The notes under the pieces were generated by a model that ran no database searches, had not been told where the DNA came from, and worked only from the letters and a program-made list of their open reading frames with translations. A stretch of DNA of 60,991 bases, from NCBI GenBank assembly GCA_034717495.1, contig JAYELL010000108.1, positions 76,902 through 137,892 on the forward strand, in the 5' to 3' direction. Each line of letters opens with the position of its first letter. Position 1 is the stretch's first letter. A program made the position numbers and the translations under genes. Source of the DNA: Chloroflexota bacterium (GTDB lineage: Bacteria > Chloroflexota > Anaerolineae > JAAEKA01). Shown here piece after piece: positions 1 to 60,991 of this stretch.

Positions 1-167
1 GGCGGAAATGCCAATTCGATCTGCGGCGCACCAGGATCCTGTGCCGGTTGTTCAACGACCTCACCCGGTTCCGGCTGGATCACTTGCTCGTCCGGCTTTT
101 CACTGCTCGGCTTTTCACTGCTCGGCTGTCGCGCCGAGGAATAACCTTTTGGTGTTAAAATAGTCAT
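1..167 (-). CDS. N-terminal part of an unrecognised protein (runs off the window)
   Basis: This is the first 55 codons of a leftward gene whose remainder lies outside the window. The start is an ATG at 165-167 preceded by an AAAGGA-type ribosome binding site. The protein begins MTILTPKGYSS and continues into a segment rich in Pro, Glu, Ser and Gln with no signal peptide or membrane span. A 15-nt unit (CCGAGCAGTGAAAAG on the coding strand) occurs twice in tandem and encodes a repeated PSSEK. The segment looks like a disordered N-terminal extension. No family could be recognised from what is visible. Confidence 0.6.
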   Translation of the reverse strand, partial: MTILTPKGYSSARQPSSEKPSSEKPDEQVIQPEPGEVVEQPAQDPGAPQIELAFP

Positions 168-469
168 AGCTTTTTCCTTTCTACTTGTTATTACTTGTCT
201 GGGCATTCGCCCCCTAAGCGCCTGATTTTACCGCAAAATCCCTTCCCTGTCGATTCTACGCTGCCATAAAACGATGCTAACGCTACTTCCGAGCACGCTT
301 TGTCGAAGGTAGCGCCTTTCGGCGCGCGATCGAGGGTGGTTGTTTGGGCAGAAGAGTTGTTGTGAGAGTCAGGTTGTAGTATTTTGACTACACGAAGCAC
401 ATTTGGCCTCTTCTCCGGCAAACATGCGCTGCTCCCTGGCCGGGTTTTCCTACCCGTGAAAAAACGGGC
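168..469. other. gene-free spacer between divergent genes
   Basis: This stretch separates the leftward gene at 1-167 from the LysM gene. Reading frames exist on both strands, but none has a convincing ribosome binding site or protein-like composition. The right part holds a weak hairpin (CCCGT/ACGGG near 453-468) just before the promoter at 470. I see no RNA gene. Confidence 0.4.
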
Positions 470-498
470 TTGACAGGTTGTGGCCGTTGAAGTATAGT
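470..498 (+). promoter_or_regulatory. sigma-70-type promoter of the LysM/L,D-transpeptidase gene
   Basis: TTGACA (470-475) and TATAGT (493-498) are separated by 17 nt, close to the housekeeping consensus. Transcription should start near 505, leaving a leader of about 38 nt. Confidence 0.7.
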
Positions 499-542
499 GC
501 GGCTGCCGGGCGAAAACAAACAAAACCTCGGGAGTGGTTACA

Positions 543-1598
543 GTGACAATCCTGCGAAAAATCTTCATATCGGCCATCGGTGTCCTGCTTGTGATGTTTT
601 CCTGCATAGGTGTCGAGCCAGTTCTGGCCAGTCCCGACCTCCAGGAAACAACCTATGTGGTGCAACCGGGCGACACCCTGTGGGAGATCGCGCGCTACCA
701 CGGTGTCAGCTACCAGGCGATTATGGATGCCAACGGGGTCACCGACCCGGCTTACCTGAGAACCGGCCAACGGCTGACAATACCTGGTACACCTGCTTCC
801 GGTGTGACTGCCTCCTCTGACCCAAATGCTTCGGGGGAAACCCACGTCGTACAGCGTGGCGAGAATCTCTCGGCAATTGCCTATCGCTACGGGATCAGTT
901 TGTCCACCATCGGCCAGGCCAACGGTATCGTCAACCCTTCCCATATCCGGATAGGCCAACGATTGATGATCCCAGGCGGCTCCGCGCCAGATGCTGCTGA
1001 AACATTGCCGACGCCTGCAGCCACCCCTGAAGTAAGGACCCGAAACCACGTCGTCAAATCGGGCGAAACCCTCTCGGCAATTGCTGCCAACTACGGCACC
1101 TCAGTGGCTGTTATCATATCGGCCAACCGGCTGAACAATCCATCGGTCATCACGCCAGGCCAACGGCTCCAGATCCCCGAACCGCCAGCCTCAGCACCCA
1201 TCCCGACGACGACACACGCCGACCTCAGCATGAACGTCAGCATCAGCCAGCAGCGATGCCAGGTCTACTCGGGTCAGGAGCTCCTCTACGATTGGCCCTG
1301 CTCCACAGGTCGTCCGGGAGTCGGCACAAAAACCGGCACCTTCCACGTACAGAGCAAAATCCGGGATGCCTGGGGATCGCGCTGGGGTTTCTACATGCCC
1401 TACTGGTTGGGTATCTACTGGGCCGGAGGCACAGAGAATGGAATCCATGGGCTCCCATACGCACCCGGCGGCGCCCCCATCTGGGAAAACGCCCTGGGAA
1501 CACCGGTTACCTACGGCTGCGTACTACTTGGAACCCACGAATCCAAGGCTCTCTGGGACATGGCCTACATCGGCATGCCGATTACCATAGGTTATTAG
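543..1598 (+). CDS. triple-LysM L,D-transpeptidase (YkuD family), exported
   Basis: This is a cell-wall enzyme predicted to form 3-3 or lipoprotein crosslinks in peptidoglycan. After a hydrophobic signal segment (about residues 8-29) come three LysM modules starting [20 protein letters not shown] and [10 protein letters not shown], each ending in a GQRL.IP motif. A YkuD catalytic domain fills roughly the last 125 residues. Its active-site region shows an HG followed by TYGCV. The usual SHGC is changed to TYGC, but the catalytic Cys is kept. The start is placed at GTG 543 because GGGAG at 530-534 lies 8 nt upstream; a GTG at 534 would overlap that site. The stop overlaps the convergent ligase gene by 4 nt. 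Confidence 0.9.
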
Positions 1599-2740
1599 AA
1601 GTTCGCGGTTTCCCCGACCAGAAAATCGACAACGGAGCGCATAGCCTCGTCGTGATTTTCCTCCCCTCCACGCTGCTGGTAGATGCTCAATTGACGGTCG
1701 GCGCTGGTGCCGTGCTCCAAAATGCGATAGATTCCGTCAATCTCCCGCCGACTGCCAAGCCGTTCCACTTCATCATCGATAAGAATCAACAATTCGCGGA
1801 CCAATTGGCGAGCATCTATCTCCTCCGCCTTGCCGAAATCGATCATCTTGCCGTCCAGTCCGTAGCGCAGAGCCCGCCACTTGTTTTCGGCAATCAAGTC
1901 CCGGCGGTACATGCGAAAGGTCATGTTGCGCTTGCGAAGAGTCCAGAGCCACGAGACAATGGCCTGTAACAAGGCAGCGACGGCGATCGCGTCATCAAGG
2001 GTCGTGCAGATATCGGGAACCCGGAATTCTACCGTAGGAAAGCTGTAATGGGGGCGAACGTCCCACCAAATCTTGGACCCATCGGGGATGCATCCCGTGT
2101 TGACCAGGCGCTGGACGAAGCGTTCAAAGTCCGCCCACGATTGAAAGCTCTCAGGCAATCCGGTGCGCGGAATGTCCTCGAATATGACCGACCGGTAGGA
2201 CTTCATGCCGGTGTTCTTACCAGCCCAGAAGGGAGAGCTGGTTGTCAGCACCAGGATATGAGGCAACATGTAGCGCACCATGTTCATGCAGTCGATAGCG
2301 AAATCCCGGTCTTCGACGCCGATATGGACATGCATACCGAAGATCAGCATGCGTTGAGCGAGCATGCGCATGTTCTCGACCACAGTGGAATAGCGTTCAA
2401 AAGGGGCGATTTCCTGGCCCATCCAGTGAGAGAACGGATGGGTGGAAGCAGCCGCGATTCGAAGACCGCGGCCCTCCGCCAGCTGGGCGATGTGAGTTCG
2501 TTGGGCAACAAGTGCTTCCTTCAGTTCAAAAACATCGCTGCACACCGGGGTTCCCAGCTCAACCATGGAAGCGTGAAGCTCGGGCTTGAGTTCTCCTGTC
2601 TTGAGCTTACCCTTGACAATCTCCACAGCACCCTGCTCCGATTCCATGAATTGCGTGATATAGGAGCGAAGTTCACGCGTCTCCGGATCGATGATCTGAT
2701 ATTCTTCCTCAATACCAATGGTGAGCGATGGTGCTTTCAT
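1595..2740 (-). CDS. carboxylate-amine ligase, YbdK/GCS2 family (copy 2)
   Basis: This 381-residue protein belongs to the glutamate-cysteine ligase type 2 family, whose members join a carboxylate to an amine using ATP. The family signature [16 protein letters not shown] is at the N-terminus, and [12 protein letters not shown] and a C-terminal [10 protein letters not shown] follow; these are typical of the fold. The true substrates are unknown; many family members are only weak glutamate-cysteine ligases. The gene lies 25 nt after a paralogue with the same signatures and has its own ribosome binding site (GGAGGAA about 10 nt before the ATG), so the pair probably forms one transcript with the small gene upstream. 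Confidence 0.85.
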
Positions 2741-2765
2741 TACCCTACTCTTCCTCCGGAACAGA

Positions 2766-3905
2766 CTATTCGATCATTGTCTCCTGAACAAGGGCGTCAA
2801 CCACGGCCCGCAACGCCTCTTGGCTGTTCTCATCGCCGCCGTGCGCCTCGTACAGGGCCAGTTGTCGATCTGCACTGGTGCCGTGCTCGATCATGCTATA
2901 GACGTGATTGATCTCCTGCCGGCTGTTCAGCTTATCAACGTAGGGATCGATCAGCCGCAGCATTTCCCTGAGCAATTGACGGGCGGGCACCTGATCCTCC
3001 TGGCCAAAGTCGATCAACATGCCATCCAATCCATAACGTTCGGCCCGCCACTTGTTCTCATGGATCAAGCTTCGGGGATAGCGCCGAAAGCTGATGTTTT
3101 TGCTCTTCAGATCGACGAGCCAGGCAATCAATGCCTGTACCATCGCGACGATACCCAACGCGTCATCCAGGCTGGGACACATATCGAATAGGCGAAACTC
3201 CAGGGTTGGATACAGGCAGTGTGGGCGCGCGTCCCACCAGATCTGATGCTCCCCGCTAATACAATTGGTCCGGAGAAGAAGATCAACGTACTGCTTGTAC
3301 TCGGTATACGATGCAAATTGATGAGGAATGCCGCTGCGGGGAAGGTTGTCCCACAGAATCGCCCGGTAGGACTTCAGGCCCGTATTGCGGCCATGCCAGA
3401 ATGGCGAGCTCGTCGACAGGATCAACAGATGCGGCAACATGTAACGAACAACGTTGAGGCAATCAATGGCCAGATCCCGATCCTCAACCCCGATGTGAAC
3501 ATGCATGCCAAAGATCAGCATGCGCTGGGCGACAACCTGCAAATCCTCGACCAGGCCATGAAAGCGTCCATGTCTCGGCAACAATGGGTTTTGCCAGGAG
3601 GCAAAGGGATGGGTACCGGCCGCAGCGATCTGTAAGCCCTGTTCTTTAGCCGCATCGCAGACCAGCCTACGCTGCCGCGTCAGAGCAGCGCGAGCCTCGA
3701 CGACATCGACGCAGACCGGCGTTGCCATGTCGATCATACTCGCCGAAAGCGCCGACTCCAGCGGCCGATCCTGGTCGAATTGGCGCACGACCGGCTGCTC
3801 TCGATCCACAGAACGAGTGATAAAGGAGCGCAGATTGCGCGTCTCGGGATCGATGACCTGATATTCTTCTTCGATTCCGATGTTCAGTGTGGGCACATTT
3901 GACAT
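2766..3905 (-). CDS. carboxylate-amine ligase, YbdK/GCS2 family (copy 1)
   Basis: This 379-residue protein is a paralogue of the next gene, with the same landmarks ([42 protein letters not shown]). The start is placed at ATG 3905 because GGAGG lies 5 nt upstream. A GTG at 3911 in the same frame is part of that ribosome binding site. Keeping two full-length neighbouring copies suggests that they use different substrates or act as a heteromer, but the sequence does not settle this. Confidence 0.85.
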
Positions 3906-3964
3906 GGGCACCTCCGCGCAAGCGGAGTTTCGCAGCTGTTTGAAAAGGGGTCGTCAGAAAACAA

Positions 3965-4390
3965 TCATCCGTTTGAACCACCATCAATTGGCTGACTCTC
4001 GATGCCTCGATCGCTCCACAGCAGGCCCTCGGCCTCCTCCCTGGCCCGATCCTTTTCAACAAACACGAGATCGAACGGCACGACTCTTTCATCCAGCAGG
4101 GAGTTATCGCGAAGCAGTCGCAGAATCAATCTGTAGGACGAACCGGGTAATGGATTCTTCAAATGCATGGTGAGGGAGATATAAGTATGTTGGACATCGA
4201 CCATCACCATGGAGGCTTGCTCATACCCGGCCTCGTCGAGAATCGTTAGCTCAAGCGTCGGAGAATCGTTGAATTGCGTCAACTCGATGCGGGCCCAGAC
4301 CCGTTTTAGCTCAGGGTAAGGCAACGCCTGAGCGCGCAAAAAACGAGGCGGGTCTTCCTCGGACAGCAATCCGATAGGTTGATTGACCAT
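3965..4390 (-). CDS. conserved-looking 141-residue protein upstream of the ligases
   Basis: This is a soluble protein of about 16 kDa without a signal peptide or membrane segment. The middle reads like a beta-rich domain (for example VWARIELTQFNDSPTLELTI and a later SLTMHLKNPLPG), and the C-terminus is acidic. No family was recognised. It is 59 nt upstream of the first ligase on the same strand and is probably the first gene of that operon. No clear ribosome binding site precedes the ATG. The beta-sandwich look is an impression only. Confidence 0.65.
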   Translation of the reverse strand: MVNQPIGLLSEEDPPRFLRAQALPYPELKRVWARIELTQFNDSPTLELTILDEAGYEQASMVMVDVQHTYISLTMHLKNPLPGSSYRLILRLLRDNSLLDERVVPFDLVFVEKDRAREEAEGLLWSDRGIESQPIDGGSNG

Positions 4391-4491
4391 AGCAACAAGA
4401 AGTGATTCGTTTCGCAGCGAAGACTCAGCTCAGGGTCAGAAGACGACATCGTTTGACTGCAGATTGTGATGTCGACTCCCTGAGAAGCGAG

Positions 4492-4587
4492 CGGGAGTGG
4501 ATGGGAGTCGAACCCACCGTGGCTACCTCCGCGGTACCCACCACCGATTTTGAAGACCGGGGCGCCCACCGGGACACATCCACCCCC
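4492..4587 (-). tRNA. selC: tRNA-Sec (anticodon UCA)
   Basis: The 96-nt cloverleaf has the features specific to selenocysteine tRNA: an 8-bp acceptor stem (GGGGGTGG with CCACTCCC), a 6-bp D stem closed by a four-base loop, an anticodon stem of 5 bp around the loop CTTCAAA (anticodon TCA), a long variable arm, and a T arm with TTCGACT. The discriminator base is G, as in Escherichia coli selC, and the CCA end is not encoded. Its presence means the organism should decode UGA as selenocysteine somewhere. The selA, selB and selD genes are not in this window. Confidence 0.92.
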
Positions 4588-4600
4588 AGGATTGTTGCCG

Positions 4601-4629
4601 ATAATACACGATTTGCACCGTTCGGTCAA
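4601..4629 (-). promoter_or_regulatory. promoter of tRNA-Sec
   Basis: On the minus strand TTGACC (4624-4629) and TATTAT (4601-4606) are 17 nt apart and end 13 nt before the tRNA 5' end. Confidence 0.7.
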
Positions 4630-4821
4630 ATGACCTTTTGACAAGGTCGGCGAGATCGATTTTGTGGACAGTTTGCAGGCACCAATGTGCTAAACTGATC
4701 TTGCGGGATTCCTATCTCGCGATGAGAGAGGGGCCTTGACGTTTTCCAAAATGCGCTTCTGGCTGTGGTGCTCCTCTTGCCCCAGAATCTCATTGCTGAT
4801 AGAAACCGAGGAGGATAACTG

Positions 4822-5582
4822 ATGAAACGGGCATGGAAATTATTCGCAACAACTATCCTGGCGACGATTCTATGTCGCCCCTGTACTTTTCTGTCGACTC
4901 AACAGCCGGATGGTATGAGCTGATGTCTGATCCGGTTGGTGGCCAAAAACGCAACCACCTGCCGGTGGAAATCGTCTCGGACGATCTTCCGCCGGTAGCT
5001 ACAGGTGGTTGTTTGGCGCTGGAAAAGCGCCTGGTTTGGTGGTGACAAAATCCTCAAACTGGTGTAGAATGGAGGCAGATCACTGTTCATCAGGTGCCGC
5101 TACCTTGTTCTCCGACCACCTTCCTGCCAACGTCCACCTGTACCTGAATGCGCTGAGCTTGCGGCGGCAGAAACGCCGTTCGATCGGGATGGCAGGGTCG
5201 ACCTTCAGGTCGACTGGTACACCAACTCCTGCGCCTGCCTGGTGTATGAACAACCCAACGTCATGACTAACCAATTTGGCCGCTACTGCACCACCAGCCC
5301 AGCCAGAGTCCATTCCAGGGCGATAAGTCCAACGTAACGGCCGCCTTTCAGATCAAAAGCAAGAACTCCGTTGACAAGCTGTGGTTTGCCAAGCAGAACG
5401 CCAAGGAGTGGGAGCAGGTGGAGAACAAGCTGCTCGACACGGGCTGGACTACAGAGCAGTGCGTTGCGCTCTACCTGGAGCCTGGCCAGAACTACCGGAA
5501 CCGTTATGATATTAGCAAGGCGCCAGCGGATAAGGCTCAGATGGACAGGGCCAATAACAATCTGGACCGCTGTCGCCAGTAA
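4822..5582 (+). pseudogene. decayed exported-protein gene with frameshifts
   Basis: A strong ribosome binding site (GAGGAGGA, 6 nt spacing) precedes ATG 4822, which begins a signal-peptide-like MKRAWKLFATTILATIL but reaches a stop within 35 codons. Protein-like sequence then appears in other frames: a Cys-containing segment reading VDWYTNSCACLVYEQPN at about 5208-5258, and after another shift near 5290 a segment ending NNNLDRCRQ before TAA 5580-5582. No single frame spans the region, so it is either a decayed gene or a stretch with several sequencing indels. The family was not recognised; the Cys content suggests an extracytoplasmic domain. Confidence 0.55.
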
Positions 5583-5594
5583 AGACCGATCATC

Positions 5595-5780
5595 ATGAAA
5601 TGCACCAACTGAGGAAGTGACCTGGCTCCAGAAGACAGTTTCTGTGGCGTATGCGGCGCGCAATGCCCCCACCTGCCCCCTGCGTTTGCCGATGCGCAGG
5701 CACGTTCTTCGCTGTTAAAGAGTCAGCATGACGCCGGCCAGTTGACTCCAAGGTCAACTTGTAGCATGCCGCGAACGTGA
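5595..5780 (+). pseudogene. zinc-ribbon reading frame interrupted by UGA (nonsense mutation or selenocysteine)
   Basis: From ATG 5595 the frame reads M-K-C-T-N, then TGA at 5610-5612, then G-S-D-L-A-P-E-D-S-F-C-G-V-C-G-A-Q-C and on to a stop at 5778-5780. The layout C-x2-X then C-x2-C is a typical bacterial N-terminal zinc ribbon in which the second metal-binding Cys codon has become TGA. The simplest reading is a Cys to stop change in a decaying locus, since the gene just upstream is also broken. A tRNA-Sec gene lies 1 kb away and a small hairpin follows the UGA (see findings), so readthrough as selenocysteine cannot be excluded. The ribosome binding site is weak. Confidence 0.5.
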
Positions 5781-5786
5781 TATAAT
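5759..5786 (+). promoter_or_regulatory. promoter of the mocA-GNAT gene, leaderless layout
   Basis: TTGTAG (5759-5764), 16 nt, then a perfect TATAAT (5781-5786). Only 6 nt separate the -10 box from ATG 5793, so the mRNA probably starts at or next to the start codon. Confidence 0.6.
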
Positions 5787-5792
5787 CTCTTC

Positions 5793-6962
5793 ATGATACC
5801 CGCAATCATCCCGGCTGCTGGCCTTTCCACACGCATGGGCGGCGACGTGCCCAAACCTCTGCTGCCATGGGGTGATCGCACGGTTATCGAGGCGGTTGTG
5901 ACAGCAGCATTGCAAGCTGGCGCAACGCCGAAACTATCGGTGGTTGTCACAGGACACCGCCACCAGGAGATCGAGGCAGTATTGAAGGATCACCCGGTGC
6001 GCTGTGTGTTCAATCCAGCCTACCAGCAGAAGGAGCTATTGTCCTCGCTGCAGATCGCTTTGCAAGCCCTGCCAGAAACCTGTACCGGAGCGCTTCTCGC
6101 TCTGGCTGACCAGCCGCAGGTAGGGCCCTCGGTTATTGCCGGGATCCTTGACACCTTCCTTGGCACAGGACAACGCCACATCGTCGTGCCAAGCTATCAA
6201 ATGCGGCGCGGGCATCCCATTGTCCTGCCTCGATGGCTGTGGCAAAATGTGCTGAAACTGCCCGCCGGAGCCACACTTCGAACTCTGATCGAGGAATACA
6301 CAGAAAACATCCATTACCTGGTTGTCGACACGCCGGTGGTGCTCCAGGACCTGGATACGCCCCAACAATACCAAAAAGCCCTGGCAGCCCAGACGAAATC
6401 CAATGGAGCACTTATGTCCACTCAACCCACTCTTACCACAGAACGCCTCGTACTCAGGCCTTTCTCCATATTGGACGGTCCCCAAGTACAACATCTTGCC
6501 GGCAATCCGGCGGTAGCTGCCACAACCCAAAACATTCCCCACCCGTACGAGGATGGCATGGCGGAGTCCTGGATCAGCACGCACGAGGACCTGTTTGCCG
6601 GCGATCAGGGTATCGTGTTCGCGGTCACGCTGAGGGACGGCGGTGACCTGGTCGGCACGATTAGCCTGCTTGGCCTCAACCGCGGGGATCGTTTTGCCGA
6701 ACTGGGTTACTGGATCGGTTTGCCCTACTGGAATCGGGGATTCGCCACCGAGGCGGCCCAGGCCCTCATTGCTTACGGTTTCAGCGGATTGAATCTCAAC
6801 CGGATCCAGGCAAGACACATGACGCGAAACATGGCATCGGGCCGGGTCATGGAAAAGACGGGGATGCAATGTGAAGGAGTACTCAGACAGCGCATCTTCA
6901 AGAATGGCAGGTTCGAGGACATGCGACTTTTCAGCATCCTGCGCAGCGAGTACAGGGGATAA
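5793..6962 (+). CDS. MocA-like molybdenum cofactor nucleotidyltransferase fused to a GNAT acetyltransferase
   Basis: Residues 1-205 are a MobA/MocA-type NTP-transferase domain (PAAGLSTRMGG nucleotide-binding loop, ALADQPQVG metal site), which in known relatives transfers CMP or GMP to molybdopterin for molybdenum hydroxylases. Residues 208-389 are a RimJ/RimL-type acetyltransferase (LTTERLVLRPF, ELGYWIGLPYWNRGFATEA, RHMTRNMASGRVMEKTGM). Both are complete and in one frame. At the junction a GGAG (6405-6408) sits 5 nt before an internal ATG (6414), as if two genes had merged by loss of a stop; the acetyltransferase may still be made separately. The two xdhC-type genes downstream support the cofactor role of the first half. 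The acetyltransferase substrate is unknown. Confidence 0.85.
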   Translation: MIPAIIPAAGLSTRMGGDVPKPLLPWGDRTVIEAVVTAALQAGATPKLSVVVTGHRHQEIEAVLKDHPVRCVFNPAYQQKELLSSLQIALQALPETCTGALLALADQPQVGPSVIAGILDTFLGTGQRHIVVPSYQMRRGHPIVLPRWLWQNVLKLPAGATLRTLIEEYTENIHYLVVDTPVVLQDLDTPQQYQKALAAQTKSNGALMSTQPTLTTERLVLRPFSILDGPQVQHLAGNPAVAATTQNIPHPYEDGMAESWISTHEDLFAGDQGIVFAVTLRDGGDLVGTISLLGLNRGDRFAELGYWIGLPYWNRGFATEAAQALIAYGFSGLNLNRIQARHMTRNMASGRVMEKTGMQCEGVLRQRIFKNGRFEDMRLFSILRSEYRG

Positions 6963-6970
6963 CCGGCGAT

Positions 6971-7291
6971 ATGGATTCTTTTTACCACAAACTTCAGGAT
7001 TTCCTGACGGCCGGAGAAACGGTTGCTGTGGCCACGATCACAGAAGTGCGCGGTAGTGTCCCCAGAGAAGTGGGCGCCAAGATGATCATTCATCCCCTGG
7101 GCGCCCACGTAGGCACCGTCGGCGGCGGCTGCGGAGAAGCTGACGCCATCAGGGCGGCCCTGGATGTGATCCAAACCGGCCAACCCGCGACCGTCCATGT
7201 CGACCTGACCGATGACCCGGCCATGCAGAGCCTCGGCGTCTGCGGTGGAATCATGAACGTATTCATCGAACGATGGAGTCCGGAAACCTGA
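6971..7291 (+). CDS. XdhC/CoxI-type N-terminal domain protein
   Basis: This 106-residue protein is a stand-alone XdhC_CoxI domain. It has the family pattern ITEVRGSVPREVGAKM and GTVGGGCGEADAI, plus a Cys in SLGVCGG that aligns with a conserved Cys of the family. XdhC-type proteins bind the molybdenum cofactor, help sulfurate it and hand it to xanthine-dehydrogenase-like enzymes. The gene begins 8 nt after the MocA-GNAT stop and is followed by a longer XdhC protein. Such short-plus-long pairs are common next to molybdenum hydroxylase genes, although no hydroxylase subunit is present in the window. Confidence 0.85.
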   Translation: MDSFYHKLQDFLTAGETVAVATITEVRGSVPREVGAKMIIHPLGAHVGTVGGGCGEADAIRAALDVIQTGQPATVHVDLTDDPAMQSLGVCGGIMNVFIERWSPET

Positions 7292-7341
7292 GGGCTCTTT
7301 TCCGTGATCTACCGAAGAAGAAACCCCTGTGGAATACACCA

Positions 7342-8124
7342 ATGACAGAAAAATTCCTGGATGCCCTGATTTCGTCCCTTGAAGACCGTCGTCCCGTTGC
7401 TGTGGCGACGGTCATAGCTGCATCTGATGATGGACCGATCGGGAACAAGGCCCTGGTCTGGCTCGATCAGAATCCCCTGGGTGAGCTTGGACTTGGTGGC
7501 CTGGAAGCCAGGGTTCTGGAAGAGGCCCGGACGGTTCTAGAGGGAAGAAATCATCAGGTTCTGGTCTACGACAGCGAGACTGGTCAGGTGAAGGTCTTCG
7601 TGGAGGTCCAGCAACGCCCTCCTGACCTCGTTATCGTCGGCGCCGGCCACATTGCCATGCCACTGGCCCGATTGGGAACCCTGTGCGATTTCACTGTGAC
7701 TGTGCTGGACGACCGGCCTCAATTCGCCAACCGCCAGCGCTTTCCCCAAGCTGACACCGTTCTGACGTTACCCCTCCAGGCGACTATGCGAAAATGGGCC
7801 GCGGCCGGGCGATTGGACCTCGACACTTTTGTTGTTTTGGTCACACGAGGCCACCAACACGATATCGACTGCCTGCTTGAAATCCTGGACCAGCCGCTGG
7901 CCTACATCGGCATGATCGGCAGCAGGCGCCGGGTACGTACCGTCTTCGATCTGTTATCAACCGAGATGGGCATTCCGCCCGAGGCCTTTGACCGGGTCCA
8001 TGCCCCCATTGGGCTCGATATCGGCGCACGCACGCCGGCCGAGATCGCTATCTGCATCATGGCAGAGATCATCAATGTGCGTCGCAGTGGCCCGGCACCT
8101 TCAATCTCCGATGAACGAAAGTAA
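7342..8124 (+). CDS. XdhC family protein with C-terminal Rossmann domain
   Basis: This 260-residue protein has a short XdhC_CoxI-like N-terminal part and then an XdhC_C Rossmann domain (VIVGAGHIAMPLARL, TVLDDRPQFANRQRFP, YIGMIGSRRR, HAPIGLDIGARTPAEIA). It probably matures or protects the molybdenum cofactor for a hydroxylase encoded elsewhere. The start is set at ATG 7342, where the sequence aligns with the N-terminus of the preceding paralogue; an in-frame ATG at 7273 would overlap that gene. It is co-directional with its neighbours, so the block 5793-9331 is probably one transcript. Confidence 0.88.
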   Translation: MTEKFLDALISSLEDRRPVAVATVIAASDDGPIGNKALVWLDQNPLGELGLGGLEARVLEEARTVLEGRNHQVLVYDSETGQVKVFVEVQQRPPDLVIVGAGHIAMPLARLGTLCDFTVTVLDDRPQFANRQRFPQADTVLTLPLQATMRKWAAAGRLDLDTFVVLVTRGHQHDIDCLLEILDQPLAYIGMIGSRRRVRTVFDLLSTEMGIPPEAFDRVHAPIGLDIGARTPAEIAICIMAEIINVRRSGPAPSISDERK

Positions 8125-8128
8125 TCCC

Positions 8129-9331
8129 ATGCAATCAAACGACATCCTGACGGGAATCAAGGTGGTCGATCTGACCCAGGCTCTGGCCGGCCCCACCTGC
8201 ACCATGTACCTGGGCGACATGGGCGCCGATGTCATCAAGGTTGAACGACCTGGCAGCGGTGACATGAGCCGCGACTACGGCCCCCCTTTCATCGACGGTG
8301 AAAGCGCCTATTTTCTTTCCATCAATCGTAACAAGCGCAGCCTGACACTCAACTATCGCAAACCGGAGGGGTTGCGCATCCTCCACCGATTGATCGACGA
8401 AGCCGACGTGTTTGTCAACAATCTTCCCCGACAGGCATCGTTGGAGAAGTATGGTCTTTCGGCAGAGACGTGCCTGGCCCGCAATCCCCGGTTAATCCAT
8501 CTAAGTATCACCGGATTCGGGCGCACAGGGCCCTATGCCGACCGCAGCGGCTACGACGTCGTCGCGCAAGCCATGTCGGGAACCATGGACCTGACAGGCG
8601 AAGCGGACCAGCCACCATTGCGCTTTCCGGTCGCCATCGCCGACATCACCGCCGGCCTATTTGGGTTGATCAGCGTCCTGGGCGCCCTGTATGCCCGCGA
8701 GCGAACAGGGAAGGGCCAGGCGATCGACACCAGCCTGCTGGAGACACAACTCACCTGGCTCAGCTACGTGGCCGGCAGCTACTTCGCCACCGGAGAACAG
8801 CCAGCGAAACTGGGCAACCTGCATCCATCGATCACCCCCTACCAACCCTTCAAGACGGCCGATGGCCGATGGATCATTGTTGGGGTTGGCAGCGACCGGC
8901 TGTGGCAGGCCTACTGTAAAGTCATTGGCGCGGAGGACACCCTGATGAACGATCCTCGCTACGCTACCAACAGCGCCCGCAACGAAAACCGACCCACCCT
9001 GCTTCCCCTTCTTGAAGAAATCATGGGCAAAAAACCAGCTGACCACTGGTTGGCTGAACTTCAGGAGGCTGGCATTCCCGGCGGGCCGATCAATACAGTG
9101 GAAGAGATCCTGGCTGACCCCCAGATAGCAGCGCGGCGCATGATCGTCGAGCTAAACCACCCGGTGGTCGACCTGGCGAAATCCCTGGCTTTTCCGGCCA
9201 GGTTCTCCGATACACCCATCACCTACCGACTGCCTCCGCCCCTCCTGGGCGAGCACACAGACCAGGTTTTGACCGCACTGGACTATTCGCCTGGTGAAAT
9301 CGAACGGCTTCACCAGGCCGGAGTGGTCTGA
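8129..9331 (+). CDS. CaiB/BaiF family III CoA-transferase
   Basis: This 400-residue protein moves CoA between acyl groups through an aspartyl-CoA intermediate. It shows the family N-terminus (GIKVVDLTQALAGPTCTMYLGDMGADVIKVE) broken only by normal variation, a mid-domain TGFGRTGPYADRSGYD whose final Asp matches the catalytic Asp of formyl-CoA transferase, and an RTGKGQAIDTSL segment. The acyl substrate cannot be deduced. The start could be ATG 8129 or ATG 8111; the latter overlaps the xdhC stop by 14 nt. Neither has a clear ribosome binding site. The last 15 nt, including the stop, form the left arm of a perfect inverted repeat. Confidence 0.88.
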   Translation: MQSNDILTGIKVVDLTQALAGPTCTMYLGDMGADVIKVERPGSGDMSRDYGPPFIDGESAYFLSINRNKRSLTLNYRKPEGLRILHRLIDEADVFVNNLPRQASLEKYGLSAETCLARNPRLIHLSITGFGRTGPYADRSGYDVVAQAMSGTMDLTGEADQPPLRFPVAIADITAGLFGLISVLGALYARERTGKGQAIDTSLLETQLTWLSYVAGSYFATGEQPAKLGNLHPSITPYQPFKTADGRWIIVGVGSDRLWQAYCKVIGAEDTLMNDPRYATNSARNENRPTLLPLLEEIMGKKPADHWLAELQEAGIPGGPINTVEEILADPQIAARRMIVELNHPVVDLAKSLAFPARFSDTPITYRLPPPLLGEHTDQVLTALDYSPGEIERLHQAGVV

Positions 9332-9387
9332 TGCCTGGCTACCCGCGGAACGTCGGACCGGGGAGTCAGGCATCAGACCACTCCGGC
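9317..9387. repeat. perfect 21-bp inverted repeat across the CoA-transferase stop codon
   Basis: The arms at 9317-9337 and 9367-9387 are exact reverse complements of 21 nt, separated by 29 nt. The left arm holds the last four sense codons and the TGA of the CoA-transferase gene plus 6 further nt. The right arm lies inside the next reading frame. There is no T-run, so it is not a classical terminator, but the RNA hairpin would be very stable. Confidence 0.85.
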
Positions 9388-9738
9388 ATTGATTATGTCG
9401 AGTGGGAAACGAACGAAGCACTGCCCTGTCAGGTGGGCGCACTGTTCGCCCGCGGCAACGCGCTACCTCAGATACGGAACCCCGACCGGTTGGCGGCCGC
9501 AGGCAGCGAGGCCGATCAATACGAACTAATTCGCTCCACCATCCTGGATGCCCTGGATGCCATTATGACTGCACTGGAGATCACGGTCGATAACCTGGAT
9601 GCCTTTCGAGAGGAATTGGCCTCAGCCTCCCTGGTTGCCGCCAATCGTGAACTTGCGCCCCTCGGGGTAATACTACTTGACCTTTCCATTAATGAGTTCC
9701 GGCCCTGGGATGGCGGGCCGAATACCGAGGAATCATGA
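9331..9738 (+). CDS. small hypothetical protein, about 135 residues
   Basis: This is a soluble, mostly helical-looking acidic protein with no signal peptide. The first 20 residues are encoded by the hairpin DNA copied from the end of the preceding gene, so the natural start may be further in. Protein-like sequence begins around GIDYVEWETNEALPC. The end overlaps the carboxypeptidase start by 4 nt (ATGA), which suggests translational coupling. No family was recognised. Confidence 0.6.
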   Translation: MPGYPRNVGPGSQASDHSGIDYVEWETNEALPCQVGALFARGNALPQIRNPDRLAAAGSEADQYELIRSTILDALDAIMTALEITVDNLDAFREELASASLVAANRELAPLGVILLDLSINEFRPWDGGPNTEES

Positions 9739-11261
9739 CTGACAAAACCGGCAAGAACAACGATGGCGGAAACAAGACCCAGGATAAGCTACCCGAGGAC
9801 AACCTGGTTACAACCCGGCACGAAATCACAATTGATGGGACACCCATTCCCTACACCGTGACCACCGGCACGATTGTGCTAAGAGAGGAAACGGATAAAA
9901 AAGATAACGACGACAAAAGGAATGAGGCGGATGGCGAACAGCCCAAGGCATCCCTCTTCTTCGTCGCCTACACACGCGATGACGTGGACGCCAAGGAGAA
10001 ACGTCCCATCACCTTCTCCTTCAATGGCGGGCCCGGCTCTTCCTCCGTCTGGTTACATCTGGGTGTCCTCGGTCCCAAGCGTGTCCTGATGGACGATGAG
10101 GGCTGGCCCCTGCCACCCCCCTACCGGCTGGTCGAAAACGAGTGCTCGGTGTTGGATGTGACCGATCTGGTCTTCATCGACCCGATCAGCACCGGCTTCA
10201 GCCGCCCTGTACCCGGTGAAGAGGCCAAACAGTTTCACAATTTCACCCGGGACATCGAGTCGGTGGGTGATTTCATCCGGCTGTATACCACTCGCTACAA
10301 ACGCTGGAGTTCGCCCAAGTTTCTTGCCGGCGAGAGCTACGGAACGACCCGTGCCGCCGGCCTCTCCGGGTATCTGCAGGAACGCCACGGCATGTACCTG
10401 AACGGCATCATGCTGGTATCCAGCGTGTTGGATTTTCAGACGATTCGTTTTACCCCTGGCAACGACATGCCCTTTCTGCTCTATCTGCCCGTCTATGCAG
10501 CAACCGCCTGGTATCACAAACGACTGCCCGACGACTTGCAGCAACTGGAATTGCAATCGCTGCTGAATCAGGTAGAAACCTACGCTATGACATCCTATGC
10601 GCTGGCTCTGCTGAAAGGAGATGCGCTTAGCCGCGACGAGAGGCAGGAGGTGGTGCAAACTCTGGCCCGCTACACCGGTCTGAGCGAGGATTATGTCGAT
10701 CGCACCGATCTTCGCATTGACATCCAACGTTTCACCAAGGAACTTCTTCGGGATCAACGACGAACTGTGGGGCGGATTGACAGTCGGTACACAGGAATCG
10801 ATCGCGATGCAGCCGGCGAACACTTCGAGGTGGATCCCAGCATGAGCGCCACATCAGGCCCGTACACTGCTACCTTTAACGACTACGTGCGCGATGAACT
10901 CCAGTACGAAAGCGATCTTCCCTACGAGATACTGGCGCGTCTCTACCAGACCTGGAGCTACAAGGAGTTCGAGGGCAAGTTCGTATACGTGGCGGAAACC
11001 CTGCGCAAGGCTATGACGGCAAATCCCAGTTTGAAGGTTCATGTAACCAACGGATACTACGATCTTGCCACCCCCTATTTCGCCACCGAGTACACCTTCA
11101 ATCACCTGGGGCTGGACGAAAGTTTGCGGGATAACGTCAACATGAGCTATTACGAGGCGGGGCACATGATGTATGTGCGAAAACGCTCCCTCGTCAAGAT
11201 GAAAGAGGAACTGGCGAGTTTCGTTGAAGACGCAATTCCTGCGCCGCAGCAGGAAGACTGA
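9735..11261 (+). CDS. S10-family serine carboxypeptidase homologue
   Basis: This 508-residue protein has all the landmarks of the S10 carboxypeptidase fold: the oxyanion segment SFNGGPGSSSVW, the nucleophile motif GESYG (Ser201), the Asp in NGYYDLATPY and the His in YEAGHMMY. Family members remove C-terminal residues from peptides at acidic pH. Unusually, no signal peptide is visible: the N-terminus is a charged Lys/Asp/Asn-rich stretch, with another charged insert at about residues 50-70. The enzyme may therefore be cytoplasmic, or the real N-terminus may differ. It overlaps the preceding small gene by 4 nt and is followed by a strong hairpin. Confidence 0.88.
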   Translation: MTDKTGKNNDGGNKTQDKLPEDNLVTTRHEITIDGTPIPYTVTTGTIVLREETDKKDNDDKRNEADGEQPKASLFFVAYTRDDVDAKEKRPITFSFNGGPGSSSVWLHLGVLGPKRVLMDDEGWPLPPPYRLVENECSVLDVTDLVFIDPISTGFSRPVPGEEAKQFHNFTRDIESVGDFIRLYTTRYKRWSSPKFLAGESYGTTRAAGLSGYLQERHGMYLNGIMLVSSVLDFQTIRFTPGNDMPFLLYLPVYAATAWYHKRLPDDLQQLELQSLLNQVETYAMTSYALALLKGDALSRDERQEVVQTLARYTGLSEDYVDRTDLRIDIQRFTKELLRDQRRTVGRIDSRYTGIDRDAAGEHFEVDPSMSATSGPYTATFNDYVRDELQYESDLPYEILARLYQTWSYKEFEGKFVYVAETLRKAMTANPSLKVHVTNGYYDLATPYFATEYTFNHLGLDESLRDNVNMSYYEAGHMMYVRKRSLVKMKEELASFVEDAIPAPQQED

Positions 11262-11268
11262 TACTTGC

Positions 11269-11317
11269 CGGGAGTGACACCGCCAAAAACCGTCACTCCC
11301 GCGTAGGCGGGGATGAC
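11269..11317. repeat. hairpin pair related to the dispersed CCCGC/GCGGGAGTGAC palindrome
   Basis: CGGGAGTGAC (11269-11278) pairs perfectly with GTCACTCCCG (11292-11301), and the latter can also fold with GCGGGGATGAC (11307-11317). The same motif recurs as a palindrome at 39061-39080. It lies just after the carboxypeptidase stop and may also end that transcript. Confidence 0.6.
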
Positions 11318-11359
11318 GGCTGCCAGATGCGATTGCCCTGCCGGACAGCGTGCTGGCGC

Positions 11360-11388
11360 GTGACTTGTCGCAGGAACCGTTGTATACT
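11360..11388 (+). promoter_or_regulatory. possible promoter of pbpC
   Basis: GTGACT (11360-11365), 17 nt, TATACT (11383-11388). The -35 box matches the consensus at four positions and the -10 at five. Confidence 0.45.
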
Positions 11389-11450
11389 GACAATGACATC
11401 AGCGACCGCGGTTTCTCTGGCGTGAACACCGTGCCCCTGACAAACGTGTA

Positions 11451-14027
11451 ATGGCTGAGTCGTGCAGCATCTTTCGTTCAGCTCGCGACCGATTCGTTAT
11501 GTTCAAACGACCCTGGCTACTGATCGCAGCCACGCTGATCGCTCTCACCTGCCTCATCCTTGCGGGCTACTGGCTCGTTGGGGATCTGCCCGCGCCCACG
11601 GCTGATAATCTCCGTGCGGTCACGGCCAGCACCCTCATTTTCGATCGCAACGGCCAATTGATCTACGAATCCATTGGCAAAGAGGGCAAACAGACTCCCC
11701 TGTCATTTGACGAGATGCCGGAAGCCTGCTGGCACGCCACCGTGGCAGTCGAGGACAGTCGCTTTTTTCTGCATCCAGGAGTCGACCTCCTCGCCATTGG
11801 ACGGGCAGCCTGGCTGAATTGGCGCAACGGAGGGATCGTTTCAGGGGCCTCAACCCTGACCCAGCAGTTGGCGCGCAATACCCTGATGACCACGGAGGAA
11901 CGCTATGAACAGTCTTTCCGGCGCAAGCTGCGAGAAGCATGGCTGGCGTTGCGCATCGAACAACGCTTCAGCAAACAGGACATCCTCGCCTACTACCACA
12001 ACCAGGTTTACTATGGCAACTTCGCCCATGGCCTGGAGGCCGCAGCCCAGGCCTACTTCGGCAAGTCGGCCCGCGAGTTGGACCTGGCTGAGTGCAGCCT
12101 GCTAGCTGGGCTGCCCCAGAATCCGCCGGGCTACAATCCGCTGCACCATCTGGAAGCGGCGCGCCTGCGCCAGTCGACGGTGTTGGGCCAGATGATTCTC
12201 AACGACCTGGTCTCCCGCGAAGAAGCGGAACTTGCCCTGGCGGAAACCCTGCATTTTGCTCCCAATCCCTTCACGATTCAGGCGCCCCACTTTGCCAGTT
12301 ACGTCGAAAGCCAGGCAGCGGGGCTTCTGGGCTTCGACAGGATCAGCCGCGGCGGCCTTCGGGTTCACACAACCCTGGATCTGGATTGGCAACAGCAGTC
12401 GGAGCGGATCGTGACCAGAAGATTGGACCAACTGGCCGCAGACAGGGAAGCTCCGCCCGACCGGCGCGTGCAAAACGCAGCCGTTGTGATATTGGATCCC
12501 CATTCGGGCGCCATCCGCACCATGATAGGCAGTCCAGACTACTTCGATCCCACAATCGATGGCGCAGTCAACGGCGCTGTGGCCCTGCGGCAACCTGGCT
12601 CGGCCATCAAGCCGATCACCTATGCCGTTGCCCTGGACCCGCAACGCGCCGCCGACTCCGGGGAGCAGCCGCTGACGGCAGCCAGCGTTATTGCCGATGT
12701 GAGAACGGTATTTTCTACCGCCGAGGGAGAACCCTACGTACCCCAAAACTACGATCGCACCTGGCACGGTCCGGTCGGTATACGCACCGCCCTGGCCAGT
12801 TCCTTTAACTTGCCTGCGGTCAAGGTGTTGGATCGCATTGGTGTAGACGCTTTGATCAGACAGGCACAGCGCCAGGGTATCACAAGCTTTCGCCCCGGCC
12901 AGCGCTACGGACTGGCACTGACCCTGGGCGGCAGCGAGGTCAGCCTGGTGGAACTAAGCGGGGCCTATGGCGCCTTCGCCAATGGCGGCCTGGCCGTCGA
13001 GCCCTATGCCATCGACCGAATCGAGGACGCCGATGGCAATATGCTGTTTGAGATCGCCGAGCCGCGACCGCCCGGCAGAACCGCACCACTCCCTGAGAAG
13101 CGGGTACTTGACCAACGAATCGCCTATCTCATCACCGATATTCTGAGCGACAACAATGCCCGCGCCCAGGCCTTCGGCCGAAACAGCATCCTGAGACTCA
13201 CCAGACCGGCTGCGGTAAAAACTGGCACCACCACCGATTGGCGTGACAACTGGACGGTGGGCTATACCCCGGATCTGGTGACAGGGGTTTGGGTGGGCAA
13301 CGCCGACAATACACCGATGCACGGCGTCAGCGGCGTGAGCGGTGCAGGCCCTATCTGGCACGATATCATGGAGATGAGCCATCACAACCTGCCCGTTCGT
13401 GACTTCCAACAGCCACCAGGACTGGTGCGCATGGAGGTGTGCGCCGACTCAGGATTATTACCCACCGAGCATTGCAGCAGGCGCCACTCCGAGCTGTTTA
13501 TCGCAGGCACCGAACCGGTTGAATTCGATACAGTATATCGTCCGGTTCTGTTGGACAGCTGCAGCGGTGGCCGGGCAGGTCCCGACACACCTGACAATTG
13601 TCTGGAGCAGGGCACGATCCGGGTCTACAGTCCTGAACTGCAGGAATGGGCCAGGGCCCACGCCGACAACGCCGGATTGGCTGGCAACCTTGACGACACC
13701 CACCAGTTCAACGTGCCGGTCCCAGGAAGCGGGGCAACGGAATCGGACCAGTTGGTGCTGACGAGTCCCGATCCCGATCGCAGATTCCGGCTTTCAGAGT
13801 CTCTGCCCGATGAACTCCAGCAAGTGAGGATTGCCGCCCATCCCGGACTGGAGACTCCCGATCAGGTCATGTTTTTGGTGGACGGCAATCCGGTCGGCAA
13901 GGCATTGCACGTGCCCTTCGAGGTCTGGTGGCAGCTCAGTCCAGGCCCGCACATGATCTCGGCGGTTGCCGAGCTGGCAGGTGGCGATCAGGTCACGGCG
14001 AAAGCCCTGTGGATTGATGTGCAGTAG
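11451..14027 (+). CDS. pbpC: penicillin-binding protein 1C, bifunctional glycosyltransferase/transpeptidase
   Basis: This is a class A PBP that polymerises and crosslinks peptidoglycan. One N-terminal membrane anchor (about residues 20-43) is followed by the GT51 domain (TVAVEDSRFFLHPGVD, GASTLTQQLARN, QVYYGNFAHGLEAAA, AGLPQNPPGYNP) and the transpeptidase domain with the Ser motif RQPGSAIKP, the SFN motif and the KTGTT motif. The C-terminal part (after about residue 640) matches the extra domain of PBP1C. It is followed 8 nt later by an alpha-2-macroglobulin gene, the same pairing as pbpC-yfhM in Escherichia coli. ATG 11499 is an alternative start; neither has a clear ribosome binding site. 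Confidence 0.93.
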   Translation: MAESCSIFRSARDRFVMFKRPWLLIAATLIALTCLILAGYWLVGDLPAPTADNLRAVTASTLIFDRNGQLIYESIGKEGKQTPLSFDEMPEACWHATVAVEDSRFFLHPGVDLLAIGRAAWLNWRNGGIVSGASTLTQQLARNTLMTTEERYEQSFRRKLREAWLALRIEQRFSKQDILAYYHNQVYYGNFAHGLEAAAQAYFGKSARELDLAECSLLAGLPQNPPGYNPLHHLEAARLRQSTVLGQMILNDLVSREEAELALAETLHFAPNPFTIQAPHFASYVESQAAGLLGFDRISRGGLRVHTTLDLDWQQQSERIVTRRLDQLAADREAPPDRRVQNAAVVILDPHSGAIRTMIGSPDYFDPTIDGAVNGAVALRQPGSAIKPITYAVALDPQRAADSGEQPLTAASVIADVRTVFSTAEGEPYVPQNYDRTWHGPVGIRTALASSFNLPAVKVLDRIGVDALIRQAQRQGITSFRPGQRYGLALTLGGSEVSLVELSGAYGAFANGGLAVEPYAIDRIEDADGNMLFEIAEPRPPGRTAPLPEKRVLDQRIAYLITDILSDNNARAQAFGRNSILRLTRPAAVKTGTTTDWRDNWTVGYTPDLVTGVWVGNADNTPMHGVSGVSGAGPIWHDIMEMSHHNLPVRDFQQPPGLVRMEVCADSGLLPTEHCSRRHSELFIAGTEPVEFDTVYRPVLLDSCSGGRAGPDTPDNCLEQGTIRVYSPELQEWARAHADNAGLAGNLDDTHQFNVPVPGSGATESDQLVLTSPDPDRRFRLSESLPDELQQVRIAAHPGLETPDQVMFLVDGNPVGKALHVPFEVWWQLSPGPHMISAVAELAGGDQVTAKALWIDVQ

Positions 14028-14035
14028 GAGATATC

Positions 14036-17000
14036 ATGGAACGAAAAACCGCATTCCCCATCCTTGTTGTAATTCTGGTGCTGCTCTTCTCGCTGGCGAT
14101 CTCAGCTTGCGCCACCCCGCCGCCAGAATCAGGAACAGGAGGGGCGACAGAACCTGCCACCGCGCCTCGAGTCGGGTCACCAGAAAACGATCAATTGCCA
14201 TCATCTGACACCCAGCCGGAACCAACGAACGAGGGCCGAGCAACCGGCGGCCCAGTCCAGGACCTGCCTCCAACAGTCATTGGCACGACGCCAGAAATGG
14301 GCCAGGAGCATCCCCTCGACGCGCCAATCGTGATCCGATTCGACCAAACAATGGACGCGCAGAGCACCGTAGACGCGTTCTCCATCGAACCGGAAGTCGC
14401 AGGCACCGCCCGAGTCCGGGGTACCGATCTGGTTTTTACACCAAAGGAGTCTTTCGACCGGGGGCAGTCCTTCCAACTATCAGTTAATAAATCGGCCACG
14501 GCAGTGAACGGCAAGCTGCTGGCGTCCCCGGTGCAATTGCGCTTCAACACCGCCGGCTTTCTGGAGGTGACCAGCTCACAGCCCGCAGCCGGCAGTCAAA
14601 ACGTGTCGATAGACACGCCGATCACCGTCGTCTTTAATCGCCCCGTCGTGCCGTTGACCGGACTCGACCAGGCCGATTCCCTGCCCCAACCATTGACTTT
14701 CGAACCAGCGGTGATTGGCGAGGGTCAGTGGCTTACGACCAGCATCTACACCTTCCAGCCCGAGACACCCCTGGCTGGTGCAACCGATTACGTGGTCACC
14801 GTTTCGGCCGGATTGCAGGATACAACCGGGGGATTGCTGGTCGAGGACACGGTCATCGATTTCCACACAGCAAGTCCCATTGTGATCGATTTGCTACCTG
14901 CGGGGCAGCAAGTCTTCCCGACGACCGCGATCAGCGTGACCTTCAGCCAGCCGATGGATAACCTGACCAGCGAGGCTGCCTTCAGCCTGCGCAATACGCT
15001 CGACGATATGCTGATCGACGGGAGCAATAGTTGGTCGGCAAATGACCGGGTGATGCATTTCAAGCCCCATTCCCCGCTGGCTTACGACACTGCCTACGTG
15101 GCGCAGATAAACGACGGCGCCCGGTCCGCCGGGGGCGGATCGCTGCGGGAAGACTTTCAGGCCCGCTTTGAAACTGCGCCAGTCATCGCCGTTGTCGACA
15201 GCGATCCGGCCGATGGCCAGGAGTCCGTTTCGCCGGAACGAGATCTCAAGATCGGCTTCCAGGGTGTAGTCGATGACGATACGCTTAACGGCAAGACGAT
15301 CACCATTCTGCCCGAGCCCACCAGTGTATTCAGCTATTTCTCGCGCTATGAGAATCGCTGGATAATCCGCTGGCCCATGTTGCCACAAACGCCCTATGAG
15401 ATCATCCTCGACCAGGAAATTGCCGATGTTTTCGGCAACACGCTGGATGAGGATGTCGAGATTCGCTTCAGCACAGGCAATCGCAAGCCTTTCGCCCATT
15501 TAACCGTGCCCAACGAGATCGGCACCTATGATGCCTATACCAACACCCTGATCGCTGCGAGCTTCCGCAACGTCAGCCGCCTGGATTTCGATCTTTTCAG
15601 CGTAAGCGAGGCCGACACCCGTCAACTTCTGGGACCGGATCAGTGGGAAAGCCGGCACCAGTATCAGCCCGAACCGGATGCACTGATACGCCAGTGGTCG
15701 GCGGAAGTGGCCCCCGAGGTCAATGCCAACATGCTGGAAAAGTTTCCCCTGGCAGAGGATGGTGGCCCTCTGGATGCAGGCATCTACTGGTTGGAGATGC
15801 GAGCGCCGGAGGTTCGCTACCGAACCGGTCCCAGCACCCCCGGACAGGAGGTTTCCCGGCATCTGCTGGTTGTGTCGCCGCTCAACCTGATCGTCAAGAA
15901 GACCGCCGACGAGGTGTTGGTCTGGGTTACCGATCTGAAGAGTGGCCTGCCGGTGCCAGACCTTCCCGTTCGTGTGACCGGCCCTTCCGGCATTGCGGGA
16001 AACAGCGATTCCGACGGTGTGTTCCGTGGGCCCGTGAAACTGCTGCAACCCTGGCAGCCACTGACAGTGTTTGCGGGAACCGAAGCACCGACAGGATCCT
16101 TCAGTCCCCGGCCCTACGGCGTTGTCAGCACAGATTGGCAACAAGGACTGAGTCCCTGGGATTTCGACCTGAGAAGTGAATTCCCGCCGCCCGAATGGCA
16201 GGGTTATTTCTACACCGATCGACCCATCTACCGGCCTGGGCAGACGGTCTTCTGGAAAGGGGCGATCCGCAAAGATCAGGATACCACCTATTTTCGGCCA
16301 GACACCGGAACTGAGCTGGAAATCACGATCCAGGATGGGCAGGGCAACCAGGTGTTCAAAGGCGTCGAGGAAACCAATCTATTTGGCACGCTTCATGGTG
16401 AATTCGCCCTGGACGAGGAAGCGGGCCTCGGCTCCTATCGACTGGAGGCCAGGCTTCTCGATGCGGGCCCCGCGTCCGGCAGAAAACCCAGTTTTTCGCA
16501 CAACTTCCAGGTGGCCGAGTACCGCAAGCCGGAGTTCGAGATCGAACTGTTCACCGACCAAGACGAATACCTGCAGGGCGAAAGCGTGGCAGTAGATGCA
16601 GAGGCGCGCTACTTTTTCGGAAGCCCGGTGCCCAATGCACGAGTCGTCTGGTCGGTGTTTAGCAGCGATTCCTATTTCAACTTCACCGGAGATTCCGGGG
16701 GCACGTGGTACAGCTTCAGCGATTACAGAGGCTGGGATCCTCGAGAGCACCAGAAGCATGGAGGGCCAATTACCAGCGGCGTTGGCGAAACCGACAGGCA
16801 GGGACGATTCTCCTTCGAATTCGTGGCTGAAATTGCCGACAAGCCCCAGAGCCAACGCTTCAGCATCGACGTACGTGTGGTTGACGCCAGCGATCAGGAA
16901 GTGTCTGCCAATGCGGGTGTAACCATTCACAAGGCATTGGTTTACCCCGGTATTGCACCCCGGGACTATGTTGGCCGCGTTGGTAAGAGCAGTGCCATCG

Positions 17001-20000
17001 ATCTGATCACGGTCGACTGGCAGAGCCAGCCGGTTCCTGGTCAGCCTTTGAGCATCCTGGTCAGCAAAGCCGACTGGAAAACCGTACAGGAGAAAGCTGA
17101 AGATGGCAGGTTCTACTGGGTGACCCGAGTTGAAGAGACGCCGCTCATCACCGAGACCCTCTCCGCTGGCGAAGATGGCGAGGCTGTTTTTGCATGGACG
17201 CCGGAAGCAGGCGGCCAGTACAAGATCAGTGTCGACGCTGTGGACGAACAGGGCAACCGGGCGCGCGCCGCAGCTTTCCAGTGGATCAGCGACGAGCCAG
17301 CGGTATACGTGAGTTGGCAGGTCGAAAACAACGATCGAATCGATCTCATCGCGAACAGTCCGATCTATCAGGTCGGTGAGATAGCCGAAGTATTGGTTCC
17401 CCACCCCTACCAGGGTAACGTCGAGGCGTTGGTGACAATTGAACGCGGCAGTATCATCGACGTCGAAAGAATCACGCTGACGGGCAACAGCGAAACCCTG
17501 CAGATTCCCATCGAGGCCAGCTATGTGCCCAATGTCTACGTATCGGTCGTGGTCATCAAAGGTCAAGGCACTGAGGGCAACGACCTGGGCAGCTTCAAGT
17601 TGGGATATGTTGAGCTCCCGGTAGATACATCCACCCGGGAACTCCAGGTTAATCTGACTGCCAGTCAGGTGGAGCTGAAACCTGGAGACCCGGTCACTTT
17701 CACCCTGGAAGTGAGCGACCACGACGGGCAACCGGTGCAAAGTGAGTTCTCGATGGCTCTGGTGGATAAGGCTGTCCTTAGCCTCTCCCGCGCCGACGAA
17801 CCAACGATGGTTGAAGCGTTCTATCGCCAGCGTGGCCTCGGCGTTCAGACCGCCAGCACGTTGGTCTATAACCTGGATCGGCTCAACCTGCAGTTGCGGG
17901 AAGGCGCCAAGGGGGGCGGCGGTGGCAGCGCGGATGAATCGATGTTCGATGTTCGCAGCGAGTTTCAGGACACAGCGTTCTGGGAGCCGGCGATCGTCAC
18001 CGGCGCCGACGGAAAGGCAACCGTCTCTATTACCCTGCCTGACAACCTGACAACCTGGCAGCTAGACAGCCGCGGTCTTTCAAATGACACAAAGGTCGGG
18101 CAGGCCAAGGCCGAGATCATCACGACCCTGCCGTTGCTGGTTCGCCCCGTCGTTCCTCGGTTCTTCGTCGCAGGCGACCGCGCTGAAATCGGAGCAATCG
18201 TCCATAATAACACCGACGCGCTGATCGACGTGGTGGTGGAAATCGAAGCCAGCGGCCTTGAGATAGATGGCGAACTGGCAAAACCGGCCGCCATCGAACC
18301 ATTCGGACAAGTGAGGGTCTCCTGGCCCGTGAAGGCGATATCATCCTCCGAGGGCGCCTCAGCGGGGGAGACGCTGATCCGTTTTACGGCCTGGGAATTG
18401 ACCCATTTATCTGACGCCCTACCACTGCGGGATGGCGTCGAGGTCACCATTCCAGTCTATCGCTACAGTTCTCCAGAAACGGTGGGAACCGCAGGTACGG
18501 TTGCCCTCGGCGAAGAACGACTGGAGGTGATCGTGCTTCCGCCGAATATCGACCCGGAGCAAGGTGACTTGCGTATTGTCCTGGAGCCGTCGTTGGCAGC
18601 GGGTATGATCGGCAGCCTGGAATGGCTTGAGCTCTTCCCCTATGAGTGCAACGAGCAGATCGTGAGTAAGTTCCTGCCCAATCTGGTAGCCTACCGGTCC
18701 TTGACGGACCTGCAACTCGACGATCCTGAACTGGCAGACAACCTTCAGAGCCAGATTTCAATTGCTCTCCAGAAGCTGCTGCAACGCCAAAACCCTGACG
18801 GCGGATGGGGCTGGTGGGGTGGGGAAGAGAGCCAGGCGTTCGTCACGAGCTACGTTGTCTATGGACTTGTCGAGGCCGGTAAAGCAGGCTTCCATGTGGA
18901 CCAGGATGCGCTCGACCGAGGGCTGGACGCACTGGATCGCAGCCTCGAACCGGTCGATGACCTGGAAGGCTGGCGCCTCAATCAACAGGCGTTTTCGCTT
19001 TACGTGCTTGCCGAGGCGGGGCACGGGGACATGGCACGCTCCGTCGGGCTGTTCGAGGTACGGGAACGGCTGGCTCATTATGGACGGGCCCTGCTGGCGC
19101 TGGATTTCGGCCTGCTGGAACAGAAAGGAGAATTGGCTGCCAGAGCCCGCATCGACACCCTGCTGGAGGATCTGACCGGCGCAGCCATCCTTTCGGCCAC
19201 CGGCGCCCACTGGGAAGAAGAAGCACACCATGGCCAAACCATGAGCACCGATACCCGCAGCACCTCCATGGTATTGTCAGCGCTGTCCAGGCTTCAATCG
19301 GACCACGCGTTGGCACCCAATGTGGTACGATGGCTGATGTCCGCCCGGAAAAGCGATCGCTGGCAAACCACCCAGGAAAACGTGTGGGCCATTATTGCCC
19401 TGACCGACTGGATGGTCGCCACTGGCGAGCTGGAGGCCGACTACAGCTATCTGGTCGCGATAAACGGTGATGAGTTGGCCGACGGTACGGCAACCCAGGA
19501 GAACCTGGATACCCCCGTCGAACTACGGGTAGCGATGCAGGACCTGTTCCTGAATCAGGCTAACGCGCTGACGATCTCCCGTTTTGCTACGGCCGGCCAA
19601 TCGGGAGAGGGTCAACTCTATTACACAAGCCACCTGAACACCTATCTGCCGGCCGCAGACCTGGAAGCGCGCGATCGGGGAATCGTGCTGGCGCGGGAGG
19701 TCGTTGCCGTCGATCCTGTCACCGGCGAGGCCGGCGACAGGCAGGTCAGCGAAGCGGCGGCCGGAGATATTCTGCAGGTCACGTTGACCATCATCGCCCC
19801 CAACGATCTGAATTACCTGGTAGTAGAGAGCCCCTTGCCTGCCGGGACGGAAGCCATCGACACCAGCCTGGCAACTACCAGCCAGACCTATCAGGGCCCG
19901 CGATTCGGGTCAAAGCAGGAGCAAGCGTATCCGGGATTCTGGTGGTGGACGCCCACCCACAACGAAATAAGGGATGAAAAGGTGGTACTTTTTGCGACCG

Positions 20001-20152
20001 CTTTGCCGGCCGGCACCTACCAGTACTCCTACCAGATGAGGGCAAGCCTGCCGGGGGACTTCCATGTGCTTCCCGCGACAGCACAGGAGATGTACTTTCC
20101 GGAGGTTTGGGGCCGCAGCGGCGGTTCGTCGTTCACCGTCATCGGTGATTAA
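14036..20152 (+). CDS. bacterial alpha-2-macroglobulin lipoprotein with thioester
   Basis: This 2038-residue surface lipoprotein has a signal peptide ending in the lipobox ISAC (lipidated Cys25) and then a Ser/Thr/Pro-rich linker. About four Ig-like (Big_5) domains follow at residues 80-490, then macroglobulin domains, a bait-like Gly-rich loop near residues 1300-1310 (AKGGGGGS), and the thioester motif CNEQ at Cys1538 inside an alpha-helical TED domain. Such proteins trap attacking proteases and bind them through the thioester; in Escherichia coli the partner is PBP1C, encoded next door as here. The extra Ig domains make it longer than the roughly 1650-residue type. Its ribosome binding site is AGGAGATATC. 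The 3' end overlaps convergent acpS by 14 nt. Confidence 0.93.
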   Translation: MERKTAFPILVVILVLLFSLAISACATPPPESGTGGATEPATAPRVGSPENDQLPSSDTQPEPTNEGRATGGPVQDLPPTVIGTTPEMGQEHPLDAPIVIRFDQTMDAQSTVDAFSIEPEVAGTARVRGTDLVFTPKESFDRGQSFQLSVNKSATAVNGKLLASPVQLRFNTAGFLEVTSSQPAAGSQNVSIDTPITVVFNRPVVPLTGLDQADSLPQPLTFEPAVIGEGQWLTTSIYTFQPETPLAGATDYVVTVSAGLQDTTGGLLVEDTVIDFHTASPIVIDLLPAGQQVFPTTAISVTFSQPMDNLTSEAAFSLRNTLDDMLIDGSNSWSANDRVMHFKPHSPLAYDTAYVAQINDGARSAGGGSLREDFQARFETAPVIAVVDSDPADGQESVSPERDLKIGFQGVVDDDTLNGKTITILPEPTSVFSYFSRYENRWIIRWPMLPQTPYEIILDQEIADVFGNTLDEDVEIRFSTGNRKPFAHLTVPNEIGTYDAYTNTLIAASFRNVSRLDFDLFSVSEADTRQLLGPDQWESRHQYQPEPDALIRQWSAEVAPEVNANMLEKFPLAEDGGPLDAGIYWLEMRAPEVRYRTGPSTPGQEVSRHLLVVSPLNLIVKKTADEVLVWVTDLKSGLPVPDLPVRVTGPSGIAGNSDSDGVFRGPVKLLQPWQPLTVFAGTEAPTGSFSPRPYGVVSTDWQQGLSPWDFDLRSEFPPPEWQGYFYTDRPIYRPGQTVFWKGAIRKDQDTTYFRPDTGTELEITIQDGQGNQVFKGVEETNLFGTLHGEFALDEEAGLGSYRLEARLLDAGPASGRKPSFSHNFQVAEYRKPEFEIELFTDQDEYLQGESVAVDAEARYFFGSPVPNARVVWSVFSSDSYFNFTGDSGGTWYSFSDYRGWDPREHQKHGGPITSGVGETDRQGRFSFEFVAEIADKPQSQRFSIDVRVVDASDQEVSANAGVTIHKALVYPGIAPRDYVGRVGKSSAIDLITVDWQSQPVPGQPLSILVSKADWKTVQEKAEDGRFYWVTRVEETPLITETLSAGEDGEAVFAWTPEAGGQYKISVDAVDEQGNRARAAAFQWISDEPAVYVSWQVENNDRIDLIANSPIYQVGEIAEVLVPHPYQGNVEALVTIERGSIIDVERITLTGNSETLQIPIEASYVPNVYVSVVVIKGQGTEGNDLGSFKLGYVELPVDTSTRELQVNLTASQVELKPGDPVTFTLEVSDHDGQPVQSEFSMALVDKAVLSLSRADEPTMVEAFYRQRGLGVQTASTLVYNLDRLNLQLREGAKGGGGGSADESMFDVRSEFQDTAFWEPAIVTGADGKATVSITLPDNLTTWQLDSRGLSNDTKVGQAKAEIITTLPLLVRPVVPRFFVAGDRAEIGAIVHNNTDALIDVVVEIEASGLEIDGELAKPAAIEPFGQVRVSWPVKAISSSEGASAGETLIRFTAWELTHLSDALPLRDGVEVTIPVYRYSSPETVGTAGTVALGEERLEVIVLPPNIDPEQGDLRIVLEPSLAAGMIGSLEWLELFPYECNEQIVSKFLPNLVAYRSLTDLQLDDPELADNLQSQISIALQKLLQRQNPDGGWGWWGGEESQAFVTSYVVYGLVEAGKAGFHVDQDALDRGLDALDRSLEPVDDLEGWRLNQQAFSLYVLAEAGHGDMARSVGLFEVRERLAHYGRALLALDFGLLEQKGELAARARIDTLLEDLTGAAILSATGAHWEEEAHHGQTMSTDTRSTSMVLSALSRLQSDHALAPNVVRWLMSARKSDRWQTTQENVWAIIALTDWMVATGELEADYSYLVAINGDELADGTATQENLDTPVELRVAMQDLFLNQANALTISRFATAGQSGEGQLYYTSHLNTYLPAADLEARDRGIVLAREVVAVDPVTGEAGDRQVSEAAAGDILQVTLTIIAPNDLNYLVVESPLPAGTEAIDTSLATTSQTYQGPRFGSKQEQAYPGFWWWTPTHNEIRDEKVVLFATALPAGTYQYSYQMRASLPGDFHVLPATAQEMYFPEVWGRSGGSSFTVIGD

Positions 20153-20546
20153 GGTTCGGTTCAGCCCACCCCAGAACCATGGCCACTGCGAAGTCATTGG
20201 AGTGCGAAAGGCTCAGTCGCCACTGTGTAAGGCCAAGTGCCTGCGCCCGGGACAATGCTTTGCCGTGGAGTCGAATGCCAGGTTCACCTGACGGTTGCCG
20301 GCATACCTCGATCTCTGTCCAGTCGATCCAACCGCCATCGTGGGCTTCCTGGGGCGCCCAACCAGTCCCCAATGCCTTGCTGACAGCTTCCTTGGCGGCC
20401 CAGCGCGCAGCCAGCGACTGAGAACGCTCCGCGCAGTAGTCGATCTCGCCTGCGGTGAATACGCGCTTCAAAAAGCGCTCGCCCCAGCGCGAAACGGCCC
20501 GCTCAATGCGATTGACCTCGACAATGTCGACTCCGATTGAAAACAT
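20139..20546 (-). CDS. acpS: holo-[acyl-carrier-protein] synthase
   Basis: The protein transfers phosphopantetheine from CoA to acyl carrier protein. At 135 residues it has the normal AcpS length and motifs: GVDIVEVNRIE with the metal-binding Asp, FTAGEIDYC, and LAARWAAKEAVSKALG with the catalytic Glu. It begins 19 nt after the UDP-glucose dehydrogenase stop on the same strand and is probably co-transcribed with it. Confidence 0.93.
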   Translation of the reverse strand: MFSIGVDIVEVNRIERAVSRWGERFLKRVFTAGEIDYCAERSQSLAARWAAKEAVSKALGTGWAPQEAHDGGWIDWTEIEVCRQPSGEPGIRLHGKALSRAQALGLTQWRLSLSHSNDFAVAMVLGWAEPNLNHR

Positions 20547-20565
20547 GGTTGTAACGTGATACCGA

Positions 20566-21924
20566 TCAAGTCTTGCTGGGAACGGCGGGCGTCATAGTGA
20601 CGCGCGTGTTTTCACCATTGAGGGTATTGCTGGACCGGCCAATGGCATGATAGCGGAATCCTAACCCCACCATCCGTTCCGGGTCATAGATATTGCGTCC
20701 ATCGAAGATCACAGGCTTTGCCATGGCACGGAAAACACGCTTCATGTCCAGATGCCTGAATTCGTTCCACTCGGTGCAGACGATGATGGCATCGCAACCC
20801 TCCGCCAGATCATAGGGATCCTCAGCCAGCTGCAGATCGGCAAGATCGCGGGCGGCGACCCCCATTGCCACGGGATCGTACGCCTTTACCTGAGCGCCTT
20901 CGTTCCAGAGAAGGTGGGCAATCTCTACAGCGGGCGCCTCGCGCATATCGTCGGTATTGGGTTTGAATGCCAGACCAAGCAAGCCAATCACCCGGTCCTG
21001 CAATCCGCCCAGTTCCAGGCGCAATCGGTGAATTGCCTTGCGACGCTGGTCCCGATTGATCTCCATGACCGCCCGCAAAAGCGACGGGTGGGCACCGTGG
21101 ATCAAAGCCATATGCTCCAGCGCCAATACATCCTTGGGGAAACAGGACCCGCCATAGCCCAGTCCCGCATCGAGAAAATAAGGTCCGATGCGTCTATCGT
21201 AGCCCATTCCCACGGCCACTTCTTTGACATCTGCTCCCATCTCTTCGCAAATGGATGCAATCTCATTGATGAAGGAAATCCGCGTTGCCAGGAAGGCATT
21301 GGATGCATACTTGATCATCTCGGCAGTGCGCAGGTCGGTCACGACGATGGGCGCCCGCAGTGCCAGGTGCAGTTGTGCGACCTTTTCCGCAGCTTCCTTG
21401 TCGAGGGAGCCAAGGACGACCCGGTCCGGGTTGAGGAAATCGTTGATAGCCGCGCCCTCACGAAGGAACTCAGGATTGGAAACCACAGCAAAATCGATAG
21501 GGGCCGGCTGGTTTTTTGTGATGATATCGGCAACCCAGTCGCCTGTACCGACCGGCACCGTGCTTTTGTTGATGATGATCAACGGCGCTGACATGGTGCG
21601 GGCGATCTCCTCTGCGGCCATGCGAACGTAGCGCAGATCGGCCTCCCCATCGACCCCACTGGGCGTCCCGACTGCAATGAAGGCGAACTCTGCAGCTGCC
21701 AGTCCCTCGGAATAAGAGGTCGAGAAGGTCAACCTGCCCGCGCGCACATTGCGCTCGACCACCTCCTCCAGGCCTGGTTCGAAGATCGGCATGATTCCCT
21801 GATGCAGTTGTGCGATCTTTTCCTCATTGATATCCACACAAACAACCGAATTGCCCAGGTCAGCAAAACAAGTCCCGGTGACAAGGCCAACGTAACCGGT
21901 GCCAACGACGCAGATTTTTTTCAT
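20566..21924 (-). CDS. UDP-glucose 6-dehydrogenase
   Basis: This enzyme oxidises UDP-glucose to UDP-glucuronate with NAD+, supplying precursors for surface polysaccharides. Residues 1-30 form the NAD-binding fold ([21 protein letters not shown] split by normal variation), residues 118-125 read INKSTVPVG, and the catalytic Cys is Cys261 in [10 protein letters not shown]. The length (452) is normal. GGAGG lies upstream of the ATG at a rather long distance (13 nt). The neighbouring flippase-like gene suggests a role in envelope glycan. Confidence 0.94.
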
Positions 21925-21955
21925 AAACGATGAAAAACCTCCATAGCAGCTTAAT

Positions 21956-22978
21956 CTAGCCAGAACTCAGGCTGGAAGTCCGTTCCACCTGGGCAGTCTC
22001 CACATCGGACCAGGCAAGCTGCCTGCGGCGGAAATACCAGAGTCCCAGGATCGTGATGGGAAACCAAAGGGCGACATGCAACACAACGGTGTAGCCAAAG
22101 GCCAGTTCCTTATTTACCCCGTAGGCCGTTAAAACCGCAATGCCCGGCGCATCGAAAGTGCCCACATAACCTGGCGCCGAAGGGATGGTCGTGGCCAGAT
22201 TCACGATGCCATTCATCAGCATCAACACGAAGAAGGGCACCGGAAATCCACCGCCCAGATGGGCAAAGCCCTGCATGACGAACCAGTATTTTACTGTCTC
22301 CGCCAGCCAGATGAAAACCGAGGTGACAAAGACCATGATGACATCGCGCCCGCTCCTGAAAAAGAGCAAACCCTCAAGAAACCGGCCCAGAAACGCATCA
22401 GCCTGATCCCGCAACCTGGGAGGGATGAGCCGGCGAACCGTATTCTCATAGACCCCCTGAGTAAGCTCAGGTTGCGTGGCAAAGAAAAAGAAGAGAGCCA
22501 GGGCAATCAAGAACGCGGCGCTAGCCCCGACCACAAAAATGCGGAAATCATCAGGAATGGGCACAAAGGGCAGAGCGATAAATACGAACAACAGCATGAC
22601 CAGTCCATCGAAGACGCGCTCCACAACGATGGTCGCAATACTGGCGCTCATGGGGATATCATCGGTGCGCTTCAAGACATAGGACCGCAGAACCTCGCCG
22701 GCACGCACCGGGAAAATGTTGTTGCCCATATACCCGATACAAACGATCGAAAAGAGACGCCACATCGGGACTTCCTTGATCGGACGGAGCATATAGTGCC
22801 AGCGCCAGGTGCGCCCCCATACACCCACAAAATAGATCAGGACTCCCGGAATCAGCCAGTAATAGTTGGCTTTCTTAAGCCACTCGAATGCAGCTTGAAG
22901 ATTCAGCCCTCTGAGTGCGAGATACACGAAGACTGCGCTTATTCCGAGACCAAAGAACAACCGTAAATATTTTTTCAT
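21956..22978 (-). CDS. flippase-like membrane protein (LPG-synthase TM / UPF0104 family)
   Basis: This 340-residue integral membrane protein has about eight predicted spans and the UPF0104/AglD-like landmarks: [38 protein letters not shown] and a late [12 protein letters not shown]. The family includes the membrane part of lysyl-phosphatidylglycerol synthase and is thought to move lipid-linked or aminoacylated lipids across the membrane. No soluble transferase domain is attached here. ATG 22978 was chosen because it begins the membrane domain; a TTG at 23011 is possible. Neither has a good ribosome binding site. Confidence 0.82.
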
Positions 22979-23118
22979 GCGGGATGTCGCAGCATATCCA
23001 GGGATGTACAAGGGGCGCCGCCCTCGCCAACCCGTTTACCACAATAAGGTGGGTGGCGCACGACTTCAAGCGCCATCCCTATGCTAACCTGCATTGTATG
23101 ATGCAAAGATGAGGTAGT

Positions 23119-23146
23119 ATAATACATCTTTTCGCGTTCTGCCCAA
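23119..23146 (-). promoter_or_regulatory. promoter of the flippase-like gene
   Basis: On the minus strand TTGGGC (23141-23146) and TATTAT (23119-23124) are 16 nt apart. The -35 box abuts the T-rich tail of the terminator of the preceding SWIM gene. Confidence 0.5.
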
Positions 23147-23186
23147 AATAGAAAGACGGACCAAGCAAGTCAATGCTCGGCCCGTC
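23144..23186 (-). terminator. terminator after the SWIM zinc-finger gene
   Basis: A 13-bp stem (23155-23167 with 23174-23186, three G-U pairs, 6-nt loop) is followed on the minus strand by TTTCTATTTT. Confidence 0.8.
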
Positions 23187-23210
23187 CAGTGAAATTGTAT
23201 CTCGAATAGG

Positions 23211-23480
23211 TCAGCTAGCTGGTGCCGGTGCTGGTTTGATATTCTGAGCCGGCATTACCGAATCGCCAAGGATCCGCTCCAGCGCCATAATATGGCTGCA
23301 CACGCCCATGCGTACGGCCTCCTCACAGGTACAGTGCCAACGCCCTTCCTCTTCGTAAGTTACCCGGTAAGTGTTATGTTCCCCTTCAAAGGTGGCCTCA
23401 AAACGGTTGAACTCAACTCTGTCCCGCTCCTGTGCATACTGGCGTGCCTTGATAATACGACTGACCAATCCAGTGTCCAT
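23211..23480 (-). CDS. small SWIM zinc-finger protein
   Basis: This 89-residue protein contains a SWIM-type zinc-binding pattern, WHCTCEEAVRMGVCSHIMAL (C-x-C, then C-x-H), in its second half. SWIM domains bind DNA or proteins. The start is ATG 23480, with GGAGG 5 nt upstream; the in-frame ATG at 23492 lies in that ribosome binding site. The gene has its own promoter about 240 nt upstream, an attenuator-like leader and a strong terminator, so it is independently regulated. The function is unknown. Confidence 0.75.
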   Translation of the reverse strand: MDTGLVSRIIKARQYAQERDRVEFNRFEATFEGEHNTYRVTYEEEGRWHCTCEEAVRMGVCSHIMALERILGDSVMPAQNIKPAPAPAS

Positions 23481-23549
23481 GCGGTCCTCCATTTTGGTAG
23501 GCTATGGATCCAAACGATAATGGCAGGAGAGTCCCTACTTGCCTCTGAC

Positions 23550-23690
23550 AAAAAACAGAGGACACCCCAGCGCGCGTAACGCTTCAGTGTCCTTTCGTAG
23601 GCCCTTTCTTTACGAGTGGCATCCAAGCTCTGGGCATAAAGTTCGGTCTCCTTTGTCAGCAAGGACTGGATCCAGTCCCCTCGCCAACTT
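23550..23690 (-). promoter_or_regulatory. attenuator-like leader RNA of the SWIM gene
   Basis: Transcription from the promoter at 23697-23725 should give a leader with a GC-rich hairpin at 23664-23691, a 17-codon reading frame, and then a terminator-like stem (AGGACAC, 23587-23593 on the RNA 5' side, with GTGTCCT, 23559-23565) followed by CTG and six T. The 3' arm of this stem can instead pair in CCTCTG/CAGAGG (23542-23547 with 23556-23561), which hides the T-run in its loop. The two folds exclude each other, the arrangement expected of an attenuator or of a short independent RNA. Confidence 0.5.
23584..23637 (-). CDS. possible 17-residue leader peptide
   Basis: ATG 23637 is preceded by AAAGGAG (10 nt spacing) and reads MPRAWMPLVKKGPTKGH before TGA at 23584-23586. 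The stop lies directly after the 5' arm of the terminator stem, so a ribosome finishing this peptide would cover that arm. There is no run of a single amino acid that would name the effector. Confidence 0.35.
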   Translation of the reverse strand: MPRAWMPLVKKGPTKGH

Positions 23691-23696
23691 GTACTC

Positions 23697-23725
23697 AGTA
23701 TACCCATTCGGGCCCGCTTTGTCAA
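23697..23725 (-). promoter_or_regulatory. strong promoter of the SWIM leader/gene
   Basis: Perfect TTGACA (23720-23725), 17 nt, then TATACT (23697-23702) on the minus strand, immediately after the rsmI stop. Confidence 0.75.
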
Positions 23726-23730
23726 TCGAT

Positions 23731-24573
23731 TTATCCACCGAAACCCCTACGAAATTCATAAACGTCGTTGCGCTTCCACCCACTCAATCTGGCCACGATT
23801 CGCGCTACGGCTGATGGCGCCAGTCCTTCTGAGGTCAACATCTCTACCGCACTCCTGACCTGAGCCGAGTTCCAGACCTCCTGATCCCTGACCTGACCCG
23901 TTCCGCCGAGCAGCAAGGTAATCTCACCGCGCGGTGGGTGTTCTGTGAAGTAAACAGCCGCATCGGCCGCCTGCCCTCGCCACATCTCCTCGAACCTCTT
24001 TGTGAGTTCCCGGCCAACGGCGACGGAACGATTTCCGAGTACGGCCAGCAGATCCTCCAGGGCGGCCACCAGTCGGTGGGGGGACTCAAAAGCCACCACA
24101 GTGCCTGGTTCGTCGGCTACCTGTGCAAACAGCGCCCGCCTCGCCGCCGCCCTGCGGGGCAAAAAACCGACGAAGAGAAATCGATCTGCGGGCAGTCCTG
24201 AAATGACCAGCGCCGAGGTGATGGCCGATGGCCCTGGCACCACCTGAACATCGTGCCCTTTCTTCAGCACTCCGGCCACCAACTGGTATCCCGGGTCGGA
24301 AATACCCGGCATCCCCGCATCGGATACCAGCGCTACATCCTCCCCCCGATCCAGAACCTCAATAACCCGCGCCAATCGACTCTGTTTTCTCGAATCGTAG
24401 GCATCGGTGAAGGTCACCATGGATGTCCCGATGCCATAGCGATCGAGCAAGTGGCGCGTCACCCGCGTATCCTCGGCAGCGATGACCGCCACCTCGGAGA
24501 GAACGCGCTGTGCCCGAAGGGTGATATCCTCCAGGTTGCCAATCGGCGTACCAACCAAAAACAGGGTTGCCAT
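23731..24573 (-). CDS. rsmI: 16S rRNA (cytidine-1402-2'-O)-methyltransferase
   Basis: RsmI methylates the 2'-O of C1402 in the decoding centre of 16S rRNA. The 280-residue protein starts with the family signature LFLVGTPIGNLEDITLRA and shows AEDTRVTRHLL, VSDAGMPGISDPGY, VPGPSAITSALVISGLP and FESPHRL, then a C-terminal domain ending in a KRNDVYEF segment. A GAGG lies near the start. It is divergent from the RusA-like gene, with 45 nt between the start codons. Confidence 0.95.
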   Translation of the reverse strand: MATLFLVGTPIGNLEDITLRAQRVLSEVAVIAAEDTRVTRHLLDRYGIGTSMVTFTDAYDSRKQSRLARVIEVLDRGEDVALVSDAGMPGISDPGYQLVAGVLKKGHDVQVVPGPSAITSALVISGLPADRFLFVGFLPRRAAARRALFAQVADEPGTVVAFESPHRLVAALEDLLAVLGNRSVAVGRELTKRFEEMWRGQAADAAVYFTEHPPRGEITLLLGGTGQVRDQEVWNSAQVRSAVEMLTSEGLAPSAVARIVARLSGWKRNDVYEFRRGFGG

Positions 24574-24583
24574 TCAGCCTCAC

Positions 24584-24612
24584 TTGCAGAATCAGAACAG
24601 GCGTGCTACAAT
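24584..24612 (+). promoter_or_regulatory. promoter of the rusA-like gene, leaderless layout
   Basis: TTGCAG (24584-24589), 17 nt, TACAAT (24607-24612), then 6 nt to ATG 24619. There is no room for a ribosome binding site. Confidence 0.65.
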
Positions 24613-24618
24613 AACACT

Positions 24619-25029
24619 ATGTCAACTCTTCGGGTTCGTTTGAGATTGCCCCTGCCGCCGAGCATCAACCAACAATATGCGACCGTCAATGGCCGCCGCG
24701 TCCTCAGCCGGCGATCCCGGCGTTACAAAAATCATGTCGTCTCGCATATCAACAGCCTACGACTCAAGGGCAAAATCCCCGAAGAACTTATCGTGACAGC
24801 CAAGCGCGGTTTTGTCGCTCTCTTCATAGACTTTTATTTCGAAACGCCATTGCGAAGGGATCTTGACGGCGGATTGAAGATCGCTCAGGATGCGATTTGC
24901 GACGGAATCGGCACCGACGATCGACGGGTGGTCGACATCCACCTGGTTAAACGAACTGACCGGGAGAATCCCCGCATTGAGGTAGAGTTGGAAGCCCTGG
25001 AGTGCTGGTCGTTCGACGGCCGCCAGTAG
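24619..25029 (+). CDS. RusA-like Holliday-junction resolvase
   Basis: This 136-residue protein matches the RusA endodeoxyribonuclease family: N-terminal LPLPPSINQQYA, a basic strand-helix with SRRYKNHV, and the metal-binding acidic cluster RRDLDGGLKIAQDAI and DGIGTDDRRV. RusA cuts four-way DNA junctions and is often phage-borne; here no other phage gene is nearby. Chloroflexota chromosomes also carry such genes. The start codon directly follows the -10 box spacing, so the message is probably leaderless. Confidence 0.85.
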   Translation: MSTLRVRLRLPLPPSINQQYATVNGRRVLSRRSRRYKNHVVSHINSLRLKGKIPEELIVTAKRGFVALFIDFYFETPLRRDLDGGLKIAQDAICDGIGTDDRRVVDIHLVKRTDRENPRIEVELEALECWSFDGRQ

Positions 25030-25043
25030 GTCCCGCAACTGGA

Positions 25044-26387
25044 CTATTCAAATGACTCCGCCAGACGGAAAATAATCCCTGACCCCCACGGTTCATCGAT
25101 AATCAGCAGCGCTAATTGGTCACTGATAGTCCGCTGCACGTCCTCCATGCTGAGCGCCATGCCCTCCACGTTGTAACCAGGATCCAGCCCAAGCCGTCCA
25201 ACAAGATTCTGTAGCCGCGCTATTTCGACGCGGGCAAAAGCAGACTCGCTGGAACTGGGCAGAATGGCAACCTGGTCTCGATATAGGACATTCAGAAAAC
25301 CGTAAACCTCCCCTTGGCGGGCCGCAATCGTTTCGCTCTGAGATTCCCACTCTGGCACGAGCGAAATACCAAGAGCGCCATTGGCGATCATGGACTTCAA
25401 GGCCAGCCAGTTCAGATACCCCAGCACGACCCCTGCTTTCTGCGAAAGCAAAAGCGAAGCCTCCAGGTTTTCATCGTACAGAGCCTGGCGCAATCCATCC
25501 TCGGCAATCAGCGCCCGGGCGAGAGCCGCTCTGGCCCCTTCTATCTGGCCAGAATCCCCACTGTCCCATGCCTGCAGAAACCGGTAGACAAGCTGGTGAC
25601 GTTCGTTGATGGTGTCCAACAGGTGGCGAGGTTCAGGCACCGTTTGCCGGAACGAGGGCAGGAAAGGGCCCTGCACAAGCCGCGCATCGGGTAGGCCAAC
25701 GGGCTGCCGGATTAGATCGCCAATATACTGTGCCTCTCGCTCAAAGCCGGCTTCCTCGTACAACCTGAGTAGCCTGCGGGCGATCTCCTGGCGCTGCACG
25801 GGCGCCAACAATGGACTGTAGCGGGCCAGCGTCTCGGCTTGGTCAAGACTGGGCCGAGCAGTTTCCGCCATATCCAGGCCAAGGAAACCTTCAGCCGCTG
25901 CCAAAGAGGCCTCTGCCCGTGTGATGTCGGGCAATGCAGGACTGAGGGCTGCCAGCGTGTGCATTTGTTGATAGGCCAATGCCACAAGATCAAGAGCCCC
26001 GGCCGTTTCAAACTCTTTGGCCAACGCCTGAAGATCGCCAGCCCGTTCTGCATCGGACAACACAGAGCTGTAGGCCAGGATCGCGTAGGCCGTATCCGGT
26101 TCGCCGGCCTCCAGAGCCTCCCAGATGAGCGTCCCGGGGGCCTCGTCGAGCAACGTCAAGACAGCGATATCCGGCCGCACACGCGTCGAATCAACTGCCG
26201 TAGTGGGATCTTGCCAAGTCCAGCCCTCCGCCTGTTGATCACGAAGGACAAAAAAGGCAGCAATCGAAACCAATCCCACGACCAGGGCAAAGATCAGAAG
26301 CCCAATCAGGATGAATATGGGCCAGTTTCTCGTCCGCCGACCGGCATCGCCCTCAGATTGGGCATTGCTTGTGACTGAACCCTGCAT
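25044..26387 (-). CDS. membrane-anchored hypothetical protein with a helical repeat domain
   Basis: This 447-residue protein has a short cytoplasmic head, one transmembrane segment at about residues 23-47 (WPIFILIGLLIFALVVG and on), and a long outer part made mostly of amphipathic helices rich in Ala, Leu and Glu that resembles TPR-like repeats. No catalytic motif is visible. The ribosome binding site GAGGA is very close to the ATG. It converges with the RusA-like gene, leaving 14 nt between the stops. The function is unknown. Confidence 0.75.
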   Translation of the reverse strand: MQGSVTSNAQSEGDAGRRTRNWPIFILIGLLIFALVVGLVSIAAFFVLRDQQAEGWTWQDPTTAVDSTRVRPDIAVLTLLDEAPGTLIWEALEAGEPDTAYAILAYSSVLSDAERAGDLQALAKEFETAGALDLVALAYQQMHTLAALSPALPDITRAEASLAAAEGFLGLDMAETARPSLDQAETLARYSPLLAPVQRQEIARRLLRLYEEAGFEREAQYIGDLIRQPVGLPDARLVQGPFLPSFRQTVPEPRHLLDTINERHQLVYRFLQAWDSGDSGQIEGARAALARALIAEDGLRQALYDENLEASLLLSQKAGVVLGYLNWLALKSMIANGALGISLVPEWESQSETIAARQGEVYGFLNVLYRDQVAILPSSSESAFARVEIARLQNLVGRLGLDPGYNVEGMALSMEDVQRTISDQLALLIIDEPWGSGIIFRLAESFE

Positions 26388-26529
26388 ATTTCCTCAATTG
26401 AAAACCGGCATATGCCGTCAACGTCTGCCCGCCAACAAATCGTGAGTATACCATGCTGGCTTTGGCCTGTCCAACATCGCCGGGTGCAGTTGGATCGATA
26501 CCTTGCCGACCGCCGACTGCCGTCCGTCG

Positions 26530-26900
26530 TCCGCGGTATTCTGAAGGCCGCGTCGCCGTGTCGCAAAGTCGCCGTGTCGCCATGTCACAATGTCACCATG
26601 TCGCCGTGCCGCCCCTCTCCGTGTCCCTACCTCACGGTATGCCTAGCTCACGCACCGCTTGCTGCCTCTCGGCACGCCTGCTGGCGTAGCGTGCTGGCGG
26701 CGTCCCCCCTCTCCGTGTCCCCGTGTCGCCCCTCCCCGCGTCCCCGTGTCTCCGTGTCTTCTGGAAGCTGTCTTCCCAGCACATTGTTACCTGCGAAACT
26801 TCAGCTGCTAAAAAGAGGGAGTGGGACTACCCAGGAAGAGCAATGCATGTTATCATCTGACGTTACGCAGTTCTTCCGATGCCTTCCCGACCACTGACCG
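26530..26900. repeat. octamer satellite and mixed dispersed repeats
   Basis: The gene-free stretch 26388-26971 is largely repeat. From about 26565 the sequence runs in 8-nt steps of the type TGTCGCCA/TGTCACAA/TGTCACCA. At 26627-26700 it carries the CACGGTATGCCTAGCTCACG family also present at 39216-39290, and at 26705-26760 the CCCCGTGTC-type octamers shared with 38160-38285. The end (about 26892-26915) holds the reverse complement of the GGTCAGCGGTC motif found at 32235 and 43955. Confidence 0.7.
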
Positions 26901-26971
26901 CTGACCGAGGACCGCCTGTAAACGACGACAGACCGCGGCCTGCCGTCTTCTGAAAGCCATCGAGAGAGACT

Positions 26972-27232
26972 ATGGAGCAAAACGATTTCGAAAAGGCTCC
27001 TCCTGGTGGAGGCCGAAAACCAACCAACTATCGCTCCATGCGACAGCGCGATGATCGCAATCTTTTCCTCGCGGTCATCGCCTTCCTGTTGATCGTCGGC
27101 GGAGGATTGATCTTTCTGGTCTACGGCGGCGGCGCGCTCATCACAGGGATGGCCTGCCTGATAGCCGGCGTGGGACTAATGGTTCTGCTCTGGCTGATCC
27201 TTACCGTGATAGAGAAATGGGCGAACCGTTAA
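26972..27232 (+). CDS. small two-span membrane protein
   Basis: This 86-residue protein has a polar N-terminal third followed by two hydrophobic segments (about residues 28-51 and 54-79) joined by a short glycine-rich turn and ending in charged residues. This is a helical hairpin in the membrane. No family was recognised. A GAGAGA just before the ATG may serve as the ribosome binding site. Confidence 0.65.
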   Translation: MEQNDFEKAPPGGGRKPTNYRSMRQRDDRNLFLAVIAFLLIVGGGLIFLVYGGGALITGMACLIAGVGLMVLLWLILTVIEKWANR

Positions 27233-27271
27233 TGAGCAGTAAACATGGCACGGTTAGCCGCGAGTTCACCT

Positions 27272-27300
27272 TTGCCGAATCAAATGGCATGTGCTAGAAT
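27272..27300 (+). promoter_or_regulatory. promoter upstream of the large glycosidase gene
   Basis: TTGCCG (27272-27277), 17 nt, TAGAAT (27295-27300). The start would be near 27307, giving a leader of about 320 nt before the gene at 27626. Confidence 0.55.
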
Positions 27301-27306
27301 AGCGCC

Positions 27307-27625
27307 CATGTGTCGACACTTGACGCGCATGGCGCGCGCAGAGGTCTCCGGCTTGACGGTCGCCCAAAAAAGCGTTTCGATGACCGGAAGCTGGCGAGGT
27401 GGAGATTGCAGCCAAAAGCCAGGTTCGCAGCCAAGGACGGACTTCCTGGACTGGATTTTCGGTGGAACCACGCGTTGATACAGACAAAATATGAGCAAGT
27501 GCCCGGGCTCGATGCCAGCTTTCGGCAACCGGTCCGGGCTTACCTTTGCGTTTGCCTGAACGACTGCCATCATTGCAACCGGTCTCAGACCCATTCAGTT
27601 TTCAGGCAATAAGGAGTTCAAAACA
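27307..27625 (+). other. long leader of the glycosidase gene, function unclear
   Basis: No known riboswitch could be recognised. Several stems are possible, including GCGC pairs around 27323-27336 and GCCCGG (27501-27506) with CCGGGC further on. A 56-codon reading frame begins at ATG 27308, 7 nt after the -10 box, and a 100-codon frame starts at GTG 27310; neither resembles a known protein. GGTGGAACC near 27465 is reminiscent of a T-box core but has an extra base and no other T-box element. Confidence 0.35.
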
Positions 27626-30600
27626 ATGGGCACAGCCTCTGCAGGCAACAAAGAAAACCGCACCCTTCCAGCATTGATTATCACAGGCCTGATAGTTCTC
27701 TTGATTTTGGCGATGGTATTGCCCCCGGTATCGCTTCCGTCGAGAATCGCATCTGCCGGTATGGAATCGATCTCTGCCAACACGGACAGCGAGGTTTCGA
27801 ATTCCGATGGCACGCACGTTGCATTTCCCGCCTACGGCGTGGCTCAAGACTTCAGAACGAAACTCACGAGCATCGACAGGTTGAAGTTTCTTGCAGGCGA
27901 GGCAGGCGAAGAAGCCCGGCTGGCCGCGGAACAACTTCCAGGCAATCTCATTCCAAAGAGCCCGCTCTACTCGCTCGAATCGAAGGGAACTGCCCCGCTG
28001 GCATCGGTGTTGACAGTCGGTGTGCCCAATGACAGCCTGCCCTATGAAACCCTTGATCTCTATTCATGGGCGGATTCGCAGTGGCAGTTCATCCCCAGCC
28101 ACGTGATTCCCTGGCAGGATGACGATAAGATCCTTGCTGAGCTCAACTTCGTTCCGTCATCGTTCATGGTGATGCAAACCGAGGCCAATCCGCCGCGGGC
28201 TTCGTCAGTCCTGCCGGCAGGCAAGGCGCTGCCGGACAAGGGGAGGGACGCGTTGACCGATATCAATCCCTACGGGCTCTTCCTGGAGGGGGATGGCACA
28301 GTCCGGGGAGACTTATCGGCCGAGGCCACAGTGACCGGCTCCTATGGCGTCGTGCCCACCGTACGAAATTGGGCAGATGACGGCGTGGTTCGGACCGATC
28401 TGCTCGACAATCTACTGCTCAGCCCCGAGCTGCAATTCAATCAAGAGGAATCGATAGAGGGATTGCTTGCCAGTGGCAACTACCCCGGCATCGAAATCGA
28501 TTACCGCGGCCTCGATCCAACATTGAGCGGTGAATTCACGGGGTTTATCGGCCGGCTCGCTGATTTACTACACGAAAATGGAAAAACGTTGACCTTGCGA
28601 GTGGAGCCGCCACGCCAGATTGCGGAAAACCAGTGGCAAACCGGCGGTTACGACTGGCGTGCACTTGGCGAAGTGGTCGATAGCTTCAGGATTCCAGCAC
28701 CGATCGACCCAGAAGCCTACGCACCCGGTGACCAGGCCGAACAGCTGCTCGACTGGGCAGTCGGTGAGGTACCGCGCCATAAAATCGAACTCGTATTGCC
28801 GGCCCGCAGCGTGGAACAGGCCGGCGCCTATTTATTGCCGATGGGCTATGATGAGGCATTGACCCCGCTGCTGGGCGAAGGCCGTTCCACCAAGCCAGTT
28901 CTTGTACCGGGCGAACCGGTCGATCTCACCCTTTTCAACGACCGCGTCATCGGCGGATTGAGCTATGACGATCAAAACGGCATGTTTACCTATTCCTATC
29001 GGGACGACTCGGGACACATGCGCACCGTTTGGATCGAGAACGCAGCCAGCATTGCCAAAAAACTTGAACTGGTCGGGGACTACAACCTGAAAGGTGTTGT
29101 TCTCGAGCATCTTTTCGAGGAGGGCTACGACCCTGATGTTTGGAGCGTTGTGAGGGAGTTCCTGGCCGGCGAAATGCCGGAACGATCGAGCAACTACAGT
29201 GTCGTCTGGTCGATTACCGATCCCACAGGCCAGGTCTATTCCCAGGAACGCCCCCTGGATGCCGCTGGCTTGACCTTCGTGCCCCCGGCAGCCGAGGGCC
29301 AGGTCCAGGTCAATGCCAGTATTGCCGACGGCGGACGCCTTGTAGCCGCAGGTAAATCCTTTGAGTTGGTGATGGCGACGGCGACCCCTGAAGCCACCGC
29401 TACGCCCCTCCCGACGCCCACGCCAGCTGCCTCGCCCACACCTGAACCAGCGAAGTTCGCCTCCATCGTAGCGCAGCAGACCGTCAACCTGCGGGATGGA
29501 CCCAGTACGGCATATAAGGTCGTCGGCCAGGTCAAGGCAGGAGAAACACTGGAAGTGACCGGGAAAAACGAAGACGCCAGCTGGTGGCAGGTCGCGCAAT
29601 CGAACGGTGATCCCGCATGGATTGTGGCACGCCTGGTAAACACCAGAGGGCCCATCGATCAGGTAGCGGTCGCCACGGATATTCCTGAGCCGCCCAAGGT
29701 AGCCTCCTCTTCAGGTGGTGGCGGCCCATCGCCAGCCCCGAGCCGGGCAAGTACTGGCTTTTTTGGCTACGGTATTCAGGCACACATGGTCGACAATTCT
29801 CAGGCATCTCAAGTCATGAACATGACCACTGGTATGGGCTTTAACTGGGCAAAACAGCAGGTCGAATGGAAACGGTTCGAGCCCGATCCAGGAAACTACG
29901 CCTGGGGCGCGCTTGACCCGATTGTCAACGCCGCGGGAGCTTCCGGCGTCAGCCTGCTGCTGAGCGTCGTCAATGCACCCAGGTGGGCACGCGGTGGTGG
30001 GGCCGATCTCAGCGTCGGTGGCCCGCCGGAGGACCCAAATACCTTTGCCAATTTCCTGGGCGCCCTTGCCGGCAAATATTGCGGTAGCTCGGTCAAGGCC
30101 CTTGAGGTATGGAATGAACAGAACCTGCATTATGAATGGGGCAATATGAACATTGACCCGGCTGCCTACATGCGGTTGCTGAAGCCCTCCTACAATGCCA
30201 TCAAACAGGCCTGCCCCTCGATGATCGTCGTCAGTGGGGCGCCGACCCCGACTGGTGCGCCGGCACCCTGGGCCATGGATGACTTCGCTTACCTGGAGGG
30301 CATGTACCAGAACGGGTTGAAGAACTTTTCTGATGCGATCGGTGCCCACCCCAGCGGCTACAATGTGCCGCCAGATATAGGCAGCAACGAAGCCTGTGCG
30401 ACAATCCAGCGCACCGGCAACAGCTTCAATGGACCCTGTGACGCCCCCCATCATTCCTGGAGCTTCCGAAGTACCATGGAAGGCTATCGAAACATCATGG
30501 TGAAATATGGCGATGGCGCCAAACGAATCTGGCCCACCGAGTTCGGCTGGGCCGCCGGCGGTGCCTTTGACGACCGTTACGCCTATGCCAACGACAACTC

Positions 30601-30796
30601 TTACCAGGAACAGGCCGAATGGACTGTGCGAGCCTATCAGATGATGAAAAACTGGGGTTTCGTCGGCCCTGCCTTCCTCTGGAACCTCAACTTCCGCGTG
30701 GTAGCCAACGGCACCGAAAAAGCGCAGTGGGGCATCGTCGATCCTGGCTGGGGAGCGTTGCCGGCCTATAGCGCGCTGCAGGCCATGCCGAAGTAG
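27626..30796 (+). CDS. exported two-domain glycoside hydrolase (GH18-like, SH3, clan-A GH)
   Basis: The 1056-residue protein has a hydrophobic signal/anchor at about residues 15-35. Residues 200-520 resemble the GH18-like domain of spore-cortex hydrolases (FNQEESIEGLLASGNY, PGIEIDYRGLD), although the catalytic DxxDxDxE is reduced to EIDYRGLD. A Thr/Pro linker, an SH3b domain (about 610-670, VNLRDGPSTAYKVVG) and a C-terminal TIM barrel of the GH5/GH39 type follow. In the barrel, Glu831 (EVWNEQN) is the likely acid/base and Glu972 (PTEFGW) the nucleophile. AAGGAG precedes the ATG. The related lipoprotein gene follows 31 nt later. The substrate is not predictable; a cell-wall or exopolysaccharide target fits the SH3 module. 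Confidence 0.85.
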   Translation: MGTASAGNKENRTLPALIITGLIVLLILAMVLPPVSLPSRIASAGMESISANTDSEVSNSDGTHVAFPAYGVAQDFRTKLTSIDRLKFLAGEAGEEARLAAEQLPGNLIPKSPLYSLESKGTAPLASVLTVGVPNDSLPYETLDLYSWADSQWQFIPSHVIPWQDDDKILAELNFVPSSFMVMQTEANPPRASSVLPAGKALPDKGRDALTDINPYGLFLEGDGTVRGDLSAEATVTGSYGVVPTVRNWADDGVVRTDLLDNLLLSPELQFNQEESIEGLLASGNYPGIEIDYRGLDPTLSGEFTGFIGRLADLLHENGKTLTLRVEPPRQIAENQWQTGGYDWRALGEVVDSFRIPAPIDPEAYAPGDQAEQLLDWAVGEVPRHKIELVLPARSVEQAGAYLLPMGYDEALTPLLGEGRSTKPVLVPGEPVDLTLFNDRVIGGLSYDDQNGMFTYSYRDDSGHMRTVWIENAASIAKKLELVGDYNLKGVVLEHLFEEGYDPDVWSVVREFLAGEMPERSSNYSVVWSITDPTGQVYSQERPLDAAGLTFVPPAAEGQVQVNASIADGGRLVAAGKSFELVMATATPEATATPLPTPTPAASPTPEPAKFASIVAQQTVNLRDGPSTAYKVVGQVKAGETLEVTGKNEDASWWQVAQSNGDPAWIVARLVNTRGPIDQVAVATDIPEPPKVASSSGGGGPSPAPSRASTGFFGYGIQAHMVDNSQASQVMNMTTGMGFNWAKQQVEWKRFEPDPGNYAWGALDPIVNAAGASGVSLLLSVVNAPRWARGGGADLSVGGPPEDPNTFANFLGALAGKYCGSSVKALEVWNEQNLHYEWGNMNIDPAAYMRLLKPSYNAIKQACPSMIVVSGAPTPTGAPAPWAMDDFAYLEGMYQNGLKNFSDAIGAHPSGYNVPPDIGSNEACATIQRTGNSFNGPCDAPHHSWSFRSTMEGYRNIMVKYGDGAKRIWPTEFGWAAGGAFDDRYAYANDNSYQEQAEWTVRAYQMMKNWGFVGPAFLWNLNFRVVANGTEKAQWGIVDPGWGALPAYSALQAMPK

Positions 30797-30827
30797 TATC
30801 GATAAATCGACACGGAACGATAGACCC

Positions 30828-32222
30828 ATGCCAAAACAAATCGTTTTTCTTCTGGTTGTGATAACGCTGCTGGCCACTGCGTGTGGCGCTGCCGAGCCCA
30901 CCTTAGCTCCTACACCGACAAAGACGGCTACACCCCAGGTAGTGGCGACAACGGTTCCCACCGATACACCGACGATGGTGCCACCGACCGTTACACCTGT
31001 GCCTGAGATTCCGACAGACACGCCTGTGCCACTACCCACCGACACGCCGCTACCGGTGGAGAATACACCTGAACCGGTCGATAGTCCTACAGCGGCAGCA
31101 GCGCCAACCGACACGCCGCTGCCGCCACCACCTCGGCCTCCAACAGGCAATCTGACCAGTATGGCTTCCCCCGACTTCGGCGCCCAGGCTTTTCTCTGGT
31201 GGCGCGATGATGTGGCAGATAGAGACCTGACCCTCATGGAGAACGCGGGATTCACCTGGGTTAAGCAGTGGTTCGCCTGGGCGGATATCGAAGGCCGTGG
31301 CAAAGGGCAGTACGATTGGAGCATCCCCGACAGGATCGTCAACCAGGTTGAGCAACATGGCCTGAAGTTGCTGGTGCGGGTCGATCGTGAACCATCCTGG
31401 GCCGGACCACCCCCGGGCAATACGCAGCATTTTCTTGACTTCCTGGCAGCGCTCACATCCCGCTACAAGGGAAGAATCGACGCTATCCAGATATGGAATG
31501 AACCAAATTTGGCCCGGGAATGGGGCGGCAGGCCACCCAATCCTGCTGAATACGCCCGCTTACTGCAGCTGGCCTACAGCACCGTAAAATCGATCGACCC
31601 TGATGTGAACGTCATCACCGCAGGCATGGCCCCAACCGGGACATGTTGCGATACCGCCATGCCTGATACCGACTTTTACACGCAGCTATACCAGGCTATG
31701 GGCGGCAATTCTGATGGCTATTTCGATATGCTCGGCGTCCACGGCGCGGGATTCGCCGCCCCCCCGGAAGTATCGCCAGACGAGACTGCTGCCAATAAAC
31801 CGGATTATGGCGGCGAGCGCTTCTTCTCCTTCCGCCACATCGAGGATATCCGGAACATCATGGTCCAATTCGGAGATGCTGACAAGCGGGTGGTCGTACT
31901 GGAATTCGGCTGGACCACCGATCCCAGGCCGGACAGCCCTTACTACTGGCATGGTCGCGGCGCGGGAATCCGCGAGAAGAAAAAGGCTGACTACCTGCGA
32001 CGAGCCTACGAATGGGCGAAAAACAACTGGCAGCCCTGGATCGGCCTTATGAGCCTGATCAATATGCCGGATCTTGAGTGGACCGAGAACGACGAGCAGT
32101 ATTGGTGGGCCATCATGGATCCGAGTCCAGTCGACCAGCTGCACTTCCGCCACGCGTACGTCGAGCTCTGCCTCTATTTCAACGAACAACTGGGACGGCC
32201 CCGCTGCCAATACGCGCCTTAG
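30828..32222 (+). CDS. lipoprotein glycoside hydrolase, clan A (paralogue of the preceding C-terminal domain)
   Basis: This 464-residue lipoprotein has the lipobox ATAC (Cys19), followed by about 90 residues of Thr/Pro repeats such as PTDTPVPLPTDTP that act as a surface spacer. The catalytic barrel (about residues 120-460) matches the C-terminal domain of the upstream protein: Glu225 in IQIWNEPN and Glu359 in VVLEFGW are the expected catalytic pair. The two genes are adjacent and co-directional, so the substrate is probably shared. The exact family (GH5, GH39 or related) cannot be fixed by eye. Confidence 0.85.
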   Translation: MPKQIVFLLVVITLLATACGAAEPTLAPTPTKTATPQVVATTVPTDTPTMVPPTVTPVPEIPTDTPVPLPTDTPLPVENTPEPVDSPTAAAAPTDTPLPPPPRPPTGNLTSMASPDFGAQAFLWWRDDVADRDLTLMENAGFTWVKQWFAWADIEGRGKGQYDWSIPDRIVNQVEQHGLKLLVRVDREPSWAGPPPGNTQHFLDFLAALTSRYKGRIDAIQIWNEPNLAREWGGRPPNPAEYARLLQLAYSTVKSIDPDVNVITAGMAPTGTCCDTAMPDTDFYTQLYQAMGGNSDGYFDMLGVHGAGFAAPPEVSPDETAANKPDYGGERFFSFRHIEDIRNIMVQFGDADKRVVVLEFGWTTDPRPDSPYYWHGRGAGIREKKKADYLRRAYEWAKNNWQPWIGLMSLINMPDLEWTENDEQYWWAIMDPSPVDQLHFRHAYVELCLYFNEQLGRPRCQYAP

Positions 32223-32226
32223 CCCG

Positions 32227-32262
32227 GTCAGAAGACGGCGGTCAGCGGTCGGCGGTCCGTGG
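32227..32262. repeat. dispersed GGTCAGCGGTCGGCGGTC-type repeat
   Basis: A short array of GGTC units between convergent genes. The same motif occurs at 43953-43981 and, reversed, at about 26892-26915. Confidence 0.55.
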
Positions 32263-32266
32263 TCGC

Positions 32267-33004
32267 CTATTGACGCCGCCAGTCGACCACATGACAGGCG
32301 GCGTCTGCTTCAACGCCATCCCTGTGATGAACCTCAACCACGGGGCTGATGATGGCTCCCGCGCCGTCGACGATTTGAATATAGTGCACGTTGGGCGTAT
32401 CGCCCAGGGGAAAATCATACTGGCCCCGGTCGAGTTCGCCCGCCTTGGTTTCGACGACCTGTTCATTTCCCCACTGGTCGTAGCGCCAGAGACGAACACC
32501 ACTGAGAGGAGCACCATCCAGAGCGCGCACGGTGCCCTTGATCGAGGCACCCGAACAGTTTTCCGAACTATGGTGCACTAGCCCGTCTTTCGTAAAGGGA
32601 AAGGCCACTGCCGATAGTTCTGGCGCTTCCAGCGTGGGCGTCGGCGGAGCGGGCGTTACGGTGGCAGGCTCCGAAGCAATCGTTCTTTCAGGTTCATTCC
32701 CCTGGGCGACATCAAGTGGCGCCTGATCGGAGGGGATGGCCGTAAAAACAGGTTCGCCTGGCGGCACGACTGCTTGTTTCTCCTCGGTGACGGGATCTGG
32801 TGCCGACGAAGGCCTTTCCGGAGCCGGGAACCGGGGAAGAAACGCGTCGATATCGAGATCCCTCAGCATATCACCCGCCGTTGCCACAGCGTCCAGTCTC
32901 GGCACCTGGACGGCGGGCACCAATCTACGCGCCATCGTAGCGCCAAGTACAGCTGCTGCTAACACGAGAAAAAACGCCAGGCCATAATACCGTCGTTGTC
33001 GCAT
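32267..33004 (-). CDS. exported hypothetical protein with C-terminal carboxypeptidase-regulatory-like domain
   Basis: This 245-residue protein has one N-terminal transmembrane or signal segment (residues 7-25), a Pro/Glu-rich spacer (about 60-130) and a small beta-sandwich-like domain. That domain contains CSGASIKGTVRALDGAPLSG, a pattern typical of the peptidase-associated regulatory-like fold, and ends in HHRDGVEADAACHVV. It probably sits outside the membrane. The start has only a weak ribosome binding site. No enzymatic motif was found. Confidence 0.7.
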   Translation of the reverse strand: MRQRRYYGLAFFLVLAAAVLGATMARRLVPAVQVPRLDAVATAGDMLRDLDIDAFLPRFPAPERPSSAPDPVTEEKQAVVPPGEPVFTAIPSDQAPLDVAQGNEPERTIASEPATVTPAPPTPTLEAPELSAVAFPFTKDGLVHHSSENCSGASIKGTVRALDGAPLSGVRLWRYDQWGNEQVVETKAGELDRGQYDFPLGDTPNVHYIQIVDGAGAIISPVVEVHHRDGVEADAACHVVDWRRQ

Positions 33005-33012
33005 AATTCAAC

Positions 33013-33041
33013 TTGCCTGCATAACCCTTCGATGCTATAAT
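33013..33041 (+). promoter_or_regulatory. promoter of tRNA-Val
   Basis: TTGCCT (33013-33018), 17 nt, perfect TATAAT (33036-33041), 13 nt before the tRNA. Confidence 0.7.
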
Positions 33042-33054
33042 CAAGCCCTGTCCG

Positions 33055-33131
33055 GGGCGAGTAGCTCAGTTGGCTAGAGCGCTGCGTTCACATCGCAGAA
33101 GTCAGGGGTTCGAGTCCCTTCTCGCCCACCA
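33055..33131 (+). tRNA. tRNA-Val (anticodon CAC)
   Basis: A complete cloverleaf: acceptor GGGCGAG/CTCGCCC, D arm GCTC..GAGC, anticodon stem CTGCG/CGCAG with loop TTCACAT (CAC), T arm with TTCGAGT, discriminator A and an encoded CCA (33129-33131). Confidence 0.96.
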
Positions 33132-33137
33132 ATTGGG

Positions 33138-33171
33138 AACCGGCATCCACTGGGAGCCGGTTTCACTTTTG
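33138..33171 (+). terminator. terminator after tRNA-Val
   Basis: AACCGGC (33138-33144) pairs with GCCGGTT (33156-33162), and TTTCACTTTT follows. Confidence 0.7.
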
Positions 33172-33214
33172 TCCACCCCCCGATTATACCTGCTGTTGGC
33201 CCACAAACAAGTTC

Positions 33215-34015
33215 ATGAGTCCGCCCGCCACCCATCGACCCAATATCTGGTCTCCCCTACAGCTGACCTGGCAGGACTCCCTGGTTCCCTGGGTGATCGG
33301 GTCAATCGTCGTTGGAATCGCAGGGGCATGGCTGGTTTGGCTGGCCACGCGCCGACGATGGCAATGGTCATCTGCTCTGCGGAGCTTTCTGGCTTCGCAG
33401 ACGGGCGAAACCTTCTCCTGGCTTTTCCGGCTGGCCTGGTTGATTCTCCCGGCGTATGCCACTTTGCTCATGGGCCTCCTCTCCCCTCGCCTCATGGGTT
33501 TGACACAGGTCAGTTGGGGAATCGACTTCGCGTCCGGGGTGGCGTTTGCCCTTTTCGGTGGAGGAATCTTGTTGATAGCGGGTCTATCCTATCGACGGAG
33601 CCACACCACGCCCAGGCAAATCAGCTCCACCTCGGACTCCACAGTGCGTGCCATCCGGTTGATCCTGGAAGCTGGGGCGCTACAGTGGCACTGGGCCTTT
33701 TACCGCGCAGCGCTCATCGGCAGCGCCCCAGCCGGCACTGTAGATAACCTGATCGCCTGGGGCACCTGGACAGCCGCAGCCCTGGTCGTAACTGAGGGTA
33801 TTCTCAGCCCCCTCTTCTGGAGGGACCTTCGCACTCCGGGCCTTGCCGAAAGACGTGTGTTGCGGGCCGTTTTGCTGGTGGCCACCAGCGTCCTCTACCT
33901 GATCACTGCCAATTTCTGGCTGGCGTGGGCTCTGCATGCCAGCGTCGTCCTGATGCTGGAACCCCGCTTCGTTTCCCTGGTACAGCCGGGCATAAATGAC
34001 CATGAAGGTGTGTAG
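33215..34015 (+). CDS. multi-span membrane protein of unknown function
   Basis: This 266-residue protein has roughly five to six hydrophobic segments (near residues 25-45, 65-88, 100-125, 165-190 and 215-245) separated by short basic loops. An early loop holds TRRRWQW. No transporter or enzyme motif was recognised. There is no evident ribosome binding site before ATG 33215. It stands alone between the tRNA terminator and the small gene on the other strand. Confidence 0.7.
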   Translation: MSPPATHRPNIWSPLQLTWQDSLVPWVIGSIVVGIAGAWLVWLATRRRWQWSSALRSFLASQTGETFSWLFRLAWLILPAYATLLMGLLSPRLMGLTQVSWGIDFASGVAFALFGGGILLIAGLSYRRSHTTPRQISSTSDSTVRAIRLILEAGALQWHWAFYRAALIGSAPAGTVDNLIAWGTWTAAALVVTEGILSPLFWRDLRTPGLAERRVLRAVLLVATSVLYLITANFWLAWALHASVVLMLEPRFVSLVQPGINDHEGV

Positions 34016-34113
34016 ATCCGGCTGGTAGCCGGACAATCGTGGGTTACTAAACACCCGGGTTCTGCCCCGCTGTTAACACCCACGCTGGCGCGAATTCCTC
34101 AGAAATCAATCAA

Positions 34114-34147
34114 TTCAAAAACCGGCAAATCGGGGGATTCGCCGGTT
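34114..34147 (-). terminator. terminator of the small membrane-protein gene
   Basis: On the minus strand AACCGGC (34147-34141) pairs with GCCGGTT (34126-34120) and a TTTTTGAA tail follows. Confidence 0.75.
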
Positions 34148-34180
34148 CTCTTCGCGTGAAAGTGAGTTACGGAAATGCTG

Positions 34181-34432
34181 TTATTGAATGATGAAGTTCA
34201 GGGCTATCAAAATAATCAACATCACCCCCGCAACAATGAACAGGCGCCGCAAATCCACAGCCACGTAGTGGTACTCGGCGGCAAGATCAACCTGGCCTGA
34301 CGACCCGCCGGTGCCGGCAGGTGCCGTTGTCCCTGTTGCCGGGGCTGCCAGTGTAGTGCTGGCCGGAGCAGCCGCGGCCTGGGCATTGGTCTTGCCTTTT
34401 TGCGATCGACGTTTGCGAACTTTTTTTGCCAT
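34181..34432 (-). CDS. small tail-anchored membrane protein
   Basis: This 83-residue protein begins with a strongly basic MAKKVRKRRSQKGK, continues through an Ala/Thr/Gly-rich flexible part, and ends in a single transmembrane helix (LFIVAGVMLIILIALNFIIQ) at the very C-terminus. The basic head could bind RNA, DNA or acidic lipid head groups. AGAGGAAAAG precedes the start and a strong terminator follows, so it is expressed as a single gene. No family was identified. Confidence 0.7.
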   Translation of the reverse strand: MAKKVRKRRSQKGKTNAQAAAAPASTTLAAPATGTTAPAGTGGSSGQVDLAAEYHYVAVDLRRLFIVAGVMLIILIALNFIIQ

Positions 34433-34495
34433 AAGTGCTTTTCCTCTGCGATTGTGTGTACGGCTATTATACGCCAGCCCGTTCCTGTCGTCAAT

Positions 34496-36124
34496 TTACA
34501 GATCGTCGGATCTGTCGAATCCCCTGAAGCGCCGCACACGGCCAATGAGACGATCCCGCAGCAGCTCCGCCTCATCCAATCCAACCCGTAACACAATCAG
34601 TCCGTAAATCGCCATACCGACAGCCGTCGGTATGGCGACCAGGAGCAGAGCACCAATCAAATTATCGGGAAGCCAATTGGCCAGCAGCGACACCAATGGC
34701 CACAAAACCAGGGCCATCACCCCGGACGCGGCGATGGTCCTTAGTACGGTTGATCCCCCGCGGAGGAAGCTCAGGCTGCCCAGCTGGCGCCGCAAAAGCA
34801 GGAACATGATCAGAAAATGACCGGTGTGTTTTGCGGAGTCAGCCAGGACGAGCCCCAGATACCCCAGGGGCTCGAGCAAGAAAAAGGCCGCCACCAGATA
34901 AACACCCACCGATGCCACCCCCACCAGGGCCGGTGTCAGGGTATCGTTTCTTGCATAAAAAGTGTAATTGAGCAACCAGTCCAGCGATGCCGGTATGAGC
35001 CCCAACAGGTAAAAATTGAGGGCTGTCGCCACTTGTTCGGAATCAGCCGGTGTAAAGGCGCCACGCTCGAACACAAGCTGCACAATTGGAAACGCCAATA
35101 CCCACAGGCCCACGGTAGCAGGCACGATAAAAAGCAAAATGGTTCGAAACCCGACACCCAGGGTTTGGCGGAAGGAGTCTTCGTCACCAGCGGCGAAGAA
35201 TCTCGACAGCGAGGGAAGCGCTGCCAGGCTAATCGCAACAGCTATCAGGCCATGGGGAAGCTGAAAAAGGGTGGTGGCATCACGCATCCAGGCCAGGCTC
35301 TGTTCGCCCGTTCCCGAGGCCAGGCGGCGATCGATGATCACCTGCACCTGGCTGACGAGCAACCCAAACAGGATCGGCAAATAAAGGATAAAAATGCGGC
35401 GCAAGGCGGGATGGCGCAACCCAATACGCAAGCCAAGCTGCGCGCGCCAAAGATCAGGCAGCATGATGGCCAGTTGCAGTATACTGCCGAGCAACACGCC
35501 AACAGCAAGGGCATTGATACCCAATCGGTCGTGCAACGTGAGGGCGGCAACGATAATACCAAGATTGAAGATCGCCGCGCTAAAAGCAGGAAAGGTAAAT
35601 CGTTTGAGGGCAAACAGAGCCCCGGTGACGACGCCGGCCAGAGCGAAAAACCATAAGGCCGGTGCCATGATCTTAAGGAGGTCAACAGTAACATCGAGCA
35701 GATAATCGGGAAAACCGCCAGCCACAAGTCGTGCAACAGGCTCAGCGAAGATCTCTATCAGCAGCACGACAATGGCGGTCAGCAAGCCCATTACTCCGAC
35801 CACGCTCCCCACAACCGTACCAAGTTCGCGACGCCGCTCGGGACGAGCATAGTCACTGAATACTGGCACGAGAGCTGCGCTGAGCATGCCGCCGATCAAC
35901 AGATCGAATAGCATGGTAGGAATGGTGCTCGCGGCCTGAAAGGCGCTCACCAACCCCGTGGCGCCATAAAAATAGGCAATCGTAGTTTCCCGAAAGACCC
36001 CCAGAAAACGGCTGACTATGTTTCCGATGGAGATAATCGTTGCGGAGCGCGCCAGGGAAGGGTTTTCTTCCGGAGGTGTACCCGGACCTGGCGAAACGTT
36101 TTGGGAGAGAGGTGTGTGAGACAT
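34496..36124 (-). CDS. murJ: lipid II flippase MurJ
   Basis: MurJ flips lipid II to the outer face of the membrane for peptidoglycan synthesis. The 542-residue protein has about 14 spans and the MATE/MviN landmarks: SIGNIVSRFLGVFRETTIAYFYGAT, AFQAASTIPTMLFDLLIGGMLSAALVPVF (normal spacing), the Arg/Asp positions of the central cavity and an FERGAFT motif. The start is ATG 36124, 18 nt after a -10 box; no ribosome binding site is visible. It stands alone, divergent from the decayed surface-protein gene. Confidence 0.93.
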   Translation of the reverse strand: MSHTPLSQNVSPGPGTPPEENPSLARSATIISIGNIVSRFLGVFRETTIAYFYGATGLVSAFQAASTIPTMLFDLLIGGMLSAALVPVFSDYARPERRRELGTVVGSVVGVMGLLTAIVVLLIEIFAEPVARLVAGGFPDYLLDVTVDLLKIMAPALWFFALAGVVTGALFALKRFTFPAFSAAIFNLGIIVAALTLHDRLGINALAVGVLLGSILQLAIMLPDLWRAQLGLRIGLRHPALRRIFILYLPILFGLLVSQVQVIIDRRLASGTGEQSLAWMRDATTLFQLPHGLIAVAISLAALPSLSRFFAAGDEDSFRQTLGVGFRTILLFIVPATVGLWVLAFPIVQLVFERGAFTPADSEQVATALNFYLLGLIPASLDWLLNYTFYARNDTLTPALVGVASVGVYLVAAFFLLEPLGYLGLVLADSAKHTGHFLIMFLLLRRQLGSLSFLRGGSTVLRTIAASGVMALVLWPLVSLLANWLPDNLIGALLLVAIPTAVGMAIYGLIVLRVGLDEAELLRDRLIGRVRRFRGFDRSDDL

Positions 36125-36142
36125 GATAAAGGAGTCCCTGGC

Positions 36143-36172
36143 ATTGTAACGCAGTGCGCTGTTTGCAGGCAA
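36143..36172 (-). promoter_or_regulatory. promoter of murJ
   Basis: TTGCCT (36167-36172), 18 nt, TACAAT (36143-36148) on the minus strand; the leader would be about 12 nt. Confidence 0.55.
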
Positions 36173-36211
36173 ATGACAGCACAAACGGTCGGAAAGTCCA
36201 AATATAGACCA

Positions 36212-36253
36212 TTGACTCCCTTCATCTCACATGTTATGATCACATGTTATGAT
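36212..36253 (+). promoter_or_regulatory. promoter with duplicated -10 region
   Basis: TTGACT (36212-36217), 17 nt, TATGAT (36235-36240). The 13-mer CACATGTTATGAT is repeated exactly in tandem (36228-36240 and 36241-36253), duplicating the -10 box. Confidence 0.55.
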
Positions 36254-36736
36254 ATTCTCAAGCTCTTGTCTTCGTCCGACTTCGCGGCTTCGTGATCCTA
36301 ACGCTGGGCCTGAGAAGTAACCAATACACCTTGATAACACATGAGGCCGTGCAGGGGAGTCCCGGCAAAACCGAACTGACGCTTTGGGCAACAGAAGAAT
36401 AAGGGGTGAAAACATGTCAAACCGGACAATCTCAGTTGTAACTGTGTTGATCATGGTGATTGTGTTGACCGCGGCCAGTCTCGGCGGAAGCGCACCACAA
36501 TCGTGGATAGCACTGGCGCAAGAGCCACATCAGGCTTCCGGCCAACCAGTATCTGCTGTACCAGACGACCCAACACGCAGCTTCAGGGCCGCAGCCCTGG
36601 CAATGGGGTCATGTTCATCCAAAACGCCGGCCAGTGGGATCCCTCGTCAGGCTCAGGACAGGCTCCGCGCTTCCAGGCCTGGGGCGGGCCGGCCGGCACC
36701 AGGTGGTTGTCGGATGATGCGATTTGGATCACACTT

Positions 36737-36815
36737 TTTGAGGCAGAGGACACGGGGACACGGCGAGGGAGCGACGCGGGGATTTTCGTCCCATCCCCGC
36801 GTCGCCGCGTCCTCC
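36737..36815. repeat. palindromic GC-rich repeat inserted in the surface-protein gene
   Basis: GGACACGGGGACACGG octamers are followed by CGACGCGGGGAT (36769-36780), which pairs with ATCCCCGCGTCG about 9 nt later. The sequence belongs to the same CCCCGCGT/CCCCGTGT family that fills 38160-38285. The reading frame of the host gene changes across it. Confidence 0.65.
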
Positions 36816-37049
36816 GCCAGCGCCGTCAATATCAAGCTCTCCTTCCCCGGCTCCAATCCCAACGCACGCATCGAGACACTCGACCCGCTGGACACGGTGG
36901 TCAGCTACTTCTTCGGCAATGACCCCGATAAGTGGCAGCCTGACGTGCCGGTTTGGGGCGGGGTGCGCTACGTGGACCTGTATCCGGGCATCGATCTGGA
37001 ATTGAGCAGCGGGAAGGGCCAATGGGATTGGCAGTTGATTGCGAAGACC

Positions 37050-37100
37050 CCTACTCCCTCCTCCTCCCAGGGGGAGGGCCGGGGTGGGGGTGGGAGTGTG
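37050..37100. repeat. GGGGGAGGGCCGGGGTGGGGG-type palindromic insert
   Basis: CCTCCTCCTCCCAGGGGGAGG, continued by a run of GGGG blocks, interrupts the same gene and is translated as Ser/Gly-rich low-complexity sequence. It resembles a palindrome seen widely in GC-rich bacterial genomes. Confidence 0.5.
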
Positions 37101-38154
37101 CGCCTGCAGGTGGAAGGCGCAGCGGTAACCGGTGTGGAGCAGGGCGATCTGCTATTGGCCTTCCCGACGGGAACAGTAGCACTGGCCTTACCGCAGGCCG
37201 ATTTCATCTACCGCATCGAAGGCGAGACCGGACAGTGGACAAGTGGCCAGCTGGACCGCAACGCCGGGGGCACTTGCTTCGCACCACTGGCGAACGCCTG
37301 CCGACGATCCCTCGGACCTGCTTTTCAGCACCTTCCTGGGCGGCAGTAATAGCGACAGTGGCTCCAGCATCGCCGTGGACAGCGCGGGCAGCATTTACAT
37401 GACGGGCGAGACCTGGTCCGCCAACTTTCCCACCACGCCCACCCAGCAAACGGTCACACTAACCTCCGTCTCAGATGCGACAATCCTGGAGGGTTATCCT
37501 TTCTTGAACTTCGGCGAGGTTATCGACATATGGGTGGGTTATGACGACTACTCGAACCCAAACGGAGAGATCGCACGCGGCCTTGTCAAGTTCGACCTGA
37601 GTAGTTTTCCCAACAGGGCTGATATCCAGAATGGCACGTTGCGTATCTACTACAAGGGCCACTGGGAATTTCCTGATTGGGTGGACACGATCACAGCCTT
37701 TCAGGCTCAGGGCAACTGGCAGGAGATGTCGGTCACCTGGAACAACAAGCCTGGCTTTGGCAACAGTTATGGCAGCGTAGACGTGGTGGCCGATGGAAAC
37801 TGGCGCTGGTATGAACTCGACGTAAAAAGCCTGGTTCAAGACTGGGTGAATGGCACCTATCCCAATGAAGGCATCGTGCTGCGCGGGGAAGAGGCGTCAG
37901 GGGCTGAGTCCTCCTGGCGTGCATTCTACACTCGCGAGGGTAATAATCCACCGGAACTGGTTGTGACCTATAGCAGCGCGGCAAACACGCAACTCATGTG
38001 CTCTACCGCCCCAGATGCGAGCAATGCGCAAAGCACCAGCATTATGAAACGACTCAACGCTTCCAGATTCGACAGCGATGGTCCAAGGCGCCAGCATCAG
38101 AGCGTTAAGTAGGAAAGATGCCACCACGACAATGACCTTGTCCCTGTAAGGTCT

Positions 38155-38285
38155 CTTCGCGTCTTCGCGTCCCCCATCCCCGCGTCCCCGTGTCCCCCAT
38201 CCCCGCGTCCCCCATCCCCGTGTCCCCGCGTCCCCCATCCCCGCGTCCCCGTGTCGCCCCTCCCCGCGTCTCCGTTTCCCCCGCG
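38155..38285. repeat. octamer satellite (CCCCGCGT / CCCCGTGT / CCCCCAT)
   Basis: About 15 copies of an 8-nt unit, with occasional 7-nt variants, lie between the broken surface-protein gene and the adenylyltransferase gene. A 24-nt piece is identical to part of 26705-26760. Confidence 0.8.
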
Positions 38286-38320
38286 GCACTTTAGACCTGT
38301 GGGCTGGCGCGGCTCCGGCA

Positions 38321-38815
38321 TTAATCACCGACGCCCCGCCGCACCTGCTCAAGGATTTCTGAGGTTGAGCGCCCACTGACGTAGGGCAGGTAGACCACGC
38401 GGCCACCCTGCTGCTCCACAACGATGACCTCGGGCGGTGTCTTTTGTCCTGGACCCCAATCCCCACCTTTTGCATAGATATCGGGCTTAATGAGCTGCAC
38501 GAGTCTCTCGGCTGTGGGTTCGTGGAACAGGACGACCGCGTCGACCGATCGCAACTCTGCCAGCATGAATGCTCTGTCTGTCTCATCCAGAATGGGACGT
38601 CCGGGCCCTTTCAGCTGCCGCACCATGGCATCGTCGTTCAAACCGACGAAGAGGAAATCGCCCAGGGCCCGGGCTTGCCGCAGGTAGTCGACATGCCCCC
38701 GATGAATAAGGTCGAAGCAGCCGTTGGTCAACACCACCGTGGCACCCACCTGTTTTAGCTGTCCTGACAGCCGGGCTGCGTCATCGTAATCAAGTATCAG
38801 TCCCTGAGGTTCCAT
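38321..38815 (-). CDS. RfaE2/HldE-C-like nucleotidyltransferase (heptose-1-phosphate adenylyltransferase type)
   Basis: This 164-residue cytidylyltransferase-fold enzyme carries the HxGH signature LTNGCFDLIHRGHVDYL and a C-terminal GRSTSEILEQ that matches the ATP-binding ISSTK-like segment. It is typical of the D-glycero-beta-D-manno-heptose-1-phosphate adenylyltransferase (RfaE domain II), which makes ADP-heptose. The kinase half of HldE is absent. Together with the GT9 gene 1.3 kb away it suggests a heptose-like sugar in the envelope glycan. ATG 38815 follows AAGGAAAGG; an in-frame ATG about 30 nt upstream is possible. A related sugar-phosphate substrate cannot be ruled out. Confidence 0.85.
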   Translation of the reverse strand: MEPQGLILDYDDAARLSGQLKQVGATVVLTNGCFDLIHRGHVDYLRQARALGDFLFVGLNDDAMVRQLKGPGRPILDETDRAFMLAELRSVDAVVLFHEPTAERLVQLIKPDIYAKGGDWGPGQKTPPEVIVVEQQGGRVVYLPYVSGRSTSEILEQVRRGVGD

Positions 38816-39366
38816 GGAGGGCCTTTCCTTCCCGTTCTTCATCTTGAGTGTTCTGAGATCACTTCGGCCCACTGGAAGGGCTGAGAACACAGAATTTTGG
38901 GGCTGGGCCTGCTTAGAAACTTGTGATTTCCGAACCAGCCGTGTGTCATCCTCGCGTGCACCCCGGAGGGGCCCGCGAAGGCGGGGCATCAGAGCGTGAA
39001 CTCCTGGCTCTCGCTCGAACTCACGCTAGGACGACCAATTGTGGCACGCGATGTCAATGGACTCCCGCTTGCGCGGGAGTGACGGATGCGTGAGTTTGTA
39101 ATACTGGCGCATCCCGCGACCGCCGTGGGATGGATCACTAGCTAGCTCTCACCTCTCGGTGGCCTTACCTAGCTAGCTCACGCACCGTCTGCTGACGTCT
39201 CGCACCGCTTGCTAGCGTCACGGTACGCCTAGCTCACGCACCGCCTGCTACCTCACGGTACGCCTGCTGGCGTGGCGTGCTGGCGTGCTAGGCCGCATCG
39301 TCTGCTGGCGTGGCGTGTTGCCGTAGCGTCGCAATGACGAACTACAATATCTGGATGAACTGAACA
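38816..39366. repeat. gene-free stretch with several dispersed repeat families
   Basis: The part next to the adenylyltransferase start (38830-38900) contains a possible leader stem (GTGTTCT with AGAACAC). At about 38945-38990 and 39061-39080 lie members of the CCCGC/GCGGGAGTGAC palindrome; the second is ACTCCCGC-TTGC-GCGGGAGT. From 39130 to 39310 runs a CTAGCTCACGCACCGC-type array with many CTAG and CACGGTACGCC units, also found at 26627-26700. No gene or RNA was recognised. Confidence 0.7.
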
Positions 39367-40101
39367 TCAGCTCTGCCAACGGGATCGCAGCACAGCCCAG
39401 GCGAATTTGGGCAAGGCAAGCTGGCGACGCCAACGCCATGGCTGGGTGACTAAACGAAATAACCATTCCAGATGCAGATTTTGCACCCAAACCGGTGCGC
39501 GTCTCTGGACGCCAGCGATGTGGTCGAAGGCCCCCCCTACTCCGATCACAACAGGCACGGCCAGTTCATGCAAATAGCGGGCAATCCACTTCTCCTGGGC
39601 TGGTGCCCCGTAGGCCACGAGCAGAATATCTGGCCGTGCCTGGCGTACAAGTTCGATGATTCCGTCACTTTCTTCATCGGAAGGTGAACCCGAATAGTCA
39701 TTGACTACACGAAGTTCCGAGTGTTCGGCTTGCAAAACCTCGGCAGTTTGGCGTGCAGTCCCGGGAGCAGCACCCAGTAGGAATATCGTCCATCCTTCAG
39801 CCGCTGCCTGCCGGGCAATCAGCGGCAACAGATCAGACCCTGTCACCCGCTCAGGCAATGGCTGGCCCATAACCCGCGCCGCCCACAGCAACCCGGCACC
39901 GTCCGCGACCACGAGATCAGCAGACTTGAGAGCCTGGCGAAACTCGGCATCTTCCTGGGCCATTATCATAAACTCGGGGTTGGCGGTCGCCAGCTGGTGT
40001 GGTTCTCCGGATCCGATCCATTCACGAATTATGTCGAGTGTTTCTCCATAGGTGACCACCTGAACCGGCAGCCCCAGGATCTCGACAGTCTCTGCACCCA
40101 T
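39367..40101 (-). CDS. WecG/TagA/CpsF family glycosyltransferase
   Basis: This 244-residue GT26 enzyme is of the type that adds N-acetylmannosamine(uronate) to lipid-linked GlcNAc in teichoic-acid or enterobacterial common-antigen synthesis. Family landmarks are HQLATANPEFMIMAQED, VADGAGLLWAAR, FLLGAAPGTARQ, LLVAYGAPAQEKWI and VIGVGGAFDHIAGVQRRAP. The start at ATG 40101 lies 4 nt after the GT9 stop, so the two are co-transcribed. The acceptor and sugar are not known here. Confidence 0.92.
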   Translation of the reverse strand: MGAETVEILGLPVQVVTYGETLDIIREWIGSGEPHQLATANPEFMIMAQEDAEFRQALKSADLVVADGAGLLWAARVMGQPLPERVTGSDLLPLIARQAAAEGWTIFLLGAAPGTARQTAEVLQAEHSELRVVNDYSGSPSDEESDGIIELVRQARPDILLVAYGAPAQEKWIARYLHELAVPVVIGVGGAFDHIAGVQRRAPVWVQNLHLEWLFRLVTQPWRWRRQLALPKFAWAVLRSRWQS

Positions 40102-40105
40102 GAGT

Positions 40106-41236
40106 CTACCCCGTTTGCCCCAACACGCCCAGTTGTGCCACTTCTGCCAGGACGCGTTCCGGCTGCAGATCTGCCATGCAGGAGCGGTGCCAGCAGCCGT
40201 CGCGCAGGCCCACGCTGTGTTCGACATAGCTGCACGGGGAACAGAAGGGCTGGGCACGAACGATGCCAACACGCCCGCCCGGCACCCAGGGCGCCCAGGC
40301 CAGGTGATTGGACGGGCCAAACAGGGCAACAATCGGCACCCTGGCAGCGGCCGCCAGGTGCATGACACCCGAATCTGCTCCTAAAAACAGAGTAGATCGC
40401 TCAAGGAGAGCGGCCAGCTGCGGCAACGTGGTACCGCCGGTCAAATCGAGGACGGGCTGGAGCATGGTTTCACTGACCCGCTCTGCGCCATCGGCCGCGG
40501 TGCCAACCAGAACAACCTGCGTACCATAACACTCGGCAAGTGCATCGCCAACCACTGCCCACTTTTCAGGCTCCCATCGACGAGCCATTGCGTAACCGCC
40601 AGAGCCTGGATGGATGGTAACAAGCGGCCGGTTTCCCAGATCGCTCAACAGATCGTTCGCCCAGGCGCGGTCGGAAGAAGTAACTTGCGCTTCCAGTTCC
40701 AGGTTTTCGGTGGTGGCGCCCAACAGCCCTACCACCTTGAGCCAGTATTCGACCTCGTGATAGGCGCCGAATCCCTCATCCCGCGCCCGATGGCTGAGCC
40801 ATGCACCGTTTCCATTGTCGAGGCCCACGCTCAGCGGCGCCTGCGACATCCCGGCTATCAACCGGTATTTCAGCGCTCCACTCTTAAGTGTCATGTGATG
40901 AAGAAATAAGACCGCAGCATACCCGCGGCTGCGAATCGTTGTTGCCAGTGCGGAAAAATGAGAGAGGCCAGACGGCCCCTGGACGAGGGTGCGCGGCATG
41001 CGATACACCCGGTCCACCAGCCTGCTGGGTACCACAGCAGCCGCTGATGGCGTGGTCAGAAGGTCGATTTCAGCAGATGAAAAGGTCTCCCGCAAGGCCC
41101 GAAGAGCTGGCGTTGCCGTCAATAGGTCTCCAATGTCGGCCAGCTTCACCACCAGCACGCGTTCGCCGGCAGCGAGGCCAAATTCGCTTTTCACCGCTGA
41201 ATCCACACCCTCTGCGCCATCGCCCTGGACTCTCAT
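40106..41236 (-). CDS. GT9 family glycosyltransferase (ADP-heptose:LPS heptosyltransferase type)
   Basis: This 376-residue protein has the two-Rossmann GT-B layout of family GT9: VLVVKLADIGDLLTATPALRAL near the N-terminus, VTIHPGSGGYAMARRWEPEK and the late nucleotide-sugar site FLGADSGVMHLAAAARVPIVALFGP (spread over positions 270-300). Members use ADP-heptose or similar donors. Four Cys near the end (CSPCSYVEH, CWHRSC) may bind a metal. The start overlaps the GT4 gene stop by 4 nt (ATGA). Confidence 0.9.
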   Translation of the reverse strand: MRVQGDGAEGVDSAVKSEFGLAAGERVLVVKLADIGDLLTATPALRALRETFSSAEIDLLTTPSAAAVVPSRLVDRVYRMPRTLVQGPSGLSHFSALATTIRSRGYAAVLFLHHMTLKSGALKYRLIAGMSQAPLSVGLDNGNGAWLSHRARDEGFGAYHEVEYWLKVVGLLGATTENLELEAQVTSSDRAWANDLLSDLGNRPLVTIHPGSGGYAMARRWEPEKWAVVGDALAECYGTQVVLVGTAADGAERVSETMLQPVLDLTGGTTLPQLAALLERSTLFLGADSGVMHLAAAARVPIVALFGPSNHLAWAPWVPGGRVGIVRAQPFCSPCSYVEHSVGLRDGCWHRSCMADLQPERVLAEVAQLGVLGQTG

Positions 41237-42360
41237 GCTGCACCCACCTTCTCCAGGACCGCCAGAGTTTCCCGGGCACAGCGTTGCCAGGAAAAGCGCT
41301 GGATATTGGCGAATCCCTCGGCGCGCAACCGGTTCCGCAACGCCTGATCGCTTAGCAACCGATACAATCCATCGGCAATCGCCTCCACATCCAACGGATC
41401 CACAAACAAGGCCCCGTCACCCGCAACTTCAGGAAGGGATGACGTATTGGATGCCAACACCGGCGTGCCACAGGCCTGAGCCTCCAACACGGGAAAACCA
41501 AAGCCCTCGTAGAGGGAAGGAAAGGCAAACGCGGCTGCCCCGCTGAGCAGTGCAGCCAGGTCACTGTCCTCCACATAGCCAGGAAAGAGCACGTGATCTT
41601 CGAGACCGAATCTCTTGACCTGCTCAAAGATCGGATCCGATAACCACCCGACGCGCCCCGCCAGGACCAGTTGAGCAGCGTCCACCCTGGCCTGCACCCG
41701 CGAAAAAGCATCGACGAGCCGTGCCAGATTCTTGCGCGGCTGCAGCGTTCCCACGGTGAGCACGTAGGGATCCCGCAGGCCAAGACGCCCTTTGACATCC
41801 TGGAGGCGTTCAGAGTTCGTCTCCGGTTTGAGATTTTGGTCCCGCCCCAGGTAAACGACCGGGACCTTCTCAGCGTCCAGGTCGAAAAGACCGAGCAGAT
41901 CGGCCCGGGTTGCTCGAGAGTCTGCAATGACCCGATCAGCGCTACGCGCGTTGAAACGCGTGCCGAGATCCAGATACCAACGATCCCGCGCCCGATGGGC
42001 TTCAGGGAAATAGTGGTAGCCCAGGTCGTGCACAGTAACGACACTGGGCCGCGGATGGATCAATGGCAGCACGTGGGATGGCACGAACAGCACATCAGGA
42101 GGGTTTCGCATGACCTCGGCGCTCAAGCGAAGATGGGTCCACAGGCGCGCAAAGGGAATGACACACAATTCAGCATTGTTGGATAGCCGGGTGTTCCCGG
42201 CGATGCCGAACAAGTCCGGAGAGGGCTGTTGGTCGCAATAGAGTCGAAAACGGTGATCCGACTCCAGGGCAAGTAAATGGCGGATCAGTTGTAACGAATA
42301 GTTTTCAGTGCCTGTACGGCGAGCCCGCAAGGCTCTGCTGGCGTCGATGCCTATCAGCAT
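41233..42360 (-). CDS. GT4 family glycosyltransferase
   Basis: This 375-residue GT-B glycosyltransferase is of the mannosyl/rhamnosyl type. It has N-terminal LIGIDASRALRARRTGTENY, VTVHDLGYHYFPEAH, the hinge VLTVGTLQPRKNLARLVDA, and the nucleotide-sugar site FPSLYEGFGFPVLEAQACG with the EX7E pair. It is the first gene of the GT4-GT9-WecG unit. ATG 42360 is 10 nt after a perfect -10 box; ATG 42372 overlaps that box and cannot be used on this transcript. Confidence 0.92.
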   Translation of the reverse strand: MLIGIDASRALRARRTGTENYSLQLIRHLLALESDHRFRLYCDQQPSPDLFGIAGNTRLSNNAELCVIPFARLWTHLRLSAEVMRNPPDVLFVPSHVLPLIHPRPSVVTVHDLGYHYFPEAHRARDRWYLDLGTRFNARSADRVIADSRATRADLLGLFDLDAEKVPVVYLGRDQNLKPETNSERLQDVKGRLGLRDPYVLTVGTLQPRKNLARLVDAFSRVQARVDAAQLVLAGRVGWLSDPIFEQVKRFGLEDHVLFPGYVEDSDLAALLSGAAAFAFPSLYEGFGFPVLEAQACGTPVLASNTSSLPEVAGDGALFVDPLDVEAIADGLYRLLSDQALRNRLRAEGFANIQRFSWQRCARETLAVLEKVGAA

Positions 42361-42370
42361 GGCAGGGAAC

Positions 42371-42399
42371 ATTATAGCACGCGGGAAAACGAGGGTCAA
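42371..42399 (-). promoter_or_regulatory. promoter of the glycosyltransferase unit
   Basis: On the minus strand TTGACC (42394-42399), 17 nt, perfect TATAAT (42371-42376). The mRNA should start about 3-5 nt before ATG 42360. Confidence 0.75.
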
Positions 42400-42501
42400 A
42401 GGGCAAGTTGGTCGATTTGGAACAACGATTTTCTTGCGTATCGACACGGGAATATGCCGTTTCACGCTCGGCACGTAAATATGGTAGAATCGTGCTACTC
42501 C

Positions 42502-42563
42502 AGGTGCGACGCACTTGGTCCACAGAACCGAGCCGATTCGGATTGAACAAGTGCGTTGCACCT
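42502..42563 (+). promoter_or_regulatory. large leader hairpin upstream of the phosphorylase gene
   Basis: The arms 42502-42517 and 42548-42563 pair over 16 bp (one G-U), and the inner part can form a second small stem (CCGA..TCGG). A possible -10 box TAGAAT lies at 42485-42490, so the hairpin would be at the 5' end of the mRNA, 24 nt before the start codon. Confidence 0.6.
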
Positions 42564-42587
42564 TATGCTTGTTGCGAAGGACTTGAC

Positions 42588-43901
42588 ATGAACGCAGTCG
42601 ACATCATCGTAAAAAAGAGAGATGGACACGCCCTGACTCCAGCAGAGATCGAGTTCTTTATCTCGGGCTACTCCGATGAAACCATTCCGGACTACCAGGC
42701 CGCCGCCCTGGCCATGGCCATCTATTTCCAGGGAATGGACGACGATGAAGCAACAGCCCTGACCCTGGCCATGCTTCACTCGGGGCATCAGCTGACGCCA
42801 CAGGATGCGTTTCCTCCTGACACCATCGTGGTGGACAAACATTCAACCGGCGGCGTTGGCGATAAAACGACACTGGTCGTGGCGCCCATCGTTGCCAGCC
42901 TGGGTCTTCCCGTCGGCAAGCTCAGTGGACGAGGGCTGGGTTTCTCCGGTGGCACGCTGGATAAGCTGGAGAGCATCGATGGCATGGACATCCAGGTACC
43001 AGCTGAGCAATTCACTCGTCAGCTTCAAGAGATCGGACTGGTAATCGGCGGCCAAACTGCTGAGCTTGCGCCAGCCGACGGAAAGCTGTACGCCTTGCGG
43101 GATGTAACCGGCACGGTGCCTGTACTGCCACTGATGGCGTCCTCCATCATGTCCAAAAAGCTGGCTGCCGGCGCCGATGCCATCGTACTCGACGTGAAGG
43201 TGGGCTACGGAGCCTTCATGCAGGACCTGGAGAACGCGTCCCACCTGGCAAGCCTCATGGTGGAAATCGGGAAGGAATCGCAGCGGGCCATGTCGGCAGT
43301 GATCAGCGACATGAATCAGCCACTGGGCTGGGCAGTGGGCAATGCACTGGAGCTAAGGGAGGCAATCCAGACGCTTCGGGGCGCCGGGCCCAGGGACCTG
43401 GTGCTTCTGGCAACGACTCTGGCTGGCGAGATGCTGCACCTGGGCGGCAAAGTGGCTGACCCATCGGAAGGCCGGCAGCTGGCGCTGAGCCAGCTGGCCA
43501 ATGGACAGGCCTGGCAGAAGTTCCGGCAGTTCGTGGCGGCCCAGGGCGGCGACCTGAAGCAGGTAGACCAGCCCGACCAGCTGCCAATAGCTCGTATTAT
43601 CGAACCGGTACTTGCGCCCGCGGGCGGCTGGATCCAAGAGATTCGAGCCGATGAAGTGGGCATCGCTGCCGTAAACCTGGGCGGCGGGCGAGCCCTGAAA
43701 ACAGATGCAATCGATCCTGCCGTGGGCGTTGTCCTGGAAGTGAAGGTAGCCGATAGAATCGAATCTGAAGAGCCGATCGCCTGGATCCACGCCAACGACG
43801 AAAAGAAGCTGGCCGACGCCAGGCAACGTATCAGCGCAGCCACGAAGATTGCCTCAGAACCGACCGAACCGATCGAGTTGATCCACGAAATAATCCGTTA
43901 A
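42588..43901 (+). CDS. pyrimidine-nucleoside (thymidine) phosphorylase
   Basis: This enzyme splits pyrimidine nucleosides with phosphate to the base and (deoxy)ribose-1-phosphate. The 437-residue protein shows the family signature SGRGLGFSGGTLDKLESI, the phosphate-binding DKHSTGGVGDKTTL and the DVKVGYGAFMQDL segment. GAAGGA 6 nt before ATG 42588 fixes the start. It is preceded by a strong leader hairpin. Whether it prefers thymidine or uridine cannot be told from the sequence. Confidence 0.93.
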   Translation: MNAVDIIVKKRDGHALTPAEIEFFISGYSDETIPDYQAAALAMAIYFQGMDDDEATALTLAMLHSGHQLTPQDAFPPDTIVVDKHSTGGVGDKTTLVVAPIVASLGLPVGKLSGRGLGFSGGTLDKLESIDGMDIQVPAEQFTRQLQEIGLVIGGQTAELAPADGKLYALRDVTGTVPVLPLMASSIMSKKLAAGADAIVLDVKVGYGAFMQDLENASHLASLMVEIGKESQRAMSAVISDMNQPLGWAVGNALELREAIQTLRGAGPRDLVLLATTLAGEMLHLGGKVADPSEGRQLALSQLANGQAWQKFRQFVAAQGGDLKQVDQPDQLPIARIIEPVLAPAGGWIQEIRADEVGIAAVNLGGGRALKTDAIDPAVGVVLEVKVADRIESEEPIAWIHANDEKKLADARQRISAATKIASEPTEPIELIHEIIR

Positions 43902-43944
43902 GGAACTGTCCAGTTTTTTCTTCGCTGCTTTTCTTCGGCGACGC

Positions 43945-43983
43945 GGCGATAGGGCCGTCAGCAGTCAGCGGTCGGCGGTCAAA
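43945..43983. repeat. dispersed GTCAGCGGTCGGCGGTC-type repeat
   Basis: A second copy of the motif found at 32235-32258, again between convergent genes. Confidence 0.55.
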
Positions 43984-43988
43984 GGAAG

Positions 43989-45239
43989 TCAGTCTCCCAG
44001 ATCGCCCACGCCCTGTCCGTGGATCTGGCGGGAAATCCAGACCATGAGGCGATCGGCTACTTCCGTCTTGGAGAGCAGGGGCCAGGGAAACACGTCTCCC
44101 CACCTGTCGAGCAGGGTAACCTGGTTGGTATCGACACCAAAGCCGCTATGGGTGGCCGAAACATCATTTGCCACAATCAGGTCGAGATTCTTGGCCCTCA
44201 GTTTGGCCCGGGCGTTTTCCAGAAAATCCTCTGTCTCAGCAGCAAAACCAATCAGTATCTGGGGATGCCCGTTTTTGTCGCGTTGATCTCCAACCTCTGC
44301 CAGGATATCGGGATTGCGCAACAATTCAATCGGCAGATTGCCACTTTTTTTGATCTTCTGGCCCGCTTGCCACGCCGGCCGATAGTCGCCAACAGCCGCC
44401 GCCCCGATCAGAACATCGGCATCAGGCAACGCCCGGAAGGTTGCCTCTCGCATCTCTACAGCGGTACGTACTGGAACCGACCCCACAGCGAAGGGAACCG
44501 GTACCTGCATGGGCGCATGGATCAAAGTGACCGTCGCACCGAAGTCACGGGCAGAACTGGCCAGGGCAACGCCCATCTTGCCGGTAGAACGGTTGGTGAG
44601 AAACCGCACCGGATCGAGGGCCTCCTGCGTGGCGCCTGCTGTAATGACCACGTGAACGCCCGCCAGGGGCCCGCTGCTGCCGAGCACCTTGCGGGCCATT
44701 TCGATGATCTGAGGGGGCTCTGCCATACGGCCCAGTCCCACAGCCCCGGAGGCCAGCCGCCCAGGCATGGGTCCCACCACATGCGCGCCCCGGGTGGCCA
44801 ATCTTTGCATGTTTTCCTGCGTAGCTGGATGGTGCCACATGCCGGTTTCCATGGCCGGCGCCAGGAGAATCGACGCCCTGGTAGCAAGGGCAACGACGGT
44901 GATCGGGCCGTCGGCCAGCCCGTTGGCCAGGCGGGCGATGGTGTTAGCGGTTGCGGGGGCAATGACAAACAGGTCGGCATCCTTGGCCATGGTGATATGG
45001 CGGATCTCGCCGTCGGTCCTGGACCAGAGGCTGCTCATCACCGGCCGTCCCGTCAAGGCCGAGAATGTCAATGGGGAAACGAATCGCTTGGCCGCCTCGG
45101 TCATCAGCACATCGACCACGGCGCCGGCCTGGGACAGCCGGCTGGCAACGGTCACCGCCTTGTAAGCCGCTATACCGCCGGTCACGCCCAGCAGGATTCG
45201 TTTGCCGCGGACCACTCGAACGTGTTGAACTTCGGTCAT
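43989..45239 (-). CDS. coaBC: bifunctional phosphopantothenoylcysteine decarboxylase / phosphopantothenate-cysteine ligase
   Basis: CoaBC carries out two steps of coenzyme A synthesis. Residues 1-185 form the flavin-dependent CoaC half (ILLGVTGGIAAYKA, VIAPATANTIARLANGLAD, APAMETGMWHHPATQEN) and the rest the CoaB half (VVITAGATQEALDPVRFLTN, RSTGKMGVALA, GAAAVGDYRPAW, GFAAETEDF). The length (416) is normal. ATG 45239 was chosen because GAAGGGAAAG precedes it. Confidence 0.95.
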   Translation of the reverse strand: MTEVQHVRVVRGKRILLGVTGGIAAYKAVTVASRLSQAGAVVDVLMTEAAKRFVSPLTFSALTGRPVMSSLWSRTDGEIRHITMAKDADLFVIAPATANTIARLANGLADGPITVVALATRASILLAPAMETGMWHHPATQENMQRLATRGAHVVGPMPGRLASGAVGLGRMAEPPQIIEMARKVLGSSGPLAGVHVVITAGATQEALDPVRFLTNRSTGKMGVALASSARDFGATVTLIHAPMQVPVPFAVGSVPVRTAVEMREATFRALPDADVLIGAAAVGDYRPAWQAGQKIKKSGNLPIELLRNPDILAEVGDQRDKNGHPQILIGFAAETEDFLENARAKLRAKNLDLIVANDVSATHSGFGVDTNQVTLLDRWGDVFPWPLLSKTEVADRLMVWISRQIHGQGVGDLGD

Positions 45240-45297
45240 GGACTTTCCCTTCAAGTACGATCGTTCTGATGTCAAGATGTCGAGTTACGGAATCATG

Positions 45298-45361
45298 ACA
45301 TGATGACATTCCGACATTCCGATATTCTGGTCCTCTGACATTGCGACATTGCGACATTGCG
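45298..45361. repeat. octamer tandem repeat GACATTGC / GACATTCC
   Basis: Three exact tandem GACATTGC units (45337-45360) and, before them, GACATTCC-type units. The last array carries the -35 box of the following gene, so changes in copy number could alter its expression. Confidence 0.75.
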
Positions 45362-45370
45362 TGCTATAAT
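45341..45370 (+). promoter_or_regulatory. promoter of the PPK2 gene inside the octamer array
   Basis: TTGCGA (45341-45346), 18 nt, perfect TATAAT (45365-45370). Confidence 0.55.
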
Positions 45371-45413
45371 CCCGCCAACAGCAGACCGCAATCTATGAAA
45401 AACGAGGGAGCTT

Positions 45414-46232
45414 ATGAAATCTGATACCGTCGATCGATATCGAGTGAAGCCAGGCACCAAGGTGAATCTCGACGAGTGGGACCCCAACGACAAGGCACTC
45501 TTCGAGGGGAAAAAGCTTGAGGGTAAGGCGGCTTTACCGACACTGACCGATCAGCTACGGGAACTTCAGGAAGTTCTCTACGCCGAACACCGGCACAAGC
45601 TGTTGATCGTATTACAGGCGATGGATTCCGGCGGCAAGGATGGCACCATCCGTCACGCCTTCACCGGCGTCAATCCTCAGGGAGTCCGGGTTGCCAGTTT
45701 CAAGGTACCGACAGCGGAGGAAATGGCCCACGATTATCTATGGCGCATCCACAAGGAAACTCCCGGCAGCGGCGAGATTGTGATCTTCAATCGCAGCCAT
45801 TACGAGGATGTGCTGGTCGTGCGGGTCCACGAACTGGCGCCAAAAAAGGTCTGGATGAAACGCTACGATCATATCAACGCCTTCGAAAAAACCCTGGCCG
45901 ACGAGGGCACCACGATCCTCAAGTTCTATCTCAACATCAGCCCCGATGAACAAAAGGAACGACTCCAGGCCCGGCTGGACGAGCCCAACAAGAACTGGAA
46001 GTTCAACGTGGGCGATCTGGCGGAACGCAAGCTATGGCCCGAGTACATGAAAGCCTACGAGGATGTCTTCAGCAAGACCAGTACCCGCCAGGCCCCCTGG
46101 TACATCGTGCCCGGCAATCGCAAATGGTACCGCAACCTGGTGATCAGCAAGGTGATCATCGATACCCTGGAAGGGCTCGACATGGCCTATCCGGAGCCGG
46201 AAGAGGACCTGGACAAGGTCGTCATCGAATAG
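45414..46232 (+). CDS. polyphosphate kinase 2 family protein
   Basis: This 272-residue P-loop kinase moves phosphate between polyphosphate and nucleotides. The Walker A motif is DSGGKDGT (residues 71-78), the Walker B region IVIFNRSHYEDVLVVRV, and a lid follows (WMKRYDHINAFEKTLADEG). The length and motifs match the PPK2 group that phosphorylates AMP or ADP; the precise class cannot be assigned by eye. GAGGGAG precedes ATG 45414. The gene ends one nucleotide before a perfect inverted repeat. Confidence 0.92.
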   Translation: MKSDTVDRYRVKPGTKVNLDEWDPNDKALFEGKKLEGKAALPTLTDQLRELQEVLYAEHRHKLLIVLQAMDSGGKDGTIRHAFTGVNPQGVRVASFKVPTAEEMAHDYLWRIHKETPGSGEIVIFNRSHYEDVLVVRVHELAPKKVWMKRYDHINAFEKTLADEGTTILKFYLNISPDEQKERLQARLDEPNKNWKFNVGDLAERKLWPEYMKAYEDVFSKTSTRQAPWYIVPGNRKWYRNLVISKVIIDTLEGLDMAYPEPEEDLDKVVIE

Positions 46233-46300
46233 GGGCATGAATGGCTGAGTAGGGACGTCATAGCCGACTCCGGAGTCGGTCTCCAGCCATTCATGCCCCA
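46233..46300. repeat. perfect 16-bp inverted repeat with nested palindrome across a stop codon
   Basis: The arms 46233-46248 and 46285-46300 are exact reverse complements. The right arm contains the TGA stop of the convergent cohesin gene. A perfect 16-nt palindrome (CCGACTCCGGAGTCGG) lies in the loop at 46265-46280. There is no T-run on either side. It probably folds in the 3' ends of both convergent transcripts. Confidence 0.85.
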
Positions 46301-46956
46301 ACGGAGCTACGCCGCGTCACCCTCGCCAGCAGAATCCCCACCAGCAATACGAGACCAACAACCGCCACCACCGGCAGCCAACGGGGGAACCCACCCGGGA
46401 ACAGGGAACCAACATCACCGGCCGCCGAGGAGTCCGCGCCGCCAGAGACGACCTCCGCCTCTGGAACGACCTCGACCTCATCAGATACCGGCAGAGCGGC
46501 GCCGGTGCTACCAGCCAACTGGATGCTATCGAGAGTCACACCGTGCTCACCTGGCGCCACCACGCGCCAGAGAATCGTTGCCAGGACCCCTTCGCCCGAA
46601 GCGCCGGGTTGATCTTTGCCCAGGGTGAACCCACCAAAGACCACCCGTCCCTCTGCGGCATCGCGCACATCGGGGCCCAACGGCTGGGGGCTGCGACCGG
46701 TACTGGCGAGAAAAGGCCCGAGCTCAACCGATTCCACGGCCAGTTGACCGGGATCGAAATTGATATCGAATTGGAAACCCAGGAGTCCCTCCACCTCCTG
46801 GACAGACACCACGGACACAAAGGAATCGCCGGCGGACAGGTGAGCATCGGGGTCGGGCATGGTCATCTGGAGGGTGCTGCCATCCTGGGCCGCAGTTGTC
46901 AGGGGAAGAACGAGGAAAACAAGGAACAAGGCGAGAAGGAGAGAAACGACACGCAT
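46291..46956 (-). CDS. cohesin-domain membrane-anchored surface protein
   Basis: This 221-residue protein has a signal peptide (residues 1-23, LLLALFLVFLVLPLTTAAQ), a cohesin-type beta-sandwich (about 30-150; LGFQFDINFDPGQLAVESVELG, VVFGGFTLGKDQPG, VLATILWRVV), a Ser/Ala/Gly/Glu spacer and a C-terminal transmembrane helix followed by RVTRRSS. Cohesins bind dockerins and build surface complexes. GGAG lies about 9 nt before ATG 46956. It is the last of three consecutive genes with such modules; the third in the row (47821-48561) carries a dockerin-like tail. Confidence 0.8.
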   Translation of the reverse strand: MRVVSLLLALFLVFLVLPLTTAAQDGSTLQMTMPDPDAHLSAGDSFVSVVSVQEVEGLLGFQFDINFDPGQLAVESVELGPFLASTGRSPQPLGPDVRDAAEGRVVFGGFTLGKDQPGASGEGVLATILWRVVAPGEHGVTLDSIQLAGSTGAALPVSDEVEVVPEAEVVSGGADSSAAGDVGSLFPGGFPRWLPVVAVVGLVLLVGILLARVTRRSSVGA

Positions 46957-47034
46957 GGGAAACGCTCCAGGCTTATTGTGAATTGCCAATTGGTGGATTG
47001 TCGTCATCGATATTTTGAAGTACAGCAATAGCAA

Positions 47035-47065
47035 ACAGGGGCAGCCCGGTTGAGGCTGCCCCTGT
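47035..47065 (-). terminator. hairpin after the second cohesin gene
   Basis: A perfect 12-bp stem (47035-47046 with 47054-47065, 7-nt loop). On the minus strand it is followed by TTGCTATTG, a weak T-run. Confidence 0.55.
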
Positions 47066-47087
47066 CATTGGAAGCGAAAGAATTAGG

Positions 47088-47747
47088 CTAGCGCTTGCGG
47101 CGCATCAGGGCATAGGCACCGCCAGCGGCGATGGCTGCACTGCCGGCCAGCAATGGCCAGAGCGAGAGGGCTGAAGCAGCGGGTGAAGCGCTGAACTCAC
47201 TCATCTCGACGGCAGTTGGTTCACATTGGACCAATTGTCCAACCGTTGCAGCGGTCGCAGCACCCGTTGGATCCAAAAGGGCAGTTGGGACTCCCACGCC
47301 AGTTGTCGTCAACAGGATCGGATAACTACCGGGCGCACCGTCGTAGCTGAAGTGAGCCACCACCAGCTCAACGTCGCCAGAAGCATACGTCCCAGCGCCC
47401 GCAGTGCATGATCCGGTTATCCAAGCATAGGGTGAGTTCTCGAAACCAACCTGGGTATTGAACGAGCAGCCCATTGCGGTCATATCCGCACCCGCGGTGA
47501 CTCCGTCGAGAGTCAACACGGCGAAATCGTATTCCAGTTCGATCTCATACCCGGCGAGCTCACCGACGACTCCCTGAGCCGTGATCACTACATCAATGTC
47601 TGAGGCAGTAGCACTGGGAACGGGACACTCTGCTGTCATCGTATTAAAGGTTACAGCATCCGGGCTTGCCGATGTTACAGCCGTTGCCAAGATCAGCAAC
47701 ATCAAAATATAGCCAACTATTGCGAGTTTTGAGAATTTCCGTGTCAT
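47088..47747 (-). CDS. cohesin-like surface protein with C-terminal anchor
   Basis: This 219-residue protein has a signal peptide (residues 8-27), a cohesin-like domain (YEIELEYDFAVLTLDGVTAG, VELVVAHFSYDGAPGSYPI) and a C-terminal hydrophobic helix ending in MRRKR, the shape of a membrane or sortase-like anchor but without an LPXTG. Three Cys in the outer domain could form disulfides. GGAAGGAG lies 5 nt before ATG 47747, so an in-frame start further upstream is unlikely. Cohesin membership is clear in the beta-strand pattern but weaker than in the neighbouring gene. Confidence 0.72.
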   Translation of the reverse strand: MTRKFSKLAIVGYILMLLILATAVTSASPDAVTFNTMTAECPVPSATASDIDVVITAQGVVGELAGYEIELEYDFAVLTLDGVTAGADMTAMGCSFNTQVGFENSPYAWITGSCTAGAGTYASGDVELVVAHFSYDGAPGSYPILLTTTGVGVPTALLDPTGAATAATVGQLVQCEPTAVEMSEFSASPAASALSLWPLLAGSAAIAAGGAYALMRRKR

Positions 47748-47820
47748 GATATCTCCTTCCCGGATATCTCTCACGAGGAAAACCAGGTGATGTGTGAATA
47801 TGAATATTATGAAAGTGGCC

Positions 47821-48561
47821 CTACGGACAGCTTACGGGGCCGATATTGCTGACAACCGCCAATACGTCTGATGATGTGATAAAGGGCAAACCATCAAGAT
47901 TCGTATCGTACTGGTAACCAGCGCTGCACCCGCCGCCCCAAGGGCCGATATTGCTAACAACGGCAAGCACATCTGACGAAGTTACAAAGGGCAGATTATC
48001 ACCATTCGTATCATAAAGGTGATACACTGCATATGAAGTGCTGCTCTCGGTGCCAAGCACAAATGGCGTACCCAAGTAATCCACCACCTGGCTATCGGAG
48101 AGGCTGACAGAGCTGCTTCCGCAGGCGACAACATCCAAACCGACAGTCGCAAGATTCCCAGGCGAATCTGCACCGGCACTGGTGCCCCAGCTATAATCCC
48201 CGAACTTCACATTGGTGGCTGCGATTGCCTCGAGGAAAGGAGTACCGTCGTCACCGCTGGTGGAGCGAAGGCCACCGTCGCTGAGGAAATCAGTCAAGGC
48301 AATATTGCCGCTCGTGTAGCCAAAATGGACAGCATCGAAGTTCACCTGGGTCTCATAGCCACCCACGTCAACGGGATCGCCTGCCAGAGCAACGGTCACA
48401 TCTGCTGGGCAACTATGATCTGCCCAAACAGGGCTCGTGCTCAACGTCACGTTCGCCGCCTCGGGCTGAGCCGGGATGGCCGGTGCAGCGGTTGCCAGCA
48501 GCAACACGCCCAGCAGCACGGCTACCACACCGAATTTCTGCAAATTCCTTCTTTGAAACAT
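47821..48561 (-). CDS. secreted cohesin-like protein with two dockerin-like repeats
   Basis: This 246-residue protein has a signal peptide (about residues 10-31), a cohesin-like domain (GGYETQVNFDAVHFGYTSGN, VKFGDYSWGTS, TVGLDVVACGSSS) and two C-terminal repeats, YDTNGDNLPFVTSSDVLAVV and YDTNLDGLPFITSSDVLAVV, each followed by SNIG. These look like the paired calcium loops of a dockerin, with two extra residues before the closing Asp. One protein thus carries both partner types. GGAGG lies near the ATG. It is first in the row of three genes. Confidence 0.8.
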   Translation of the reverse strand: MFQRRNLQKFGVVAVLLGVLLLATAAPAIPAQPEAANVTLSTSPVWADHSCPADVTVALAGDPVDVGGYETQVNFDAVHFGYTSGNIALTDFLSDGGLRSTSGDDGTPFLEAIAATNVKFGDYSWGTSAGADSPGNLATVGLDVVACGSSSVSLSDSQVVDYLGTPFVLGTESSTSYAVYHLYDTNGDNLPFVTSSDVLAVVSNIGPWGGGCSAGYQYDTNLDGLPFITSSDVLAVVSNIGPVSCP

Positions 48562-48650
48562 CGTTCGCCTCCAAGTGAGATCAGATTGGATATCGGCTAC
48601 AGTGAGGGACCGGGACTCGAGGATCCATAACCCATAATCAAATCCTCCAC

Positions 48651-48679
48651 ATTATAGCATGCACAGCCATGATTGTAAA
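48651..48679 (-). promoter_or_regulatory. promoter of the cohesin/dockerin genes
   Basis: TTTACA (48674-48679), 17 nt, perfect TATAAT (48651-48656) on the minus strand; the leader to ATG 48561 is about 80 nt. Confidence 0.7.
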
Positions 48680-48841
48680 GTGAAAAACGAGTTTTGTCAG
48701 CAGACCCAAAAACGCCATCGATGACGAAGGCGGGTACAAAGGCGATACTAACACCCGAGGTCCGGTTTGTCAAGTCTGCCTGACGTCAAAATCGACAGAT
48801 CGGACCGAAAAAACGTCCCACCCGGCCACTTCTACTCAATT

Positions 48842-48863
48842 AAACGGGGGAATCCCCCGTTTT
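48842..48863. terminator. AAACGGGGG-AAT-CCCCCGTTT hairpin
   Basis: A perfect 9-bp stem with a 3-nt loop and T/A runs on both sides, usable from either strand. The surrounding gene-free stretch 48680-49016 otherwise shows only this hairpin and the one at 48968-48996. Confidence 0.55.
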
Positions 48864-48967
48864 GGCGCGACCTTTCCGAACTTTCTCGACTGGATTGGAG
48901 CGTTTCAAAGCAGAGAGTAGAGAAGGAAAGAAGTAGACAAGGCAATAAGAATGCGCACTGCGTTTCA

Positions 48968-48996
48968 CCTCCAGGATGCTCCCATCATCCTGGAGG
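48968..48996 (-). terminator. hairpin after ligA
   Basis: CCTCCAGGATG pairs perfectly with CATCCTGGAGG around a 7-nt loop, 21 nt past the ligA stop. There is no T-run, so intrinsic termination is uncertain. Confidence 0.5.
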
Positions 48997-49016
48997 TTGA
49001 TTGAATTGGCGCCCGG

Positions 49017-51113
<2,097 letters not shown>

Positions 51114-51761
51114 TCAATCCCCCGAATCCGATTCTTCCTCGACAAGGGGGCGGTAAAGCAGGAAATCTTCCACCGTCCAGCCGATCAGGCCATCGATCGC
51201 GCGGATCCGCCACCAGACGTAGCCATCCGCTTCCACCGGGTAATCGGCGTTGGGATCGCTTCCCGGCATGACAAAAAAGGCGTCGTTGTCATAGTAGATT
51301 CCCTGGGTGAGGAAATTGAGGCTGGCACCTGAACGCAGCCTGATACCACGGTCCCCGGTGCCTGAGATAATGACCCGCTCGCCGATTTCGAAGATGAACT
51401 CCGAGGTAGGCAGGGCTTCCAGTTCCAAGGTGGTCTCAACACTGGCAGTGGCAGCGGGCAACTGTGCGGGAACCTGGGTCGGTAGCAGGACAGTCGCTGA
51501 GGGTGATGGCGTCGTTTCCGGCGCAGTGGACACGGGAGAGGGTGTGCCGAACAATAACCAGGCCGCGACGGCGATTACTGCGAGGCCAATGCCGAGCAGC
51601 AAAAACGTGGCAAAAGGAAAACTGCCTCGAGGCCCGGGCCCCACCTCGGCCGGCGTTTCATCCAGCGTATCATAGAGCCATTCCATTGAGTCAGATGAGT
51701 CAGATGAGAGAGACTCAACGTTGGCGTCGTGTTGCGAGCTATCTTGATCGTGGTCAGGCAT
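51114..51761 (-). CDS. membrane-anchored SH3-like protein
   Basis: This 215-residue protein has an acidic Ser/Asp-rich cytoplasmic head, one transmembrane helix (about residues 49-70, FATFLLLGIGLAVIAVAAWL), a Thr/Pro spacer and a bacterial-SH3-like domain (GDRGIRLRSGASLNFLTQGI, WWRIRAIDGLIGWTVEDFLL). Such domains bind cell wall or partner proteins outside the membrane. There is no clear ribosome binding site; the promoter at 51815-51842 leaves a leader of about 50 nt. The link to ligA is probably only positional. Confidence 0.78.
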   Translation of the reverse strand: MPDHDQDSSQHDANVESLSSDSSDSMEWLYDTLDETPAEVGPGPRGSFPFATFLLLGIGLAVIAVAAWLLFGTPSPVSTAPETTPSPSATVLLPTQVPAQLPAATASVETTLELEALPTSEFIFEIGERVIISGTGDRGIRLRSGASLNFLTQGIYYDNDAFFVMPGSDPNADYPVEADGYVWWRIRAIDGLIGWTVEDFLLYRPLVEEESDSGD

Positions 51762-51814
51762 CGGAGATCGATGGTTTGATGATGAGGTGATTTTTCTCCG
51801 TTGAAGTGACTGTA

Positions 51815-51842
51815 ATTATACCTTTCTTTGCGCCGAATGCAA
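51815..51842 (-). promoter_or_regulatory. promoter of the SH3-ligA unit
   Basis: TTGCAT (51837-51842), 16 nt, perfect TATAAT (51815-51820) on the minus strand. Confidence 0.65.
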
Positions 51843-51913
51843 AAGAGACGCGCCTCCCTCGTTGTGACAGTCCAGGCAGGAGGGGGTCGGTCCCCATTTA
51901 ACCATGCGCTGAT

Positions 51914-51942
51914 TTGGCAATCAACAGACTGACACGTATAAT
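51914..51942 (+). promoter_or_regulatory. promoter of the unknown two-gene unit
   Basis: TTGGCA (51914-51919), 17 nt, perfect TATAAT (51937-51942). Transcription should begin near 51949. Confidence 0.7.
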
Positions 51943-52029
51943 TAGTGTTTGGTGCTCAGTCACGCTCCAGAAACCCCGATGGTGGCTCAAATAAAACTCT
52001 CAAGGAACATTTCAGAAGAGGTAGAAAGC

Positions 52030-53616
52030 GTGTCATTTCGTCCCAGCCAGAATCCGGAATATTGGACAAACGAATTCGCCTTGAAACAGGAAGACGTCGA
52101 GTTTCTTCGTGATCTCCTGGTCGACCGCGACCGCCCCGTATTGGAGCAAGAACTGGTCGATGCCCTGATCGCCTCGCGGTTTCAACGGGAGGAGCAACGT
52201 ATCCGTCGGGAGCTCTCCAGAGGCGCACCCTATCAACCCGAGGATACCTATGCTGTTGGCGAGACTATCGTATTCCCCGCCCTGGAATTCTCGCTGGGCA
52301 CGGTGGTTTCTATCCGGCCGGGCAGGAATCCGGAACATGGCGAGTTCGACGTGATTTCGGTCGAGATCGAGGGTTCTGATCTGCTCCGCTCGTTTGCAGC
52401 ACAATTGAAGACGCCTCACAAGCTGAACCAAAGCGGCAGTGAGAATGGATGGCAAGCAGAAGATATGCTTGACGCTGAAGATTTGACAGAGCAGTACGGA
52501 CGCAGCCTTCGTCCATTGCTGCACGAGCAGCTGCTCAATCTGCCCGACAGCCCCTTCATCAATCTGGTCCGCCACTGGTCGGTGGCTGACCTACTTGCCG
52601 ATGTGCATGTGGGACATCTGAATATCGCCGAGGCCCTCATCGAAGTGCAGGCGCGACCGATGACGACAGCCGAGTTGCTGCAGGAACTCGACCTGCCCCG
52701 GGAAATCCCGATGGCATTGCTGGCCTTTTCCCTCGACTTTGCACTCTCCGAGGACGAGCGTTTCGTGGACGTGGGCACCGAAGGAAGAGAATGGTATCTC
52801 GAGCGGCTGTTGCCCGAGGAGGCAATCCGTATTCCCCGGCGCTTGCTGTTCCAGGATTCCGACTTTGATCGATCTCTGTTGACAGTTCCGTTGCTGCAGT
52901 TAGAATGGGAGTTGGACGACGAGTGGACAGAGGGCGGCGCTTCCAGCGTGGGATTGGCAAGACTTCCCAGCGTCGAACTGACGCTGACCTACCCCCATCG
53001 CCGTTCAGGCACCGTGCCGGTGACAGATAGGACCAGGGGCTTCTTCCCGGTAAAGGAGGAAAAACGCAGCCAGATCACTTTCATCGACGGCCGGTGGGGC
53101 AGTCGTTTCCCAGGCTGGGTTGTGCCCGATGGTCGCTACGTGTGTGGCCTCAGCCAGTGGTACGAGGAGCACAAGATCCCCGTTGGAGCACTCATTCTGC
53201 TGGAGCGGACCGACAATCCCGCCGAGGTTGTCATTGACCTGAAACCGCGGCGCATGAAGCGTGAGTGGGTGCGCATGGCCCGGGCTGACGGCGACGCGCT
53301 GGCATTTCAGCTGCAGAAGCAGGCCGTTTCGTGTGAGTTCGATGATCTCATGATCGTTGCCGAGGCAGACCCGGAGGGTATCGATGAATTGAGACGCCGG
53401 CTGTACCAACAAGGACCGTCGGTCGCGGAACTGGTAGAAGACCTGGCCCCTCAATTGATGGGTCTTAGCACGCAAGGCACTGTCAGTGCCAAGACAGTCT
53501 ACAGTGCCATCAATCTGATTCGCCGAACAGCGCCAGGACCTGTGTTCGCCGCTCTCGTTGGCAGCCCGCGCTTCCAGGAGACTGGCGGCACGCAGTTTGC
53601 CATGGCGCGTGCCTAG
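52030..53616 (+). CDS. unknown 528-residue cytoplasmic protein
   Basis: This is a large soluble acidic protein without membrane segments or a recognisable domain. The N-terminal third contains a short beta-rich patch (YAVGETIVFPALEFSLGTVV, a KOW/SH3-like look); the middle is mixed, with RWGSRFPGWVVPDGRYVCGL; the C-terminal 100 residues are helical. GTG 52030 was chosen because GAGGT lies about 8 nt upstream. The frame is also open back to TTG 51949 and ATG 51979, and the promoter would allow a start near 51949. A small partner gene follows 16 nt later. The function is unknown. Confidence 0.7.
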   Translation: MSFRPSQNPEYWTNEFALKQEDVEFLRDLLVDRDRPVLEQELVDALIASRFQREEQRIRRELSRGAPYQPEDTYAVGETIVFPALEFSLGTVVSIRPGRNPEHGEFDVISVEIEGSDLLRSFAAQLKTPHKLNQSGSENGWQAEDMLDAEDLTEQYGRSLRPLLHEQLLNLPDSPFINLVRHWSVADLLADVHVGHLNIAEALIEVQARPMTTAELLQELDLPREIPMALLAFSLDFALSEDERFVDVGTEGREWYLERLLPEEAIRIPRRLLFQDSDFDRSLLTVPLLQLEWELDDEWTEGGASSVGLARLPSVELTLTYPHRRSGTVPVTDRTRGFFPVKEEKRSQITFIDGRWGSRFPGWVVPDGRYVCGLSQWYEEHKIPVGALILLERTDNPAEVVIDLKPRRMKREWVRMARADGDALAFQLQKQAVSCEFDDLMIVAEADPEGIDELRRRLYQQGPSVAELVEDLAPQLMGLSTQGTVSAKTVYSAINLIRRTAPGPVFAALVGSPRFQETGGTQFAMARA

Positions 53617-53632
53617 AAAACCGAGGAAAGCA

Positions 53633-54049
53633 ATGGCTGGATGGACCAAGCCTACTACAGACACGAAATTCCATATCGATTACGACTGGTGGGAATCCAC
53701 CGGTAGAAATTTCCGCTTGTATCTCCGGGAACAATTATGCGATGATTGCCGCGACCGATTTTCCTCCCACAGGGAAACGGAGATGGTTGATTGGGTGAAT
53801 CCTGAAACAGGCGAAGTGGTAGAAGCGGATGCCCTGCTGCAATGTCTCAAGCGCGAGTGTGCCACCCGAGCAGATTTCATCAACGAGCGCATTCCCCTGG
53901 CGTCGGCCATATTCCGGGTCTTCCTGATAAACGACAATGAATCGCTGTCCCCGAACGAGCTTCACGAATTGATTCCCTGGAAACAACCAGATACGATTCT
54001 TCGCACTATCAGTGGCCGCCGGGTTTACCTGGGGATCAGACCGGTTTGA
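53633..54049 (+). CDS. unknown small protein with Cys pairs, partner of the preceding gene
   Basis: This 138-residue soluble protein has LCDDCRDRF and, further on, CLKREC, a spacing that could bind zinc. The first part is rich in aromatic residues (KFHIDYDWWESTGRNFRLYL), and the C-terminal part, SPNELHELIPWKQPDTILR, looks like a small helical DNA- or protein-binding segment. GAGGAAAG precedes the ATG. It is co-transcribed with the preceding 528-residue protein and closed by a strong terminator. No family was recognised. Confidence 0.72.
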   Translation: MAGWTKPTTDTKFHIDYDWWESTGRNFRLYLREQLCDDCRDRFSSHRETEMVDWVNPETGEVVEADALLQCLKRECATRADFINERIPLASAIFRVFLINDNESLSPNELHELIPWKQPDTILRTISGRRVYLGIRPV

Positions 54050-54073
54050 TGGGCCAATCAGTGAAAATCAGCG

Positions 54074-54104
54074 AGCGCCATCCAGCATGGGATGGCGCTT
54101 TTTA
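54074..54104 (+). terminator. terminator of the unknown two-gene unit
   Basis: A perfect 10-bp stem (54074-54083 with 54090-54099), a 6-nt loop and a run of five T (54099-54103). It reaches 3 nt into the 3' end of tlyA. Confidence 0.85.
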
Positions 54105-54923
54105 CTTGGAACTCTGTGATGGCAATACGTCCGAAATCAAGGCGCACACGTCGATGGCAGAGGCTTCGCCTCCTTTAGCCAGCAGACACAGAAACTCGAT
54201 GTTTCCCTTGGGACCGGTAATGGGAGAGCGCAGCAGTCCATCAACCCGCCAGCCGGTTTCCCCGAACATACGCATTGTTGTCTCAAGCACCCGCTCGTGA
54301 ACCGCAGGATCGCGCACGACACCACCCTTGCCCACCATGGATCGTCCCGCTTCGAACTGAGGCTTGATCAAGACTATCGCCTGGCCGCCCGGTTGCAGGA
54401 TTCGGGAAACCGCCGGCATTACCAGTGCCAGCCCGATAAAGGAGACATCAACCACGGCCAAATCGAGCAACCTGCCATCAGGAAGGGTCTGCAGATAGCG
54501 GGCATTCGTTCGCTCCATGACGGTCACGCGCGGATCCTGACGCAGTTTCCAGGCCAACTGGCCATAGCCCACATCGATTGCGTAGACGTGGGCTGCGCCA
54601 CGCTGGAGAAGGCAATCTGTGAATCCGCCGGTCGAGGCTCCAACGTCGGCGGCCTGCATGCCCGCGGGATCGAGTTGAAAACTGTCCAGGGCCGCCTCCA
54701 GTTTAAGACCGCCGCGGCTGACATAGGGCAACGAACCCCTGACCTCCAGCAGAGCGTCAGCGGCAACCATCCGCCCAGGTTTGGTCATCCGCTGATCGCC
54801 GATAAATACCGAGCCGGCCATGATCAATGCCCGGGCTTTTTCTCTGCTCGGCGCCAACCCCCTGGCCACCACGAGGGAATCAAGGCGTGTTTTTCCACGG
54901 GGTTTTCGAAAGTAATCGTTCAT
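54102..54923 (-). CDS. tlyA: TlyA family rRNA 2'-O-methyltransferase
   Basis: This 273-residue protein has an S4 RNA-binding domain ([20 protein letters not shown]) followed by an FtsJ-like methyltransferase ([49 protein letters not shown]) with the K-D-K-E type catalytic residues. In mycobacteria TlyA methylates 16S and 23S rRNA and its loss gives capreomycin resistance. Only 6 nt separate the -10 box from ATG 54923, so the mRNA is probably leaderless. Confidence 0.93.
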
Positions 54924-54929
54924 GCAGCC

Positions 54930-54958
54930 ATAATAGCCCGCCGCCAGCCTATCGTCAA
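54930..54958 (-). promoter_or_regulatory. promoter of tlyA, leaderless layout
   Basis: TTGACG (54953-54958), 17 nt, TATTAT (54930-54935), then GCAGCC-complement (6 nt) to the ATG. Confidence 0.7.
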
Positions 54959-54983
54959 GAAGCTATCCCGTCAACCCGGCAAA

Positions 54984-55012
54984 TTGACGATGGCGGCCGG
55001 TTGCGGTATCAT
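54984..55012 (+). promoter_or_regulatory. promoter of the UbiA-type gene, divergent from tlyA
   Basis: TTGACG (54984-54989), 17 nt, TATCAT (55007-55012), 8 nt before ATG 55021. The two divergent -35 boxes are 25 nt apart. Confidence 0.6.
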
Positions 55013-55020
55013 CGATGCCC

Positions 55021-55962
55021 ATGGAGAATGAAAGTAAGCTTGGCAGCAGCTCGGCGATGACTGGCCTGAAAAACCAAGAAAACAGTATTATGTCGACTTT
55101 GCGAGCCCTGATAAAGACCATGCGCCCCAAACAATGGGTGAAAAACGTGGTGGTCTTCGCTCCCCTGGTGTTCGACGGAAAACTTTTTGAACTGGACCTG
55201 CTGCTACGCACCACCGTGGCCTTTTTGCTTTTCTGCCTGATCTCAAGCACGGTTTATATCATCAACGACCTGGCAGATATCGAAAAGGACAGACAGCATC
55301 CAAAAAAACAAAACAGGCCACTGGCCGCGGGCGATCTCTCGCCCCGGGTAGCCATGGCAGCCGCCGTTTTTTTTGTGTTGATAAGCCTGCCGATCTCCCT
55401 CTGGCTTGACGGCGGTTTCAGCCTGATACTCTACAGCTACCTGGTAATGAACATCGCCTATTCCTTCTACCTGAAGAACCTGGTAATCATAGACGTGCTG
55501 GTCATCGCCGCCGGGTTTGTGCTTCGGGTGGCCGGAGGTGTAGTGGTGGTCGATGTCGAGCGTTTTTCTCCCTGGCTGTATCTCTGCATCACCCTGGGTG
55601 CCCTCTTCCTGGGCTTCGGAAAACGCCGCCACGAGCTGATGCTGCTGGAACAGGGCGCCGGCTCCCACCGTGCCAATCTTACTGAATACACGATTCCCTT
55701 TCTCGACCAGCTGATCAGCCTGGTAACATCAACACTGGTGATCACCTATTCACTCTACACCTTCTCAGCCCCAAACCTGCCGGAAAACCACGCGATGATG
55801 CTGACTATTCCCATCGTGCTCTATGGCCTGTTTCGCTACCTGTACCTGATTCACGTCCAGAAGAAAGGGGGCGCACCAGATGAACTGGTTTTCCGGGACC
55901 GGCCTCTTCTGGCGACGGGCATCCTCTGGGTGGTTGCAGTGGTGGCAATCCTCTACGTTTAG
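55021..55962 (+). CDS. UbiA-family prenyltransferase, decaprenyl-phosphate phosphoribosyltransferase type
   Basis: This 313-residue polytopic membrane enzyme has the UbiA metal-binding motif INDLADIEKDRQHPKKQNRP and the second Asp region (GKRRHELMLLE). Together with the N-terminal MRPKQWVKNVVVFAPL this is typical of the branch that transfers phosphoribose to polyprenyl phosphate, the first step to decaprenyl-phosphoryl-arabinose. ATG 55021 fits the promoter spacing; ATG 55090 would remove only a polar tail. Eight to nine spans are visible. A role in envelope glycan is inferred from the family. Confidence 0.85.
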   Translation: MENESKLGSSSAMTGLKNQENSIMSTLRALIKTMRPKQWVKNVVVFAPLVFDGKLFELDLLLRTTVAFLLFCLISSTVYIINDLADIEKDRQHPKKQNRPLAAGDLSPRVAMAAAVFFVLISLPISLWLDGGFSLILYSYLVMNIAYSFYLKNLVIIDVLVIAAGFVLRVAGGVVVVDVERFSPWLYLCITLGALFLGFGKRRHELMLLEQGAGSHRANLTEYTIPFLDQLISLVTSTLVITYSLYTFSAPNLPENHAMMLTIPIVLYGLFRYLYLIHVQKKGGAPDELVFRDRPLLATGILWVVAVVAILYV

Positions 55963-55983
55963 CGCGTGCCAGCCTGCAGGCAT

Positions 55984-56027
55984 TGAAAAAAACAACGGCC
56001 CCCGTCAATGTTGTGACGGGGGCCGTT
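55984..56027 (-). terminator. terminator after the PHP-AlbA_2 gene
   Basis: A perfect 14-bp stem (55994-56007 with 56014-56027) followed on the minus strand by a long T-run (TGTTTTTTTC). Confidence 0.85.
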
Positions 56028-56089
56028 GACGTTGGCACCGGATATGTCAGTGCAAGCAACAGACTGACAGCCTTGACTCCAATTGGTCC

Positions 56090-57946
56090 TCAGGCCGTGT
56101 CGGCCCCAACCAGGAATTGCCGCCAGGGCCCCTCGCATCCTTCTTCGGTCACGCCGTAATACACTACCAGCGCATCGCTGCCGGGCACCCGTTGCACCAG
56201 ATCATAGCGCTGCTTGCCTGCACGCTTTTCACTCCGCGCAACACCGATATCGCCGGCCCACGGAACCTTATCCGGATCGACGGGATTCTGCTCGAGCTGG
56301 CTAATGGCATAACGCCACAACTTCCGGGCTGACTTGAGCGTCACATTGTGTACCGTGCTGCCGTTGCGAAGATCCCGGATCGTGTAATAGTTGGTGCCGC
56401 CCCGTTCGGTGACACTGACGATCTGCACGCCCACTGAAGGGGGAGAAACGTCGAGGGCCGGCGCAGACTCGACCTCCGATGGGACCCGCTCTGCCACGGC
56501 CTGGTCTGAGTCACCCTTGCCGTTCTTGGAGGTCGAACGCCTGCCCCGGCGGCGCCGGCCGTCAACAGGCTCCGGCTTGCCCGATTCGTCAACCTCGCCT
56601 CGTTCCAACAAGGCTCCCTTGACCATCTGAACGATCTCATCCCGCACAGCCACGACACTCTCGGCTTCCTGCCTGAGATAGATTTTGCTGTCGTCCAGGC
56701 AGTAGGGTTTCGCCTCACCCTCGGGGACCTGCAAGCGAACAACCTGTTGCCCCTGGGTCTCCAACGAATCGATTTCCACCTCCAGGGGAGGGGTGACCTT
56801 GGCCTGCAACTCGACCCGCAGTTCCTTGACGGCGACCTCGGCATTGTCGATCCCAATGGGGGGCTCCGTTGGACGCCCGCTGGCGCCCAGGTAGACCGTG
56901 CCGCCGTTTGTGTTGGCAAAGGCCACGACGTCGGACATGATGGCATGCAGCCGTCCCCCCTGCCGGGTGATCTTTTCATGAAAGGATTGCACGATGCTGT
57001 TCCCTTGCTCACGCGCTTCGGCCACGTGATCGAAGGCCTCCTTGCGGCGCCGGTATGGCCGGGTCAGCGAAAAATCGTCTGATTCCAGTACGCTTTTGAT
57101 CCCAGCGAAGGATGGCGGCCCTTGCATCTTGATCTCAGTGACACGGTCACCGATTCCGAGGCGGTGTTTGTCGTTTTGATTCCGGCGAAGGCAATGGGCG
57201 TCCGATCCTTGAATGCACCGCATTCGCCTGGGATACTCTGGCTTGGATCCACTGAAAAACCTTGAGGTGGCCCGGGTACTGCGGCTTTCCAGATCGGTCA
57301 CCTCCAACGCGTGCAGGTTTGGATCCTGGGTATATGCGATCTTAGTCTGCCCGCCAAAAGGAAAATCACGCATCGCGACGCCGTGAGTCGAGTTGGCATG
57401 GGCAGCAATCGCCAAACCGCCTGCTTCCCGAATCACCCGGTAGGCGGTCAGCACATCGGCCGAGGCACCAATTTGGGTGGAACCGTCGCCCAGCGTGTCC
57501 GCCGGGACATTCAACGTCAGCAGGATCAACTCCAGTTCCCGCACGGAGGTCTCCGGCGGGAATATTCCCAGGATGTGGAAGCCAAACGTCGCGGTAAACT
57601 CGAAACCGGGAAGCACCAGGACTTCGTTCCCCAGGCGCCGGTATTCATCCAGGGCCCGTCGCTCCTGAGGCCGAAGGCGATTCTCAGACTCCAGCCACTG
57701 GAGTCGCTCGATCTCCTTTCGCAGCGACGCTACCCCTGCAATCGTGTTATGATCGGTGATTGCCACCACGTCCAGACCGCGCTGTTCGGCCTTGTGAAGC
57801 CAATCGAGCCAGCTTGCATCTGGATCCTGCCAATCGGCGGACGCCATGGAATGCAGATGCATATCCATGCGCCACCATTTTCTTCTACTCTTACTTGTAC
57901 TTGTCCTTCTCTTACTTGTCTTTCCTGGAGACACCAGTTTTGTCAC
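56090..57946 (-). CDS. PHP phosphoesterase fused to a Schlafen AlbA_2 domain
   Basis: The N-terminus is basic ([18 protein letters not shown]). Residues 28-285 are a PHP domain with intact metal ligands: HLH (30-32), ITDHNT, PGFEFT, IAAHAN and GSDAH. Residues about 330-450 match the AlbA_2/Schlafen nucleic-acid-binding domain ([30 protein letters not shown]). A basic linker ([15 protein letters not shown]) leads to a C-terminal domain (about 500-618) with no recognised family. The protein probably hydrolyses phosphoesters on or near nucleic acid. The start may be GTG 57946 or GTG 57934; AAAGGAG lies just upstream. Confidence 0.82.
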
Positions 57947-58590
57947 TCCTTTTTTCGACCATCCAGCCCAGACAAAGCATCAGGCATTAGCTTGCTAACA
58001 GCCATTGCCCGATACCGGCCAGACTGCGACGGCCCATCGGTTGCGGTGTCGACGTGACTCACGATTGGCAAGCGCCAATAGCTGCACGCGGGATGGCTTA
58101 GCGCTATCGAATGCGCGGGAAAGCCGTTGTCCATTTGCTGTGATCAAGTCTGGCAATAGAAGAACAGGGAAGAAAAATGAGGAAGTGCTGAGGGCAAAAC
58201 GTCGTGTAAACCTGAACCTGTGCCCCGCAGAAATACTTTCCAATCCAACCTTCGTATGGCCCTGACCCGGTCAATGCTTCGTCAACGCCACAACGTAACC
58301 CTGGTTTCCTCCCAGCCTGCAGCTGGCCAATCCTCTCTCGTAACCGATTCAACCCAATCCGGGCGATTTCGGTCAAATAAACCAACACCGCAAATCTAGA
58401 AAATCAATATGTATCAATTTGATGCGAAGCAGTAACGCTTCACATCGGTCGGGATTATAGCACAGGCATTCTGTTATGTCCAATTATGAACCGCGGAAAC
58501 TCGCCAATGGACGGTATTGCTTTCGTCTCGACCTGGGCAGAACAAGAACGCTGCGAAAGCCGATGTGACCTTCACAGCGTATCTGGCAGG
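57947..58590. other. gene-free stretch with a possible structured transcript
   Basis: No protein gene is convincing here; a 94-codon frame (58104-58388, minus) lacks a ribosome binding site. A good minus-strand promoter (TTGGAC, 18 nt, TATAAT, at 58454-58483) would start an RNA near 58447 whose first bases fold into a 10-bp hairpin (GATGTGAAGC with GCTTCGCATC), followed by CCAGC-TGCAG-GCTGG. I could not match it to a known riboswitch, RNase P or 6S RNA. It may be a leader of the PHP gene or an unknown RNA. Confidence 0.4.
58454..58483 (-). promoter_or_regulatory. promoter reading toward the PHP-AlbA_2 gene
   Basis: TTGGAC (58478-58483), 18 nt, perfect TATAAT (58454-58459) on the minus strand, about 500 nt before the next start codon. 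Confidence 0.55.
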
Positions 58591-58663
58591 CACCCCCGGC
58601 AGGATTCGAACCTGCGACCGTCGGATTAGAAGTCCGATGCTCTGTCCATTGAGCTACGGGGGC
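58591..58663 (-). tRNA. tRNA-Arg (anticodon UCU)
   Basis: A complete 73-nt cloverleaf: acceptor GCCCCCG with CGGGGGT, D arm GCTC..GAGC, anticodon loop CTTCTAA (TCT) on the stem CGGA/TCCG, T arm with TTCGAAT, discriminator G. The CCA end is not encoded. Confidence 0.95.
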
Positions 58664-58792
58664 AGCTAACACCTTACAACGACCGCCTGACTAGGTTGGC
58701 AGATGACAAAGTCTGGCGTTCACTCTGATTCTACCCCATTTGGGCGATCTGTCAAACCTCCAGCTATCGACCTCCCAGATTCTGGGTACCTC

Positions 58793-59758
58793 TTAGATGA
58801 TCCTGTCCGGCCTGCCAGACGATCGGGCAAGCCGCGCCACCGGACTGTGCCGGTCGTGCTTTTCCTGCAACTCATGGGTGCGGAAAATCGCATAGAACGC
58901 CTGGGTCACCTTCACATCGGAATGACCCATGATGTCCGACAGCGACGCCAGGTCACCACCATCGGTCAAGAACTCGCGGGCGAAGGTATGTCGCCAGGCG
59001 TGCGGGTTGACTCTTCCGGTCACGTCTGCCCGTTTCTTCCAACGACGCAGCACCTGCCTGATTCCTTGGGTGCTAAGATGATCTCCCCCGTTACTGCCCA
59101 ACGTTGACCACAGATGATCACCCTGGTCACTGGGGCGAACATCCAGCCAGGCTCGCAGCGCGTCGCGCGTCATCGGCATGATGAAGGCATAACGCCCTTT
59201 ATTCCCTTTTTCGACCAGATAGATCCGACCGTTCTTCAGGTTGATATCATCCAGCTTCATGCCGGCCAGACCACCCAGCCGGCAACCGGTGTCAAGCAGC
59301 ACCAAGAGCAAGGCTTTGTCCCTCGATGCTGCACGAAGTGAACTGTCATCCATCGCGTCCAGGAGCTTGCCAAGATCCTCCATGGACGCCGCTTTTGGCT
59401 CGCCGCGCGGAGCCCGAAAGTTCCGCAGCCGCTTCGCAGGGCTTGTATCGATAATCCCCTCCTCCACCGCAAAGTTGAACAACCGCTTCGCATGCCGGAT
59501 CAGGCTCGCTACGGTGGCGTCCGACAACCCGCCCGATACCCTGGCCTTGAAAGGATGATCGACGAAACGCGACGTCCTCCCACGTAGATGGCCCACATAA
59601 CCCCTCAGATCACTGATGGTGACGTCAGACACCTCCTTATCCTCCAGGTAGACTACCAGTGGCTTCAGCTTCTCTTCATACGCCTGAGCGGTTCGCACAC
59701 TGCGCCCATTGGCGATGGTTGCGCAAACCAACTCGGCAACGACTTCACTGAGTTTCAT
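58793..59758 (-). CDS. tyrosine recombinase / integrase
   Basis: This 321-residue protein has the SAM-like N-terminal domain and the catalytic domain of tyrosine recombinases, with Arg160 (TGCRLGGLAGM), Lys187, His253 and Arg256 (HAWRHTFAREFL), His279 (GHSDVKVTQ) and the nucleophile Tyr289. It could be an integrase or a XerC/D-like resolvase. It lies 129 nt from the 5' end of tRNA-Arg, not the 3' end usually used as an attachment site, and I found no repeat of the tRNA end in the window. GGGGG precedes ATG 59758. Confidence 0.9.
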   Translation of the reverse strand: MKLSEVVAELVCATIANGRSVRTAQAYEEKLKPLVVYLEDKEVSDVTISDLRGYVGHLRGRTSRFVDHPFKARVSGGLSDATVASLIRHAKRLFNFAVEEGIIDTSPAKRLRNFRAPRGEPKAASMEDLGKLLDAMDDSSLRAASRDKALLLVLLDTGCRLGGLAGMKLDDINLKNGRIYLVEKGNKGRYAFIMPMTRDALRAWLDVRPSDQGDHLWSTLGSNGGDHLSTQGIRQVLRRWKKRADVTGRVNPHAWRHTFAREFLTDGGDLASLSDIMGHSDVKVTQAFYAIFRTHELQEKHDRHSPVARLARSSGRPDRII

Positions 59759-60451
59759 GAAATTCCCCCAAGTGTTATGATTTCACCCCAGGAAGAGTCT
59801 TTGAATCCCCTCCCATCCCCCGTGTCTTCGATTGAATACCACGACGCGACCCAACACCAGTCTCACCCGATGATCAAGTATTCCAAGAGCAGATCACCCC
59901 CTTTCGCTTTCCGGAACCGGGCGCTCTTCAGGTCAAAAACAGCGATGCGTCGACTAAACGAATTGGCGCTCGGCAAGGCAAGAATCGTAGAAATCGCCTC
60001 GCGCATCTTGGTCGCTGAACCCCGAAAAGCACCCTCTCTTATTGGAAATTCGAATAAAGAAAACTGGAGAAACCCTCCCTCGTGCCCGCTGATCCGCTCT
60101 TTCCCCCAAGTATAGCACCCCATTCTCACGCGAAACTCACTACCATATGTTACCATATCTGTGAAATGGCAGCAACCCGGCTGCACACCAGGGCTGTTTA
60201 GACACTCCGACTTGTTCACAGTCCAAGGTTACGTCAAGCTGGCCCACATGGATCTCGCGGAATCCCTGCGCACAGCGTCCCCCGTGAACAATTCGAGGCT
60301 ATAACATCATCGCGAAACCACGAGCCGGCGGCTCGGAGAAGACGCGCATCCCTCTGAACTGCCGGCTCACCCCGATTTTACTACAAGGCACAAAAACCGT
60401 CAACGGAGTTGAAACTTGGAACCCATCAACCTGCTACATCAGGATCCGTCC
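59759..60451. other. gene-poor stretch next to the recombinase
   Basis: A minus-strand frame (59863-60219) exists, but its N-terminal part spans a promoter-like TATACT region and it resembles no known protein. A short basic frame from an internal ATG to 59863 is equally uncertain. At 60325-60370 a CCGGC/GCCGG-type hairpin is present. No attachment-site repeat was found. Confidence 0.35.
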
Positions 60452-60526
60452 ATGTTTCTTTTGACCCTTTTCGTGCTGCTGCCGGCGCTGGTCGCTATTA
60501 TGCAGAGCGATGACACGACCAGATAA
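60452..60526 (+). CDS. possible 24-residue membrane peptide
   Basis: ATG 60452 follows AGGA (7 nt spacing) and reads MFLLTLFVLLPALVAIMQ and then a polar tail before TAA 60524-60526. The shape is that of a single-span small membrane protein, similar in size to KdpF-type peptides but without their motif. No neighbour suggests a role. Confidence 0.3.
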   Translation: MFLLTLFVLLPALVAIMQSDDTTR

Positions 60527-60660
60527 TCACACACCCTGGCGGGACCTTATGTGTAGCCGTTTTTTTGGCGCCATGCATAAGGCGCTCCAGTATTTCGGGC
60601 GACCGGCGGCGCCCCCGGACCCCGCTTTCTTTCGCGATAACCACCCAAATCAGAGATTAT

Positions 60661-60991
60661 CTACTGACCCTCTAGCCCGTCCAACCACGACCGGACAACT
60701 GCGGCATTGGGGGACTTAATCTGCTCAAAAATCGTTAAGGACTGTTGCCAGCATTGCCTGGCCTTCTCCACCTCCCCTAGAGCAGCATAGGCTAACCCCA
60801 GGTTGCCCAAACGATTCCCCTCACCTCGCCGGTCTCCTATCTCCTGCGAGATCCCCAACGCCTGCTCGTAGTACCCGATCGCCTTCTCCACCTCCCCTAG
60901 AGCAGCATAGGCTAACCCCAGGTTGCCCAAACGATTCCCCTCACCTCGTCGGTCTCCTATCTCCTGCGAGATCCCCAACGCCTGCTCGTAG
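60661..60991 (-). CDS. C-terminal part of a TPR protein with near-identical 40-residue repeats
   Basis: The frame enters from beyond the right edge and stops at 60661-60663. It contains TPR units of 40 residues (GNRLGNLGLAYAALGEVEKA and EQALGISQEIGDRRGE are the repeated pieces) and a C-terminal cap ending WLDGLEGQ. The DNA repeat is 120 nt and two adjacent units differ by a single base over most of their length, so copies were recently amplified or are homogenised. TPRs of this kind occur in NB-ARC/STAND signalling proteins; the remaining part is not visible. Confidence 0.85.
   Translation of the reverse strand, partial: YEQALGISQEIGDRRGEGNRLGNLGLAYAALGEVEKAIGYYEQALGISQEIGDRRGEGNRLGNLGLAYAALGEVEKARQCWQQSLTIFEQIKSPNAAVVRSWLDGLEGQ

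Follow-up and report, generated by a model that had tools for sequence, protein, structure and literature searches.

Scaffoldins with a single cohesin are the closest described relatives of the proteins reported here. Monovalent adaptor scaffoldins (PMC11557425; e.g., those of Pseudobacteroides cellulosolvens) are secreted, non-catalytic proteins with one cohesin and one dockerin, for which a switch between types has been proposed, and nonSLH-anchoring scaffoldins (PMC11557425) are secreted proteins with a single cohesin and a C-terminal transmembrane helix. Non-cellulosomal cohesins and dockerins occur in bacteria and archaea, ANME archaea included (Peer et al. 2009, cited in PMC9012536). A 13-residue calcium loop has a precedent in the second repeat of the Ruminococcus flavefaciens dockerins of groups 1a to 1c (PMC2930009). 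Internal sequence symmetry is considered crucial for the dual-binding mode of dockerins, the biological relevance of which has been called elusive (PMC8063739).

Here, we report three consecutive genes (A, B, and C) in a 60,991-nucleotide stretch of a Chloroflexota genome of the class Anaerolineae (the window), which probably form an adaptor-plus-anchor cassette within a cohesin-dockerin surface system that is not cellulosomal, A docking through a plug and C, and probably B, serving as anchored receptors. In the terms of PMC11557425, A would be a monovalent adaptor (both modules assigned by profile-profile homology, with a non-canonical dockerin), and C is a nonSLH-anchoring scaffoldin, as perhaps is B. 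A would share the one-cohesin, one-dockerin, secreted, non-catalytic layout of the described adaptors but comes from Chloroflexota, stands without cellulases, has loops of 13 to 14 residues, and is missed by PF00404. C has the single cohesin, secretion, and C-terminal helix of the nonSLH-anchoring scaffoldins; set against these, there is no SLH module here, and the cohesin part of B is highly diverged. As in the non-cellulosomal systems described in PMC9012536, the host is not known for cellulose degradation and dockerins sit on non-glycosidases; unlike those systems, this one has an operon-like adaptor-anchor-anchor block and a lineage-specific symmetric dockerin. The R. flavefaciens group 1 dockerins likewise have a loop of more than 12 residues, but a long loop has been reported for their second repeat only, and internal symmetry for groups 4a and 4b alone (PMC2930009), whereas both loops of A are long and matched. 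The kind of protein and its non-cellulosomal use are already known (PMC11557425 and PMC9012536); in the literature searched, we found no description of the cassette, of its spread through Anaerolineae with anchors that differ, or of a matched non-canonical dockerin.

Locus and predicted anchored cohesins

A sequence-only reading had placed three cohesin/dockerin surface proteins in a row at this position, and all three open reading frames are indeed present, on the minus strand (Table 1). The intergenic gaps are 73 bp (A-B) and 131 bp (B-C), and a ribosome site (GGAG/GGAGG, read from the sequence) precedes each gene. The promoter before A fits the sigma70 consensus at 11 of 12 positions in a scan (consensus only) that found six promoter-like sites where 1.4 were expected in this region. 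The block is flanked upstream by ligA and by a convergent ppk2 (names from reading the translations). The source genome is 5.0 Mb in 120 contigs (95.6% complete, 3.4% contaminated).

Table 1. Features of the A-B-C block (window positions, or residues of A where marked aa)
Feature	Position	Strand	Description
Sigma70-like promoter 5' of A	48651..48679	-	TTTACA, 17 nt, TATAAT, extended -10; consensus scan only
Gene A	47821..48561	-	246 aa; signal peptide; without C-terminal membrane helix
A cohesin-type domain	about aa 36-172		by profile-profile comparison with Anaerolineae cohesins
A dockerin-like repeats, both	aa 183-242		C-terminal
A repeat 1, YDTNGDNLPFVTSSDVLAVVSNIGP	47941..48015	-	14-residue loop, then predicted helix
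A repeat 2, YDTNLDGLPFITSSDVLAVVSNIGP	47836..47910	-	dockerin-like repeat
Gene B	47088..47747	-	219 aa; secreted; borderline cohesin-type domain, conserved C-terminal anchor
Gene C	46291..46956	-	221 aa; secreted; Pfam cohesin and C-terminal transmembrane helix

Pfam profile searches upheld the domain calls of that reading in part. C passes the cohesin model PF00963 (29.0 bits, cut-off 24.1, E 1.4e-6), B is borderline (23.4 bits on the protein and 24.2 in the genome frame, against the same cut-off), and A matches neither PF00963 nor the dockerin model PF00404, the latter finding no match in the A orthologues either. An NCBIfam search gave nothing useful.

The best solved-structure match of the C orthologue profile, and the nearest solved relative of C, is the type II cohesin SdbA (2bm3, E 9e-4). 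No part is more conserved than the cohesin of C (71% mean identity), and the C-terminal hydrophobic helix of C was read from the sequence. B orthologues have no Pfam cohesin match and can barely be recognised as cohesins; their mean pairwise identity is 22% in the cohesin-like part and 73% in the tail, and B is a borderline case of what would be a fast-evolving cohesin-type protein. Its C-terminal anchor is conserved (PTAV...WPLLAG...RRK), and a tail of this type (PTAV..S...A, a hydrophobic stretch, RR[KR]) is found at the C-termini of at least six further large proteins from this genome; it looks like a shared surface-anchor signal, perhaps of a Chloroflexota C-terminal anchor family. The form PTAVTLSxLxA, hydrophobic stretch, RRR is common to B (window 47088-47220) and proteins at loci L108 to L113. 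C, and probably B, would be single-cohesin receptors held in the membrane by the C-terminal helix.

The A-B-C order is also present in four other genomes. It is collinear and adjoins ligA in G002 and G004, is collinear at a contig end in G003, and in G034, from another family of the class, appears without ligA as A followed by the end of B and a remnant of C in a frame-broken assembly. In G001, A alone was seen, cut by the contig end. Co-occurrence of the block with dockerins was followed in seven genomes, several of them incomplete. Among the sampled members of the window species' family, G005 alone is without A-B-C; it lacks A and has neither a Pfam cohesin nor a Pfam dockerin.

In G002 to G004, Pfam gives no clear cohesin other than C and one paralogue, and each genome has 6 to 9 dockerin matches. 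With the high conservation of the C cohesin, this would suit C serving the canonical dockerins of secreted proteases as a general receptor, with A and B a separate adhesive pair in a shared operon. We regard that arrangement as possible yet doubtful, as the A-B-C order is kept wherever it is readable, G034 included.

Adaptor-like protein A

A is called cohesin-related by profile-profile comparison only, because it lacks a PF00963 match. Against Anaerolineae cohesins, of which representatives were confirmed by Pfam, its N-terminal domain aligned with a probability of 97.8 (hhalign; E 9.8e-13, 115 columns) and scored 76.6; the highest score among 40 column shuffles was 17.7. In other families of the class, the A-derived profile also picks up proteins in which a canonical DxDxDG dockerin comes after a cohesin, the order seen in A. 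All matches in a PDB sequence search with the A profile were insignificant (tryptases ranked first, and the one dockerin chain, 2y3n, had E 0.16), and an AF2 model of mature A from four sequences was discarded (pLDDT 34).

The repeat motif of the C-terminal tail occurs exactly twice in the window, with none expected by chance. Compared with 20 canonical Chloroflexota dockerins, the repeats aligned with a probability of 84 (hhalign; E 7.5e-6, score 30.2; maximum of 100 shuffles 16.6, reversed 7.1), as two loop-helix segments in tandem, collinear with the canonical set over 59 columns spanning both repeats. An AF2 model of the repeat region alone was weak (pLDDT 50), with a short strand pair and a helix preceded by a loop per repeat. 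Foldseek with this model against 350,542 PDB chains gave no single significant match (best E 0.74), the nine best matches and 16 of 23 overall being dockerin-bearing chains; in a second look with VIA-align, all 15 rows shown were dockerin entries (Z 2.1 to 3.8). As a set, and by no one match, these structure matches support a predicted dockerin fold for the repeats.

Two extra loop residues had been noted from sequence, and this holds: the loops of A run from D1 to D14, against D1 to D12 in canonical dockerins. Both 14-residue loops of the window species retain D1, N3, D5, and the final Asp. In five relatives, the loops have 13 residues (one extra), and the acidic ligand at position 5 is replaced in all five by S, V, G, or A, so the third acidic ligand is kept only in the window's species. 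A canonical 12-residue loop with D or N at positions 1, 3, 5, and 12 was not found in A. Invariant are the last loop Asp, a Val in the helix after it, and flanking Cys and Tyr residues. Of the "calcium repeats" first proposed, the dockerin-like pair stands by profile-profile comparison, and calcium stands in part, ligands being lost in all five relatives.

Matched drift of the two repeats

The two repeats average 80% identity within a protein, against 42% for repeat 1 versus repeat 2 across species. The true pairing outscored all 719 other pairings of the six A sequences, which are few and related; with the close pair G001/G002 thinned to one, it still beat 119 of 119. The residue pair before the last loop Asp varies by species (SS, IA, AA, SS, TS, or SG) and is identical in both repeats of every species; we take this pair to correspond to the residues changed in the S45A/T46A mutant dockerin of C. 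thermocellum (2ccl title). Canonical dockerins of the window genome are not matched in this way (41% within versus 41% between), and those of outgroup Coh-Doc-Coh proteins are less matched than A (58% within versus 45% between).

The identical residues are mostly on different codons, which argues that protein-level selection, beyond recent conversion, keeps the repeats alike. Four of the six species share codons at the chance rate (6/17, 8/20, 7/18, and 5/15; expected 6.4, 7.6, 6.8, and 5.8), and recent gene conversion was therefore rejected as the sole cause of repeat identity. Sharing is above chance in the window species (12/22; expected 8.1) and G002 (14/20; expected 7.4), in which conversion may have contributed.

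This matching bears on whether the repeats are a decaying, non-binding dockerin and A a plain secreted cohesin or adhesin-like protein, as the missing Pfam dockerin match and the variation of the third acidic ligand and of loop length in all relatives could suggest. We consider this improbable, because decay would not preserve the matching of two copies, which stay 80% identical while synonymous codons are mostly randomised, and because the Asp, Val, Cys, and Tyr named above are invariant. The pattern rather suggests a symmetric, species-specific plug, which would bind in two 180-degree orientations (the dual-binding mode). More tentatively, A could represent a dockerin of a new type, with both of its loops altered in length and calcium chemistry and its repeats matched by selection, giving each lineage a private dual-orientation adaptor-anchor pair. 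The matched drift would offer a natural series in which to ask whether selection acts on the dual-binding mode, and it may supply protein engineering with orthogonal plug-socket pairs.

The A-type dockerin is present in one copy per genome; a search of seven genomes found no other protein with it (best other E 0.047), and a set of clients sharing the plug was rejected on that result. A single protein holding both halves of a pair, with cohesin and tail diverging at similar rates (49% and 41% mean identity), could also self-polymerise, the tail binding the cohesin of the next A to make a fibre that B and C only tether or decorate. That seems unlikely to us: the halves of one adaptor would be expected to differ, given the proposed type switching (PMC11557425), and a fibre of A would not account for B and C always being its neighbours. 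Under the adaptor-plus-anchor reading, A would be a secreted monovalent adaptor, the C-terminal symmetric plug of which docks on an anchored cohesin, plausibly that of B or C, and its own cohesin would be a different site, offered to other secreted proteins.

Possible partners in the genome and the class

The scaffold was at first described as standing without enzymes, which is true locally only: other parts of the genome contain 12 classical dockerin matches, several on proteases. Nine of the 12 open reading frames were scanned with Pfam, among them an S8 subtilase, C25 and M28 peptidases, and a DMFA2_C/CBM96 protein. No glycosidase was found on the dockerin-bearing frames (nine by Pfam, the other three read by eye), and a cellulosome was rejected on this basis. 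The clients of the cassette would be these dockerin-bearing proteases and adhesin-like proteins encoded elsewhere in the genome. If the adaptor-plus-anchor reading is right, cohesin-dockerin plugging would be a way of assembling surfaces that is general to the class Anaerolineae, its probable cargo being proteases and adhesin-like proteins, not cellulases.

A second adaptor-anchor pair lies on contig C105 of the same genome, with a Coh-Doc protein followed by a Coh-TM-zinc ribbon protein. Homology, gene order, and this second, canonical pair support the original module assignment, in which A has its own cohesin and a dockerin-like tail and is followed by two anchored cohesin-type proteins. At that locus (L027; G000:C105:20000-26411), a VIT-VWA-like protein with a C-terminal anchor precedes the Coh-Doc protein (canonical dockerin) and the Coh-TM protein with its zinc-ribbon tail. 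Elsewhere in the class, similar adaptor-anchor neighbours were seen by eye, with a cohesin ending in YLPVVKR (G149), a cohesin with a PEP-type tail (G065), and cohesins with LysM-like repeats (G145 and G022). Among 249 sampled Anaerolineae genomes, 115 have cohesins, 105 have dockerins, and 91 have both (odds ratio, without phylogenetic correction, 32.5).

A repeat-less A-like cohesin paralogue with a YLPLLLASR end (L028:5689-6255, G000:C28) lies between a methyltransferase and a SARP-type regulator, with the same order around it in G001 to G004 (L018 to L020, L022). The motif [IV]YLP[LV][LIV]xR recurs C-terminally after cohesin or dockerin modules in many Anaerolineae proteins (L050 to L072) and is a possible, as yet unrecognised, sorting or anchoring signal. 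In one C25 peptidase (L032:5960-6111, G000:C101), the dockerin is followed by a terminal tandem run of RRPQTTF repeats.
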